Assembly (NCBI GenBank): GCA_011176545.1
Contig: DUEN01000002.1
Span: forward strand, 16,830 to 80,829
Source: Caldilineae bacterium
GTDB lineage: Bacteria; Chloroflexota; Anaerolineae; DUEN01
Direction: 5' to 3'
DNA length: 64,000 bases
The notes beneath the pieces were generated by a model. That model had not been told where the DNA came from and did no database searches. It worked only from the letters and a program-made list of their open reading frames with translations. The translations under genes were made by a program, and so were the position numbers. Each line of letters opens with the position of its first letter. Within the stretch, counting starts at the first letter, position 1. Below are positions 1-64,000 of this stretch, in pieces.

Positions 1-2
1 TG

Positions 3-182
3 CACATCGTCCTCATCTACGCGGCGCTAGCCATCCCCCAGGCATGGGTGCCATCGATGGGGCGCAGCGCGCTGGAAATCGGGGCCGTGCTGCTGTTGTG
101 GGCCATGGTGCGACGACGTTTCCTTTTCAGGCTGGTGCCTTGGTGATATACTGGCGGGGAGAGTAAAGCGTAAGGAGTAAAA
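3..182 (+). CDS. C-terminal fragment of a hydrophobic (membrane) protein, truncated by window start
   Basis: Open frame 3 reads HIVLIYAALAIPQAWVPSMGRSALEIGAVLLLWAMVRRR... to TAA at 180-182; the last codons lie in the heptamer repeat. Confidence 0.35.
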
Positions 183-234
183 CGTAAGGCGTAAAGCGTA
201 AGGCGTAAGGCGTAAAACGTAAAACGTAAAGAGT
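165..234. repeat. Tandem period-7 iterons (10 x GTAARRN) directly upstream of aroC
   Basis: gtaaagc gtaagga gtaaaac gtaaggc gtaaagc gtaaggc gtaaggc gtaaaac gtaaaac gtaaaga. Confidence 0.9.
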
Positions 235-249
235 GATGGGGGATGGGAG

Positions 250-1431
250 ATGCTGCGCTTTTTGACGGCCGGGGAGTCCCATGGGCCGTATCTGACGGCG
301 ATTCTAGAGGGGATGCCCGCCGGGCTTCCTCTCTCGCCGGATGACATCAACCACGATATGGCGCGGCGCCAGAAGGGGTATGGCTCCGGCGGCCGCATGA
401 GGATCGAAAAGGACCTGGTGGAGATCGCGGCGGGGGTGATGAATGGGCACACTACTGGCGGCCCCATCTCCTTCCGCATCGTCAACCGGGACTACGCCAA
501 ATGGCGGGACCGGGACATCGAGCCCATGACTGTGCCGCGGCCGGGGCACGCTGATCTCACCGGGGCCATCAAGTACGGATATCGGGAGTTGCGGTTAGCG
601 CTGGAGCGGGCCAGCGCGCGGGAGACGGCCGCCCGCGTCGCTGTGGGCGCCGCCTGTCGTCGGCTGTTAGCCGAGTTCGGCATCATCGTGGGCTCATATA
701 CTCTCGAGATCGGTGGAGTGGATGCCAGGCCGCCGGAGGACATGCCATACATGGAGCGGTTCGCCGCCGCGGATGCGAACGACGTGCGAGTGGCCAACCC
801 AGATCGGGTGGAGGTCGTGCGCGAGCGCATCTCCCAGGCGATGGAGGACAAGGACACGCTAGGCGGCGTGATCGAGGTGGTGGCGCTGAACGTGCCGCCG
901 GGGCTGGGCTCCCACGTCCATTGGGATCGGCGGCTGGACGCCCGGCTGGCCTGGGCGCTGATGTCCGTGCAGGCCATGAAGGGCGTGGAGATCGGCCCCG
1001 CGTTCGAGAACGCGCGCCGGCCGGGCACCCAGGTGCACGATGAGATCTTCTTGGAGGACGGCCGGCTGGTGCGGCGGACCAATCGCGCTGGCGGCTTCGA
1101 GGGCGGCATCACCACAGGTGAGCCCATTGTCGCCCGCGTGGCCATGAAGCCCATCTCAACCACGCTGAACCCGCTGCGATCGGTGGACCTGGCCACCGGG
1201 CAGCCGGCCACAACGAACTATGAACGCTCGGATTTCTGCGCCGTGCCAAGGGCCGGCGTCGTGTTAGAGGCCATGGCCTGCTTCGTCCTGGCCGACGCGC
1301 TGATCGAGAAGCTGGGAGGAGACAATATCGAGGAGATGCGGCCCCGCTTCCGGGCGTTGCGTCAGGCCCGGCTGGAGGATTTGATCATGGATGACGAGCC
1401 GTGGCGCTTCGGGTACACGACCCTGGAATAG
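250..1431 (+). CDS. aroC: Chorismate synthase
   Basis: MLRFLTAGESHGPYLTAILEGMPAGLPLS N-terminus and R(A/S)SARETAARVAVGA motif. Confidence 0.97.
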   Translation: MLRFLTAGESHGPYLTAILEGMPAGLPLSPDDINHDMARRQKGYGSGGRMRIEKDLVEIAAGVMNGHTTGGPISFRIVNRDYAKWRDRDIEPMTVPRPGHADLTGAIKYGYRELRLALERASARETAARVAVGAACRRLLAEFGIIVGSYTLEIGGVDARPPEDMPYMERFAAADANDVRVANPDRVEVVRERISQAMEDKDTLGGVIEVVALNVPPGLGSHVHWDRRLDARLAWALMSVQAMKGVEIGPAFENARRPGTQVHDEIFLEDGRLVRRTNRAGGFEGGITTGEPIVARVAMKPISTTLNPLRSVDLATGQPATTNYERSDFCAVPRAGVVLEAMACFVLADALIEKLGGDNIEEMRPRFRALRQARLEDLIMDDEPWRFGYTTLE

Positions 1432-1494
1432 CCGATAGCGGGCAGCAGATAGCCGATAGCCGGTAGCCGACAGCGGATAGCAGATAGCGGATCG
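1432..1494. repeat. Tandem period-7 iterons (9 units, ccgatag-like) directly after the aroC stop
   Basis: ccgatag cgggcag cagatag ccgatag ccggtag ccgacag cggatag cagatag cggatcg. Confidence 0.88.
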
Positions 1495-1647
1495 CCTCGC
1501 GGCTTCTCCATGGGAGATGAGCGGTCGGAAACCAAAAGTAGGGGGCCAGCATGCTGGCTCCTCAAATCCGTAGGGGCGCACGGCCGTGCGCTCTCAGGCG
1601 AAGGTACGACGCACCTGGGAGGTGTGTTGCACCTTACAGCGCCGTGC

Positions 1648-2416
1648 TTACGGTGCGTCCTCCTCCGCCAGCCTCTGGAGCACCTCCACCACCGGCTCCA
1701 GGAGCTCCTCATCCGGCCCCCGGCCCGCAGCCTGACAGGCGTTGAGGTACTCGCTGGCCAGAGCCCCCATGAGCTGAGCAAAAGCCCTGGGTAGACGACG
1801 GAAGAAAGGCGTCAACACGTGCACGCCTTCCCCAAATGCATCCATAGCTTCGGCGTGACGCTCCCAATCCTCGCAACACCGTGCCGTGAGCCCCTAGGCT
1901 CATAGCCAAGTCGGGCAAGAAGGCATCCGGATTGCGGGCAGCCAGTTCCCGATAGAGCCCCACCGCCTCCCGTGTAGCCTCTAGCGCCTTCTCACGCCGT
2001 CCCAAAGCAGAGAGGGCTACACCCAGATTGCTCTACCACCTCCCCCGTTCAGCCCCATCACGGGTTACAGCCAGGAACGCCCGATATAGCCCGACCAACA
2101 TCTCCCGGTGAGCCAGTGTACGCTCGGGGTGGTCGGGCAGGGTGAAGCGCCAGGTTTCCATCCAGGCACGGGCGGCTTTCAGGTTGTGTTCGTGCAGTTC
2201 CCTAGCCGTTTCCTCCAGCCAGGTGGCTAGCGTCCCGGCCACGGCCCGCGCGGCCTCTGGGTACGCGTCATACAGACAGGGCAGCACTTCCTGGGCGGTG
2301 ATGGGGTTCTGGATACTTGCTTTTCCGCGGTCATCGATGCAACGATGCTTCACGGCGGCATGCTGAGGACGATGAAAGAAGCAGCCACCTGGCCAACCCA
2401 AGTTAATAATGCACAT
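1648..2416 (-). pseudogene. Degenerate TPR-repeat protein remnant
   Basis: Minus-strand ORFs 2033-2416, 1709-2005 and 1648-1845 encode consecutive TPR-like segments (ALGRREKALEATREAVGLYRELAARNPDAFLPDLAMSLG) separated by an in-frame TAG (..GRW*SNLGVALSALGRREKAL..) and a frameshift. Confidence 0.65.
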
Positions 2417-2420
2417 CTGG

Positions 2421-2822
2421 TTACCAAATGGTGTTCACATCGGACAACTGAATCTTGCGATCTCGGCTAATCAAGGGCACGTTTAGATAAAGGGCTGTGG
2501 CAGCAATGATGCGATCAGGCAAGTCCGGCACTTGTTGCCGGTCAACCTTTCGAAGTGCTTTGGCCACATGCCGGTCGAATGGGATCTCGACGAGTAGAGC
2601 ATCCTCGCTTTCAATAGCCGCTAATGGCCGATCAAGCGTGGCTGGATAAACGCGCTCTTTCTCACCCAAATAGACGATTTCGGCCAGAGTAATAGCCGAG
2701 AAGCCAATCTGATCTCCGCTGGCCGCGATCTCCTCTATAGCAGAACGGGCAGTCTCGGACAGCCGTTGATCGGCAAAGATGTACCAGATCACGGTATGCG
2801 TGTCCGCGATCGCGCGTACCAT
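2421..2822 (-). CDS. PIN-domain toxin, VapC family
   Basis: IADTHTVIWYIF... PDLPDRIIAATALYLNVPLISRDRKIQ PIN acidic motifs; overlaps upstream antitoxin. Confidence 0.88.
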   Translation of the reverse strand: MVRAIADTHTVIWYIFADQRLSETARSAIEEIAASGDQIGFSAITLAEIVYLGEKERVYPATLDRPLAAIESEDALLVEIPFDRHVAKALRKVDRQQVPDLPDRIIAATALYLNVPLISRDRKIQLSDVNTIW

Positions 2823-3064
2823 CAGATGTCCTCTCGAGGGAAGCTGCCCCATTCCTCTCTGCGTGTCTGCTCAATGTCTTCGGCGGACGGCGCCGGCCCT
2901 AGATCAGCGCACAAGCCCCACAACGACTTACGTGGAGCCGACGGGGTAGCCTCCAGGTCGCGTCTGATCTCCGGGGCTATGCGCTCGATCAGGCGCACTT
3001 TGTCTGCGGGCGAAAGCTGCTTCACCAATTCCAACACCGTCTCAAGAGTCACAGCCTTGTTCAT
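2822..3064 (-). CDS. Putative antitoxin partner of the PIN toxin
   Basis: MNKAVTLETVLELVKQLSPADKVRLIERIAPEIRRDLE; coupled upstream of the PIN gene on the same strand. Confidence 0.75.
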   Translation of the reverse strand: MNKAVTLETVLELVKQLSPADKVRLIERIAPEIRRDLEATPSAPRKSLWGLCADLGPAPSAEDIEQTRREEWGSFPREDI

Positions 3065-3388
3065 CTCCCACCTCAGCAGACTTCGTCCTACAACGCCGCC
3101 AACAGGCACGATTGGCCAAAAGCACATCGAGGCCGCAAGCGAACGACTCAGGAAAGCCCTCTCAACATCGTCCATGAATTCGACGCTACAATTATGCCAC
3201 ACGAGATCCCCCCGCGCAACGCGCTCAGGACGGATCCTCCACAAGGCGCCATGCCATCTCACGGGGCATGCCGGATCCCTATCGCGCTTGACTTGCTAAG
3301 ATGAATGAAACAGGCTACATTAGATACGATATGAGATGTCGGTATGCTAGGCTATGTGCGCATCCTGGACACGTGAGGAGGAGATGTC

Positions 3389-4579
3389 ATGCAGTATCGT
3401 CGTTTCGGCAAGCTGGACTGGAAGCCCTCAGCGCTGGGATTCGGCGCGATGCGTCTCCCCACGACGGACCCCGAGGATCGCTCGAAGATCGATGAGCCGC
3501 TGGCCACGCGCATGATCCGCTACGCGATCGATCACGGGGTCAACTATATCGATACTGCCTACCCCTATCATAATGGCGAGTCGGAGCGCTTCCTCGGCCG
3601 AGCGCTGAAGGATGGCTATCGGGAGAAAGTCCGCCTGGCGACGAAGCTGCCGATGTGGGCCATCGAGACGGTGGCGGATGCCGATCGGATCCTGGATGAG
3701 CAACTAGAGAAGCTACAGACGGATCATATCGATTTCTATCTCTTCCACGGGCTGCGCCGGCCGCGATGGGAGCTCATCCAGCGGCTGGACCTATTGAGCT
3801 GGGCGGAGAAAGTTCAAGCCCAGGGCAAGATCCGCCATCTGGGCTTCTCTTTCCATGATACCTTCGATGTGTTTAAGGAGATCATCGATGGCTATGACGG
3901 CTGGACCTTCTGCCAGATCCAGTACAACTACATGGATATCGAGAACCAGGCCGGTATGAAGGGACTGAAGTACGCGGCCTCGAAGGGGCTGGCCGTGGTC
4001 ATCATGGAGCCCCTGCTCGGCGGCAGGCTGGTGAACCCGCCTGCCGCGGTGCAGGCGGTGTGGGATGAGGCCCCCGTGGTGCGGACCCCTCAGGAATGGG
4101 CCTTGCTCTGGCTATGGAATCAGCCGGAGGTCTCCGTGGTGCTGAGCGGGATGAGCACCATGGCCCATGTGATCGAGAACGTGGCGGTAGCCGGGTGGTC
4201 GGGCGTGGGCAAGCTGTCAGAGGAGGAACTCGCCCTAATCGATCGTGTCCGGGCTACATATCAGGCACTGTGCCCGATCCCGTGCACCAAGTGTGAGTAC
4301 TGCCTGCCGTGTACGGTGGAGCTGAACATCCCCCGCCTGTTCGAGATCCTGAACCACGCCGTGATGTTCGACCGCCTGGAAGAAGCTCGTCAACACTACC
4401 AGCGCCTCTCCTCGGAGGAGCAGGCCGCGGCATGCATCCAGTGCCAGGAATGCGAGGCCAAGTGCCCTCAGTCGATCCCGATCAGCGAGTGGATGGTGCA
4501 CGTCCACGCGGTGCTGGGGGAGGGCGAAGACCTGGCAGCCCACGTGGCCGAGATGGGAGGCCAGCCTCTGTATGGATAA
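3389..4579 (+). CDS. Aldo/keto reductase with C-terminal ferredoxin-like Fe-S domain
   Basis: MQYRRFGKLDWKPSALGFGAMRLP; C-terminal CTKCEYCLPC and CIQCQECEAKCPQ cysteine motifs. Confidence 0.93.
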   Translation: MQYRRFGKLDWKPSALGFGAMRLPTTDPEDRSKIDEPLATRMIRYAIDHGVNYIDTAYPYHNGESERFLGRALKDGYREKVRLATKLPMWAIETVADADRILDEQLEKLQTDHIDFYLFHGLRRPRWELIQRLDLLSWAEKVQAQGKIRHLGFSFHDTFDVFKEIIDGYDGWTFCQIQYNYMDIENQAGMKGLKYAASKGLAVVIMEPLLGGRLVNPPAAVQAVWDEAPVVRTPQEWALLWLWNQPEVSVVLSGMSTMAHVIENVAVAGWSGVGKLSEEELALIDRVRATYQALCPIPCTKCEYCLPCTVELNIPRLFEILNHAVMFDRLEEARQHYQRLSSEEQAAACIQCQECEAKCPQSIPISEWMVHVHAVLGEGEDLAAHVAEMGGQPLYG

Positions 4580-4628
4580 TCGCAGGGCTCAAAAACATGT
4601 AGCCCCGGTGAGAGATATCAAACGGCTT

Positions 4629-4663
4629 CAGACCCCTGGCTTCTCAGAGAAGCCGGGGGTCTG
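4629..4663. terminator. Strong hairpin downstream of the aldo/keto reductase (16-bp stem, 3-nt loop)
   Basis: cagacccctggcttct cag agaagccgggggtctg; only one G-U wobble; no clear T tract, so could be a dispersed palindrome. Confidence 0.6.
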
Positions 4664-4886
4664 GAAACCAACACCTCGCTTAACTTGATGCCAATAGGAC
4701 ACACAACTATGCATCTCTACGAACGGGCAGCGCCCTCAGAGCCTCCCGCAGCAACTCCCACCGAGGAGCCCCCCAGGCGTTACTCCTTCGCCGGTAGGCA
4801 GAACTTGTTGTATAATCTGCACGGAGTGAGTCTTGACAATTCCCAACTTACTTTCAGGCGCCAGGTACGGCCATCATGTTGGATGA

Positions 4887-4920
4887 AGAGCCTCACTTCT
4901 TCATAATAAGATGAGGCTCT
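4887..4920. promoter_or_regulatory. Inverted repeat upstream of hicBA (possible operator or upstream terminator)
   Basis: agagcctca...tgaggctct, 9-bp perfect arms, about 45 nt before hicB ATG. Confidence 0.4.
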
Positions 4921-4965
4921 CCGGAATAGTTCTGGCCTCACATGATTCTCGTCTAGGAGGACATA

Positions 4966-5172
4966 ATGAGACAGGTGATCATCTATCCTGGCGAGGACGA
5001 ATATTGGGTAGCTGAGTGCCCGTCATTGCCTGGATGCATCAGCCAGGGCAAGACGAAGGAGGAGGCTATCCGGAATATCCGCGAAGCGATCAACGAATAT
5101 ATTATCGCTCTTGAGGAAGACGGGCTTCCGGTACCAGAGGAACGGTTTGAAGTACTCACTGTAATCGTATGA
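4966..5172 (+). CDS. hicB: HicB-family antitoxin
   Basis: MRQVIIYPGEDEYWVAECPSLPGCISQGKTKEEAIRNIREAINEYI typical HicB fold. Confidence 0.9.
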   Translation: MRQVIIYPGEDEYWVAECPSLPGCISQGKTKEEAIRNIREAINEYIIALEEDGLPVPEERFEVLTVIV

Positions 5173-5408
5173 GCAAGCTGCCAGTCATCTCGGGACGCGA
5201 ATGCGCTCACGCGCTTCAGAAGGCCGGCTTTTACATAAGGCGACAAAAGGGAAGCCATCTGATCATGAGGCGCGACGAGCCATTCGCTCAGGTGGTCGTG
5301 CCCGACCACAAGACTCTCGATCGGGGTACGCTTAGAGCCATCATTTGGCAAGCAGACCTTACTTGTAGAAGAGTTCCTTCGACTTCTCGAGTGACAGTGG
5401 GGATATGA
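5169..5408 (+). pseudogene. hicA: HicA-family toxin with apparent +1 frameshift near its 3' end
   Basis: SGRECAHALQKAGFYIRRQKGSHLIMRRDEP...VVPDHKTLDRGTLRAIIWQADLT then, in another frame, VEEFLRLLE* (5365-5394). Confidence 0.75.
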
Positions 5409-7000
5409 ATACGATGGGCGAAGACCGGAATATCATCCTGACCGGCTTCATGGGCACGGGGAAGACGACGATCGGCCGACTCATGGCTCAGCGGCTGCGC
5501 CGGAAGTTCGTCGATATGGACGCCATCATCGAGGAACGCACCGGCATGAGCATCCCGCAGATCTTCCAGGAACAGGGCGAGGAGGCGTTCCGTCGCCTGG
5601 AAAGCGAGCTCTGCCGAGAGCTCGCCGCTCAGTCCGGACTGGTCATCGCCACCGGCGGCGGCGCGCTGATCAACGCGGAGAACCGCGCCACCCTAGGTGC
5701 TACCGGCGACATCATCTGCCTGCGCGCCTCTGTGGACGCCATCATGGCGCGGGTGGGCACTAGCATGGACCGTCCCAAACTGGACGGCACCGACCGACGG
5801 GCACGCATCGAGGCGCTGCTGGACGAGCGAGCGGCCGCGTATGACGCTATCCAGCTCCAACTGGACACCAGCGACATCTCTCCAGAGGAGGCGGTGGAGC
5901 GCGCCCTGGCGCTCCTATGGGACCTGCCCCGAGCTCGCCGTCTGCCCGTCCACGCGCCCGGCGGGTACATGTACGACATCGTCCTGGGCGAGGGCGTGCT
6001 CGATCGCGCAGGTGAACTGCTGGCCCGCCGGCTGACGCCCGGGCCGACCGCGGTCGTCACCAACCCGGATGTTGGCCGCCATTGGGCCCAGCCCCTCCTC
6101 GACGCGCTGCGCAAAGCCGGGTTCTATCCCACCCTGGTCGAAATCCCCGCCGGTGAGGAGCATAAGACACTGGAGACGGTACGTACCCTGTACGATCGCT
6201 TCATCGAGGCCGGCCTCGATCGTCGCAGCCCGATCATCGCTCTGGGCGGCGGCGTGGTGGGTGATATCGCCGGGTTCGCCGCCGCGTCCTACCTGCGCGG
6301 CGTCCCCTTCGTCCAGATCCCCACGACGCTGCTCAGCATGGTGGACGCCTCCGTGGGCGGAAAGGTCGGCGTCGATCTGCCCCAGGGTAAGAACCTGGTG
6401 GGAGCCTTCAAACAGCCGGAGATGGTGATCATCGACCCGCTCACGCTACGCACGCTCCCGGCCGAGGAATTCCGCGCGGGCCTGGCCGAGGTCGTCAAGC
6501 ATGGGGTCATCGGTGCGCCGAAGCTGTTCCATCAAATCGAAACCAAGGGGCCAGCCACGCTGACCCACCTCATCGCCGATGCGGTGCGGGTCAAAATCGA
6601 GATCGTGGAAGAGGACCCGTTCGAGCGAGGACGACGGGCTGTGCTGAACCTGGGACACACCTTCGGTCACGCGCTGGAGCGGCTCTCCGATTACCGGATG
6701 CGCCACGGCGAGGCGGTCAGCGTCGGCATGGTGGCCGCGACTCACTTGTCCGCCCTCATGGAACGCTGCCAACTGGAGCTCATCGATCGAATCACGGGCG
6801 TGCTCAACCGCCTGGAGCTTCCCACCCGGACGGAAGGCTATACAGCGGAGGCCCTCTATCAGGCGATGAGGACGGACAAGAAACGAGCCCAGGGGCGATT
6901 ACGGTTCGTCATCCCCGAGGACATCGGTCGGGTCACCGTCACCGATGAGGCCACGCGAGAGCAGGTCCTGGAGGCCTGGCGAGCCGTCGGAGCCGCGTGA
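5405..7000 (+). CDS. Bifunctional shikimate kinase / 3-dehydroquinate synthase fusion
   Basis: N-terminal ILTGFMGTGKTTIGR...DMDAIIEERTGMSI...ATGGGA (AroK); C-terminal ALGGGVVGDIAGFAAASYLRGVPFVQIPTTLLSMVDASVGGKVGVD (AroB). Confidence 0.95.
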   Translation: MNTMGEDRNIILTGFMGTGKTTIGRLMAQRLRRKFVDMDAIIEERTGMSIPQIFQEQGEEAFRRLESELCRELAAQSGLVIATGGGALINAENRATLGATGDIICLRASVDAIMARVGTSMDRPKLDGTDRRARIEALLDERAAAYDAIQLQLDTSDISPEEAVERALALLWDLPRARRLPVHAPGGYMYDIVLGEGVLDRAGELLARRLTPGPTAVVTNPDVGRHWAQPLLDALRKAGFYPTLVEIPAGEEHKTLETVRTLYDRFIEAGLDRRSPIIALGGGVVGDIAGFAAASYLRGVPFVQIPTTLLSMVDASVGGKVGVDLPQGKNLVGAFKQPEMVIIDPLTLRTLPAEEFRAGLAEVVKHGVIGAPKLFHQIETKGPATLTHLIADAVRVKIEIVEEDPFERGRRAVLNLGHTFGHALERLSDYRMRHGEAVSVGMVAATHLSALMERCQLELIDRITGVLNRLELPTRTEGYTAEALYQAMRTDKKRAQGRLRFVIPEDIGRVTVTDEATREQVLEAWRAVGAA

Positions 7001-7023
7001 GCTTCCAATTCACGAGGGTGCTG

Positions 7024-7383
7024 TCATCTCCCCTGCTGTCGCTTCTTCATGCCGATCACTCTAACGACGGGGACCACAAACAAGAGGCCAGTGTGCTGCC
7101 GGGAGAAATCACCGATGAGCTGCTCAGTGGCCGCGATGATCCGATCCAGGGTTTCCTCATCCTCGACGACGGTGAAAAGGGTGCGATGGTGCAGCTCCCG
7201 GCTGGCCAGAAGATCGCGCAGAGAGGGCAATAGCGGCAGGTCATCCCGCACCGCCCGCCGCAGCCGGCCCAGGCCGGTGCTCTCCAGGATCGTCACGCCG
7301 GAGGCCCCGGCCGCCTCCCAAGCTTTCAGAACATCGGGACACTGCTCCAGGTTATCCAACACGAAGACCAACAAATAAGCCAT
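7024..7383 (-). CDS. PII-like small signalling-type protein
   Basis: MAYLLVFVLDNLEQCPDVLKAWEAAGASGVTILESTGLGRL...; PII/GlnB-like fold inferred; adjacent to antiporter gene. Confidence 0.55.
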   Translation of the reverse strand: MAYLLVFVLDNLEQCPDVLKAWEAAGASGVTILESTGLGRLRRAVRDDLPLLPSLRDLLASRELHHRTLFTVVEDEETLDRIIAATEQLIGDFSRQHTGLLFVVPVVRVIGMKKRQQGR

Positions 7384-7449
7384 GGTCGCTCCTTTCCACG
7401 GGAGATTGTGCGCGAGATCGTGGACTTGAAGCCTTCCCATACATTGAGA

Positions 7450-8694
7450 TTAAGCCGTGGGGACGTTCGCCCAGTCCGGCCGATGGGCCGCCTGAGGATA
7501 GAGCATGCGTAGCAGGATGGGGGTCAGCAACGTCGTCGCCAGCACCATGAGCACCACGCTGGCGAAGGCGTCCCCTCCCAACAGCCCCGCGTTCATCCCC
7601 ACGGAGGCCACGATGAGCCCTACTTCGCCACGGGAGGCCATACCCACACCCAACCGTAGCGCCTCCTCCCTGGTAAATCCCCCAATCCACGCGCCGATCC
7701 CGCACCCGAGGACCTTCGACAGCACGGCCACGACGATGATGATCAAAGCGAAGAGCAGGCCGTTCAATCCCAAAGCCCTGGCATTGGCCTCTAGGCCGAT
7801 GTTGACGAAGAAGACGGGGACCAGCCAGGCATATGCCATGCCGTGAAATCCCGTCTCGATCTGCTGACGTAACGGCGTCTGGGCGAAGATCAACCCGGCT
7901 AGAAAGGCCCCGGTAATGGCGGCCACGCCCCCCAAGGCTTCGGCGGTCCAGGCGTAGAGGAGGATGGTTACGGTAGCCAGCGCCATCACCCCTTCACTAA
8001 TGGGGAGCCGGGACACGAGGAAGCCCAGCCGGGGGATGAACCGCATCCCCAACCAGAGGGCCAGGCCGAAGTAGAGGCCCATCTTCGCCAACACCCAAAG
8101 GATGGTCAGCGCCCCTCCGCCTCCGCCCCCCGTTAAAGCCATAAACAGCGAGAGCAACAGGATCACCAACACGTCGTCCACCACGGCCGCGCCCAGCAAG
8201 GCCATCCCCACCCGGGTACGCAGCACCCCCAGCTCCATGAGGGTCTGAGCCGAGATGCTGACGCTGGTGGCGGCCAGCACCAAACCGAAGAAGGCCCCAT
8301 GCTGCAGGCCAAGGCCAAAAGGCCACGCCGACGCCATCCCCAAGGCGATGGGAGCGAACACCCCCATGATCCCAGCGAACACCGCCGGCCGCCCGGTGCT
8401 CGTCATCGCCTTGAGGTCCACCTCCAGGCCGGCGATGAACATCAGGAATAGCACGCCCAGGTGAGCCAGTTGCCTCAGGATCGCCTCCAGATACCCGTCA
8501 CTGAACACGGGCCAGTGCATCATATCCAGCACCGTTGGCCCCAGGATCAGACCGGCCAACAGCTCACCCAGGACGGCCGGCTGTCGCAGTCGGGTGCTCA
8601 GGTACCCGGCCCCCTTGGCAGCCACGATGACGATGGCCAAGGCTAGCAGGAACTGTAGCGAAAGATCCATCCCCTGTGATGATACGGCAGCCAT
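7450..8694 (-). CDS. CPA2-type cation/proton antiporter (KefB/NapA-like)
   Basis: QPAVLGELLAGLILGPTVL... LFMFIAGLEVDLK ... GMASRGEVGLIVASVG; exact start uncertain. Confidence 0.93.
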   Translation of the reverse strand: MAAVSSQGMDLSLQFLLALAIVIVAAKGAGYLSTRLRQPAVLGELLAGLILGPTVLDMMHWPVFSDGYLEAILRQLAHLGVLFLMFIAGLEVDLKAMTSTGRPAVFAGIMGVFAPIALGMASAWPFGLGLQHGAFFGLVLAATSVSISAQTLMELGVLRTRVGMALLGAAVVDDVLVILLLSLFMALTGGGGGGALTILWVLAKMGLYFGLALWLGMRFIPRLGFLVSRLPISEGVMALATVTILLYAWTAEALGGVAAITGAFLAGLIFAQTPLRQQIETGFHGMAYAWLVPVFFVNIGLEANARALGLNGLLFALIIIVVAVLSKVLGCGIGAWIGGFTREEALRLGVGMASRGEVGLIVASVGMNAGLLGGDAFASVVLMVLATTLLTPILLRMLYPQAAHRPDWANVPTA

Positions 8695-8913
8695 TTCTCC
8701 CTTCTCTCTTCCCAAGGGCCACGACGCTCAGAACCTTTCCCCTCGCGCAAACAAAAAGGCCAACACCTTGATATCTCTTGGAACATGGTGTCGGCCTACC
8801 TGGCGGCTGGTCTGCCTATCGACCTTCCGCCCTGTCTGCCTCGCGGTAGCTATCCAGCGCGACCGCAAGTATATCCAGTGTCCCCCGTCATGTCAAAAGA
8901 AAACGCTCATAAC

Positions 8914-9678
8914 TCACCGCAACCACCGACACACCCGACGCACCCGGCGCAAGATCAACAACGATATCAGCCGAAGTCGCCGCTGGTGTCGATAAACGAC
9001 GAAGATCACCACGACCAGAACGATCGAGGCCATCAGGACGAGCCCGGGGGGCATCCGAATCGCCCGATCCCCCACCCAGTTTCCCATGACCAGCCCGGGC
9101 CCGCGGCCAGCCAGTATCGCCAACAGCAACCAGCGAAACGGGACGCCGCTCAGCCCGGCCACGTAATAGACGGCATCGGGAACGGGGAACAGGAAGATCA
9201 ACCACCAGGTAAAGGCGGAACGAACCCTCAACCGGCGCTCCCAATAGCGCAGTTGCTGCTCCCCCACCAGCTTCTCGATCAAAGGCCGTCCCAGATATCG
9301 GGCCACGCTGGCTGCCAATCCAGCCCCCAGCCCCAGGCCAGCCAGGCTATACAGGGACCCCCAGACGGCGCCGAAGAGGTAGCCCCCCATTAAGCCCATG
9401 AAATGCCCTGGCACCGGCGCCAGCAAGATCTGAAAGGCAAAGAGAACGATATAGGCCAGGGGAGCCAGAGGGCCAAAACTCCGCACCCAGGCCCGGGCGG
9501 CCTCGCCCTGGGCCCCCGTCCATAATATCTTAGTTTGGCTGACCAACGTCAGGAGCGACCCGTGTCCCAACAACAAGAGGGCCAGGAAGGCCACGCCCCC
9601 CAACGTAAGCCAGAACCTTTGACGAGCGATGAAAATAGCTGTGCCCCGGCGCCACAGCTCACGAATACGCCACCGCAC
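8914..9678 (-). CDS. TVP38/TMEM64 (DedA-like, SNARE-associated) membrane protein
   Basis: ILLAPVPGHFMGLMGGYLFGAVWGSLYSLAGLGLGAGLAASVARYLGRPLIEKL. Confidence 0.88.
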   Translation of the reverse strand: MRWRIRELWRRGTAIFIARQRFWLTLGGVAFLALLLLGHGSLLTLVSQTKILWTGAQGEAARAWVRSFGPLAPLAYIVLFAFQILLAPVPGHFMGLMGGYLFGAVWGSLYSLAGLGLGAGLAASVARYLGRPLIEKLVGEQQLRYWERRLRVRSAFTWWLIFLFPVPDAVYYVAGLSGVPFRWLLLAILAGRGPGLVMGNWVGDRAIRMPPGLVLMASIVLVVVIFVVYRHQRRLRLISLLILRRVRRVCRWLR

Positions 9679-9732
9679 CTTGTCCCCTACGGCACCCCCA
9701 TGGACTGCTTGCTCTCACTCCCCTCCGCCATA

Positions 9733-11505
9733 TTACAGCCAATCCAGCAGATCGAAAACCGAATCGACCACCAGATCGGCGCTTTCAAGATCTTCCTTCT
9801 GCCCGAAGCCTGAGAGGACGCCGATGGCCAGGGCACCCGCGGCCTGAGCGGCCGCCACATCCGCCGCCGTATCCCCTACCATGGCACACTGCTCCACGTC
9901 AATTCCCAGCGCCTCGGCCGCATGGAGGATAGGCCCTGGATGGGGTTTCAAGCGAGGATAGTTATCGCGAGCGACGATGACATCCACGGCTCCCTCCAGC
10001 CCATTGGCCCGAACGAACTGCCGGACCTCCTCCACCTGTCGCGTCGTGACGATCCCCAACCGATAACGTTCGTGCAACTGTTGGATCGCTTCGATCGCCC
10101 CTGGCACCGGCACAAGGGCCTCCGCGGGCGGATAGCCCAACATCCTGCTCAATCGCTCTGCCCACTCTAACGCTTTCTCATCCATGGACCGCCGATCCAA
10201 CAAGGAGAGCAGGAAACTGGCCGGCCCCTCCAGGCGCCCCAGCACCCAACGCACCGTCCGTTCCGGATCCAACGCGGGGATCACGCTCCTCAACGGGGCG
10301 ATCCGCATCGCCCATATCCGCACGATCTCGTCGTCGGTCTCGACCAACGTGCCGTCCAGATCGAACAGCAACGCTTCGACCTTCCGCCCGCGCAACAATC
10401 CCCGCCATCGCGCCCTCAAGTCCAACGGTTGCGGCAACGGCTCAAAAGGCTCCTGATCCAACAGCTTCGCCGCTACATACCCGATGATTACCCGCAGCGA
10501 GGCGATGGTGGGCGAGGCCAACAGGATCCCGAGCACACCGGCCACCCTGGCCCCCGCGATCAGGCCGACGAAGACGACTAGTGGATGCAAGCGCACACGG
10601 CGCCCCACAAAACGCGGGATCAGGAACACGCCGTCCAGTTGAAAGACGGCGATGAAGATAGCAGCGACCAGGACCGCGAACCACAGGTTACTCAGAGGCA
10701 GATAGGAAGACCCCTGGAAGAAGGCGACCAGCGTCGCCAGCACACCGGCGACGGTCGGGCCGATGGAGGGGATCAACTCCATCGCCCCAGCCAGCAGGCC
10801 GAAGGCCACGGCGTTCGGCATCCCGATGATCGAGAGCACCACGGCCAGGAAGGTCCCCACGATGATGCCCACCGTGAGCTGTCCTCGCACGAAGGCATCC
10901 CAAATATTGACCACCTCATGGGCCAGGCGCAACAGCTCATCTCGATAATCCGCGGGGATGCGATCGACGATGTAGCGTATGATCAAGGCGTGGTCCTTCA
11001 CTAGCCAGAAAGAGACGACCAAGACAAAGATCAACCAGAGGAGCCCGGACGCGACGCCGAAGACCAGGTTCAACGCGCCCGTGGCGAAGGGGGACAGCAA
11101 CGCCTGCAAAGCACCGCTGAGCTGATCGTAGAGGGAGGAAAGCTCGATCTGAACGCCGGGGACCAACACGAACGGCTGTTGAAAGCGCTGGCCGATCTCC
11201 TGAGTCAGGTCGGCCAACGTGTTGGCCAGTTCACGCGCTAGCCTGACCAGCCGCGGCGTGAGGAGCGCGGGCGCCAGGATGAGGAGGACCAGAAAGGCGA
11301 TGTAAACCCCGATCACAACGGCAGTGCGCGGCCATCCTGTGCGCCGCACCAGCCACCGAACGGGGATGTTCAGGAAATAGGCTACGATGATGGCGACCAT
11401 CAACGGGCCGAGGATCTGGCTGAATCGCGAGATCAGCCAGATCGTGCCCACAAAGCCGCTGATAACGACGATCTGTTTCGTCAGCGGGCTCCAACGCGGT
11501 GACAT
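9733..11505 (-). CDS. AI-2E family transporter fused to a C-terminal HAD-superfamily hydrolase
   Basis: N-terminal ~350 aa PerM-like (GAMELIPSIGPTVAGVLATLVAFF); C-terminal VEALLFDLDGTLVETDDEIVRIW ... CAMVGDTAADVAAAQAAG HAD motifs in one ORF. Confidence 0.9.
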   Translation of the reverse strand: MSPRWSPLTKQIVVISGFVGTIWLISRFSQILGPLMVAIIVAYFLNIPVRWLVRRTGWPRTAVVIGVYIAFLVLLILAPALLTPRLVRLARELANTLADLTQEIGQRFQQPFVLVPGVQIELSSLYDQLSGALQALLSPFATGALNLVFGVASGLLWLIFVLVVSFWLVKDHALIIRYIVDRIPADYRDELLRLAHEVVNIWDAFVRGQLTVGIIVGTFLAVVLSIIGMPNAVAFGLLAGAMELIPSIGPTVAGVLATLVAFFQGSSYLPLSNLWFAVLVAAIFIAVFQLDGVFLIPRFVGRRVRLHPLVVFVGLIAGARVAGVLGILLASPTIASLRVIIGYVAAKLLDQEPFEPLPQPLDLRARWRGLLRGRKVEALLFDLDGTLVETDDEIVRIWAMRIAPLRSVIPALDPERTVRWVLGRLEGPASFLLSLLDRRSMDEKALEWAERLSRMLGYPPAEALVPVPGAIEAIQQLHERYRLGIVTTRQVEEVRQFVRANGLEGAVDVIVARDNYPRLKPHPGPILHAAEALGIDVEQCAMVGDTAADVAAAQAAGALAIGVLSGFGQKEDLESADLVVDSVFDLLDWL

Positions 11506-11750
11506 AAGTCAGGAAGCTCCATGCCCCCTGAGCAACGTCCGGGGCTACAATCCCCCACCCCTCTCCCTTGATGTGAAGGGGAAGCCTGACGCCAGTCGGA
11601 CGGGAAAGGGCGAGGGTCAAGTTAGCAAGCTATCGCAAACGCCTATTATAGGGACGCACGGCGGTAGCACCACAGTTAACCGTAGTTGCTCACCACTATG
11701 CCATATCTTGTGGTATCTTGCTTGCTCAGACACAGTATATTGGTCTACAA

Positions 11751-11778
11751 GTAGGGGCGCAGCATGCTGCGCCCCTAC
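11751..11778. repeat. 28-bp perfect palindrome GTAGGGGCGCAGCATGCTGCGCCCCTAC
   Basis: Direct reading; a diverged copy at 11839-11866. Confidence 0.9.
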
Positions 11779-11862
11779 CCCACGGTTCCATGCACACCTA
11801 CCCGCACGGCCGTGCGCCCCTACAATTCGGCCATGCTGGTAGGGGCGAAGCATGCCTCGTCC

Positions 11863-12441
11863 CTACTCAACCCATCCGATCAACGAAGGCGGCCAATACG
11901 AGAACCAGGCGCGTCCGATGATGTTATCCAGATGGATCGGGCCGAAGACGCGCGAGTCATTCGAGGCCGCCCGGTTATCCCCTAGCACAAACACAGAAAG
12001 CGGAGGGACGACGCGCGGTTCCAACGTCTCATGGGAACGATAGACCACATACGGCTCATCCAGAGGCTTGCCGTTAATGTAAACGATGCCCTTACGCATC
12101 TCCACCGTCTCACCCGGGAGCCCGATGACGCGCTTGATCAACAGCTCAGAGCCACGGCCAGGCACACGAAACACTACGATATCCCCCCGCCTCGGCGCGT
12201 GGAAACGATAGGAGATCTTCTCCACCACGAGGCGCTGATCTGTGTGCAGGTTGGGCTCCATGCTCTGCCCATACACGCGGGTGGCCTGGGCCAGGAAAAG
12301 CTGGATGACCAAAGCGATCACCACGGCGGGGATCACCGTCTCCGCGACCTCTCGGAACGCCGTCATGATGCGGGCCCCCCAGCCAGGTCGGCGAGGCGGC
12401 GTGGGAGACATCTCCTGTATATTCTGCATCTCTTCCATCAT
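11863..12441 (-). CDS. lepB: Signal peptidase I
   Basis: QATRVYGQSMEPNLHTDQRLVVEKISYRFHAPRRGDIVVFRVP... KRVIGLPGE... VLGDNRAASNDSRVFGP. Confidence 0.95.
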   Translation of the reverse strand: MMEEMQNIQEMSPTPPRRPGWGARIMTAFREVAETVIPAVVIALVIQLFLAQATRVYGQSMEPNLHTDQRLVVEKISYRFHAPRRGDIVVFRVPGRGSELLIKRVIGLPGETVEMRKGIVYINGKPLDEPYVVYRSHETLEPRVVPPLSVFVLGDNRAASNDSRVFGPIHLDNIIGRAWFSYWPPSLIGWVE

Positions 12442-12569
12442 GTGACCTCGACGACGATCATGATGAACGATTCGTGAATGTAAAGGCAGCAGCCAGGGTG
12501 CCGACCATGGGCGACCCCGGCTGCCTCATTATACCGCAAAGTATGCGGTTTCCACCTAGTCAAAAAGGC

Positions 12570-14771
12570 TTAGCGACGTCGAGGGCGCCCTCGACGCCCA
12601 CTATTGCCTCCAGAACGACCGGATCTACCGCCGGGACGACCACCTCGAGAGCCCCCCTTGTCCCGCTCTCGCGCCTCTTCCGCCGACCATCCCTCCAGGA
12701 CGGCCTGACGGGACAGCCGAATCCGGCCGGTGGGATCGATATCCACCACCATCACCATCACTTCATCGCCCACTTTGACCACGTCTTCCACGGACTCGGC
12801 CCGGTAGTCGGCCAGTTGGGAGATGTGCACCATGCCATCCACGCCGGGCAGGATCTCCACGAAGGCGCCGTACGGCTCCGTACGCACCACCCGACCGGTA
12901 TAGATCTTGCCGATCTCCACGTCTTCCGTCAGCGTCTCGATCATCTGCACGGCTGAATCCCGTGCGCTCTCGTCGCTGGCCGCGATGTAGACCGTCCCAT
13001 CCTCCTCTATATCCACCTTCACATCATAATCTTCCTGGATCTTCCGGATCACCTTGCCGCCTGGGCCGATGACCTTTCCGATCTTCTCCGGGTCGATATG
13101 GATGGTGATGATACGCGGCGCGTACTTGGACAGCTCCTTGCGCGGCTCGGAGATCACCTCCGTCATCTTCTCCAGGATATAGAGCCGCCCCTCCCGCGCC
13201 TGGGCCAGCGCTTCCTCCAGGATGTCATAGGACAGCCCTTTGATCTTGATGTCCATCTGCAAGGCCGTGATCCCGTGCTCCGTGCCGGCGACTTTGAAGT
13301 CCATGTCGCCCAGCGCGTCCTCAAGGCCCTGGATATCCGACAGGACGACGTAACGGCCGTTCCCGTCGGTCACCAGGCCCATGGCGATGCCCGCTACGGG
13401 CGCCTCGATGGGCACGCCCGCGTCCATCAACGCCAAAGTGCTCCCACACACCGAGGCCATCGAGGTCGATCCGTTAGAGGAGAGCACCTCGGATACCAGG
13501 CGGATCGTGTAGGGGAACTCGCTCTCGGGCGGGATCATCGGCAGCAGCGCCCGCTCGGCCAGGGCCCCATGCCCGATCTCACGCCGCTTCGGTCCCCGGA
13601 GCGGCCACACCTCGCCGGTGGAGTAAGGCGGGAAGTTGTAGTGATGCAGAAATCGCTTGCTCTCCTCCGGGCTGAGGGTGTCCAGCAACTGGGCATCCCG
13701 CGGCGTCCCCAAGGTGGCGATGGTTAGGACCTGGGTCTCGCCTCGTATGAAGAGACCGCTGCCATGGACTCGCGGGAGCAGGCCCACCTTGCACATGATG
13801 GGACGGATCGTCTTGGGATCACGCCCATCAGGCCGCACGCCCTCCTCCAGGATGCGGCGTCGTACGACCTCCTTCAGCACCTCGTCGAATACAGTGCTGA
13901 TATCGATCGGGTCATACGAGGTCCCCAGGCTTTCCAGCAATTCATCACGCAGGGCCTCCAGCGCCTCCGAGCGCTCCGTCTTGGGCAGCCCTTGCCTCAG
14001 GACTTCCTCGATACGATCCACAGCCTGCGCCTGCATGGCCTCCTTCACCTCCGGGGCCGGTACGTAAGGCGTGAACGACATCTTGGGCTTGCCCACGGTG
14101 GCGGCCATCTCCTTCTGGACACGGATGATGTCCTGCATGGCCTCATGGCCCAGGCGCATGGCCTCCAGCATCAGGTCCTCCGGGATCTCATGGGCGCCCG
14201 CTTCCACCATCAGGATGGCGTCCTCGGTGCCCGCGATGCGCAAATCCAGCGTGCTGTGCTCCATCTCCTGGATGGTGGGATTGATGACGAACTCGCCATC
14301 GATGTAGCCCACCCGCACGGCGCCGACGGGCCCCTCGAAGGGGATGTCGGAGATCATCAAGGCGGCTGAGGCGCCGATGATCCCGAGGATATCCAGGTGC
14401 GTCTGCTGATCAGCCGACAGGGCCGTCAGTATGACCTGGACGTCGTTGTGGAAACCCTTGGGGAACAACGGGCGGAGCGGCCGATCGACCAGCCGACAAA
14501 GCAGGATGGCCTCGTCGCTAGGGCGCCCCTCGCGCCGGAAGAAGGAGCCCGGGATCCGTCCCGCAGCGTACAACCGCTCCTCGAACTCGACGCTCAGGGG
14601 GAAGAAGTCGATGCCCTCGCGCGGGGTCTTGGTGGCGGTGGCCGTGCACAACAGCACGGCCTCTCCAGACTGAATGGTCACGGCGCCACCCGCCTGCGGC
14701 GCCAGCAACCCGGTTTCTAGGATGATCTCGTGATCACCCGCATGTGCGATAAAGCGTTTTGGTTCTATCAT
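12570..14771 (-). CDS. pnp: Polyribonucleotide nucleotidyltransferase (PNPase)
   Basis: Two RNase PH domains, KH ([22 protein letters not shown]) and S1 ([33 protein letters not shown]); Arg/Gly-rich tail. Confidence 0.98.
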
Positions 14772-14820
14772 TTCTCCTATCCCTTTCCCTCTGGCCCCGC
14801 ACGCCCGGCCTGGCTACGCG

Positions 14821-14848
14821 AAAACCCGCGGCCGTAAGCAGCCGCGGG
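14821..14848 (-). terminator. GC-rich hairpin between rpsO and pnp
   Basis: Arms cccgcggc/gccgcggg (14825-14832, 14841-14848), followed on the minus strand by TTTT; could also be a pnp leader element. Confidence 0.55.
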
Positions 14849-15081
14849 CGCCTGGTTCTGTCCAGAGGTCAGGGACTGGCGACTGGTGCCAAACGTCATG
14901 ATCTGCCCAATCCATGGATCACCCACTGGGTGTCCTCTTTGGGCGACAGGCTCCATGCCGCACAGTAGCAGGGAAACCTCAGACGATTGGCCTCACTCAC
15001 CAATTCCTAGACCTCTCGACGGACCAGCGCTTCACCAGGCTGCCTACAGGGCCAGATGATATGTTGTCAATTCCTAGTAAT

Positions 15082-15123
15082 ACAAAACGAGTAGATGGGA
15101 GCTCCCGCCGCCACATCTACTCG
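15082..15123 (-). terminator. Rho-independent terminator after rpsO
   Basis: 10-bp perfect arms cgagtagatg/catctactcg, followed by TTTT on the minus strand. Confidence 0.78.
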
Positions 15124-15144
15124 CCTGTTTACCTCCTATCATGA

Positions 15145-15414
15145 CTACCGACGTAGGCCTAGCCGTGTAATCAGCTCGCGGTAACGTTGGTAATCCTTCT
15201 TCGCTAGATATGCCAGGAGCCGGCGGCGTTGCCCAACCATCTTCAGGAGCCCCCGGCGGGAATGCTCGTCATGCTTGTGTACTTTGAGGTGCTCGATCAG
15301 GTTGTTGATACGCTCCGTTAAGAGGGCCACCTGAACCTCAGGTGAGCCTGTATCCGTCTCATGTACGTGGTATTCCTGGATAATCGCCTGCTTTTCCTCC
15401 TTCGTCAGAGCCAC
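15145..15414 (-). CDS. rpsO: 30S ribosomal protein S15 (GTG start likely)
   Basis: [70 protein letters not shown]. Confidence 0.97.
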
Positions 15415-15569
15415 CTTTGTCTCCTTTCTTATCAAGCCAGGACACCGCTGGAATACCAGAGGCGCATGTCCCAGCCGAATTGGACACATCAAGTATAACA
15501 TAACGCATCCCGTCGGGCAAATCCTATCGCCCCGCCAGCGATGGCGATGCATCTCCCCAAGAAGCCCTC

Positions 15570-16898
15570 TCACGCAGATGTCGCCTCGGCCCGGCGACGG
15601 AACTCCCTCATGTCGATCACGATCCCGTTCAGGCGGGCTTCTTGGGCGGCGAAGGCCATCAGGTGACTTTCCAGCGCATCGCGGGCGGTCGTGAGCGCCG
15701 GGGCTACGCCGTTGACGGCGCGGACGAAGGCGGCCATCAATCCCTGATCACCGCTGGCATGCCCGGTCGCCCCTGCTCCTGATGAGGTCACCGGGAACTC
15801 TATCCGCTCTACCTTGCCCGTAAGGTGGTCGTGGATCTCTATCCACTGCTCGTCGAGATAATAGCGTCCCAGGAGCGTGGCGCGGGTACCATCGTAACGC
15901 ATCGTACGCCCTTCCTTGTGGGAGTGGCCGTGCATGATCATACTCACTGAAGCGCCGCTCTCCAACTCCATGTTGACCACCTGGTGGTCCACGACGTTGT
16001 TGTCGCAGCGGTAAACGCAGCGTCCGTAAGGGCCTGTCTCCAATGCGCGTCGTCGTGCCTCCAGGCTGGTGTCCTCGGAGATGACGGAGATGGGCCATCC
16101 TTGGTAATCAGGGACCGCTTCCAGGCCCGACATGGTGAGTCTCAACGGGACCAGATCCAGGTATAACCGTGGCGCGTACCAGGGACACTCATCAGCAGCC
16201 GGACAGCCGTCCGTGCATCGTTCCGGAGCCCCGGGCGGAGCGTTCTCCGCTCGATAGTGAATCAGCGAGCCAAACGAGCTCAATCGCCGACACGGGCCGA
16301 ACAGCCAGAAAAGGATGTCCAGGTCATGGCAACACTTGGTCAGGATCATGGGGCTGGCGATATCGCTGTTGCGCCACAGGCCGCGCACGAAGGAATGGGC
16401 CATGTGCCAATAGGAGACGTTCTCCCGATGCTCGATGGTGATGATATCGCCTAAACGTCCAGAGGTGACGATATCCCGCAGAGTGGAGAAGAAGGGGACA
16501 TAGCGCAGGACATGAGCGATTTGCAGGAGCCGTCCAGTACGCTCGGCCGCCTGCACCAGTCGCACACACTCGGCGAGGGTGGGGGCCATGGGTTTCTCCA
16601 ACAGGACATCGTAGCCGGCCTCCAGCGCAGCCAGGGTGGGCTCGACGTGCAATCGATCCATGGTACAGATGAAGGCGACGTCGGCGATCTTCCCCTTGGC
16701 GAGGAGGTCCTCCCATGTGATGAATTGACGTTCCGGGGGGATATCATGCGCCCGCGCGAAGCGAGCGCGGCGTCCTTCATGCGGTTCGGCGACAGCCACA
16801 AAGCGGATCTGCTCCGGATGGGCCAGCGCGTAGGGGCCATATGCCTCGTATCCCCGGTTGCCAGCGCCGATGAGAACGGCGGTAAGCGGCTTTAACAT
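15570..16898 (-). CDS. Gfo/Idh/MocA family oxidoreductase
   Basis: [45 protein letters not shown] ... [19 protein letters not shown]. Confidence 0.92.
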
Positions 16899-17390
16899 AG
16901 TGATCCTCCTCGTATGATCTTCCCGAGATCTCCTGACCTGGAACGGCCATAAAAGCCGCCCCATACATGACATCCAACCCAAGGTAAAGCGAGGCTGAGC
17001 CCCGCTCCATGCACATCAACTTAACAGCGTGGACGAGGCTCTCGCCTCCTACTCCCTCTAACGGTGGCTACACATGAAGTATGGAAGGGAAGATGCGGAG
17101 ATGGGAGCCCCCGCCTGATATATCGGCGCCACATGAATACGGCATCTGGGTTGCCCGCCCAGACGGCGGATAGAATCTGCCGCCACCCTTTATCCGCCTT
17201 TCGCCTGCCTGGTAGGGGCCTGGTGCTTCTCCGAACTGCTCAGGATGTAAGGATATGTTCTCATATCACTTAACTTAATGCCTATGGGGCGTAGCATTCT
17301 ACACCCCAATTCCACGGTTCCATGCACCCTACCGACAACGGATGCGTTGGCCTTATCTGTCGTGTATGCCAGTTCCCAGTCGATCCTCAT

Positions 17391-18983
17391 CTATCTGAAC
17401 ATGAGGGGTAAGTACAAGAGGGTGTCAGTATAGCGGATGTACTCATCCGCGCCGATGTCATATCCCCCTGCAGCAGGGCGAGCGTCCCCGTCGATATCTT
17501 GAGTCACGCCCGCGTCCACGCCCATGTCGATGGCTGCCGACCAGGGGGTGAGATGATAGTCGCGAACGGCGGGATGCACAAAGGCCGGATCGTCGGTGAT
17601 GCTGATCGTCCCAGTGGAGATGGCCCCTCCACCATCCGTGTTCAAGCCGTTGTCCCACCACAGCGTGGCTTCCAGCGTGACCGTGCTGCCCATCACGGCG
17701 TAGACGCCCGCGCCCTGGTGACCGGCGATGATGGTATTGGTAAGAGCCAGGGTGGCGGCTTCGCCTACGAAGATCGTCGGGCCGTCCCCCACATTATCGG
17801 CGACGGTGGTGTGCAGCACACGTCCCAAGGCGGGCTCCTCCATCGCGCCCTCGATGTGGAGCCCGCTGCCCCGGGTGCTGGCGCGGTTCTGGGCGATCAT
17901 TGTGTTGGTCATGGTGACCGGGGCACTGCGGAAGATATCAATCCCGCCCCCCAGGCTGAGGCGAGAGAATCCCGGAGTGGCCGCGTTGTCAATGATGCTA
18001 TCGCCCTCGAGCGCGGCGCGGGTATACCACAAGCTCAGCCCGCCGCCCAGGCCGAGGGAGGCCGTGCTGGCCACGTTGTCCCGTATCGTATTGCCCCCCA
18101 GCACAGCATCGCTCTTGAAGAGGCGCAGCCCGCCTCCGTAGCCGACCGAGGCCGTACTGGCCACGTTCCCCTCCACCAGATTATCCCGCAGTGTGACATC
18201 GGCTTCGTAAGCGTAGATCCCGCCGCCGGAACCCCTCCCGCCCGCACTGGCCGTGTTCGCCCGAACGAGATTCCCATCGAGCGTAGCCGTGCTGAAGACA
18301 ATGCCCAGCCCGCCGCCCTCGCCCAGATCAGCCACGCTGGCCACGTTGCCCTGCACCGTATTGCCGCTGATGGTGGCATTGCCCTGATGGAGGAACATCC
18401 CACCGCCGTAGCCCTGGCCGGCCGTGCTGGCCGTGTTGCTGTAGATCCCATTGTCGCGAAGGATGACCGTCGCCCGGCGGACGTATATCCCGCCCCCGGC
18501 GTCGAATCCCCCTGGCCCCCCGCCCAATCCCGTGGCGTCTCCGCCGGTGATGTGGAGCCCTTCGACCGTAAGGGAGATAGCACCGGTGACATAAATCACT
18601 CGTCCCTGGCCCTGGGCGTCCAGGATGGAGGGATGGATATCAGGGCTGGGATGCTCCCAATCCTCCGGGGAATAGCCGCCGCGAAGGGTCACCGATTTGT
18701 CGATGTACACCACCTGGGTGACGCCGGAGCGAACGCTGACGTCGGTATAGATTCCCGCGGCGATGCGGATCTCATCGCCCTCTTCGGCTTGGTCCACCGC
18801 GTACTGCACAGTGCGGCATGGAAGGGTCACGCTCCCACAGCCGAGTGCGTCCGTGCCGGAAGGAGCCACGCGGATGACCCCTGTGCCCGATTGGGCTGAC
18901 GCGATCTCGGATATGCTGCCCAGCAGCCACAGCAGGGCCATAGCGACGGCATAAGCCGCCAATATCCTCATCCTCTCTATCAC
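17391..18983 (-). CDS. Secreted right-handed beta-helix repeat protein with choice-of-anchor Q-like C-terminus
   Basis: Signal peptide; repeats GGGIYxxxAxVxLRDNxxxxNxAST...; C-terminal ITDDPAFVHPAVRDYHLTPWSAAIDMGVDAGVTQDIDGDARPAAGGYDIGADEY. Confidence 0.88.
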   Translation of the reverse strand: MIERMRILAAYAVAMALLWLLGSISEIASAQSGTGVIRVAPSGTDALGCGSVTLPCRTVQYAVDQAEEGDEIRIAAGIYTDVSVRSGVTQVVYIDKSVTLRGGYSPEDWEHPSPDIHPSILDAQGQGRVIYVTGAISLTVEGLHITGGDATGLGGGPGGFDAGGGIYVRRATVILRDNGIYSNTASTAGQGYGGGMFLHQGNATISGNTVQGNVASVADLGEGGGLGIVFSTATLDGNLVRANTASAGGRGSGGGIYAYEADVTLRDNLVEGNVASTASVGYGGGLRLFKSDAVLGGNTIRDNVASTASLGLGGGLSLWYTRAALEGDSIIDNAATPGFSRLSLGGGIDIFRSAPVTMTNTMIAQNRASTRGSGLHIEGAMEEPALGRVLHTTVADNVGDGPTIFVGEAATLALTNTIIAGHQGAGVYAVMGSTVTLEATLWWDNGLNTDGGGAISTGTISITDDPAFVHPAVRDYHLTPWSAAIDMGVDAGVTQDIDGDARPAAGGYDIGADEYIRYTDTLLYLPLMFR

Positions 18984-19025
18984 ATTTCACGCTTTATGTT
19001 TTATTTAGAATCTGGCAGTCAGGGA

Positions 19026-19802
19026 TCAGCCCGGCTTGCGGGCCTCGATCCAATATTTCCTCGCCTCGAAGATCAACTCTTCGCCGCTCTCTAGTCTGCT
19101 CTGAAGCTCCAGCAAGCGATCCAGATGTGTGTCCACCGAAAAGCCGGGTACAAGCCACGGAATCGCCTTTAGGTAGTATACGATGGCTCCTACGTCGGAG
19201 AAGACCAGCTTTCCCTTCCACTCCTCAGCCTTCACGATCTCCAGGCCCGCCTTCTCCAGCTGTCGTACGCGATTGGAAAGGGTCGCCTCGGGCCATTGCG
19301 GCTTGGCGCCAAACACCGCCAGCAGATCCTGCGCCCAGAGCCCATGCACCTGCTGTGTGAGAAACGTGCCTCGCGGGGCGAGCACACGGGCCACCTCATT
19401 CGCATCGAAGGCGGAATGACGATTCAAGACCAGGTCGAATTCGCCATCGGCGAAGGGCATGGGAGCCTTATCAGCCAATCTGACGGCCACGACCTTCACT
19501 CCCAATGGCGTCAAGCGCTCCTTAGCCAACGCGAGGTTGGGAGGGTAATCCTCCGTGACCACGACCTTTTCCGGCCAGTATTTCCTCAACTCTAGTAGGC
19601 GCTCACCACCGCCCGTGCCCATGTCGAGCGCGGAGGATGATCGGCGCACAAGGACGGCGGCTCGCGATAGATAAGACCACGGTGGCTTCTCCTCGAACAT
19701 CCTGGCGTCCAGATAGGAGAAGTTCCACCCGATGAAGGGCTCGCGCTCCTCGCGCTTCCAGATCCTGATGAGGCGGTCGCGCTGCGATTCGCTTGCTTTC
19801 AT
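19026..19802 (-). CDS. Class I SAM-dependent methyltransferase
   Basis: ALDMGTGGGERLLELRKYWPEKVVVTEDYPPNLALAKERL; FDLVLNRHSAF. Confidence 0.85.
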   Translation of the reverse strand: MKASESQRDRLIRIWKREEREPFIGWNFSYLDARMFEEKPPWSYLSRAAVLVRRSSSALDMGTGGGERLLELRKYWPEKVVVTEDYPPNLALAKERLTPLGVKVVAVRLADKAPMPFADGEFDLVLNRHSAFDANEVARVLAPRGTFLTQQVHGLWAQDLLAVFGAKPQWPEATLSNRVRQLEKAGLEIVKAEEWKGKLVFSDVGAIVYYLKAIPWLVPGFSVDTHLDRLLELQSRLESGEELIFEARKYWIEARKPG

Positions 19803-19869
19803 GAAGATATCCTCTCGATGAACAGCACCACTTCGAGAATAGACAATAAATTGCCAGGATGCAATTAGA

Positions 19870-21600
19870 CTACTGGGCCAATCGCGGACTATCGAGAGAG
19901 AACGAGCACGTCTCGGAAAGGCATGAAGGCATATTGGCCAGATCGTCCATCAGGCTCGGCGGGATAGCGTCAGGGTCCGCCGAGGTGGCACCCAGAATCC
20001 ACTTCGCGTAGATTGGGGTGAGATCGCAGTGGCAAGTCTCCTGTGCGACCGCTAGCAACCCTTCCGGCGTCGCGATGCGATATCGATAGCGGCTTAAATA
20101 GACCCGCAGGAAAGCTCGAAACGCGTCGTCCCCCATGGCCCGCCGCATCTCGTGGAAGAAGAGCGGCCCCTTGGCATAGACGATCGGCCCATAATCCGCC
20201 TCGCTAAAGGCGCTCACGGGCTGCCCCACGGGCTGATCGCGCCCCTCTTTGATCAGCTGACGATAGGGCCTCTCAAAGGCGGCCTCTCGCGCGGCCGCGG
20301 CGGCTATCCGGCCGTATTTGGCCTCCATGTACATCAACGTGGCGTATTGGGCCAGCGCCTCATCCAGCCAGGGCTCATCCACCTGGTCGCTGCCCACCAA
20401 GCCATACCACCATTGATGAGCCGTCTCATGAACCACGGCCCACTCGAAGAACCCTCCCCGCAGTCCATAGAGGTGATCCGCGATCACGATGAGCCCCGGA
20501 TATTCGATCCCGCCGGCCGACGTAGGCGTCGCGGCCACGTCCAGCTCGGCAAAAGGGTATGCCCCGAAGGTCTCGCTGAAGTAGCGCAACGCCCATGCAG
20601 CGTAGTCGAGCGCCCGTCGCCCCCCGGCCTCATCCTCTGGCTTATAAAACGAACGCACCGTCGTCGAGCCCACGCGAGCTTCGCTCACTTCATAGAGTGG
20701 CGAAGCCACGAGGTTGAAATCGCGCATCGGACCGGTCACTAGGGTCCACGTCGCGGTGCCATCCCTGTTGTCTTCCACGGCCAGGGCTGACCCCGAGGCG
20801 GCTATCTTCCATCCGGCTGGCAGTGTGAACCGGACCAGATAGAAGCTCACATCCGCATACACGACATCCCCATACGACGGGGGCGCCTCCACGTTCCATC
20901 CCTCGTCGTCATACACAGGGATCGAGGGGTAGAACCCGGCCAGCGCCAGCACGTCATCGATGTAAGACAGCGCGGCGTAATTCGGCCCTGGCTCCGCGGG
21001 GACATCGACCGTAAACGACAGCTCAAACGTCACGACCTGCCCTGGCACCAGGGGAGGCATCATCGGGACGCGCAGCGCGCTCCCGCCAAGCTCCACCTCG
21101 GGTGACATGAGGACTCCATCCACGGTGAGCGAGGAGATCTCAGCATGGCCGAAGCCAGGCAGATTGGGGAACAGCCGGAAGTAGACGGCATCCAACGGTA
21201 CTGACTCGTTATTCACATACCGGACCATCTCCCGTCCGGTCACCCGACGCGCAACTGGATCGAACCGGGCGTCGATCACGTAGCGCGTGGGGCGCAATGT
21301 CTCGACGGCCCATGCCACATCCTCGCGCGCCTCCAGGATCATGGCTCGCTCGAAGGGCGCCCACCCTTCTGGAGCGAGGACGTCCAGCCATGTCTCTGGG
21401 AGGGGGCTCGCAATCGGCGCGGCGGGGGTCAGGACAGTAGGAGGAGGAGATACGCCCCCAACAGGGGATAACGACGGCTGGCAAGCCGCCGCCCATAAGA
21501 GGAAGCAGAGGAGGGCGAACGACGCCATGCCTGGCCATGTCCTGAACAGGCCCCTTTGAAGCCCTCCCCTCTCTACGGATGCCCGGCCGTCAATATCCAT
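19870..21600 (-). CDS. M1-family metallopeptidase, predicted lipoprotein
   Basis: VVHETAHQWWYGLVGSDQVDEPWLDEALAQY (HExxH-18-E); N-terminal hydrophobic stretch LLCFLLWAAACQ lipobox. Confidence 0.9.
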   Translation of the reverse strand: MDIDGRASVERGGLQRGLFRTWPGMASFALLCFLLWAAACQPSLSPVGGVSPPPTVLTPAAPIASPLPETWLDVLAPEGWAPFERAMILEAREDVAWAVETLRPTRYVIDARFDPVARRVTGREMVRYVNNESVPLDAVYFRLFPNLPGFGHAEISSLTVDGVLMSPEVELGGSALRVPMMPPLVPGQVVTFELSFTVDVPAEPGPNYAALSYIDDVLALAGFYPSIPVYDDEGWNVEAPPSYGDVVYADVSFYLVRFTLPAGWKIAASGSALAVEDNRDGTATWTLVTGPMRDFNLVASPLYEVSEARVGSTTVRSFYKPEDEAGGRRALDYAAWALRYFSETFGAYPFAELDVAATPTSAGGIEYPGLIVIADHLYGLRGGFFEWAVVHETAHQWWYGLVGSDQVDEPWLDEALAQYATLMYMEAKYGRIAAAAAREAAFERPYRQLIKEGRDQPVGQPVSAFSEADYGPIVYAKGPLFFHEMRRAMGDDAFRAFLRVYLSRYRYRIATPEGLLAVAQETCHCDLTPIYAKWILGATSADPDAIPPSLMDDLANMPSCLSETCSFSLDSPRLAQ

Positions 21601-23069
21601 CGCTCGTACACCGATTGGACATCTCGCCCCGAGATCCGCTCGGCCTCGGACAGCATGGCCTCAGGGGTCAGGACCTGATAGCGGTAATCGGTCACCAAAG
21701 CCTGTAACCACTCGAAGAAGGCCTGATCTCCCATCTTCTGACGCAGGGCGTGGAAGAAAAGGGCCGATTTAGCATAGACCATGATCTCGTAGTTGAGGGG
21801 GCTGAAGCCAAATGCCGACTGTCCAACGACGGTATCCAGGCCGCTCTCCCTGGCATAGGCCACCGGGATCTCCCATCGATTATGACGGATCCTCTCCGCC
21901 ACCTCTTTACCGTAGACACTTTCGAAGTAGATGTAGGCCGAATACTCGGCCAATCCCTCGTCCAGCCAGGGCCGGTTCACCGGATCGTTGCCCACCAAGT
22001 TATACCACCACTGGTGAGCGATCTCGTGTACGATGAGGAACTCTTGCTCCTCCTGGCGCTCGCGATACGTATCGATGCCGATGAGATTGACGACAGGGTA
22101 TTCCATGCCTCGATTCTCTAGGGGGGCCTCCACGATGTTGAGCTCAGGGAAGGGATAACGCCCGAAGCGATCGTTGTAGACCTGCACCGCCGCGATGGCA
22201 TACGCCAGCGCCCGCTGGCCGGCCAGGCGGTCCTCGGGCAGGAAATAAGAGTGAACCGTCGTATCATAGGCCTTCCCGGAAGCCTTCTCAAAGCGCGGGG
22301 AAAGGATCAACATGAACTCGCGTATCGGCCCCGTCACGATCTGCCAGGCGGCCATTCCCTCGGCCGTCGTCGTCCGGCTCACGACCGTCCCGGACGTGAT
22401 CACAGTCATGTCCGGGTCCACGATCAACCGGACCTGATACAAAGCACTCTCCGTAAAGGCGACATCCGAGAACGAGGGAGCCGTCTCCAGATGCCACTTG
22501 AGGCGCCCGCCCTCCGTGTCCATCTCCGAGACCGCCAGGATGGGATAGCTCAGCGGCAGGCTGAGGATCCCCTGGCTTTCGCCGAACAACGCATATCCTG
22601 CAGGGATCAACGGGGCGTCCAGAGCCCACGCGTATCGCACTTCCACCGACTCCCCCTTGGGCAAAGGCTCTGTGAGCGCGACCTGGATGGCTGTGTTATC
22701 CGGTGTATAGCCGAAGGCGGCCATCTTACCATCGACCAGGATCTCCTTGATGGCTATGCTTCCCTGATATTGGGAGAGATTGGGATAGAGGCGGAAATAA
22801 AGCTCGGACAGAGGGAGCGTGTGGGTATTCGATACGATCACGGTGCCCGAACCTTCGAGGTGGCGCGTATCCACATCGAGACGGAGCTCGAGATCGTACC
22901 GGGGAAGCGGCGAGAGGCGATCGAAGTCTGAAGAGAAGGCTTCCAGCAGGGCCGGGCGATATGGCGCGTATGGATCCGGTGGGGACGCTAAGTCCTCCCC
23001 CAGGCAGGCGGTGAGGAGAACCACGACGATCAGCATCCCTGTAAGCCAGCGTATCGCGCTCATTGTCAT
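21573..23069 (-). CDS. M1-family metallopeptidase, predicted lipoprotein (paralogue)
   Basis: IVHEIAHQWWYNLVGNDPVNRPWLDEGLAEYS; lipobox LIVVVLLTACLG. Confidence 0.9.
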   Translation of the reverse strand: MTMSAIRWLTGMLIVVVLLTACLGEDLASPPDPYAPYRPALLEAFSSDFDRLSPLPRYDLELRLDVDTRHLEGSGTVIVSNTHTLPLSELYFRLYPNLSQYQGSIAIKEILVDGKMAAFGYTPDNTAIQVALTEPLPKGESVEVRYAWALDAPLIPAGYALFGESQGILSLPLSYPILAVSEMDTEGGRLKWHLETAPSFSDVAFTESALYQVRLIVDPDMTVITSGTVVSRTTTAEGMAAWQIVTGPIREFMLILSPRFEKASGKAYDTTVHSYFLPEDRLAGQRALAYAIAAVQVYNDRFGRYPFPELNIVEAPLENRGMEYPVVNLIGIDTYRERQEEQEFLIVHEIAHQWWYNLVGNDPVNRPWLDEGLAEYSAYIYFESVYGKEVAERIRHNRWEIPVAYARESGLDTVVGQSAFGFSPLNYEIMVYAKSALFFHALRQKMGDQAFFEWLQALVTDYRYQVLTPEAMLSEAERISGRDVQSVYERWILTAGHP

Positions 23070-23267
23070 CTTCCCAGGACGAAGGGATAGGAGAAGACCT
23101 CGAGAACGATCTTAAAAACACATGCCGAGAGAGCCCAGCCCATTATAGCCCAGCCAGCGCGCCCTGTCACGCTGGCGACACAAGCATAACCTCGCCCCCA
23201 TCCATAAGATTTGCCTGGAGCCGTTTCCTGGGTAACATAGAGACAATACGGTGTTTTCGAGGGCATC

Positions 23268-24257
23268 ATGGGGTCAGCGCAACGAGAGCGAAAAAGCCTC
23301 CAGGCAGCCAATCTGGGCCTGGTGGCGAACGCCTTTCTAGCCGTGTTGAAGACGGCAATTGGCATCCTGGGGCATAGCCCCGCGCTATTGGCCGACGGGA
23401 TCAATTCCACGTCGGATGTCGCATATTACGTCATCGTCAGCGTGTTCATGCGACGGGCTGGCAAACCCGCGGACGAGGAGCACCCGTACGGGCACACTCA
23501 ACTGGAGAGCATCGGTGCGCTCGTGGTGGGCGCTTTCGTCATCACCACCGCGGTTGCGGTCTTCTGGAACGCGCTGGATAAAATGTACGGCCTCTTCATC
23601 GGCGAGGAGAGCTTCGGGGGCGCGGCCGAGATCGCGCTGTGGGTCGCCCTGTTCACGGTGGCCCTCAAGATGGGACTGACCGTGTTCACCTATCGCATCG
23701 GACGTCAGACCAGGAACGCGGCCGTGCTCGCCATGGCCTACGACCACCGCAACGACGTGCTCTCAGCCTCGGCCGCGGCCGTTGGCATCTTCCTGGGACG
23801 TATGGGCTATCCGTGGGTAGACCCCCTGGCCGGCGCGTTGGTCGCCCTGATCATCCTGAAGACGGGCATCGAGATCCTGCGCGAGTCCTCGGAGGACCTG
23901 ATGGACACCGTGCCAGGTCGCTCGCTCGCCCGACAGATCTACGAGCTGTTAGCAAGGGTGCCCGGCGTGCGAGAGGTGGAGGAGATCCATGCCCACCGGT
24001 TCGGCCCCTATCTAGTCATCAACCTGACCATCGGCGTCGATGGAGCCCTCAGCGTGGCCGCCGGGGACGAGATTGCCTCCCAGGTCGAACGCACGCTGTA
24101 TGAAAACATTGAGTTCGTGCGCCGGGTCCACGTGCATTATCACCCCGTCCGTGGGCCATCGCCCTCCGAAATGGAGCGACGCTCCCAGACAGCTGACGGG
24201 GAACAGCCCACAATAACGGTCTCATATCGCCGCGAGGAGAGCGCCCCGCTCGCATAG
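23268..24257 (+). CDS. Cation diffusion facilitator family transporter
   Basis: ALLADGINSTSDVAYYVIV...DEEHPYGHTQLESIGALVVGAFV; AYDHRNDVLSASAAAVG. Confidence 0.93.
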   Translation: MGSAQRERKSLQAANLGLVANAFLAVLKTAIGILGHSPALLADGINSTSDVAYYVIVSVFMRRAGKPADEEHPYGHTQLESIGALVVGAFVITTAVAVFWNALDKMYGLFIGEESFGGAAEIALWVALFTVALKMGLTVFTYRIGRQTRNAAVLAMAYDHRNDVLSASAAAVGIFLGRMGYPWVDPLAGALVALIILKTGIEILRESSEDLMDTVPGRSLARQIYELLARVPGVREVEEIHAHRFGPYLVINLTIGVDGALSVAAGDEIASQVERTLYENIEFVRRVHVHYHPVRGPSPSEMERRSQTADGEQPTITVSYRREESAPLA

Positions 24258-24268
24258 GAGGGCTATCG

Positions 24269-24892
24269 ATGGAGGCCACGACGGGGGATACGGGACGCTT
24301 CTCGCGCGATTTCTTCGCCCGCGATACGCTGGAGGTGGCCCGAGACCTGTTGGGCGCGCGGCTAGTACGTCTGTGGAACGGCCGACGCCTCAGCGGCATC
24401 ATCGTCGAGTGCGAGGCCTACATCGGCCATGACGATACGGCCAGCCACGCCAGCCGGGGGCGCACCCGACGCAACGCCGTGATGTTCGGCCCGCCGGGAT
24501 ACGCCTACGTCTACTTCACCTATGGCATGCATTGGATGCTGAACGTGGTGACCGAGGAGGAGGGCTTCCCGGCAGCGGTCCTGATCCGGGCTCTGGAACC
24601 CGTCGAGGGCATCGAGGCGATGCGCGAGCTGCGACAGGCCGATCGGAGACACCTCAAAGATCGCGATCTGACCAGCGGACCCGCCCGGTTGACCCAGGCT
24701 CTGGCCATCGATGGGACGTTCAACGGCGCGGATCTGATCACCGGGGACCTGCTGTGGCTGGAGCCAGGCAACCCCGTGCCGGATCACTGGGTGGCACGCG
24801 GGCCTCGCATCGGCGTCCACTACGCCGCGGAAAAGGACAGGACGGCCCCCTGGCGCCTTTGGATCCGCGGCAACCCCTACGTCTCCCGGTAA
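24269..24892 (+). CDS. DNA-3-methyladenine glycosylase (AAG/Mpg family)
   Basis: ARDLLGARLVRLWNGRRLSGIIVECEAYIGHDDTASHASRGRTRRNAVMFGPPGYAYVYFTYGMHWMLNVVT. Confidence 0.95.
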   Translation: MEATTGDTGRFSRDFFARDTLEVARDLLGARLVRLWNGRRLSGIIVECEAYIGHDDTASHASRGRTRRNAVMFGPPGYAYVYFTYGMHWMLNVVTEEEGFPAAVLIRALEPVEGIEAMRELRQADRRHLKDRDLTSGPARLTQALAIDGTFNGADLITGDLLWLEPGNPVPDHWVARGPRIGVHYAAEKDRTAPWRLWIRGNPYVSR

Positions 24893-24932
24893 GACACAAC
24901 GTCACCGACTTCCTGGACCCAGGGAGCAAGCC

Positions 24933-25904
24933 TTGTCCGAGTTCCCCACGAAACTCCTCACAGAGCTGGTGACACGTCACGTCGAGACGGACGCGGCCTC
25001 GCTGCGTTTTACCCCTATTCGCACGGGCAAACATAACCGTTCATACTGGGTGGATAGTGAGGCTGGACGGTTCGTGCTGCGTATCGCCCCGCCGGATGAC
25101 GCGGGGTTCCTTTTCTACGAGCGCCTGATGATGCGCCAGGAGCCCGACCTGCACGCGCTCATCCGGGAGCGCACCGCGCTCCCGGTGGCGGAGGTTATCG
25201 GATACGACTTCAGCCGCACGCGCATCGATCGGGATTACATACTTATGCGGGCCCTGCCGGGCACCCCCATGAGCGATGTCCACGATCTCACGCGGGCGCA
25301 GTGGCAACGAGCCCTGCGGCAGGTCGGCGCGTATTTGCGTCAGCTTCACGAGCTGACCGCGCCGGATTGCCTGGGGATCCACGCCTATGGCTATCTGGGC
25401 GCCCACCGGCCTATGGAGCCGCAGCCGACCTGGGCTGAGGCGTTTCGGGTTATGTGGAACAAGCTATTGGATGACGTCGAAGCGTGTGGGGCGTACACGG
25501 CCGATGAGGCCCAGACCATGCGCTCGCTGTTGGAAGCCTACTTTCCTCTCTTCGACCGCCCCGTCGAGCCGCGGCTGTTGCACATGGACATCTGGAGTCA
25601 GAATATCCTGATCGATGAAGAAGGGAACGTGACCGGCCTGGTGGACTTCGACCGCGCGCTATGGGGCGACGTGGAGATCGAGTTCGCCGTGCTGGACTAC
25701 TGCGGCATCAGCGAGCCGCCGTTTTGGGAGGGTTATGGCTCGCAGCGTGACATCTCACCTATGGCGGTGATCCGACAGCGCTTTTACCTGCTGTACGAAC
25801 TGCAGAAGTACATGCCGATCAGCGTATGGCGGCGGCGCAACCGGGTCGAGGCGGAGCGCTACAAGCGTCAATGTATCGCCCTGGCCCGAACCCTCATTCG
25901 ATGA
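24933..25904 (+). CDS. Aminoglycoside phosphotransferase/fructosamine kinase-like protein
   Basis: LLHMDIWSQNILIDEEGNVTGLVDFDRALWGDVEIEFAVLDY kinase catalytic loop. Confidence 0.85.
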   Translation: MSEFPTKLLTELVTRHVETDAASLRFTPIRTGKHNRSYWVDSEAGRFVLRIAPPDDAGFLFYERLMMRQEPDLHALIRERTALPVAEVIGYDFSRTRIDRDYILMRALPGTPMSDVHDLTRAQWQRALRQVGAYLRQLHELTAPDCLGIHAYGYLGAHRPMEPQPTWAEAFRVMWNKLLDDVEACGAYTADEAQTMRSLLEAYFPLFDRPVEPRLLHMDIWSQNILIDEEGNVTGLVDFDRALWGDVEIEFAVLDYCGISEPPFWEGYGSQRDISPMAVIRQRFYLLYELQKYMPISVWRRRNRVEAERYKRQCIALARTLIR

Positions 25905-25912
25905 AACACAAA

Positions 25913-26058
25913 CGCTCATATTAGCATACATGACACACGTATGTATGGGCGAGGCATACCTCGCCCATACCAGAATGGCCGAATTGTAGGGCGCACAGCC
26001 GTGCGCCCTACAAAACACGCCTTTAAGGAAGCAGGTGTTACCTATTCCAATATAAGCG
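25913..26058. mobile_element. MITE-like element copy 1 (146 bp) with 8-bp target-site duplication aacacaaa
   Basis: Termini CGCTCATATTAGCATACATGACA / TGTTACCTATTCCAATATAAGCG; aacacaaa at 25905-25912 and 26059-26066. Confidence 0.8.
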
Positions 26059-26064
26059 AACACA

Positions 26065-26096
26065 AAAAACCAGGCACCGGATCAGCCGGTGCCTGG
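26065..26096 (-). terminator. Terminator of the bacterioferritin gene
   Basis: 11-bp perfect arms ccaggcaccgg/ccggtgcctgg, followed on the minus strand by TTTTTT. Confidence 0.85.
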
Positions 26097-26128
26097 ACGT
26101 CCTTCAGACGTGCTCTATAGAACTGGAC

Positions 26129-26596
26129 CTAATCCGTCTGCTCGATCAGGTACTTCTCCACACCCATGTGCTTCATCTGATCCATCTGGGCCTCGAGCCA
26201 GTCGAGGTGATCCTCCTCATCCTTCAAGATCGACTCGAGGAGCGCCCGCGTCCCGTTGTCGCCAGCCTCAACGGCCACCTTGATGCCTTCATTGTACGCC
26301 TTCACCGCGCCTTCCTCGGCCTTCATATCGTTGCGATGCATCTCCTCAACCGTCGAGCCGATGGAGATCGGGTTGAGCTTGCTGACGACGGGCTTCCCCT
26401 CCAGGAAGATGATGCGGGCGATGAGTTGCTCCGCGTGCCGCATCTCCGTGATGGCCCGCTGTTCGATCGCCTCATGCAGGCGCTCGTATCCCCAGTCGGC
26501 GCACATCTCCGAATGTACCATATACTGATTGATGGCCGTCAGCTCATCAGCCAGAAGCTCGTTCAGTACCTCGATGACCTTGGCATCGCCTTTCAT
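26129..26596 (-). CDS. bfr: Bacterioferritin
   Basis: MKGDAKVIEVLNELLADELTAINQYMVHSEMCADWGYERLHEAIEQRAITEMRHAEQLIARIIFLEGKP. Confidence 0.96.
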   Translation of the reverse strand: MKGDAKVIEVLNELLADELTAINQYMVHSEMCADWGYERLHEAIEQRAITEMRHAEQLIARIIFLEGKPVVSKLNPISIGSTVEEMHRNDMKAEEGAVKAYNEGIKVAVEAGDNGTRALLESILKDEEDHLDWLEAQMDQMKHMGVEKYLIEQTD

Positions 26597-26963
26597 GCTT
26601 CCCTCCTTCGATGAAACGGATATGATTCGAGCCGGGGTACACTCAATCCCAGCGTGCCGTGAGCGCTCAGGCATCCCCGGTATCATCTGGGCTAAAGACG
26701 TAAAGGACACGACACAACCACGCCCTTACGCGCGACAGCCCCGGGCTCGCCACGAGATGCTCCCCCTAATAAAGGGAAACTGCTCACCACTACAGCCGCA
26801 TTATACACCGATCTCCTGATAAAGTCACGGACGCGTCGCTTTGGCGCCCTATCGCTCCTGGTGTACACTACCATTGGGAACCTTATCCCTTTAACAGGCG
26901 TTATTGAAGCGTGTCCGATAGCGGAGCAGATAACAGCAGAACCCATAGATAGCCTAACCGAAA

Positions 26964-27094
26964 CGCTCATATTGGCATACACGACACGGTAGGGACAACT
27001 CCTACCAGAACGGCCGAATTGTAGGGGCGCACGGCCGTGCGCCCCTACAATGGACCTCTTTTCGAGGCGTGTGTCGCCTATTCTAATATGAACG
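26964..27094. mobile_element. MITE-like element copy 2 (131 bp) with near-perfect 8-bp target-site duplication
   Basis: Termini CGCTCATATTGGCATACACGACAC / GTGTCGCCTATTCTAATATGAACG; flanks aaccgaaa (26956-26963) and aaccgaag (27095-27102); contains the 28-bp palindrome GTAGGGGCGCACGGCCGTGCGCCCCTAC at 27021-27048. Confidence 0.8.
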
Positions 27095-27168
27095 AACCGA
27101 AGACGAGTTCCCTTGAGCACATTTAATGAGAAGTGAGCGGTCGTGCTCCTTACACCCGGAAGACGACG

Positions 27169-29586
27169 ATGCGACATGTTTTGATCCTTCCATGGCTGGC
27201 GGTATCCCTCATAATCGTTGGGATCCTTCCCGGCCTATCCAAGGCGACCAGCGGGAATCCTGTCCTCATCCTCGCGCCCACGACCGTGGATGGCGGGCCG
27301 ATCTCGCTGTCCATCCAGCCATATTTCGGCGGGCACTACAAATATGGTGAGTGGCTGCCCGTACGCGCCATCGTGCGCAACGATGGCCCGGACGTCGAGG
27401 CCGAGCTGCAGGCGATCCCTCCCGGCGAGAGCGTGACTATCTACGCCGTACCCGCGCCGCTGCCAGCAGGCGCCCGCAAGGAATTCACGCTATACGTGTT
27501 GCTGCCCTCCTTCGCCCGCACCCTCACCGTCAAACTGGTCGCGGGAGGGAAGGAGCTCGCGCAGGCGCGAGTGTCCGTCACTGGGCTGCAGAACATCTCC
27601 TACGTCGTCGGCGTGATCGCGCCGGACGCGACGCCCTTCGGCCTGTTGAAGGGGCTGGAGCTCGACGATGGCCGCCGGGAGGTGATCGTTGTACCGTTGT
27701 CCCTGTCCGATCTTCCCGATCAGGCCCAGGCGTTGCGCACGTTCGACGCGCTGATCCTGGTGGATACGGACACCACGTCGCTCTCGCCTGCACAGGTTCA
27801 GGCGCTTATGGATTGGATCGAGAGTGGGGGGCGGCTCGTCCTGGCCGGCGGGCCAGGCGTTGACCGCACGCTGGCCGGGCTTCCGGATGACATCAGGCCG
27901 GAGATCATGAGACGTGAGGTGTTGGACGGCACCCACGCGTTGGCGACGTTCGCTGGTCCCCAAGTCGTGGGCATCCCTGGCGAGTTCGTGGCCGCGCTGC
28001 CTCGTCGCGGCTGGGGACGGGTGCTCGTTGAACACGATGCTCGGCCGCTGGTTTGCGAGAGGCGCCTGGGCGGGGGGTGGATCACGTATCTGGCGTTTGA
28101 CCCTGCCATGAGCCCGTTCCGTGAGTGGGCGGGTATGCGAGCCGTCTGGTCCGCGCTGCTGGCTCCCGGAGCGGCCTATCCGGAGAACAGGCCGCCGGAT
28201 ATATCTGAAGCACAAATGGCCGCCCAGCGACTGGCCTACACGTTGACCAACCTGCCATCGCTGGATCTACCATCGGTGCGCTGGCTGGGATTATGGCTCG
28301 CGATCTACATCCTCGTCGTCGGGCCGGCGAATTATCTCCTCCTGCGTCGTGCCCGGCGTCTGGACTGGGCCTGGCTCACCATCCCGGGGATCACCCTCGT
28401 CTTCGCCGGGGGCGCGTTCGGCCTGGGCTATCAGCTACGTGGGAGCGACCTCCTCATCAACCAGATCTCCATCGTGCGCAAGATGTATCCGGACGCGCCG
28501 GTATTGGTCCGCAGCTACGTGGGGATCTTCTCCCCGGCGCGTCGGACTTACGACGTCGTGATCGATGGACAGGCGCTGGCCTCGCCCCTTATCAGCGAGA
28601 CACAGCGATGGGGCGGCCCTTTCAGACCGACACGCATGACTTTCGTTCAGGGCGATCCGGAACGGGTGCGAGGGATCCAGATCGACCAATGGGCCATGCA
28701 GGGCTTCCAGGTCGAGCGCTATGATCCACCCGATCGATGGGAGATCACGGCCGATCTCTCGTACGAGGAGTCGAGCGTGACCGGGGAGGTGAGCAACGGC
28801 ACGCCCTATGACTTGACGGATGCAGTCGTAGTGGTGGGACAGCGTTACGCCCGGCTGGGCGACATCCCGGCCGGAGGCAAGGTTTCGGTGAACGCGAAGC
28901 TGCGTGGGGACGAGTTGGCCAGGCCGCCCTTCCCCTATGTGCTATTCGAGGAGATGCGCCGCGGCGCCAGCCCGCGTGAGATGCGCGTCATCTCGCTGAA
29001 GCAAAACTTGCTCGGCAGCATCTTTGATCCCGGGCCGGAAAGGCCAGGATTCCCGGCAGCTATCCTCCTCATCGGCTGGGCGGAGGAGAGCCCCATCGGG
29101 GTATCTATCCCTAACGCCCCGGCCGCGCATCTTCACACGACCCTGGTGCTGGCGGCTGTCCCGCTGCCTCTGGATGCTGGCAAAGTCATCCTACCGCCTG
29201 GGACGATCCCAGCCCGGTTGGTCCGATTCCAGGGCGAGGCGGGATGGTGCGGCCCGGGACGGGTTTTCATCGGGCCCACTGGTGAGGCGGAGATGGAATA
29301 CCAGCTGCCGCCGGAGCTGATGGACGCCAACATCGAGGAGATCACCCTCGCCATCGCGACCGCCGTCGATGCCTCGGCTGGGTTGCCGAAGGCGGCGCTG
29401 TACGACTGGTCGAGCGATGAATGGATTGAGCTGGAGGACCTCCAGCGCGGCGTGAACACGATCCAGCCCGCTGACCGCTTCGTCCATCGCGATGGGGCCA
29501 TTCGCCTGCGGCTGAGCGGCGAGGGGTTCCGCGGCGGCGATTGTCTGTGGTATGGCGTGGGTGTGAAGGCGGTACGCGAGCCATGA
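27169..29586 (+). CDS. Large membrane-anchored protein of an ABC/MoxR-associated cluster
   Basis: N-terminal signal, central LWLAIYILVVGPANYLLLRR TM segment; start chosen at MRHVLILPWLAV. Confidence 0.7.
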   Translation: MRHVLILPWLAVSLIIVGILPGLSKATSGNPVLILAPTTVDGGPISLSIQPYFGGHYKYGEWLPVRAIVRNDGPDVEAELQAIPPGESVTIYAVPAPLPAGARKEFTLYVLLPSFARTLTVKLVAGGKELAQARVSVTGLQNISYVVGVIAPDATPFGLLKGLELDDGRREVIVVPLSLSDLPDQAQALRTFDALILVDTDTTSLSPAQVQALMDWIESGGRLVLAGGPGVDRTLAGLPDDIRPEIMRREVLDGTHALATFAGPQVVGIPGEFVAALPRRGWGRVLVEHDARPLVCERRLGGGWITYLAFDPAMSPFREWAGMRAVWSALLAPGAAYPENRPPDISEAQMAAQRLAYTLTNLPSLDLPSVRWLGLWLAIYILVVGPANYLLLRRARRLDWAWLTIPGITLVFAGGAFGLGYQLRGSDLLINQISIVRKMYPDAPVLVRSYVGIFSPARRTYDVVIDGQALASPLISETQRWGGPFRPTRMTFVQGDPERVRGIQIDQWAMQGFQVERYDPPDRWEITADLSYEESSVTGEVSNGTPYDLTDAVVVVGQRYARLGDIPAGGKVSVNAKLRGDELARPPFPYVLFEEMRRGASPREMRVISLKQNLLGSIFDPGPERPGFPAAILLIGWAEESPIGVSIPNAPAAHLHTTLVLAAVPLPLDAGKVILPPGTIPARLVRFQGEAGWCGPGRVFIGPTGEAEMEYQLPPELMDANIEEITLAIATAVDASAGLPKAALYDWSSDEWIELEDLQRGVNTIQPADRFVHRDGAIRLRLSGEGFRGGDCLWYGVGVKAVREP

Positions 29587-30542
29587 GCGAGTACGCGATC
29601 GAGACGAAAAGCCTGACGAAGCGCTACGGCAAGGTCACAGCGTTAGACCACCTGGATCTCCAGGTGCCCGAGGGCGCGCTGTTCGGCTTCATCGGCCCCA
29701 ACGGCGCCGGTAAGACGACGACACTGCGCCTGCTGGCCGGGCTGCTGGAGCCGGACGATGGCGAGATATGGATCGATGGGCGCCGGATGCAGGACGATCC
29801 CCGAGGGATTCGATATCGCATTGGCTACATGCCCGACTTCTTCGGCGTGTATGAGGAAATGCGAGTGTGGGAGTACCTCGACTTCTTCGCCCGCTGCTAT
29901 GACATTCCCCATCATGAGCGCCTGACGCTCATCGAGGAGCTCCTGCACCTGGTTGGCCTGGAGGGGAAGCGGAACGACGATGTCAGCACGCTATCGCGGG
30001 GCATGCAGCAGCGCCTGTGCCTGGCCCGCGCGCTCGTCCACGATCCGCAGATCCTGCTCCTGGACGAGCCAGCGTCCGGGCTTGATCCGCGCGCCCGGGT
30101 GGAGATGCGGGAGTTGCTGCGCGAGCTCGGCCGGATGGGCAAGACGATCATCGTGAGCTCGCATATCCTGGCCGAGCTGGCCGAGCTATGCACCCAGGTG
30201 GGGATCATCGAGCGAGGCCGCCTCGTCGCCAGCGGCGATATGGAGGCCATCCGCCGGCAGATGACGGGCGAGCGGCTGTTGCAGATCCGGGCTTTAACAG
30301 AGCCCGAGGCCGTCCTCGAGCGCCTGCGCGACTTCCCCGGCGTGGGCGATCCCATTCCGATCCCCCAGACCGATGATGGCTCGGGCTGCCTCGTTGAGGT
30401 CCCCTTCACGGGTGACGATGAGAAGGTCGCCGCGCTGCTGACCCATCTCGTCACCGGGGGCATTCCCGTCATCCACTTCCAGGAGGTGGGGACCGATCTG
30501 GAGGAGATCTTCCTGCGGCTGACCAAGGGGGAGACGGCGTGA
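29583..30542 (+). CDS. ABC transporter ATP-binding protein
   Basis: FGFIGPNGAGKTTTLRLLAGLL Walker A; LSRGMQQRLCLARALVHDPQILLLDEPASGLDP signature/Walker B. Confidence 0.97.
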   Translation: MSEYAIETKSLTKRYGKVTALDHLDLQVPEGALFGFIGPNGAGKTTTLRLLAGLLEPDDGEIWIDGRRMQDDPRGIRYRIGYMPDFFGVYEEMRVWEYLDFFARCYDIPHHERLTLIEELLHLVGLEGKRNDDVSTLSRGMQQRLCLARALVHDPQILLLDEPASGLDPRARVEMRELLRELGRMGKTIIVSSHILAELAELCTQVGIIERGRLVASGDMEAIRRQMTGERLLQIRALTEPEAVLERLRDFPGVGDPIPIPQTDDGSGCLVEVPFTGDDEKVAALLTHLVTGGIPVIHFQEVGTDLEEIFLRLTKGETA

Positions 30543-32215
30543 TGCGTGGGGCTCTCGCTGTGCCTTCAGGGCTGAAATTCTCACTCCGTTGGAACCCCGT
30601 GCTCGTGAAGGAGATGCGTGCTCGCATGCGCGGGCCGCGCGCGTTCGTGATCCTGACGGGGTTCCTATTCCTGCTCGGGGTGGTCACGTTCGGGCTGTAT
30701 CAAATGACCGTGGCCAGCACAGGCTTTTGGGGAGGCGGGCCGCCGCTGGGGGCCGTGATCGGCCGCTCGGTGTTCGCCGGCCTGGCCTTCTTCGAACTCT
30801 TCATGGTCTGCCTAATCACGCCCGCGCTCACGGCTGGGGCCATCAGCGGCGAACGGGAGCGCCGCACGCTGGACACGCTCCTGGCGACGCCTCTGCATCC
30901 GTGGACGATCTTGTGGGGGAAGTTGATCGCGAACCTGAGCTATGTCCTCCTGTTGATCCTGGCCGCGGTGCCTATGGCCAGCCTGGTGTTCCTCTTCGGC
31001 GGGGTAACCCCGGGCGATATGATCAGGACGCTGATCATCCTGATCCTCTGTGCGGTCACCTTCGGCGTCCTCGGGCTATTCTTCTCCGTATGGTTCAGGC
31101 GCACCGGGCGGGCCACCGTGGCCAGCTACACCGTGCTATTGGCCCTCGTGTTCGGCATCTACTTCATCTACCTCGTCATCGGCGTGACCCAGAGGGCCCA
31201 GCCGCCGCGTTATATCCTCTTCCCTAGCCCGGTGGCGGCGATGGCATCGGCGTTGACGGGAGGCATCTCGCCCAACGCGGTGGGCTCATTAACGGGCCCC
31301 CTGTTGCCCGTCCTGTGGGTCCTCGGAGGCGGCCCCATCGATCTCCCGCCAGATGAGGCAGTCGCCCTGCGGCCGCTGTGGCATTACACGACCGGCATCT
31401 ACGTCGTCTTAACGCTGATCCTCCTCATCGCCAGCGTGCAACTGCTCAAGCCGATCCAGCGATGGCGCTTCGGCCCCAGAGGGACCCTCGGCCTGATCGC
31501 GCTCGCGGCGCTGCTCATCGGCGGCGGATATGTTTTCTACGGCCCCCCGAGCTATGAGCCCTTTGGCTCGCCGGTAGTGGCGCGGCCGGCGCCGGTCCCG
31601 GTAGAGCGGATGCCGCCGCCCCCTATGGCGGTCCGGGAGGTCGTGGTGCGGAAGGTCGCGGAGCCCACAGCCAGTGTCCAGCCGGAGGGAACGGCCGAGC
31701 CGTTGCCCACGTTGGAGATCTCGCCTGATCGAACGGCCGAGGAGCTAGGCGCCATCTATGTGGCGGCCATCGAGGCGCTCCTCAAGACCTCAGATCAGCC
31801 CATAGAGGGGCTCACCCTCTACGACGCGACAGACGTCGGCCTGCTCGCCGATCCAGCCCTTGAGGGGAGCAAGCCTCGTCGCCTGCCACGCCCGACGCTG
31901 GAGGCGATCACCACCCGGCTCACCCGCGGGGGAGAGATCTCGGTCACCGTCGCCGAATATAACGCGGCGCGATCTCCTGAGGAGGCATTGAAGGAGGGCG
32001 GGCTGCCGCGAGAGAGTCAGGCCGTGATCGGGCTGGGCGCGCCGTCGTGGCTGGATGACGGCCGCGTGAAGGTGCCCATCAGCATCCTTACATCGTCGGG
32101 GATCGAGGAGGTCCGCGTCTACACGCTAGCGGCGGAGGATGGCCGATGGGTGGTCGTAGAGGACAGTGGCGTGCTCCTGCGACGGGGATATAAGACGGGT
32201 GATGATGATGGATGA
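30539..32215 (+). CDS. ABC-2 type transporter permease
   Basis: PVLVKEMRARMRGPRAFVIL; GAISGERERRTLDTLLATPLHPWTILWGKL; multiple TM segments. Confidence 0.9.
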   Translation: MMRGALAVPSGLKFSLRWNPVLVKEMRARMRGPRAFVILTGFLFLLGVVTFGLYQMTVASTGFWGGGPPLGAVIGRSVFAGLAFFELFMVCLITPALTAGAISGERERRTLDTLLATPLHPWTILWGKLIANLSYVLLLILAAVPMASLVFLFGGVTPGDMIRTLIILILCAVTFGVLGLFFSVWFRRTGRATVASYTVLLALVFGIYFIYLVIGVTQRAQPPRYILFPSPVAAMASALTGGISPNAVGSLTGPLLPVLWVLGGGPIDLPPDEAVALRPLWHYTTGIYVVLTLILLIASVQLLKPIQRWRFGPRGTLGLIALAALLIGGGYVFYGPPSYEPFGSPVVARPAPVPVERMPPPPMAVREVVVRKVAEPTASVQPEGTAEPLPTLEISPDRTAEELGAIYVAAIEALLKTSDQPIEGLTLYDATDVGLLADPALEGSKPRRLPRPTLEAITTRLTRGGEISVTVAEYNAARSPEEALKEGGLPRESQAVIGLGAPSWLDDGRVKVPISILTSSGIEEVRVYTLAAEDGRWVVVEDSGVLLRRGYKTGDDDG

Positions 32216-33779
32216 TCCCTTGATTCCCCACGTAGAAGCCATCAGGCGGTGGCTGCACCTGCGGGACACCGTGGAATGGCTGGCGCGCACGGCGTGGATC
32301 CCGCTGATCCTGGGCGTCGTCGTCCTGCTGGCCAGCCGGACGATCCCCTGGCCACGTTACAGGTTGTGGGCCTGGGCCCCTGTGGGGCTGTGGGTGCTCA
32401 TCGTCATCGCTTACGCGGCGGTGCGGCCGCGCACGCTGATGGACGCTGCGCGGCGGGCGGACGCGGAACTCGCCCTGAAGGATCGCCTGGCCACGGCGTT
32501 GGCGCTGAGCCGCGGGCCTGACGGGTTCGATCCCGATCTGGTGACGCGGCAGCGGGCGGACGCGCTGAGATCGGCGAGGGCGATCCAGCCCAGTCGTGAC
32601 CTGCCTATCCGCTGGCCTCGACGGCCGTTGATGTGGGCCACGGCCATGTTCCTGGGCGCGCTGGCCCTGATGTTCATCCCCAACCCGATGGACGCCGTAT
32701 TGGAGCAACGGGCACGGGTCGCCCAGGCGACGGAGGAGGAGGCTCAGAATCTGGAGAAACTGGCGGAGGAGATCGAGACCTCCGAGGCACTGAACGAGGC
32801 CGATAAGGAGGCGCTCCTCAAGGAACTGAGGGAGCTGATCGCCCGGTTGCGGGATCATCGAGGGAATCCGGAGGAGGTTCTGACGGATTTATCGGAGTTC
32901 AAGGCCCGGCTGCGGGACCGCGTCGATCCACAGCTCGCGGCGCGGCAGGCGGCGCTGGAGAGCCTGAGCGCGCGGGTGGCGCGCCTGGCGGGCATGGAGG
33001 ATCGCCGACCCTCGCTGGATGAGACGGCGCGGCTGTTGGAGGCGTTGCTGAGGAATGTGGGCGAGATGACGCCGGAGGAGCGAGAGAGGATAGCGGAGAC
33101 ATTGGAGGAGACAGCTAGTCGATTGGGCGAGGCGGACGCGGCGCTGGCTCGGGCTTTACGGGACGCGGCGGCCGCCGTGCGACGGGGTGACGTGCAAGGT
33201 GCCCGGAAGGCGGCCGCGCGCGCGGCCGATGCGCTGCACGCGGCGCGCCGGGACCTGGCGCTGCAGGAGGCGCTGGCGCGGGCGTTGGGGCAGGCGGAAG
33301 CAAGCGGGCGCCGCATCGCCAGTACCGGGGGGATGCGCGCGTCTCCTGGTATGCAAGAAGGAAGCGGTGCCGGAACGGCGCCGGGAAGGGGCTTCGGCGG
33401 CCAGCCGGGGGGAGGAGGTGGCACCCAGGCCGATCGCCTGCCGCCCAGCACCGGGACAGGGCGGGCGAGCGCTCCGATGGAGCCTAATCGCCCATACAAC
33501 GTGGATGAGATGGTCTACGCGCCGGGGGCGAGGGCCTCGCAGCGGGAGGCCGGAGCTGGCGAGCCGGAGTTCATCCCCGGGCAGGAAAGCGCCGAAGGCG
33601 AGGTTCAGGTTCGGGAGGGGGCGGCACCGCTGCCGGGGACGGCCAGGCCTGCCCTGGTACCGTACCAGGAAGTCTATCGGGAGTACGCCTCAGAGGCCGC
33701 CAAAGCGATGGAGCGAGGGTACATCCCGCTCAACCTGCGAGATTACGTGCGGGAGTACTTCACGGCCTTGGAGCCATAG
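32202..33779 (+). CDS. Membrane protein with long coiled-coil region
   Basis: Two N-terminal TM segments, then Glu/Ala/Arg-rich heptad-like region and Gly/Pro-rich linker. Confidence 0.65.
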   Translation: MMMDDPLIPHVEAIRRWLHLRDTVEWLARTAWIPLILGVVVLLASRTIPWPRYRLWAWAPVGLWVLIVIAYAAVRPRTLMDAARRADAELALKDRLATALALSRGPDGFDPDLVTRQRADALRSARAIQPSRDLPIRWPRRPLMWATAMFLGALALMFIPNPMDAVLEQRARVAQATEEEAQNLEKLAEEIETSEALNEADKEALLKELRELIARLRDHRGNPEEVLTDLSEFKARLRDRVDPQLAARQAALESLSARVARLAGMEDRRPSLDETARLLEALLRNVGEMTPEERERIAETLEETASRLGEADAALARALRDAAAAVRRGDVQGARKAAARAADALHAARRDLALQEALARALGQAEASGRRIASTGGMRASPGMQEGSGAGTAPGRGFGGQPGGGGGTQADRLPPSTGTGRASAPMEPNRPYNVDEMVYAPGARASQREAGAGEPEFIPGQESAEGEVQVREGAAPLPGTARPALVPYQEVYREYASEAAKAMERGYIPLNLRDYVREYFTALEP

Positions 33780-33929
33780 CCTCATGAAGGTGCGTCGCAC
33801 CTGTCTACGGTTTATTGACTTTCGCACGGCGAAAGAGACATGCGGTCTTGTCGTTCGTTTCGGATAAGCTTCTGGAACCGATATAAAGACCGGATGACCT
33901 CGTTCATGAACAAACAATGTGCGAATTTT

Positions 33930-33957
33930 GTAGGGGCGACGCATGCGTCGCCCCTAC
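33930..33957. repeat. 28-bp perfect palindrome GTAGGGGCGACGCATGCGTCGCCCCTAC
   Basis: Direct reading; intergenic upstream of the MoxR gene. Confidence 0.92.
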
Positions 33958-34031
33958 AGGGCCCCGTCGCTTCCTGGAGGTCAAGATTCACATATTGCTT
34001 TATTTAGGCGAAGATCTATTAGGAGAGAAAC

Positions 34032-35024
34032 ATGCCGGAAATGGACGCGGATCGATTCAGGCAGACAGCCCTGGCCATCGAGCGCGAGGTCGGCAAGGTC
34101 ATCGTGGGACAGAAGGCCCTGGTGCGGGATACGCTGATCACGCTGCTGGCCGGGGGTAACGCGTTGTTGGAGGGCGTCCCCGGCCTCGGGAAGACCTTGC
34201 TCATCCGCACCCTGGCGCAGGCCATCGACTGCCATTTCAGTCGCATCCAGTTCACGCCCGACCTCATGCCGGCCGACATCGTGGGGACGATGATACTGGC
34301 CGAGGATGAGGAGGGCCGCCGTTTCTTCCGCTTCGAGCCGGGGCCCATCTTCGCCAACCTGGTGTTAGCGGACGAGATCAACCGGGCCACGCCCAAGACC
34401 CAATCAGCGCTGCTGGAGGCGATGCAGGAGCGCACGGTGACGGTGGCCAAGACGATCCATCAGCTCCCTGAGCCCTTCTTCGTCCTGGCCACGCAGAACC
34501 CCATCGAAATGGAGGGCACGTACCCTCTGCCTGAGGCTCAACTGGATCGCTTCCTCTTCAAGATCGATGTGCCGTTCCCGTCCGTGGAGGAACTGGTGGA
34601 GATCGCTGAGCGTACGACCGGCGTGGAGGTGCCGGAGGCCCAACCCGTCGCCGACGGCGAGACGATCCTGGCTATGCAGCGCCTGGCGCGCGGTGTGCCC
34701 ATCGCCGAGCACGTCACCGAGGCCGCGGCGCGCATCACCCGGGCGACGCATCCGGACGATCCTGGTGCGCCGGAGAGCGTGCGCCGCTATGTGCGATATG
34801 GTGCCAGCCCGCGCGGCATGCAGGCCCTCATCCTGGGAGGCAAGATCCATGCCCTGCTGGACGGCCGCTTCAACGTCGCCCTGGACGACCTGCGAGCCGT
34901 CGCCCGGCCAGCGCTGCGCCATCGCATCATCCTCAACTTCGAAGCTCAGGCGGAGGGTATCACGCCCGATGCGCTCATCGACGAGGTGGTCGATGCGGTC
35001 CTGGCGTCCTTAACTGTCACTTGA
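34032..35024 (+). CDS. MoxR-family AAA+ ATPase
   Basis: LLEGVPGLGKTLLIRTLAQAIDCHFSRIQFTPDLMPADIVGT; LADEINRATPKTQSALLEAMQERTVTV. Confidence 0.97.
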   Translation: MPEMDADRFRQTALAIEREVGKVIVGQKALVRDTLITLLAGGNALLEGVPGLGKTLLIRTLAQAIDCHFSRIQFTPDLMPADIVGTMILAEDEEGRRFFRFEPGPIFANLVLADEINRATPKTQSALLEAMQERTVTVAKTIHQLPEPFFVLATQNPIEMEGTYPLPEAQLDRFLFKIDVPFPSVEELVEIAERTTGVEVPEAQPVADGETILAMQRLARGVPIAEHVTEAAARITRATHPDDPGAPESVRRYVRYGASPRGMQALILGGKIHALLDGRFNVALDDLRAVARPALRHRIILNFEAQAEGITPDALIDEVVDAVLASLTVT

Positions 35025-35081
35025 AAATTCTCGAACTGGGCTTCGGACAAAGGCCTCTTCACTAGGAACAAAGAAGAGGGG

Positions 35082-35181
35082 AACCGCTAAGGGCGCAAAG
35101 AGCGCCAAGGTCTTCAAAGTGTATCCTAACTGGCTTGTCTTTTGTGAATCCCTTTGCGTCCTTTGCGCTCTTCGCGGTTAG
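35082..35181. repeat. Dispersed inverted repeat, AACCGC...GCGGTTA family, copy A
   Basis: aaccgctaagggcgcaaagagcgccaagg ... ctttgcgtcctttgcgctcttcgcggtta. Confidence 0.85.
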
Positions 35182-35235
35182 AAGGGCGAATCGTCTAACA
35201 CAGCGTTAAGCTGGATAAAATTGAGGTAACCAACT

Positions 35236-36102
35236 TTGTTCGATGAAGCGTTTCTACGGCGGCTGGAGCAGCTTGCGCTGGTGGCCCGCCAGGTCCGCCA
35301 TGGGCGGACGCAGGGCGAGCGGCGGTCCCCTAAACGCGGGCGTTCGGTGGAGTTCGCCGACTATCGGGATTACGTCCCCGGCGACGACCTGCGCATGGTG
35401 GACTGGAACGTCTACGCGCGGCTAGGGCGGCTCTTCGTTAAGCTGTTCGCCGAGGAGGAAGACACCACCGTCCACTTCCTTCTGGACGCCAGCGAGAGCA
35501 TGCGGTTCGGCCAGCCGCGCAAGTGGGATTACGCCATGCGCCTGGCGGGGGCGTTAGGCTACATCGCCCTGGTGGGCATGGACCGGATCACCGCGGCCGT
35601 GATGCATGAAGGCCGGCTCACGACCATGCCGCCCATACGCACGAAGCGACAGGCGTTGGCCTGGTTCGATTGGTTACAGGCCATCCGCCCGGGCGGGGAG
35701 GCCCACCTGGGGCCGGCGATGCGGGAATACGCGGCGCGCGCTCAGGCCATCGGCCCCGCCGTAGTCATCGGCGATCTCCTGGATCCCTCATGGGATGAGG
35801 GTTTATCCGCCTTGTTCACCTGGCGGTTCGAGGTCACCGTGCTGCACGTCCTCTCGCCGGAGGAGGTGAACCCCGATCTGGAGGGAGACCTCGAGCTTAT
35901 CGACAGCGAGACCGGTCAGGCGGTGGAGATCACCGCGGATTATGATCTGCTGATGCGCTATCGGGATCGTGTAGAGGCATGGCGGACGCAGATCAAGGAC
36001 TTCTGCGCCCAGCGTGAGATGAACTATGTCGCCATTGAGACGTCTGTATCACTCGAAGCGTTGCTTTTCTCCCACTTGCGCGTGCGCGCCGTGCTAAGGT
36101 GA
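35236..36102 (+). CDS. DUF58 domain protein
   Basis: RRSPKRGRSVEFADYRDYVPGDDLRMVDWNVYARLGRLFVKLFAEEEDTTVHFLLDASESM. Confidence 0.94.
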   Translation: MFDEAFLRRLEQLALVARQVRHGRTQGERRSPKRGRSVEFADYRDYVPGDDLRMVDWNVYARLGRLFVKLFAEEEDTTVHFLLDASESMRFGQPRKWDYAMRLAGALGYIALVGMDRITAAVMHEGRLTTMPPIRTKRQALAWFDWLQAIRPGGEAHLGPAMREYAARAQAIGPAVVIGDLLDPSWDEGLSALFTWRFEVTVLHVLSPEEVNPDLEGDLELIDSETGQAVEITADYDLLMRYRDRVEAWRTQIKDFCAQREMNYVAIETSVSLEALLFSHLRVRAVLR

Positions 36103-36118
36103 GTATTGTGGGTAGGCG

Positions 36119-38134
36119 ATGTCATTTCTGAACCCATCAGCTTTAGCGCTCGTTGCCTTAGCCCTTCCCATCATCGCACTCTACTTCCTCAAGCTGCGAC
36201 GGCAGCCGTATACCGTGTCCAGCACTTACTTATGGCGACGCCTGTTGCGGGATACAGCGGCCAACGCGCCGTGGCAGCGCCTGCAGCCGAATCTCCTGTT
36301 GCTGTTACAGCTTCTCATCCTGGCCCTGCTCGTCCTGGCGCTGGCCCGTCCCTTCTCCTGGACCGAGGCGGCGGCCGGGGACCACGTCATCCTCATCCTG
36401 GACACCTCGGCCAGTATGCAGGCGACCGATATGGCACCCAACCGGCTAGCGGAGGCCGTCAAGCGGGCTCGCCGCCTGATCGACGCGCTACCGGGAAGCG
36501 CGCGCGTCACGCTGATCGCCGCCGGGAGCGACACGCGTGTGCTGCTATCCGGCTCCACAGACCGCGCGCGCACCCATGAGGCCCTGGAGGCGCTCTCCCC
36601 CGGCACCGGTTCCAGCGACCTATCCGACGCCCTGAACCTGGCTGCCGCCATCGCCGCCCGCGAGCGCGATCCGGAGACCATCATCCTGTCCGATGGCAAC
36701 GTGACATTGCCGGAGCACCTCGCCATCCCCGGCCGCGTTCGATACATCCCCATCGGGCGCGGCGCGGCCGAGCCCGACGCGATCGTGCCCAATCAGGCGA
36801 TCACCGCGCTATCGCTGCGGCCGATCGCCGGGGGGAACGCCTTGATCGCGTTCGTGCAGGTGACCAACTTCGGCACCACGTCCATAGAGCGGCGGCTTTC
36901 GCTGTACGCCGATGGGCATCTGGTAGCGGCCCGAACGCTGAGCCTGCCGCCGGAGCGGCCACTCCCGTTGACCTTTGACGACATCTCGGCAGACGTCAGC
37001 GTCGTGGAGGCCCGCTTAGAGGGCGAAGATGCTCTGGCCCTGGACGATGTGGCATGGGCCGTGCCGCCCGCGCGCCGCACCCTGCAGGTTGATCTGGTCG
37101 GCCCCGGCAATCGCTTCCTGGAGACGGCCCTCTCGCTGTTACCAGGCTTAGAAGTGGCCGCGATCCAGCCGAGGGACTATCTCAGCGATGGATGCCCGTC
37201 GGCGGATGAGACCTGCCGCCGGGCCGATATCACCATCTTCGATAACACGACGCCCGAGGGCGAGCTTCCCCCGGGCGCGATGCTGTTCATCGCGCCGCCG
37301 CGGGCGACCTCCATCTTCTCGGTGACCGGACAACTCGAGGGGCCGGTGCCGATCCCCGCCCAGGCCGATGAGCCCTTGCTGCGCTACGTGGACCTCCGCG
37401 GGGTGCAGATCCAGCAGGCCTTTCGGATCCCACTCCCCGAATGGGCTCGAGCCGTCGTGGTAGCCGACGTATCGACCGACCGGTGTGAGGCACCCTGCCC
37501 TCTCCTCTTCGTCGGTGAGGTGGAGGGACGGCGAGTCGCCGTCTTGACCTTCGACCTGCGCAAGTCCGATCTGCCCCTGCGCGTGGCCTTCCCGATCCTC
37601 ATAGCGAATCTGATGGACTTCCTGAGCGCCGGAGCGGGCGGGGCAGACATCCCGACGTGGGTCAGGCCGGGACAGCCTGTGACATTTCACGCCCCTCCTG
37701 AAGCGGAAGCCATCCTGATCACCCGTCCCGATGGCACAACGGAGCGAGTAGAGATAGAGGATGGACGGGCGGTCTATAGCGACACGACGTGGCTGGGGAT
37801 CTACGAGGTCGCCTGGGTACCCTCAGGCATGGCCGTCGGGCAAGGCGAACGCCTTCTGGGGCGATTCGCCGTAAACCTGTTCGACCCTCAAGAATCAGCC
37901 CTCGCGCCGAAGAGCTCGCTACCCGTCCAGGGTACGGCGAGGACGGATATAGGCGAGGCGGGCCATCGAGGCCGCCGGGAGTGGTGGCGGCCGTTGGCAT
38001 GGGGGGCGCTGGCGCTGCTCATGGCCGAGTGGCTTTACGCCCATCGAGGGGCGTTGTCAAGACTGCGCGGAACGATTGTGGCGCTCGCTCAACGCCCCAC
38101 ATCCACTCACGGGCATAGCGGACGGGCTGCGTAA
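36119..38134 (+). CDS. BatA/VWA domain membrane protein
   Basis: MSFLNPSALALVALALPIIALYFLKLRRQPYTVSSTYLWRRLL; HVILILDTSASMQATD MIDAS-like. Confidence 0.93.
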   Translation: MSFLNPSALALVALALPIIALYFLKLRRQPYTVSSTYLWRRLLRDTAANAPWQRLQPNLLLLLQLLILALLVLALARPFSWTEAAAGDHVILILDTSASMQATDMAPNRLAEAVKRARRLIDALPGSARVTLIAAGSDTRVLLSGSTDRARTHEALEALSPGTGSSDLSDALNLAAAIAARERDPETIILSDGNVTLPEHLAIPGRVRYIPIGRGAAEPDAIVPNQAITALSLRPIAGGNALIAFVQVTNFGTTSIERRLSLYADGHLVAARTLSLPPERPLPLTFDDISADVSVVEARLEGEDALALDDVAWAVPPARRTLQVDLVGPGNRFLETALSLLPGLEVAAIQPRDYLSDGCPSADETCRRADITIFDNTTPEGELPPGAMLFIAPPRATSIFSVTGQLEGPVPIPAQADEPLLRYVDLRGVQIQQAFRIPLPEWARAVVVADVSTDRCEAPCPLLFVGEVEGRRVAVLTFDLRKSDLPLRVAFPILIANLMDFLSAGAGGADIPTWVRPGQPVTFHAPPEAEAILITRPDGTTERVEIEDGRAVYSDTTWLGIYEVAWVPSGMAVGQGERLLGRFAVNLFDPQESALAPKSSLPVQGTARTDIGEAGHRGRREWWRPLAWGALALLMAEWLYAHRGALSRLRGTIVALAQRPTSTHGHSGRAA

Positions 38135-40966
38135 ATGAGGATCTCCTTCCTCCGATCGCCGGTGCTTCTGATCCTGATCCCGCTGATCCCCCTCATCCTC
38201 GTGCCGGTGCTGGCGCGAGGGTCTCGCTGGCGGGAGACATCCCCGCGCGTGTGGGGGAGCGTCGCCTTGCGCTTAGGCATCGCGCTGGCGATCGTGCTCA
38301 GCCTGGCGGGGATGCAGCTCGTACGCGAAGTCGATACGCTGACCGTCGTCTACCTGATCGACTTGTCCGACTCGATCTCGGCCGCGGAGCGTGAGCGGGC
38401 CGAGCGCTTCATCCGGGAAAGCGTGCAGGCGATGCCGCCGAACGGCCGCGCGGCCATCGTGGCCTTCGGCCACGATGCCCTCGTCGAGCGCCTGGCGAGC
38501 GAGGACAGAGATGTCCCTCCCATCGCCTCTGTGCCCGTAACGACACGGACTAACCTCGCCGCCGCGTTACGTCTGGGCCTGGCGCTCTTCCCGGAAGCCA
38601 GCCAGAAGCGTATCGTCATCCTCTCCGACGGGCTGGAAAACCTCAACCAAGCGTCGGATCAGGTCGATCTGGCCGTCGCCCGGGGCGTTGAGATCGATTA
38701 CGTCCCCCTGGATACGACGCCCAGCGGAGCGGAAGCCTATCTGGATCGAATCGAGGCGCCCGCTCGGGTGCGCCTGGGGCAACGTTTCGAGGTCACTGCG
38801 GTGATCGAGAGCACGAAGCCCCAGTCGGCCACGCTTTACCTCTTCGAGGAGGGAAAGCTGATCCGCTCGCTGGCGCTGCGCCTGCAGCGGGGAACGAATC
38901 GCGTGCGAATCTCGCTCACCGCTGGAGGGTCAGGGTTCCGCCGGCTGCGGGCGGAGCTGATCCCAGAGGTGGATCGCTGGCCCCAGAACAACGTGGCCGA
39001 GAGCTTCACGGTGGTGGAGGGGCCGCCGCGCCTGCTGCTTGTGGAGGGGAAGGCCGGGGAGGCGACCCATCTGGCGGCGGCGCTAAAGGCCGCGGGTATG
39101 GAGCCGGTCGTGATATCCCCGGCGGAGATCCCGCAGGACCTGGCCGCGCTCGTCCGTTATGACGCCGTATTTCTCGTCAACGTCCCGGCGGAGGCCCTTC
39201 CGGATGGGGTCATGGAGGTACTGCCACGCTATGTGCAGGAATTGGGCCGGGGCCTGACCATGATCGGCGGCGATTCGAGCTTCGGTGCGGGCGGGTATCT
39301 GCGCACGCCGATCGAGGAGGCGCTGCCAGTCGATATGGACGTGCGCAGCAGGGAGCGAGAGCCTAACCTGGCCCTGGTGTTCGTCGTCGATAAGTCGGGC
39401 AGCATGGGGCGATGCCATTGTAACGACCCCAATGCGCTGCCCGGCCAGTATCAGCGGGTGGAGAGCGGGCTGCCCAAGATAGACATCGCCAAGGAGGCGA
39501 TCCTGCGGACGTACCCAGTGCTGGGCCGATTGGACCTGCTAGGAGTGATCGCCTTCGATGCCGGCGCGCATTGGGCTGTCCGGCTGCGCCGCCTGACTGA
39601 GCTGGGGGAACTCCAGGAGGCCATCGGCGGGATCCAGGCGGAGGGCCAGACGAACATCTTCGCCGGGCTCAACGAGGCCGCCCAGGCCCTGTCGGAGATC
39701 GACGCCAGGGTCAAGCACATCATCCTGCTGACCGACGGATGGTCGCGCGCTGGCGCGTACGACGAGCTAGCGAAGCAATTGCGAGAAGAGGGGATCACAC
39801 TCTCTGTGATCGCGGCTGGCCGGGGGTCGGCGGCGTATCTGCGCGGGCTGGCGGAGGCCGGCGGCGGACGATATTATCCGGCCCGCAGCATCCAGGAGTT
39901 ACCCCAGCTCTTCTTGAAGGAGACCATCCGGGCCGCGGGGCGCTATATCATCGAGCGGCCATTCTATCCCGTTCAGACGGCGTCCGCCGAGATCCTGGAG
40001 GGGCTGACGGGATGGCCCCGGTTATACGGGTATAACGGGACCACGCCTAAAGCGGCGGCGCGCGTTCCTCTGATGAGCGCGGAGGGCGATCCGATCCTGG
40101 CCCTCTGGTCATACGGCCTGGGGCGGAGCCTGGCCTGGACCTCGGATCTGACGACACGTTGGGCCGTGGAGTGGGTCTCATGGGATGGCTTCTCGCGGTT
40201 CGTGGCGCAGATGGCCGGGTGGATCCTGCCCGCGCCCTCCTCGGATCGCCTGCAGGCCGAATGGCGGATCGAGGGAGACGAGGTCGAGCTCACCGTCGAT
40301 GCCGTGGACGAGGCGGGACGCCCGTGGGATCTGCTGGATATGCGCGCCGTCGTGGTCGGCCCCGACCTTCACACTCATCAGCTGACGTTAAGCCAGATCG
40401 CCCCGGGGCGCTATCAGGCGCGCATGGCCCTGGATAAGCCGGGCGTATACATGCTTCAAGTCCTGGCCAGCGAACGAGGAGAGGCCGGCGAGGAGGGTGC
40501 ACCGGTCGCTCAGATCACGACGGGCATGGCGATCCCTTACTCGCCGGAGTACCGCTGGCCTGCCCACGCGGAGGGGGAAGCTCTGCTCCGTCGCCTGGCG
40601 CAGGCGACCGGCGGGGATCGGCTCGTCGAGCCCGCGGCGGCGTGGACGAGGACGAGCGCTCCCGCCCGGTCGGCACGTCCCCTGGCCCCAACGCTCCTCC
40701 TGCTGGCCACCGTGCTGTTCCCAGCGGATGTGGCCGTGCGGCGCCTGCGACTGGGCGCTCGCGAATGGGGTCGTCTCAAGACATGGGCGCGCGAGCATAT
40801 CCCCCAACGCCGAAGGAAGGGCGTATCGGAATGGCCGATCCCCCCCGCCAGACCTCAACGCCTGGGGCGGCTGTTCGCCGCTCGAGAGCGGGGACGGGCT
40901 CGCAGCGCTCGCGGCCGTTCTACGAGCGCACCCGCTGACCTGCCTCAATCTGAGGACGAAGAGTAG
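38135..40966 (+). CDS. VWA domain / glutamine amidotransferase-like membrane protein
   Basis: VYLIDLSDSISAAER; LVFVVDKSGSMGRCHCND; GRGLTMIGGDSSFGAGGYLRTPIEEALPV. Confidence 0.92.
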   Translation: MRISFLRSPVLLILIPLIPLILVPVLARGSRWRETSPRVWGSVALRLGIALAIVLSLAGMQLVREVDTLTVVYLIDLSDSISAAERERAERFIRESVQAMPPNGRAAIVAFGHDALVERLASEDRDVPPIASVPVTTRTNLAAALRLGLALFPEASQKRIVILSDGLENLNQASDQVDLAVARGVEIDYVPLDTTPSGAEAYLDRIEAPARVRLGQRFEVTAVIESTKPQSATLYLFEEGKLIRSLALRLQRGTNRVRISLTAGGSGFRRLRAELIPEVDRWPQNNVAESFTVVEGPPRLLLVEGKAGEATHLAAALKAAGMEPVVISPAEIPQDLAALVRYDAVFLVNVPAEALPDGVMEVLPRYVQELGRGLTMIGGDSSFGAGGYLRTPIEEALPVDMDVRSREREPNLALVFVVDKSGSMGRCHCNDPNALPGQYQRVESGLPKIDIAKEAILRTYPVLGRLDLLGVIAFDAGAHWAVRLRRLTELGELQEAIGGIQAEGQTNIFAGLNEAAQALSEIDARVKHIILLTDGWSRAGAYDELAKQLREEGITLSVIAAGRGSAAYLRGLAEAGGGRYYPARSIQELPQLFLKETIRAAGRYIIERPFYPVQTASAEILEGLTGWPRLYGYNGTTPKAAARVPLMSAEGDPILALWSYGLGRSLAWTSDLTTRWAVEWVSWDGFSRFVAQMAGWILPAPSSDRLQAEWRIEGDEVELTVDAVDEAGRPWDLLDMRAVVVGPDLHTHQLTLSQIAPGRYQARMALDKPGVYMLQVLASERGEAGEEGAPVAQITTGMAIPYSPEYRWPAHAEGEALLRRLAQATGGDRLVEPAAAWTRTSAPARSARPLAPTLLLLATVLFPADVAVRRLRLGAREWGRLKTWAREHIPQRRRKGVSEWPIPPARPQRLGRLFAARERGRARSARGRSTSAPADLPQSEDEE

Positions 40967-41158
40967 AGGACACAGCGGCGTGTCACCTACCATAGTCGGA
41001 CCCTCATATGCTAAACCTCGTATAGGGCAGGTTTCCATACCTGCCTGTTGTCTTAGTCTGGCAGCGAGTAGGCAAATCACCAAAGAAAGGGTACAATAAA
41101 AGCGGCGTGGGGCATCCGACAGGGCTGCAGACATCGCGATCAGCCATGGGAGTACATC

Positions 41159-42559
41159 ATGACCCGGAAGGCCAAGTTCATCATCAGCGACACCCATCTG
41201 GGGGCTGGCCGATACGAGGCCGGCAACGCGCTGGAGGATTTCATCAGCGACGCCGACTTCGCTCAATGGGTGAGTGAGCTCATCGCGGAGAGCGAGCGGG
41301 ACGGCGTGGAGATGGAGCTGATCATTAACGGCGACTTTCTAGAGATGCTCCAGGTGCCCGCCGTACCGGACTTCGATCCGACCGCCGAGTATCCTCCCGA
41401 CGTGTACGCGCCGAGCGATGAGGCGGCGTGTGTGCAAAAGGTGCGTCACGTCATCGAGGGCCACCCTGACGTGTTCACCGCCATGGCTGATTTCATCCAC
41501 GAGAGCTCGCCTCGCCGTTATATCACCATCAATAAAGGGAACCACGACCCGGACGTGTACTGGCCGGGCGTGCAGGATGCCATCCGTCAGGCCATCGGCG
41601 CCACGGGTGATCGGACAAATCTGCTCGATTTTCCATCGGTGGCCGTCCAACGCGAGGGTCTCTACATCGAGCACGGCAACCAATATGCGGAGCGGATCAA
41701 CCGCTATCAGAACTTCGCCGAGCCGTTAGATCCGGAGCATCCAGACCAGTTGGAACGGGTGCCTGGCTCTCGCTTCGTGTACGAGTTCTTTAACTCGCTG
41801 GAACGCCAGCGTCCGTGGATCGATGGGATCTCGCCGCTGACCGCGCTGGTGTGGTACGGCTTCCAGTTCGATCCTGGCTTCGCCCTGATCGCCCTGGCTG
41901 CGCTGCTACGGGCCGCGCCGGGGCTCATCGCCGGCGAGCTGGGATTTCGGGCAGCGACCCCGGCGCAGGAACGCGCGGCCGCCCTGTTAAACGAGATAGC
42001 CTCGTCCGAGCGACAGGCCGAGATAGCCCGCAGGCTGGCCGAAGATCCAGCCTTTCGAGCCACATTCTACCGCCGGGTCGAGGCGGCGCTGGACGAGGCA
42101 GGTCTGGAGGAGAGGCCTCCTTCCAGAGCGGCGCCCGGGGTCGAGCCGGATGCGTTCCAGGTGGCTCAAGACATCCAACGTCGCTACACCGAATCGCTGA
42201 TCGCGGAAGCGGAACGCAAAGCCGCGGCGACGGGGGCCCTCGTGGTCGTCTTTGGGCATACCCATCGCCCCGTTGTACGCCAACTGTCGAATGGCGGCGT
42301 CTATATCAACAGCGGCACGTGGGTGTGGCGCGGGGATTTCGCCGGCGCAAACCGCGAGCTCTGGCGTGACCTCTTCGAGAATCCGGCGAAGTACAGCGGA
42401 TATCGGGAGCCGACCTACGTGCGCGTGGACTACGATGAGGATGAGCGACCCCGGGCTGGGTTACACATCCTCAGCCTGCCGGGGACCATCCCACAGCCGC
42501 CAGCGCAGGAACGTATCGGGTGCCTGGAGGCGCTCAAGCGACTATTCACTCGGCGTTGA
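41159..42559 (+). CDS. Metallophosphoesterase (calcineurin-like)
   Basis: KFIISDTHLGAG ... INGDFLEML ... INKGNHDPDVYW ... VVFGHTHRPVVR. Confidence 0.93.
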   Translation: MTRKAKFIISDTHLGAGRYEAGNALEDFISDADFAQWVSELIAESERDGVEMELIINGDFLEMLQVPAVPDFDPTAEYPPDVYAPSDEAACVQKVRHVIEGHPDVFTAMADFIHESSPRRYITINKGNHDPDVYWPGVQDAIRQAIGATGDRTNLLDFPSVAVQREGLYIEHGNQYAERINRYQNFAEPLDPEHPDQLERVPGSRFVYEFFNSLERQRPWIDGISPLTALVWYGFQFDPGFALIALAALLRAAPGLIAGELGFRAATPAQERAAALLNEIASSERQAEIARRLAEDPAFRATFYRRVEAALDEAGLEERPPSRAAPGVEPDAFQVAQDIQRRYTESLIAEAERKAAATGALVVVFGHTHRPVVRQLSNGGVYINSGTWVWRGDFAGANRELWRDLFENPAKYSGYREPTYVRVDYDEDERPRAGLHILSLPGTIPQPPAQERIGCLEALKRLFTRR

Positions 42560-42675
42560 TGGGCTCCGTATCCCGTACTCGGTGTCCGTTTGATCCACGA
42601 ATCGTTTATGATACAATCCTGTACAGAATCCTGTAAGATCGAAGAGGCCCTTTACACAGGTGAACGTAAAAGCGT

Positions 42676-42704
42676 TTGCCCGTCGCGGATGGCGGTGCTA
42701 TAAT
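42676..42704 (+). promoter_or_regulatory. Sigma70-like promoter upstream of gatC
   Basis: TTGCCC - 17 nt - TATAAT (42676-42681, 42699-42704). Confidence 0.65.
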
Positions 42705-42807
42705 GGGAATCGCCCCGCTGACGGTGACGTCACGCTTCTCATCGTTTGGCCCCACCGGCCAGGATGGCCGGATGACGAATACACGACATCATCCGCAGGT
42801 TAGAACC

Positions 42808-43095
42808 ATGTCCCTAACACTCGAGGAAGTTCGACACATCGCTGAGTTGGCCAAATTGGGTTTGACACCCGAGGAGGAAGAGCGATTTCGCGATCAGCTT
42901 TCCGCCATCCTGGACTACTTCGCCCGGCTGCAGGAGGTGGACACATCCGCCATCCCGGCGACCGCGACGGTGCTGCCCACGCGCAACGTGATGCGCGACG
43001 ATGAGGTGCAACCCTCGCTCAGCCGGGAGGATGCTTTGGCTAACGCTCCGGACGCGGCCGATGGGCAGTTCAGGGTCCAGGCTGTCCTGGAGTAG
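42808..43095 (+). CDS. gatC: Asp-tRNA(Asn)/Glu-tRNA(Gln) amidotransferase subunit C
   Basis: MSLTLEEVRHIAELAKLGLTPEEEERFRDQLSAILDYFARLQEVDTSAIPAT. Confidence 0.95.
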   Translation: MSLTLEEVRHIAELAKLGLTPEEEERFRDQLSAILDYFARLQEVDTSAIPATATVLPTRNVMRDDEVQPSLSREDALANAPDAADGQFRVQAVLE

Positions 43096-43225
43096 CTACC
43101 CGCGGAGGCATCACGCTCCCTGGAGTCCTCACCCTTGCCCCTTTGGAGAGCCCGACGCCATTGGGAGAGAGATGAGGGCCAGGACGCCAGGGGTTTTTCT
43201 ATAACTGCAAACGAGGGAGAGCCCG

Positions 43226-44695
43226 TTGGACCTTTATGCATTGACCATCCACGAAGCGCGAGAGCTCCTCGACCGCGGTGAGGTCTCCTCTACGGAGCTC
43301 ACCGAGGCTGTGTTGGAGCGGATCTACGCGCTGGACAACGAGATCAAGGCTTATCTGACCCTGACGCCGGAGCTGGCTATGGAGCAGGCGGCCGAGGCGG
43401 ATCGCCGCCTGGCGGCTGGCGAGCGCACGCCGCTCCTGGGCATCCCCCTGGCCATTAAGGACGTGCTCTGCCTGGAAGGCGTCCCCACCACATGCGGCTC
43501 CCGCATCCTGGAGAACTTCATCCCACCCTATGATGCCACCGTAGTCGCCCGGCTACGGGAGATGGGCGCCGTCTTTCTGGGCAAGACCAACACGGACGAG
43601 TTCGCCATGGGCTCGTCCACCGAGAACTCGGCCTTCTTCACCACCCGAAACCCGTGGGATCTGACCCGGGTGCCGGGGGGCTCCAGCGGCGGGAGCGCAG
43701 CGGCCATCGCCGCCGACCTCTGTTTGGGCGCGTTGGGCACGGATACCGGCGGCAGCGTCCGTCAACCGGCCGCCTTGTGCGGCGTCACCGGCCTGAAGCC
43801 CAGCTACGGTCGGGTGTCCCGCTATGGGTTGGTCGCCTACGCCTCTTCACTGGACCAGGTGGGCACCTTCGGCAAGGACGTGGTCGATGCCGCCATCCTG
43901 CTCCAGGCCATCGCCGGGCATGACCCGCGCGATTCTACATCGATGGATCTGCCTGTGCCGGATTACCTGGCAGCCCTAAAGGCTCCCGACGTGCGAGGGC
44001 TGCGCGTGGGCGTCCCCCAGGAATATTTCATCGAGGGCATGCAGCCGGAGGTTGAGAAAGGGGTGCGCGCGGCCATCGCCCAACTGGCAGACATGGGCGC
44101 GGAGATCGTGGAGATCTCCCTCCCGCACACCGAGTACGCCCTGCCCGTTTACTACCTGATCGCGCCGGCGGAGGCATCGGCCAACCTGGCGCGGTATGAC
44201 GGCGTGCGATACGGGCTATCCGTGGCCGCCAAGGACCTGTGGGAGACCTATCGCCGCACGCGCGGCCAGGGCTTCGGCCCCGAGGTCAAGCGCCGCATTA
44301 TGCTGGGCACCTATGCCCTCTCGGCCGGATACTACGACGCCTACTATCTCAAAGCCGGACAGGTGCGTACTCTGATCAAGCAGGACTTCGAGCGGGCCTT
44401 CGAGCAGGTCGATGTGATCGTCTGTCCCACCAGCCCGACCACCGCGTTCAGGATCGGCGAGCGGATCGATGATCCGCTGCAGATGTACCTGGCCGACATC
44501 TTCACGATCTCCGTGAACCTGGCGGGCGTGTGCGGGATCAGCATCCCGTGCGGGTTCGACGACCAGGAGCTCCCCATCGGCCTGCAGGTCATCGGGCCTG
44601 CCTTCGGAGAGGAGCGCATCCTGTCGTTAGCCCACGCCTATCAACAGGCCACCGAGTGGCATAAACACCGCCCATCCCTACCGATACCAGCATGA
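43226..44695 (+). CDS. gatA: Asp-tRNA(Asn)/Glu-tRNA(Gln) amidotransferase subunit A (TTG start)
   Basis: [14 protein letters not shown]... [51 protein letters not shown]. Confidence 0.98.
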
Positions 44696-44723
44696 GGATA
44701 CTTACGAGGAAGAGGGTGCGACC

Positions 44724-45716
44724 ATGAAGGTCATCATCCCACTGGCGGGATTCGGGACGCGTCTCCGCCCACACACCTACAGTAAGCCGAAGCCCCTGGT
44801 CCACGTGGCGGGCAAGCCGGTGCTGGGGCATATCCTGGACAAGCTGGCCGGCCTCGATCTGGAGGAGGTCATCTTCATCGTCGGCTATCTGGGCGAACAG
44901 ATCCAAGAATACGTGGACACACATTATCACTTCCCGGCGCGCTACGTGGAGCAGAAGGAGCTCCTGGGACAGGCGCACGCCATATGGCTGGCGCGTGAGC
45001 ACGTGCGGGACGACGTACTCATCATCTTCGTCGATACGATCTTCGAGACGGACCTAATGGCGCTACAGAGCGTCGAGGCGGACGGCGTGATCTACGTGAA
45101 GGAGGTAGAAGATCCGCGACGGTTTGGGGTGGCCGTCGTGGAAGGCGACCGGATCGTGCGCCTCGTGGAGAAGCCGGCGACCGATGAGCATCGCCTGGCG
45201 ATCATCGGCGTCTATTATATCAAGGACAGTCCCTGGCTCATGCGCGCCATCGAGGAGCTCATGGCACGAGATATCCGGACTAAGGGGGAGTACTATCTCG
45301 CGGACGCGCTGCAGCTAATGATCGACCAGGGCGCACATCTGATCCCCAAAGAGGTCGATGTGTGGGAGGATTGCGGCAAACCTGAGACCGTCCTGCACAC
45401 CAACCGATATCTCCTGTCCAAGCTCCAGGATAACGGCAAAAAGGCCCACCTGGTCAATACGACGGTGGTCCCGCCCGTGTACATCGCGCCGACGGCCAGG
45501 ATCGAGAACTCGATCATCGGCCCATATGCGACCATCGCGGATCACGCTAAGATACGTAACGCGCTGATCCGGGACTCCATCATCGATGAGGGGGCCGAGA
45601 TCTGCGATACGATGTTGGATCAGTCGCTGATCGGGAAGAACGCGGTGGTGCGAGGGCGCTACCACCGCCTCAACGTGGGCGACTCATCCCAGGTGGACTT
45701 CAGCGATGCCTATTGA
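44724..45716 (+). CDS. Nucleotidyltransferase (glucose-1-phosphate nucleotidyltransferase-like)
   Basis: MKVIIPLAGFGTRLRPHTYSKPKPLVHVAGKPVLGHILDKL; C-terminal left-handed beta-helix hexapeptides. Confidence 0.94.
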   Translation: MKVIIPLAGFGTRLRPHTYSKPKPLVHVAGKPVLGHILDKLAGLDLEEVIFIVGYLGEQIQEYVDTHYHFPARYVEQKELLGQAHAIWLAREHVRDDVLIIFVDTIFETDLMALQSVEADGVIYVKEVEDPRRFGVAVVEGDRIVRLVEKPATDEHRLAIIGVYYIKDSPWLMRAIEELMARDIRTKGEYYLADALQLMIDQGAHLIPKEVDVWEDCGKPETVLHTNRYLLSKLQDNGKKAHLVNTTVVPPVYIAPTARIENSIIGPYATIADHAKIRNALIRDSIIDEGAEICDTMLDQSLIGKNAVVRGRYHRLNVGDSSQVDFSDAY

Positions 45717-45924
45717 GGCCCCGGTACGGTGTCGGGCGGAGACACGGTATCCTGAACGGCCAACGGAGGTCTATTGGGAAGGCGTCTGGCATCCCGTGAG
45801 CCTCTTGAGGAGCTGGCGGGAGCCGGGGATGATCTGCTTCCGCGTGCGAAGCGAGGCCGGACGGTGGTTTCTGCTCCGATATGACCTGGCGAGAGATCGC
45901 TGGGAGGTGAGCGTCGGAGACTGA
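45706..45924 (+). CDS. Small conserved hypothetical protein
   Basis: VYWEGVWHPVSLLRSWREPGMICFRVRSEAGRWFLLRYDLARDRWEV; overlaps upstream stop by 11 bp. Confidence 0.7.
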   Translation: MPIEAPVRCRAETRYPERPTEVYWEGVWHPVSLLRSWREPGMICFRVRSEAGRWFLLRYDLARDRWEVSVGD

Positions 45925-45940
45925 GGGCGTGTCTGAGATG

Positions 45941-46037
45941 AACCGCAAAGACCGCAAAGAGCGTCGAGATCTTCAAGTCTCTTCTCCATGAGCAATCTTT
46001 GTAGAAGGCTTTGCGTCTTTTGCGCTCTTTGCGGTTA
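45941..46037. repeat. Dispersed inverted repeat, AACCGC...GCGGTTA family, copy B
   Basis: aaccgcaaagaccgcaaagagcgtcgagatcttcaa ... ctttgcgtcttttgcgctctttgcggttag. Confidence 0.88.
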
Positions 46038-46134
46038 GGAAGCAAGTTCTCCAAGGCCCAATACAGGGCTTCGTGGGATACTTCGCTGACACAATCTAAG
46101 TGGCTGCGAGGGAGCAGCAAATGGAGGATCGACG

Positions 46135-47247
46135 ATGATCGTAGGCACAGTGCGCGAGGTCAAGGATAACGAATATCGGGTAGGGCTGACGCCGGGTGGC
46201 GTGGCCTCCCTGGTGCAGGATGGCCACCAGGTATTGATCGAAACGGGCGCGGGGGAGGGATCGGGCATCACCGACGAAGAATACGCCTCCGTTGGGGCGG
46301 AGATCCTCCCCTCAGCCAAGGAAGTTTGGGAGCGTGCCCAGCTCATCGTGAAGGTCAAGGAGCCGGTGCCCGAGGAATATGGCTACCTGCGCCCGGACCT
46401 GATGCTCTTCACCTTCCTCCACCTGGCGGCCAATGAGTCGCTGACCCGGCAGATGATGGGGAGCGGCGTCACCGGCATCGCCTACGAGACGGTAGAACTG
46501 GCCGATGGATCGCTGCCGTTGCTGGAGCCGATGAGCGAGATTGCCGGCCGGATGGCGGTCCAGATCGCCGCTCACTACCTGGAGAAGATGAACGGCGGCC
46601 GTGGGAAACTGTTGGGGGGCGTCCCCGGCGTTCGACCGTCCGACGTGGTCATTATCGGCGGGGGGACCGTCGGCACCAATGCGGCGCAGGTGGCGCTGGG
46701 CATGGGCGCCCATGTCACCGTGCTGGACATCGATATCGAACGCTTGCGCTATCTGAGCCACATCCTGCACGGGAGCCTGACGACGCTGAATTCCGATCCA
46801 CACAGCATCGCCAACTCGGTGAGCTACGCGGATGTGCTCATCGGGGCGGTGTTGATCAAGGGAGGCCGGGCGCCGACGTTGGTCACCCGGGAGATGGTGC
46901 GCACGATGAAGCCCGGGAGCGTGATCATCGATGTGGCCGTGGATCAGGGCGGCTGCGTGGAGACGAGTCACCCGACCACCCATAGCGATCCAGTTTACTT
47001 CGTCGATGGCGTGTTGCATTACTGTGTGGCCAATATGCCTGGGGCCGTGCCACGGACCTCCACTTTCGCCCTGGCCAACGCCACGATCCCATATGTACGC
47101 CGGTTGGCGGCGCTGGGGTTCGAGCAAGCCGTGCGGAGAGACCCGGCTTTGGCCCGCGGGGTGAACGTGTACCGAGGGAAAATCACCTACCAGGCCGTGG
47201 CGGACGCCTTCGGCCTGCCATACTCTCCGTTGGACACAATCCTGTAG
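46135..47247 (+). CDS. ald: Alanine dehydrogenase
   Basis: MIVGTVREVKDNEYRVGLTPGGV...VKVKEPVPEEYGYLRPDLMLFTFLHLAAN...PGAVPRTSTFALANATIPYV. Confidence 0.98.
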   Translation: MIVGTVREVKDNEYRVGLTPGGVASLVQDGHQVLIETGAGEGSGITDEEYASVGAEILPSAKEVWERAQLIVKVKEPVPEEYGYLRPDLMLFTFLHLAANESLTRQMMGSGVTGIAYETVELADGSLPLLEPMSEIAGRMAVQIAAHYLEKMNGGRGKLLGGVPGVRPSDVVIIGGGTVGTNAAQVALGMGAHVTVLDIDIERLRYLSHILHGSLTTLNSDPHSIANSVSYADVLIGAVLIKGGRAPTLVTREMVRTMKPGSVIIDVAVDQGGCVETSHPTTHSDPVYFVDGVLHYCVANMPGAVPRTSTFALANATIPYVRRLAALGFEQAVRRDPALARGVNVYRGKITYQAVADAFGLPYSPLDTIL

Positions 47248-47260
47248 ACGGGAGGGCACA

Positions 47261-48421
47261 TTGCGAGACTTCGTATCGGAACGCGTGCGTCGGGTGCCCC
47301 CATCCGGCATTCGGCGGTTCTTCGATATCATCGCGACGATGCCAGAGGTGATCTCGCTGGGTATCGGCGAGCCGGACTTCACGACGCCGCCTCATATCCT
47401 GGAGGCTGGCATCCGCTCCCTTCAACGCGGCGAGACCCATTACACGTCCAACTCAGGCACCATCGAGCTGCGTGAGGCGATCGCGCATCATCTGGAACGG
47501 CAGTACGGCATCCAATATGACCCCGAGCGGGAGATCCTGGTTACAGTGGGCGTGTCCGAGGGCTTATATCTGGCGATGAGCGCCTTCATCAACCCCGGCG
47601 ATGAGGTCATCGTCCCTCAGCCATGTTTCGTGGCGTACACGGCCGAGGTGATGCTGGCGGGTGGTACGCCGGTTCCCATCGCCACGCGGGTTGAGGACCG
47701 CTTCCAGGTCACACCGGAGCAGGTGAAAGCCGCGATCACGCCGCGGACTAAGGCCATCCTCCTGGGGTATCCCAATAACCCCACCGGCGCGGTGATGAGC
47801 CGGGAGAACATGATGGCCGTCTGCGAGGTGGCCAAGCAGCATGACCTGCTGGTCATCTCCGATGAGATCTACGATCGCCTCGTCTACGGTGTTGAGCACG
47901 TGTGCGTCCCATCCTTGCCAGGGATGTGGGAGCGTACGGTGTTGCTGGGAGGGTTCTCCAAAGACTACGCGATGACCGGCTGGCGGATCGGCTACGCGGC
48001 CGCCCCGGCCGAGCTACTGGCGCCCATGCGTAAGATCCATCAGTACACCATCATGTCCGCTCCCACGACAGCGCAGGCCGCCGCGCTGGCCGCGCTCACC
48101 AACGGCGACGCCTGCGTGCAGGAGATGGTGGCGGAGTACGACCGCCGGCGTCGCCTGATCGTGGAAGGACTGAACAGCATCGGGCTGCCGTGCTTTGAGC
48201 CCCAGGGCGCGTTTTATGCCTTCCCGTCGGTAGCACACTCAGGAATGACGGATGAGGAGTTCGCGGCGTTGCTGCTGGAGGAGGAGCAGGTGGCCGTCGT
48301 GCCGGGCAGCGCCTTCGGCGCGGGCGGGGCAGGGTACGTGCGCTGCTCCTACGCCACCGCCTATGAGAAGATTGAAGAGGCCCTGGAGCGGATGGCGCGC
48401 TTCGTGCAACGACATGGGTAA
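47261..48421 (+). CDS. Pyridoxal phosphate-dependent aminotransferase (class I/II)
   Basis: [17 protein letters not shown] ... [13 protein letters not shown] ... [20 protein letters not shown]. Confidence 0.96.
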
Positions 48422-48429
48422 GGAGGTCT

Positions 48430-49869
48430 ATGGCTGATTACGAAGCGATTATCGGCATGGAAGTTCATGCTCAAATCGTCACTGCGTCTAAGATGTTCTG
48501 CGGGTGTAGCGCGGATTACGCAGGCGCGCCACCAAACACCCATGTGTGTCCGGTCTGCCTGGGTATGCCAGGTGTGCTCCCCGTGATTAATCGGCAGGCC
48601 GTGGAGCAGACGATACGCACAGGGCTGGCGCTCCACTGCCAGATCGCCCATGAGTCTGTCTTCGCCCGCAAGAATTACCACTATCCCGACCTGCCGAAAG
48701 GCTATCAGATCTCCCAATACGAGCTGCCCCTCTGCCGTGACGGGTGGGTGGAGATCGAGCTGGCCGACGGCCAACGGCGACGCGTGCGTATCCGTCGGGC
48801 CCACCTGGAGGAGGATACCGGCAAGCTGACGCACGTAGACGGATACTCGCTGGTTGACCTCAACCGCGCGGGGGTGCCTCTGTTAGAGATCGTGAGCGAG
48901 CCGGACATGCGCACGCCCGAGGAGGCGTATGCCTACGTCACGCGCCTGCGCCAGATCCTGCGATACCTGGGCGTGTGCACCGGTGACATGGAAAAAGGCG
49001 CCATGCGCTGCGAGGTGAACGTGTCCGTGCGGCCGGTTGGCTCCCCGGAATTGGGCACGAAGGTGGAGATCAAAAACCTGAACTCCTTCCGCTCCGTGCG
49101 TCTGGCGCTGGAATACGAGATCCAACGCCAGATCCGACTACTGGAGCGAGGTGAGGCCGTCGAGCAGGTGACAGTGGGCTGGGATGAAGATCGCGGCCGC
49201 ACCGTGTTACAGCGCACGAAAGAGTCGGCCGAGGACTACCGCTACTTCCCAGAACCAGACCTACCGCCGCTGGTGATCAGTCCGGAGTGGGTGGAGGAAC
49301 TGCGGACCACGTTGCCGGAGCTTCCGCTGGCGCGCCGGGATCGCTTCATGGAGACCTATAACCTCTCCCGACAGGAAGCCAACCTGCTCACGGAAGAGCG
49401 CGCGGTGGCCGATTTCTTCGAGGACGCGGTGAAGGCGTACGCGGGCGAGCCGCGCACGATAGCCAACTGGATCACGGGCGAGCTGTTCCGCCTCCTGAAC
49501 GCGGAAGGCATCGAGATCACGGACGCCCAGGTGACGCCAGCAGGGCTGGCGGAACTCCAGACCCTGGTGGATCAGGGCACGATCAACCTGAACACCGCCA
49601 AGCGGGTGCTCGATACCATGTTTCACACCGGCCGATCGGCCAAGGAGATCGTGGAGGCCGAGGGATTGGCGCAGGTCAGCGATCAGGAAGCCCTGGCCGC
49701 CATCGTCGCCCAGGTCATCAAGGAACACCCGGAGGAGGTCGAAAAGTACCGCTCGGGCACAACGAAGGTGTTCGGCTGGTTGATGGGCCAGGTCATGAGG
49801 GCCACCCGCGGGAAGGCCAACCCCCAACTGGCCCGAGAACTCCTGCAAAAGATGCTCGACGAGTCGTAA
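48430..49869 (+). CDS. gatB: Asp-tRNA(Asn)/Glu-tRNA(Gln) amidotransferase subunit B
   Basis: [27 protein letters not shown]...[23 protein letters not shown]. Confidence 0.98.
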
Positions 49870-49921
49870 ACGCCGCACACGGGCAGGAGAGGAGGTTCCT
49901 TCAGGCACCCTTGTGGTAAAT

Positions 49922-49953
49922 AGCACGATATGATTTACATCATAGTGCTTTTT
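49922..49953 (+). terminator. Terminator after gatB
   Basis: agcac-gatatgat / atcata-gtgct stem followed by TTTTT. Confidence 0.65.
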
Positions 49954-50029
49954 CAATATCCTTAGGTAGATTAAGGGCCACCAATTCGAAACAGAACAGG
50001 CTATTTATGTTCATTTGGCCGTGAAGGCC

Positions 50030-50072
50030 AAAAAGGCTCGTGGAAGAGCACCCTCCGCGGGCCTTTTTGTTT
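50030..50072 (+). terminator. Terminator/attenuator-like hairpin upstream of the glutamate synthase operon
   Basis: aaaaaggctcgtgg...ccgcgggccttttt (14-bp stem with two G-U) then gtttt. Confidence 0.6.
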
Positions 50073-50130
50073 TCCCCCAAGCCCTTGACGTTCGTTGATG
50101 AGCCTGGCGTTCCGGAGAAGAGGAGCATAG

Positions 50131-50586
50131 GTGAAGCGCATATACGTAAAGGAAGAATACTGCATCGCCTGCACCCTGTGCGAGATCCATTGCCTCGTAC
50201 AGCATTCGCGCTCTCGTGACATCATTCGGGCGTTTAAGCGGGAGACCCCACGCCCGATCCCTCGCGCCATCGTGGAAAGGGACGGGCCGAACTCCCTCTC
50301 CCTGCAGTGCCGCCACTGTGCGGAGCCCCTATGTGTCTATAGCTGCCTGACGGGGGCTATGCATCGCGACGAGCAAACCGGCATTATCCTCGTGGACCCA
50401 GAACGTTGTATCGGCTGTTGGACCTGCATCATGGCCTGTCCATATGGGGTCATCCGGCGGGGGATGTATAAAGGACATCCCGTCGCCGTTAAATGCGATC
50501 TGTGCCCGGATCGAGAGATCCCCGCCTGCGTCGATAACTGTCCCAACGGGGCGTTAACCTTCGCTGAGGAGGCCCCTCATGGCTGA
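50131..50586 (+). CDS. 4Fe-4S dicluster ferredoxin-like protein (GTG start)
   Basis: CIACTLCEIHC, CRHCAEPLCVYSC, CIGCWTCIMACPYG, CDLCPDREIPACVDNCPNGAL. Confidence 0.93.
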   Translation: MKRIYVKEEYCIACTLCEIHCLVQHSRSRDIIRAFKRETPRPIPRAIVERDGPNSLSLQCRHCAEPLCVYSCLTGAMHRDEQTGIILVDPERCIGCWTCIMACPYGVIRRGMYKGHPVAVKCDLCPDREIPACVDNCPNGALTFAEEAPHG

Positions 50587-51904
50587 CTACGTGATCATCG
50601 GCAATTCCGCAGGTGGCATCGGCGCCGCTGAGGCCATTCGCCAGGTCGATCGTGAAGGACGCCTTACCATCATCTCGGACGAACCATACCCGGCCTACTC
50701 GCGGCCGGCCATCTCCGAGGTACTGGCCCGCGAGCGAGCACTGGACCGCATCCTGTACCGGCCGAAGGATTTTTATCAGCGCCTAGGCATCCAGGCCATC
50801 CTGGGGACCCGGGCAGAGCGCATCGACTTCTCAGCCCGAGAAGTCTATCTGGCCGACGGCCGGCGTGTGCATTGGGACCGGCTGCTGCTAGCCACAGGCG
50901 GCACGCCGTTCGTCCCGCCTATGGAAGGCAAAGACCTCTTGGGCGTCTACACCTTCACGCGACTCGATGACGCCCTGGCTCTGGATCAACGCCTGAGGCC
51001 CGGCAGCCATGTTGTGGTCATCGGCGGCGGGCTCATCGGCATGAGCGTGAGCGATGCCCTCGTCAAGCGCGGCTGCCGCGTGACCATCGTGGAGCTCATG
51101 GACCGTATCCTGGGGACCATGTTGGATCCCGAGGGGTCGGCCCTGGCAGAGGCGGCGGCCCGACGGGCGGGCGTGGAGGTGATCACCGGACACACGGTGC
51201 AACGCATCCATGACGACGGCAACGGGAACGCTTGCGGCGTCACGCTGGACGATGGCCGCGAATTCGCCTGCCGGGCGGTAGTCGTCGCCATCGGCGTGCG
51301 TCCTCGGATCGATCTGGTGGCCGACAGCCCCATCAACGTGGGGCGAGGCATCCTCGTCAACGCTCGCATGGAGACGAACGTGCCCGGGGTCTATGCCTGT
51401 GGCGACGTGGCAGAGGCATATGACATCATCGCCGGAACCACCCGTGTGGTGCCCATATGGCCCGCCGCCTATCTGGGCGGCCGGGTGGCGGGGCTCAACA
51501 TGGCAGGATGGCCCGCGGAGTATCCCGGCCATTTCCCCATGAACTCGCTCAAATACTTCGGCCTGAAGATCATCTCAGGCGGCGTTCAGGTCGCCGATGG
51601 CGATGGATACGAGGAGTTACGCCACGGAGATGACCAAAGCTACCGCAAGGTGATCCTGAAGGATGGCCGCATCGTGGGAGCCACTTTCGTCGGAAACATC
51701 GACCGCGCGGGGATCATCCTGGGGCTGATGCGTGAGCAACTGGATGTCTCCTCGCTCAAAGAGAAGCTCGTTAGGAAGGATTTCGGCCTGATTCACATGC
51801 CAGCCGAGTGGCGCCGCCAACGGCTGTATGGTGAGTATCCAACGCTGAAGACGCCTGGGCTGGTCTTGGATCGCCAGGCGGCCGTCAGGTCAGAGGTAGC
51901 CTAA
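50579..51904 (+). CDS. FAD-dependent NAD(P)-disulfide-type oxidoreductase
   Basis: YVIIGNSAGGIGAAEAIRQVD; HVVVIGGGLIGMSVSDALVKRG; ETNVPGVYACGDVAEA. Confidence 0.93.
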   Translation: MADYVIIGNSAGGIGAAEAIRQVDREGRLTIISDEPYPAYSRPAISEVLARERALDRILYRPKDFYQRLGIQAILGTRAERIDFSAREVYLADGRRVHWDRLLLATGGTPFVPPMEGKDLLGVYTFTRLDDALALDQRLRPGSHVVVIGGGLIGMSVSDALVKRGCRVTIVELMDRILGTMLDPEGSALAEAAARRAGVEVITGHTVQRIHDDGNGNACGVTLDDGREFACRAVVVAIGVRPRIDLVADSPINVGRGILVNARMETNVPGVYACGDVAEAYDIIAGTTRVVPIWPAAYLGGRVAGLNMAGWPAEYPGHFPMNSLKYFGLKIISGGVQVADGDGYEELRHGDDQSYRKVILKDGRIVGATFVGNIDRAGIILGLMREQLDVSSLKEKLVRKDFGLIHMPAEWRRQRLYGEYPTLKTPGLVLDRQAAVRSEVA

Positions 51905-51917
51905 AGGGGAGGGAGCT

Positions 51918-53090
51918 ATGCAGCACCTGCAGCGATATCAGAACCGTTACGGCGATGACAAGGTGATCGAAGCATGCGGCCTGTTCGGCATCCTGGATAC
52001 CTCGGGGCGACGCTTCTCTGGCGCCGAGGTGATCAAAGCCATGGCGCTGATGCATGATCGCGGCAATGGCCTGGGAGGCGGCTTCGCGGCCTACGGTATC
52101 TATCCTGAATACGCCGAGCATTACGCCTTGCACGTGATGACCATGCACGAATCGGCCCGCGAGCAGGTAGAGGATTTCCTCCGCCATCACTTTGAGGTGA
52201 TCAAGGGGGAGCCTGTGCCCACCCGCCCGACGCCGGAGATCGTGAACCCACCGGACCTTCATCGATACTTTGTGCAGCCGCGCCGGGAGGACACCTCTGA
52301 CATGATCGAGGAGGATTACGTCGTCGTCCGGGTGATGGAGATCAACACCCAGATCGATGGAGCCTTCGTCTTCTCCAGCGGCAAGAACATGGGCGTCTTT
52401 AAGGGGGTCGGTTACCCGGAGCAACTCGCCGAGTACTTCTGCCTTGAGTCATATGAGGGGTACATGTGGACCGGACATAACCGCTTCCCCACGAACACGC
52501 CCGGCTGGTGGGGCGGCGCCCATCCCTTCAACATCCTCGACTGGACGGTGGTCCACAACGGCGAGATCTCTTCCTACGGGACCAACGTCCGCTTCCTGGA
52601 GATGTATGGATATCGCTGCACCATGCAGACCGATACAGAGGTGCTGGCGTACGCGCTGGACCTGTTGATCCGGCGCCATCATTTGCCGGTGGAGGTGGCC
52701 GCCAAAGTGCTGGCCCCGCCACTATGGGGGGAGATCGAGCTCATGTCTCCGAAGGAACGGCGCCTGCACGAGACGCTGCGGCAGGTATATGGGAGTCTAC
52801 TCATGAATGGCCCGTTCACCATCATCGCCGCGCATGAAGGCGAGATGATCGCCCTGGGCGATCGGATCCGCCTGCGGCCGCTGGTGGCGGGCATCAAGGG
52901 AGACCGCCTCTACGTGTCATCTGAGGAATCGGCTATCTGGCTGGTATGTCCGGACGTGGAGGTGACCTGGATCCCGGTAGGCGGCCATCCCGTGGTCGGC
53001 CGCCTAGGTGAGAAGCCCACACCGCCGGCCGATGTGGGATATGCGCTCCCCCTGGAGGTATCTCTGGACACCATGAAAGTGGAGGCATGA
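51918..53090 (+). CDS. Class II glutamine amidotransferase domain protein (split glutamate synthase, GltB1-like)
   Basis: ACGLFGILDTSGRRFSG; GYMWTGHNRFPTNTPGWWGGAHPFNILDWTVVHNGEISSYGTN. Confidence 0.92.
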   Translation: MQHLQRYQNRYGDDKVIEACGLFGILDTSGRRFSGAEVIKAMALMHDRGNGLGGGFAAYGIYPEYAEHYALHVMTMHESAREQVEDFLRHHFEVIKGEPVPTRPTPEIVNPPDLHRYFVQPRREDTSDMIEEDYVVVRVMEINTQIDGAFVFSSGKNMGVFKGVGYPEQLAEYFCLESYEGYMWTGHNRFPTNTPGWWGGAHPFNILDWTVVHNGEISSYGTNVRFLEMYGYRCTMQTDTEVLAYALDLLIRRHHLPVEVAAKVLAPPLWGEIELMSPKERRLHETLRQVYGSLLMNGPFTIIAAHEGEMIALGDRIRLRPLVAGIKGDRLYVSSEESAIWLVCPDVEVTWIPVGGHPVVGRLGEKPTPPADVGYALPLEVSLDTMKVEA

Positions 53091-54595
53091 TGAAAAGCAT
53101 CCTGCCGCCCCGGTTCATCGTAGAGCGCGATCCCGATCGCTGTATCCAATGCCAGGTGTGCGTCAATCAGTGCGGATGGGACGTGCACTATTATGACGAG
53201 ATCGATGACGTCGTACGTTCCTATGACGAACGGTGCGTGGCCTGTCATCGGTGCGTCGTCTTCTGCCCGACCCACGCGCTGACCATTCGCGAGCGGCAGT
53301 TAGACTATCGCCGCAACGCGAACTGGACGCCCGAGGCCATCGAAGACATCTACAAACAGGCGGAGACGGGCGGCATCGTCCTCACGGGCATGGGCAACGA
53401 CAAGCCCTATCGCAATTACTGGGATCACCTGGTGCTGAACGCCAGCCAGGTGACCAACCCCTCCATCGATCCGCTACGCGAGCCGATGGAGCTGCGGACA
53501 TACCTGGGGGCCAAGCCGGATCGGGTGGAGATCGATCCGGACACCTTCGATCTGCGCACCGAGCTGGCGCCCCAAGTGCCCATCGAGGTGCCGGTGCTGT
53601 TCTCCGCCATGTCCTATGGGGCCATCAGCCTGAACGCGCACGAGGCATTGGCCCGGGCGGCAGCCGAGGCAGGGACGCTCTTCAACACGGGCGAGGGTGG
53701 GTTGGCCCGCCACCTTTACAAGTATAAGGACCACACCATCGCCCAGGTGGCGTCGGGGCGCTTCGGAGTGCATCCCGACTATCTGGAGATGGCGCGCGTA
53801 CTGGAGATCAAGATCGGACAGGGTGCCAAGCCGGGGATCGGGGGGCACCTGCCCGGAGAGAAGGTGAGCGAGCCCGTGGCCGCGACCCGCATGATCCCGG
53901 TGGGCACCGACGCGCTCTCCCCCGCGCCGCAGCACGACATCTATTCCATCGAGGATCTGGCTCAGCTCATCTACGCGCTGAAGGAGGCAACCCGATACAC
54001 GAAGCCCGTATCGGTGAAGATCGCGGCCGTGCACAACGTGGCCGCCATCGCCAGCGGCATCGTGCGAGCCGGGGCGGACATCGTGGCCATCGACGGGCTG
54101 CGCGGCTCCACCGGGGCTGCCCCTAAGATCATCCGAGACAACGTGGGCATCCCCATCGCGCTGGCCATCGCGGCGGTGGATACCCGGCTGCGAGAAGAGG
54201 GCATCCGCAACCGCGCCTCCATCGTGGCCGCGGGCGGGTTCCGCAACAGCGCGGACGTACTGAAGGCGATCGCCCTGGGGGCGGATGCCGTCTACATCGC
54301 CACGGCCGCGCTGGTGGCTTTGGGATGCCATGTCTGCCAGATGTGCTACACCGGCCGTTGCTCATGGGGCATCGCCACGACGCGGCCCGATCTGAGCAAG
54401 CGGATCAACCCAGAGATCGGAGCCCAGCGTCTGGTCAACCTGCTGCGAGGCTGGAGTCTGGAGATCAAAGAGATGCTGGGCGGTATGGGCATCAACGCCT
54501 TAGAGAGCCTGCGCGGGAATCGGTTACACCTGCGTGCCGTAGGGCTGACCGAGGCCGAGATGCAGGTTCTGGGCGTGAAACCGGCTGGGGCATGA
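53087..54595 (+). CDS. Glutamate synthase FMN/Fe-S catalytic subunit with N-terminal ferredoxin domain (GltB2-like)
   Basis: CIQCQVCVNQCG, CVACHRCVVFCP; FSAMSYGAISLNAHEALARAAAEAGTLFNTGEGG; CHVCQMCYTGRCSWGIATTRPDL. Confidence 0.95.
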   Translation: MMKSILPPRFIVERDPDRCIQCQVCVNQCGWDVHYYDEIDDVVRSYDERCVACHRCVVFCPTHALTIRERQLDYRRNANWTPEAIEDIYKQAETGGIVLTGMGNDKPYRNYWDHLVLNASQVTNPSIDPLREPMELRTYLGAKPDRVEIDPDTFDLRTELAPQVPIEVPVLFSAMSYGAISLNAHEALARAAAEAGTLFNTGEGGLARHLYKYKDHTIAQVASGRFGVHPDYLEMARVLEIKIGQGAKPGIGGHLPGEKVSEPVAATRMIPVGTDALSPAPQHDIYSIEDLAQLIYALKEATRYTKPVSVKIAAVHNVAAIASGIVRAGADIVAIDGLRGSTGAAPKIIRDNVGIPIALAIAAVDTRLREEGIRNRASIVAAGGFRNSADVLKAIALGADAVYIATAALVALGCHVCQMCYTGRCSWGIATTRPDLSKRINPEIGAQRLVNLLRGWSLEIKEMLGGMGINALESLRGNRLHLRAVGLTEAEMQVLGVKPAGA

Positions 54596-55362
54596 TGATG
54601 TTTGAGATGCTGACGTGGGTAGAGAGGATGATCGAGATCGACGCCACAGGATTGCACTATCGCGAGCTCAATGAGCGGATTCACGCCGCGGTGGCAGAGG
54701 GCGCGGAATCGATTCGGCTGATCAACGTGCGTGGACAGCGATACATCGGCACCGGTCTGCGCAAGCCGGTATACATCGAGATCCACGGCGTACCCGGGAA
54801 CGACCTCGCCGCGTTTATGGAAGGGCCGCGTATCGTCGTCTATGGAAACGCTCAGGACGGATGCGGCAATACCATGAACGCGGGGGAAATCATCGTTCAT
54901 GGGCACGCAGGCGACATCACGGGGCTCTCCATGCGGGGCGGGAAGATCTTCATCCGTGGGAACGTTGGCTACCGTGTAGCTATTCATATGAAGGAGTATA
55001 AGGATCAACGCCCGATCATCGTCGTCGGGGGCACGGCACAGCACTTCCTAGGGGAATATATGGCGGGAGGCGTGCTCATCGTGCTCGGCCTGGATACCCC
55101 GCGCGGGGAACATACCGCCCGCTTCATCGGCACGGGAATGCACGGCGGCGTGATGTACTTCCGCGGCACGTTGAAGCCGGAACAGCTCGGCAAGGAGGTC
55201 AGCGTTCTTGAGGTGGATGAGTCCGACCGGGCGCTGTTAAGACAACTGGTGGGGGAGTTCTGTCACCATTTCGGTTATGATCTCGACGAGATCATGAACG
55301 GCCAGTTCATCAAGCTGCTGCCACTGTCTAAGCGGCCTTATGGACGGTTATATGCTTATTGA
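54592..55362 (+). CDS. Glutamate synthase GXGXG-domain subunit (GltB3-like)
   Basis: YIGTGLRKPVYIEIHGVPGNDLAAFMEGPRIVVYGNAQDGCGNTMNAGEIIVHGHAGDITGLSMRGGKIFIRGNVGYRVAIHMKEY. Confidence 0.93.
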   Translation: MMMFEMLTWVERMIEIDATGLHYRELNERIHAAVAEGAESIRLINVRGQRYIGTGLRKPVYIEIHGVPGNDLAAFMEGPRIVVYGNAQDGCGNTMNAGEIIVHGHAGDITGLSMRGGKIFIRGNVGYRVAIHMKEYKDQRPIIVVGGTAQHFLGEYMAGGVLIVLGLDTPRGEHTARFIGTGMHGGVMYFRGTLKPEQLGKEVSVLEVDESDRALLRQLVGEFCHHFGYDLDEIMNGQFIKLLPLSKRPYGRLYAY

Positions 55363-55433
55363 AATGTCGAACGCATCGTTCTGATCCGCTGCATGTTGGG
55401 AGGGGCAAAACCATATTGCCTCTCTTTCTTTTT

Positions 55434-55560
55434 CGCTCATATTGGCATAGGCGACATACGGTGGCGATGAGCTTTATGTCGTTACATTTCGCCACAGTGG
55501 GAGCGACCCGGCGGGTCGCCCGCCCCCCTACCTTGCTTGTTGAGTATTCCAATATGAACG
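55434..55560. mobile_element. MITE-like element copy 3 (127 bp), diverged interior
   Basis: Termini CGCTCATATTGGCATAGGCGACA / TGTTGAGTATTCCAATATGAACG; imperfect flanking repeat ttcttttt/ttcctttc. Confidence 0.7.
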
Positions 55561-55570
55561 TTCCTTTCTA

Positions 55571-55600
55571 TTGCCCTATAGCAAGTGCTCGTGGTACAAT
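55571..55600 (+). promoter_or_regulatory. Sigma70-like promoter upstream of gdh
   Basis: TTGCCC - 18 nt - TACAAT. Confidence 0.5.
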
Positions 55601-55705
55601 GGGGGTAAGAGAGGATGGCCCTCGCCAGTGAATGTGGAGCGATCCGCTCACTCTATCCCGCTGATCTGTCTCCGCATTCCTCACAAATCACAAGGAGGTG
55701 ATGAC

Positions 55706-57016
55706 ATGGCTGACAGGGCTGCCACTTCCACAATGGCGTCGGTAAGGGACAAGGAAGTATCCTCGCGAGAACTCAACCCCCTTGAGATGGCACAGCGGCA
55801 ATTTGATGAGGCAGTCCCCTATCTGGATCCGAAGATTCCAGAAGGGTATCTGGCCAAGTTGCGCATGCCCGAGCGTGTCCTCGTCGTGAACTTCCCTGTC
55901 ATCATGGACGATGGTTCCATACAGATGTTCACCGGATATCGGGCGCAGCACTCCACGGCTTGCGGCCCTGCCAAAGGCGGCATCCGATACCATCCACAGG
56001 TCACCATGGAAGAGGTCTGCGCCCTGGCCATGTGGATGACCTGGAAGTGCGCCGTGGTGGGCATCCCTTACGGCGGCGCCAAAGGCGGCGTCGTCTGTGA
56101 TCCCAAACAGCTCTCCGAGCGGGAAATCGAGCGGCTGACACGACGCTACACGGCGGAGATCTCCATCATCATTGGCCCCCACAAAGATATCCCGGCCCCT
56201 GACGTGAACACTAATCCCCAGGTCATGGCCTGGATCATGGACACGTACAGCATGGGCGTGGGGTATGCGGCGCCCGGCGTGACGACCGGCAAGCCCATTG
56301 AGATCGGGGGCTCACTGGGACGCCGGGAGGCCACCGCTCGGGGGACCGTCTTCTGCATCCGGCGGGCGGCGAAGAAACTCGGGATCGACCTGGAAGGCGC
56401 AGAGGTGGTCGTCCAGGGATATGGAAACGCTGGATCCATAGCCGCCCAACTTCTCTATGAAGATGGGGCGAAAATCATCGCCGTAAGCGACTCCAAGGGA
56501 GGGATCTATAACCCTCACGGCCTTGACCCCAACGAGGTGTTGCGCCACAAGCGGGAGACGGGCTCGGTGGTCGGCTTCCCAGGGGCGGATGTCATTACTA
56601 ATGAGGAGCTGCTCGTCCTTCCCTGCGATATATTAGTCCCGGCCGCGCTGGAGAAGCAGCTCCATGAGGGCAACGCGGATAAAGTGAAGGCCAAGATCAT
56701 CGCCGAGGCGGCGAACGGCCCCACGGAGCCGGAGGCCGATCACATCTTCTTCGATCGAGGCATCTTCGTCATCCCGGATATCCTGTGCAACGCGGGTGGC
56801 GTCACCGTCTCCTACTTCGAGTGGGTGCAGGATATCCAGTTCTTCTTCTGGGATGAGGATCAGGTGAACAGTCACCTGGAGCAGGTCATGAACCGTGCGT
56901 TCGACGCGGTGATCGCCACGGCTGAGGAGAAAGGCGTCCACAACCGGCTGGCGGCCAACATCCTGGCCATCAACCGGGTGGCCCGGGCGATCATGCTGCG
57001 CGGCATTTACCCGTGA
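55706..57016 (+). CDS. gdhA: Glutamate dehydrogenase (Glu/Leu/Phe/Val dehydrogenase family)
   Basis: GYRAQHSTACGPAKGGIRYHPQVTMEEVCALAMWMTWKCAVVGIPYGGAKGGV. Confidence 0.97.
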   Translation: MADRAATSTMASVRDKEVSSRELNPLEMAQRQFDEAVPYLDPKIPEGYLAKLRMPERVLVVNFPVIMDDGSIQMFTGYRAQHSTACGPAKGGIRYHPQVTMEEVCALAMWMTWKCAVVGIPYGGAKGGVVCDPKQLSEREIERLTRRYTAEISIIIGPHKDIPAPDVNTNPQVMAWIMDTYSMGVGYAAPGVTTGKPIEIGGSLGRREATARGTVFCIRRAAKKLGIDLEGAEVVVQGYGNAGSIAAQLLYEDGAKIIAVSDSKGGIYNPHGLDPNEVLRHKRETGSVVGFPGADVITNEELLVLPCDILVPAALEKQLHEGNADKVKAKIIAEAANGPTEPEADHIFFDRGIFVIPDILCNAGGVTVSYFEWVQDIQFFFWDEDQVNSHLEQVMNRAFDAVIATAEEKGVHNRLAANILAINRVARAIMLRGIYP

Positions 57017-57106
57017 GCCCCTGGGCTGTGAAAAGATCTTCACCATCGGGGCGCAGCCATTGCGCCCCGATTTTTCGCTCATCTATCACTATGATAAAGA
57101 CAAAAG

Positions 57107-57290
57107 AACCGCAAAGGGCGCAAAGAGCGCTAAGGTCTTCAAAATGCGTCTCTTCACTTTTTGAATAGAGTTGGTGCACAATAGTCGCGCCTACAAAATG
57201 CTGTGCCTTTTACCTAACTTATGCAACGGCTCTAATGTCAAATGAACTCTTTTGAACTACCTTTGCGTCCTCTGCGCTCTTTGCGGTTAG
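57107..57290. repeat. Dispersed inverted repeat, AACCGC...GCGGTTA family, copy C (longer interior)
   Basis: aaccgcaaagggcgcaaagagcgctaaggtcttcaaa ... ctttgcgtcctctgcgctctttgcggttag. Confidence 0.85.
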
Positions 57291-57307
57291 ATAGAGTAAA
57301 CGGAGAT

Positions 57308-58579
57308 ATGAACACGATCACGTTAGATTTGACGGGCATCGCCCATGGAGGCGAGGCGTTCGGGCGTCATGGCGGCAAGGTGATCTTCGTCGCCTATGCC
57401 CTCCCCGGCGAGCGCGTCGTCGCCCGCGTAGTGGAGGAGCATCGGAGCTGGGCGCGGGCGGAGCTGGTGGAGGTGCTGACCCCCGCGGAGGATCGGATCG
57501 AGCCACCGTGCCCTTATTTCGGGCCTGACCAGTGCGGCGGCTGCCAGTGGCAACACATCCGCTACGAGCGTCAGCTCGTGCTCAAGCAGGAGGTCGTGAT
57601 CGACCAACTGCGCCGCCTGGGACATATACCTGAGCCGCCGGTCCGCCCGACGCTGGCCGTGGGGGAGCCCTTCGGCTACCGCAATCACGTGCAACTTGCA
57701 GTGGACCCAGAGGGGCGGCTGGGATTCCGCCGGGCAGGCAGCCAGGACGTCATCCCCATAGATCGGTGTTTGCTCCTGCACCCCATGCTGGACGAGCTCT
57801 ACCACACGCTGGAGCTCGGCGACGAAGAGGAGCCGGCCGCCCAACTGGCCGGATGGTTGCATCGGGTCACATTGCGCGTCGGCGTGACCACCGGGCAATC
57901 CCTGGTGATCTTCGAAACCCGCCGAGATGAGCTGCCCGAACTGGAGGTGGACTTCCCAGTCTCATGCGTTCTGCTCACGCGAGGCGGGCAAACGCAGCCC
58001 CTCATAGGGCCGCCGTACATCGAGGAGGGCGTCGCAGGTCGCAGGTATCGCATCTCGGCCAATAGTTTCTTCCAGGTGAACACCCCGGGCGCGGAAGTGC
58101 TGGTGAGCCTGGTCAGAGAATACCTCGACCCCCATCCGGAGGAAACCCTGATCGACGCCTATTGCGGTGTGGGGTTGTTCGGGCTGGCCATGCAGGGCCG
58201 GATCGGCCGGTTGATCGGCATCGAGGAAAGTCCCGACGCCTGTGAGGACTTCGCCTGGAACGCGCAGGACTGGGAGCCGGAGCGCGTCGAACTCCACGAG
58301 GGTAGGGTAGAAGAGGTGCTCAGAGTCATCAACGAGCCGATCGATTTAGTGGTGGTGGATCCCCCGCGCGCTGGCGTGGGGAAGGAGGCCCTGGCAGAGC
58401 TGACCCGGCTGGCCCCGCGTCGCATTGTCTACGTCTCCTGTGATCCGGCGACCCTCGCCCGCGACGCGGCGTACCTGCAAGCTCATAAATATCGCCTGGT
58501 CGAGGTGCAGCCGGTTGACCTGTTCCCACAGACTTTTCACATCGAGTCAGTGAGCCTGTGGACCCGTGATGAAGGATAA
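57308..58579 (+). CDS. 23S rRNA (uracil-C5)-methyltransferase, RlmD/TrmA family
   Basis: TRAM-like N-terminus; CPYFGPDQCGGCQWQHIRYERQLVLKQEVV; LIDAYCGVGLFGL; VVDPPRAGVGKEAL; VYVSCDPATLARD. Confidence 0.95.
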   Translation: MNTITLDLTGIAHGGEAFGRHGGKVIFVAYALPGERVVARVVEEHRSWARAELVEVLTPAEDRIEPPCPYFGPDQCGGCQWQHIRYERQLVLKQEVVIDQLRRLGHIPEPPVRPTLAVGEPFGYRNHVQLAVDPEGRLGFRRAGSQDVIPIDRCLLLHPMLDELYHTLELGDEEEPAAQLAGWLHRVTLRVGVTTGQSLVIFETRRDELPELEVDFPVSCVLLTRGGQTQPLIGPPYIEEGVAGRRYRISANSFFQVNTPGAEVLVSLVREYLDPHPEETLIDAYCGVGLFGLAMQGRIGRLIGIEESPDACEDFAWNAQDWEPERVELHEGRVEEVLRVINEPIDLVVVDPPRAGVGKEALAELTRLAPRRIVYVSCDPATLARDAAYLQAHKYRLVEVQPVDLFPQTFHIESVSLWTRDEG

Positions 58580-58587
58580 CCGTCGGT

Positions 58588-58616
58588 TTGACACCTCCCG
58601 CCGGATATGCTAATAT
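58588..58616 (+). promoter_or_regulatory. Sigma70-like promoter of the lysine operon leader
   Basis: TTGACA (58588-58593) - 17 nt - TAATAT (58611-58616). Confidence 0.75.
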
Positions 58617-58652
58617 CTCGCTGCGAAAAGCATCTCGTGAGGATTTGTATTC

Positions 58653-58712
58653 ATGTCTTTCCTTCCTCTCCTCGTCAAGAAGCAGAGCAAGGCCAAGAAG
58701 CCGGACCGCTAG
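58653..58712 (+). CDS. Putative Lys-rich leader peptide MSFLPLLVKKQSKAKKPDR
   Basis: 19-aa ORF with five AAG Lys codons (58677-58700), ends at TAG 58710-58712 just before the terminator/antiterminator region. Confidence 0.72.
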   Translation: MSFLPLLVKKQSKAKKPDR

Positions 58713-58753
58713 GTCTGGTTGACGGCGTTTGCTCCGCGAGCGAGAGGAGTCAC

Positions 58754-58793
58754 GACCAGCTCAGCCAGACCGGCAGCGCGAGCTGGTCTTTTT
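58754..58793 (+). terminator. Rho-independent terminator (attenuator) upstream of homocitrate synthase
   Basis: 9-bp perfect arms GACCAGCTC/GAGCTGGTC, then TTTTT. Confidence 0.85.
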
Positions 58794-58824
58794 GTTGTCT
58801 GGTGGTCTTCAGCGAGGGTTCGTC

Positions 58825-58893
58825 ATGTCAGTTTACGGTAATGCGAACGTCAAGTGCGGCAAGTGCAAGCGGCCAGGCCGCGAGTCTGGCTAG
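58825..58893 (+). CDS. Second putative leader mini-ORF MSVYGNANVKCGKCKRPGRESG
   Basis: 22-aa ORF with three Lys AAG codons and a CxxC; followed by further inverted repeats. Confidence 0.4.
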   Translation: MSVYGNANVKCGKCKRPGRESG

Positions 58894-58920
58894 CTGCGCT
58901 GCGCCGTAGACGTTCGCAGT

Positions 58921-60259
<1,339 letters not shown>

Positions 60260-60260
<1 letters not shown>

Positions 60261-61552
60261 TGGGCAAGACGTTCGCCGAGAAGGCACTGGCGCGCGCCGC
60301 CGGGGTCTCCGATGTCACCGCCGGGCAGGTGATTGACGCCCGACCGGATGTGATCCTGTCCCACGATAACACCGCGTCCATCGCCCAGACGTTTTACTCC
60401 CTGGGTGTCGATCGGGTGAAGCATCCGGAGCGGGTGGCCATCGTGCTGGATCACGCCGTTCCGGCCCCCACCACGCGCCACGCGCAGAATCACGCCGAGA
60501 TCCGGCAGTTCGTGGCGGAACAGGGGATCACGCACTTCTTCGATGTGGGGCGCGGCATCTGCCATCAGGTGCTGAGCGAGGAGGCCATCGTCCTCCCCGG
60601 CCAGCTTATCCTGGGAGCCGACTCCCACACGACGCACTACGGCTGGATGGGCGCGTTCGGCGCTGGCGTGGGTCGCAGCGAGGTGGCCGCGCTGTGGGCT
60701 ATCGGGGAGCTATGGCTGCGCGTACCCGAGTCGATTCGGGTCATCCTGGACGGCGAGCTCCCGCGCGGCGTGACGGCCAAGGACTTCGCGCTGCGCCTCA
60801 TCGGCGACCTGGGCGCGGATGGCGGGATCTATATGTCCATCGAGTTCGGCGGCTCCGGCATCGAAGCCATGTCCGTGGAATCCCGCATGGTGTTGCCCAA
60901 CATGATGGCCGAGATGGGGGTTAAGAACGCGTACGTCGCGCCCGACGCGACCGTGTTCGACTGGCTGGCGCCGCGACTGGCGAGGCGGACCGGCCGCGCC
61001 GTCGATGAGTGCCGGGCGGAGATCGAGGCCGGCGCGCTGTATCCGGACCCGGATGCCGAATACACCGCCGAGTACCAATACAATGCCACGGAACTGGAGC
61101 CGTATGTGGCCTGCCCACACTCCGTGGACAACGTCGTGCCGCTGTCGCAGGTGGCGGGCACCCCGATACAACAGGCGTTCCTGGGCACCTGTACCAACGG
61201 CCGGCTGGAGGACATCGCCGCCGCGGCCGAGGTGGTGAAGGGGCGCCGTGTAGCGCGGGACACGCGCTTCCTGGTCATCCCGGCGTCCAGCCAAGTTCTA
61301 CAGGAGGCCATGGAGCACGGCTATATCCAGACGCTGGTCGAGGCGGGAGCGATCATCGGCGTGCCGGGGTGCGGACCGTGCATGGGCAACCATATGGGCA
61401 TCCCGGCCCCGGGCGAGGTCACCATCTCCACGGCTAACCGTAACTTTCGCGGGCGCATGGGCACGCGAGAGGCGGAGATCTATCTGGCAAATCCGGCGGT
61501 GGTGGCGGCGTCCGCCATTCAAGGGGCGATCGCCGACCCGAGGGAGTTGTAG
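60260..61552 (+). CDS. Homoaconitase/isopropylmalate isomerase-type large subunit
   Basis: [73 protein letters not shown]. Confidence 0.93.
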
Positions 61553-61588
61553 GCGTGGAGCGGGGAGCGGAGAGCGTGGAGCGAGAAA

Positions 61589-61646
61589 CGCCTTACGTTT
61601 TACGGAATACGCAATGCGGAATACACAACACATAAAACGTAAGGCG
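61589..61646. repeat. Inverted repeat made of CGTAAAA-type words between large and small homoaconitase subunits
   Basis: cgccttacgtttta (61589-61602) / taaaacgtaaggcg (61633-61646), 14-bp perfect. Confidence 0.9.
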
Positions 61647-61666
61647 TAAATGACAGAGGATCCGCC

Positions 61667-62191
61667 ATGAGAATCCAAGGCCGAGTCTGGAAATACGGCG
61701 ACAACGTGAACACCGATGTCATCTTCCCCGGTAAGTACACCTACACCATCACCGATCGTCGGGAGATGGCCCAGCACGCGCTGGAGGATCTGGACCCAAG
61801 CTTCGCGAGCAACGTGCAGCCCGGCGATGTGATCGTGGCCGGGCGCAACTGGGGATGCGGCTCCAGTCGGGAGCAGGCGGCCATCTGCCTGAAAGAGGCA
61901 GGGGTGGGCGCCATCGTGGCTGAATCGTTCGCCCGCATCTTCTACCGCAACGCGCTCAACAACGGCCTGCCAGCCATCATCTGCCCGGAGGCAGCCGCCG
62001 CATTGGAAGCCGGCGACGCGGTGGAAATCGATTTAGAGGCTGGAACGATCCGACGAGGAGACGATGCGTGGCACTTCCCGTCGTTGCCGGAGACGGCCCT
62101 GCAACTGATCCAGGCGGGAGGGTTGATCCCATACCTTAAGCGGAAGCTGGGGACGATGCGTGGCACGGAATACGCAATACATAATGCGTAA
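61667..62191 (+). CDS. Homoaconitase/isopropylmalate isomerase-type small subunit
   Basis: [70 protein letters not shown]. Confidence 0.93.
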
Positions 62192-62211
62192 TACGTATCG
62201 CGTATTCCGTG
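62164..62211. repeat. Inverted repeat overlapping the small-subunit 3' end and the next gene's 5' end
   Basis: cacggaatacgc (62164-62175) / gcgtattccgtg (62200-62211), 12-bp perfect. Confidence 0.88.
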
Positions 62212-62607
62212 TGGATGCGAGGGAACGAGATCGTGGACATACGGGAGCTCACAACGCAGGTGGAGGCGTTCATCGCCGACATGGGATGGTCGGGACCACA
62301 GTCGCCCTGGCCGCGGACGCCGCGCAACCTGGCCACGTCCGTGGTAATCGAGGCGGCCGAGCTGCTCCAGCACTTCCAGTGGGGCGACGAGGTGGCCGAC
62401 CCGGATGCGCTGGGTGCCGAGATGGCCGACGTGCTCATCTATCTGCTGCAACTGGCCGTGGTCACCGGCATCGATCTGGAGGCGGCCACCGTGGCCAAGC
62501 TGGCCCGTAACCGCCAGCGATTTTCGTCTTTGAAAAACCGCCGAGACGCTGAGGACGCGGAGAAAGAGCTTGAGACGAGATTTTGGAGCCAATCCACCTC
62601 CGATTAA
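62209..62607 (+). CDS. MazG-like nucleotide pyrophosphohydrolase
   Basis: RTPRNLATSVVIEAAELLQHFQWGDEVADPDALGAEMADVLIYLLQLAVVTGIDLEAATVAKLARNRQRF. Confidence 0.9.
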   Translation: MWMRGNEIVDIRELTTQVEAFIADMGWSGPQSPWPRTPRNLATSVVIEAAELLQHFQWGDEVADPDALGAEMADVLIYLLQLAVVTGIDLEAATVAKLARNRQRFSSLKNRRDAEDAEKELETRFWSQSTSD

Positions 62608-62645
62608 GTCTAGAATCTCTGCGCCCTCTGCGTCTCCGCGGTGAA
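62535..62645. repeat. Dispersed inverted repeat, diverged AACCGC/GCGGT family copy D
   Basis: aaccgccgagacgctgaggacgcggaga ... ctctgcgccctctgcgtctccgcggt. Confidence 0.75.
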
Positions 62646-62666
62646 TCCTTGCACTGAGGATCAGGC

Positions 62667-63668
62667 ATGAGTCATCGCATCTGCGTCATCGAGGGAGACG
62701 GCATCGGTCAAGAGGTCATCCCAGCGGCCGTAACTGTGTTACAGGCCACCGGCGTCGATCTCACGTTCGAGCACGCCGAGGGCGGCTTCGGCTGCTTCCA
62801 GCGACGCGGCACCGCGCTACCTCCGGAGACGTTGGCGCTGGCCCAGGAGTGCGACGCGGTCCTGTTCGGCGCCACCCAATCGCCTTCCGGCAAGGTGGAC
62901 GGGTATCGCAGCCCCATTCTGGAGCTGCGCCGGGAGCTGGACCTCTACGCCAACCTGCGCCCCGTGCACTCGCTGCCGATCCTGGCCAGCCGCCCGGGGA
63001 TCGACCTGCTCATCGTGCGGGAGAACACGGAGGGGCTGTACGTACGTCGTGAGTGCAGTGACGGCGAGATGGCCATCGCCGAGCGCGTCATCACCCGCCG
63101 GGCATCGGCACGCATCATGCGCGTGGCCTGCGAACAGGCTCGAAGCCGTCGCGGCCACGTGACGCTGGTGCACAAGGCTAATGTGCTCGTCGAGACCGAT
63201 GGCCTGTTCCGTCGGACAGCGCTGGAGGTGGCAGAAGCCTATCCAGACGTTCAAGTGGACGAGTTGCTGGTGGACACAGCGGCCATGCGTCTGGTACAAT
63301 CGCCTGAGAGATTCGACGTCATCGTCACCACCAACCTCTACGGCGACATCTTGAGCGACGAGGCGGCCGGGCTGGTGGGGGGCCTGGGGCTGGCTGCGTC
63401 AGCTAACGTCGGCGATCGACACGGGCTGTTCGAGCCCGTCCACGGCTCGGCCCCGGACATCGCCGGCCGCGGCATCGCCAATCCCATCGCCGCCATCCTG
63501 GCCGGCGCGCTGATGCTGGACTTCCTGGGCGAGTCGGAAGCCGCCGACCGCATCCGGGCAGCCGTGCTGGACGTCCTGGAGCATGGCCCTCGCACGCCCG
63601 ACCTGGGCGGTAACGCCCGCACTATCGACGTGACGCAGGCGGTCGTGAGAGGACTGCGTGATGCATAG
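62667..63668 (+). CDS. Homoisocitrate/isocitrate-type dehydrogenase
   Basis: [90 protein letters not shown]; assignment from operon context. Confidence 0.9.
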
Positions 63669-63680
63669 CACGCTTTACGC

Positions 63681-63746
63681 CTTACGTTTTACGCTTTACG
63701 TTTTACTCGATACGGAATTCGTAAAACGTAAAGCGTAAAACGTAAG
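63681..63746. repeat. 26-bp perfect inverted repeat of CGTAAAR words, 14-nt loop, between homoisocitrate dehydrogenase and lysW
   Basis: cttacgttttacgctttacgttttac / gtaaaacgtaaagcgtaaaacgtaag. Confidence 0.95.
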
Positions 63747-63766
63747 TTAAGTAAGGAGGAAGCAAC

Positions 63767-63943
63767 ATGGCCGAAGTAAAAACCGCCGAATGCCCTGAGT
63801 GTGCTGCTGAGATCGAGCTGAGCGATGTGATCGTCGGCGAGATCATCGAGTGTCCCGATTGCGGCGTGGAATTAGAGGTGCGAAACCTGGATCCGCTGGA
63901 ACTTGATCTGGCCCCACAGGAAGAGGAAGACTGGGGCGAATAA
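63767..63943 (+). CDS. lysW: LysW amino-group carrier protein (58 aa; absent from ORF track)
   Basis: [58 protein letters not shown]: two CPxC zinc-ribbon pairs and the EDWGE C-terminus. Confidence 0.95.
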
Positions 63944-64000
63944 AAGGGGATGAGGTAATAGGGCAACGAGGTAACGAGGACACTCGCATCCTGGATCCTG

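Follow-up and report, generated by a model that had tools for sequence, protein, structure and literature searches.

A putative lysine-codon transcription attenuator ahead of an alpha-aminoadipate lysine operon in Chloroflexota, on an RNA chassis shared with arginine and proline genes

How is the lysine operon of this Caldilineae bacterium, a member of the class Anaerolineae in the Chloroflexota, controlled, and what is the purpose of the short, lysine-rich reading frame and hairpin that lie between its promoter and its first gene? The stretch of DNA that was analysed, referred to here as the window, is 64,000 nucleotides long. We consider it very likely (a probability of about 0.9) that positions 58588-58793 encode a ribosome-mediated transcription attenuator of the alpha-aminoadipate lysine operon, and that this attenuator is one member of a Chloroflexota family in which a conserved RNA chassis is combined with a codon cassette. 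Attenuation by lysine was also the original prediction for the locus, and it is upheld by those tests that can be computed.

The genes 3' of the leader constitute the LysW branch of the alpha-aminoadipate lysine pathway, as had been claimed, and are assigned as follows.

59064-60260, plus strand: homocitrate synthase (hcs); TIGR02146, 502.6 bits (cut-off 413.6)
60260-62191, plus strand: homoaconitase-family large (60260-61552) and small (61667-62191) subunits; protein-family search
62667-63668, plus strand: isopropylmalate/homoisocitrate dehydrogenase; TIGR02088, above cut-off
63785-63940, plus strand: lysW; TIGR01206 (G000:C112:80614-80769)

On the same strand a gene at 57242-58579, which we take from sequence alone to encode a 23S rRNA methyltransferase, ends just upstream of the promoter at 58588-58616. 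The parts of the leader itself are listed below, and this anatomy is shown by computation.

58588-58616, plus strand: promoter TTGACA-17-TAATAT with TG ahead of the -10; sequence, conserved in relatives
58653-58712, plus strand: leader ORF 1, MSFLPLLVKKQSKAKKPDR; sequence, in-frame codon bias in relatives
58677-58700, plus strand: regulatory Lys codons, five AAG in eight codons; six-frame scan, position in relatives
58685-58734, plus strand: outer protector stem between the Lys-codon segment (58685-58694) and 58724-58734; fold, covariation z -8.2
58699-58720, plus strand: inner 1:2 hairpin around the stop, AGCCGGACC / GGTCTGGTT; fold, consensus pairs in 29 leaders
58712-58771, plus strand: antiterminator 2:3, 58712-58720 with 58763-58771; swap tests, stall folding
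58754-58793, plus strand: intrinsic terminator 3:4 with T5; sequence, swap tests (z -13 to -20), consensus fold

The promoter, which runs from TTGACA at 58588 over a 17-nt spacer to the end of TAATAT at 58616, is the sole promoter-like site within 2.5 kb. Leader ORF 1 comprises 19 codons, from an ATG at 58653 to a TAG at 58710-58712, and has a weak and distant Shine-Dalgarno sequence. Its codons 9-16 include five AAG, and this is the single stretch with at least five Lys in eight codons across all six frames of the 64 kb. The terminator is built from the arms GACCAGCTC (58754-58762) and GAGCTGGTC (58780-58788), followed by T5 at 58789-58793, and the leader folds better than 200 of 200 shuffled sequences (z -3.3). 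The promoter, the 19-codon ORF, the five AAG codons, the stop and the terminator had all been predicted, and all are found at these positions. The predicted pairing of GGTCTGGTT with AGCCAGACC is likewise strongly supported; the alternative that had been offered, CTGGTTG with CGACCAG, failed, reaching a probability of no more than 0.20, and is negligible. The original prediction was also incomplete in that it overlooked the longer stem between the Lys codons (58685-58694) and the post-stop segment (58724-58734), a second leader in tandem (58825-58966), and the membership of the element in a larger family that carries Lys, Arg or Pro codons on the same chassis.

As criteria for an attenuator we used a short leader ORF containing a series of cognate codons, a 1:2 protector or pause hairpin overlapping those codons, mutually exclusive 2:3 and 3:4 pairings, and an intrinsic terminator with a U-tract ahead of the first gene. 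The first three are met, with translation and pausing inferred and the exclusive pairings conserved by covariation; the fourth is met by this first element and failed by the second. In the proposed mechanism, a ribosome supplied with charged Lys-tRNA would reach the stop codon and cover segments 1 and 2, so allowing the 3:4 terminator to form. Were Lys-tRNA short, the ribosome would stall at the AAG codons and cover segment 1, segment 2 (GGUCUGGUU) would pair with segment 3 (AGCCAGACC) while arm 4 is still to be transcribed, and RNA polymerase would continue into hcs. Translation, stalling, termination and a response to lysine in the cell are all inferred, as there are no RNA or expression data.

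The switching itself is shown thermodynamically. When the RNA of the window leader is free, or a ribosome is placed at the stop, the terminator has a probability of 0.93-0.98; with the ribosomal A site on Lys 13, 15 or 16, the antiterminator rises to 0.97-1.0 and the terminator falls to 0-0.02. The masked-folding check that had been proposed thus gave the predicted switch. For 55 representative leaders, equilibrium folding with the complete terminator produced switching in just 16, which implies that in most leaders the antiterminator has to form first and that switching depends on the order in which the parts are transcribed. In place of this calculation the leaders were folded with terminator arm 4 still to be synthesised, co-transcriptional order being assumed. 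With the ribosome 5-10 codons ahead of the stop, 54 of the 55 leaders then had at least four 2:3 pairs; with the ribosome at the stop, none of the 55 did. The number of 2:3 pairs peaks at 14 when the ribosome is 9-10 codons before the stop and is 0.9 at the stop, and in the relatives Lys codons are most frequent 7-10 codons ahead of the stop, matching the optimal stall zone.

Relatives of the leader were sought by collecting homocitrate synthase orthologues from 296 genomes of the class together with a named collection, and by examining up to 1.2 kb upstream of each. This gave 86 leaders in 79 hcs loci, mainly of Chloroflexota, in which an intrinsic terminator follows a small ORF that is Lys-rich near its end. 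The ORF and its Lys codons are thus retained in homologous leaders, as the proposed conservation check required, with the proviso that these 86 leaders were selected for at least three Lys; only the R2 set described below is free from this bias. Some relatives, in which hcs is not the first gene, have no leader before it. A handful of probable false matches was dropped before the structure tests, leaving 82 leaders. Many of the ORFs carry K-K-x-S-K-x-K-K-P-D-x-x-S-G-stop or close variants, and the N-terminal codons vary freely. Across the 82 leaders, so chosen, in-frame AAR codons number 279 against 12 AAY, and out-of-frame AAG is far rarer. A promoter-like site precedes 62 of 85 lysine leaders, where 5.4 would be expected by shuffling; this bears on the start-site check that had been proposed, the start itself being inferred.

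Covariation was measured with a swap test, in which arms are exchanged between loci (20,000 permutations) so that true pairing is separated from shared composition. Own arms outperformed exchanged arms for both the antiterminator 2:3 (z -7.2 to -11.2) and the terminator 3:4 (z -13.6 to -19.8) at all levels of redundancy in the hcs set, none of the 20,000 permutations was as good in either case, and two control pairings gave no such signal. It is therefore shown by computation that the terminator and antiterminator both covary; stem covariation in relatives had been proposed as a check. Examples include the replacement of GTCTGG/CCAGAC by GTCGGGTGCCG/CGGTATCCGAC in L055 and by TTCGGGC/GCCCGAA in L122, and RNAalifold finds changes on both sides in 9 of 15 consensus pairs, mostly in the terminator. 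The hcs set is uninformative on the 1:2 stem because this is too conserved, and the stem becomes testable only across amino-acid classes. Since the rows are related, the permutation counts are not strict probabilities and are inflated by kinship; many of the sequences are MAG contigs, and all of the evidence is computed from sequence.

The chassis is not confined to lysine genes. A covariance model built from 29 lysine leaders (R1) also matches leaders before argC (E 1.9e-12), argG (3.2e-11) and proS (6.4e-7). A second model (R2), which covers only the part 3' of the codon window and includes members from all classes, has matches in 140 of 248 class genomes. The main clusters of genes 3' of the fetched R2 matches are argC (44, an assignment above the curated cut-off), lysX (20, behind lysW in the cases inspected), argG (13) and proS (7); there are further small groups with Pro leaders, at least three of which are then followed by proS. 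The home genome has its own arginine member on another contig, where MTMFLSRARSPRSPRRMQPDRWSG precedes argC (L309, G000:C54:12824-12924, minus strand).

The match between codons and genes was assessed on the R2 chassis-only matches, using a frame choice blind to composition and the ten codons before the chassis. These codons are 30% Lys for lysW-lysX, 28% Arg for argC, 29% Arg for argG and 35% Pro for proS. Overall, 228 residues match the downstream gene, compared to 146 +/- 10 after permuting the gene labels (0 of 20,000), so that this match too is shown computationally. Swap tests on the chassis set gave z -9.3 for 2:3 and z -8.2 for the codon window with the post-stop segment, the latter meaning that the stem arm changes along with the codon cassette. 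The family would hence comprise a conserved RNA chassis with an exchangeable cassette of Lys, Arg or Pro codons. Synonym choice within the cassettes is distinctive: AGG accounts for 62 of 120 Arg codons in argC leaders versus 32 of 848 in the genes behind, CGA for 29 of 38 in argG leaders versus 8 of 350, and AAG for 53 of 56 Lys codons in lysW-lysX leaders versus 97 of 173. Theory predicts a particular choice of synonyms for the regulatory codons of a sensitive attenuator (PMC1183508), and the leaders agree with it, though stem pairing may explain a part of the bias.

R1 matches the window twice, at 58677-58796 and at 58849-58966, the second match marking a tandem copy.

58825-58893, plus strand: leader ORF 2 (tandem), MSVYGNANVKCGKCKRPGRESG; three Lys codons invariant in three genomes
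58873-58966, plus strand: second chassis copy; independent matches to R1 (E 5.1e-6) and R2 (E 4.8e-8)
58983-59059, plus strand: hairpin predicted to cover the ribosome-binding site of hcs, formed by 58983-58996 and 59046-59059; folding

The second copy has a hairpin at 58873-58889, segment 3 at 58929-58934 and a stem of 58921-58930 with 58947-58956. Three genomes of the family preserve its three AAG codons while neighbouring codons differ, and in each of them the U-tract of its 3:4 stem is absent. Ten genomes have tandem copies, spaced 130-414 nt apart, and several of these have two good terminators. Separately, the hairpin that would hide the hcs ribosome-binding site is conserved in the three genomes. 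Control of this hairpin by the second leader was considered and is unsupported, as leader 2 does not switch it in folding.

Three rival explanations were weighed. The one that survives best concerns the second leader only, and holds that it acts on translation by switching the hairpin over the ribosome-binding site of hcs. It is favoured by the stem without a U-tract and by the pairing of 58983-58996 with 59046-59059 over the Shine-Dalgarno sequence. However, the hcs site is hidden at every ribosome position in two of the three genomes, and stems without a clear U-tract occur in other Chloroflexota too, from which the stem of leader 2 may be a weak or factor-dependent terminator, or one in decay. 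We regard a translational action as unlikely.

Less credible still is an untranslated structured RNA, binding a ligand or protein, in which stem pairing alone accounts for the Lys codons. AGCAAG repeats do pair with the post-stop CTTGCT, so some of the Lys conservation is imposed by structure. Against this, codon identity tracks the pathway (Lys, Arg or Pro) on one chassis, AAA AAA Lys codons are found where the stem is altered (L079, L085, L175), in-frame AAR lies far above AAY and other frames, and no Rfam family matches the window; this reading is very improbable. That the hairpin merely terminates the upstream methyltransferase gene, with an ORF there by chance, draws on that gene ending at 58579 on the same strand but can be all but dismissed, given the conserved promoter in between, a leader that stays constant while the sequence 5' of it varies between loci, and a 2:3 covariation for which a plain terminator has no role.

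Attenuation at 58588-58793 therefore remains the preferred reading, and the mechanism is an already known, classical one. The 1:2, 2:3 and 3:4 logic and the cognate codons are shared with the trp, his, leu and thr attenuators of Proteobacteria and with Actinobacteria leaders (PMC1183508, PMC1262725), although no single sequence chassis is known to serve several amino acids among those. The nearest lysine precedent is in Thermus thermophilus, for whose lysine cluster leader-peptide attenuation is reported (Tsubouchi et al. 2005, J Biol Chem). That system reportedly has the same pathway, homocitrate synthase first, a leader peptide with Lys codons, and transcriptional attenuation; it differs in belonging to another phylum, whereas the leaders here share their chassis with arginine and proline genes and occur in tandem. 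The tandem attenuators of Salmonella mgtCBR (PMC3641672) similarly place two short ORFs within one leader. They are a different system and respond to different signals, whereas both Chloroflexota copies use codons for a single amino acid. The L-box riboswitch also controls lysine genes, and the T-box also acts through uncharged tRNA, but neither Rfam covariance model matches the window or nine related loci. Indeed, Rfam as a whole gave no match in the window and only an unrelated CRISPR repeat among the nine member loci.

Leader-peptide systems were described in 2010 as known only in Proteobacteria and Actinobacteria, to which that survey added Firmicutes; Chloroflexi went unmentioned (Naville and Gautheret 2010, PMC2965389). 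A search of the open-access literature yielded no paper on attenuators in Chloroflexota; the 'lysW' of PMC5584792 is a transporter and not the carrier protein. As far as that literature and Rfam extend, the chassis and its codon re-targeting are likely to be undescribed. The work points to leader-peptide attenuation as a common means of amino-acid control across a large and poorly studied phylum, and provides a searchable covariance model. It also offers a natural series, one RNA scaffold bearing different sensing codons, with which it can be tested whether codon replacement alone gives attenuators a new specificity, and whether regulatory codons are picked among synonyms for sensitivity to starvation.

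Beyond the home lineage, lysine leaders stand before hcs in other Chloroflexota lineages, several genomes having no clear U-tract in the stem. In Acidobacteriota with a close homocitrate synthase, the chassis stands ahead of hcs and lysX, and its leaders contain fewer Lys codons. This would be compatible with transfer together with the lysine genes, a possibility for which there is no tree. A bolder reading, which we hold to be somewhat more likely than not, is that one ancestral attenuator RNA spread in Chloroflexota, and with the lysine genes into Acidobacteriota, and was repeatedly re-aimed by cassette exchange, the facing stem arm changing in step. Its targets would be hcs and lysW-lysX for Lys, argC, argG and carA for Arg, and proS operons for Pro, with a rare codon particular to each gene type (AGG for argC, CGA for argG) and tandem copies acting as serial gates.

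A number of individual members deserve mention. In another Chloroflexota lineage (L243, L244, L246-L248, L252, L254), a conserved small ORF, such as MKHIASVSPIAYTPRYCRPELFGSCQVRE, separates a leader hairpin without a clear U-tract from hcs and extends into the start of hcs. Four Acidobacteriota loci (L402-L405) have a near-identical chassis before lysX, with the leader AKGHCRGAKRPGHDPG and two Lys codons in the window of codons, possibly a weaker or changed sensor. Pro-rich leaders (L303, L305, L266, L267, L307, L350, L400) precede prolyl-tRNA synthetase either directly or by way of small genes (MazG-like, SLOG, phosphoesterase). In L380 and L383 the Pro-rich leader MLAVLQPLPYKRPQPQPPKWAAG is followed by an HMGL-like (homocitrate/isopropylmalate synthase-like) gene, whose relation to the Pro codons is uncertain. 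The chassis also lies ahead of LysE-type exporter genes (L264, L268, L259), two of these leaders being Gln-rich (MNNSQRQQPASRSG, SQQRGQQQPDRRSG) and one Lys-rich. Finally, a match to the CRISPR direct repeat RF01356 lies near a chassis member at L245:450-473.
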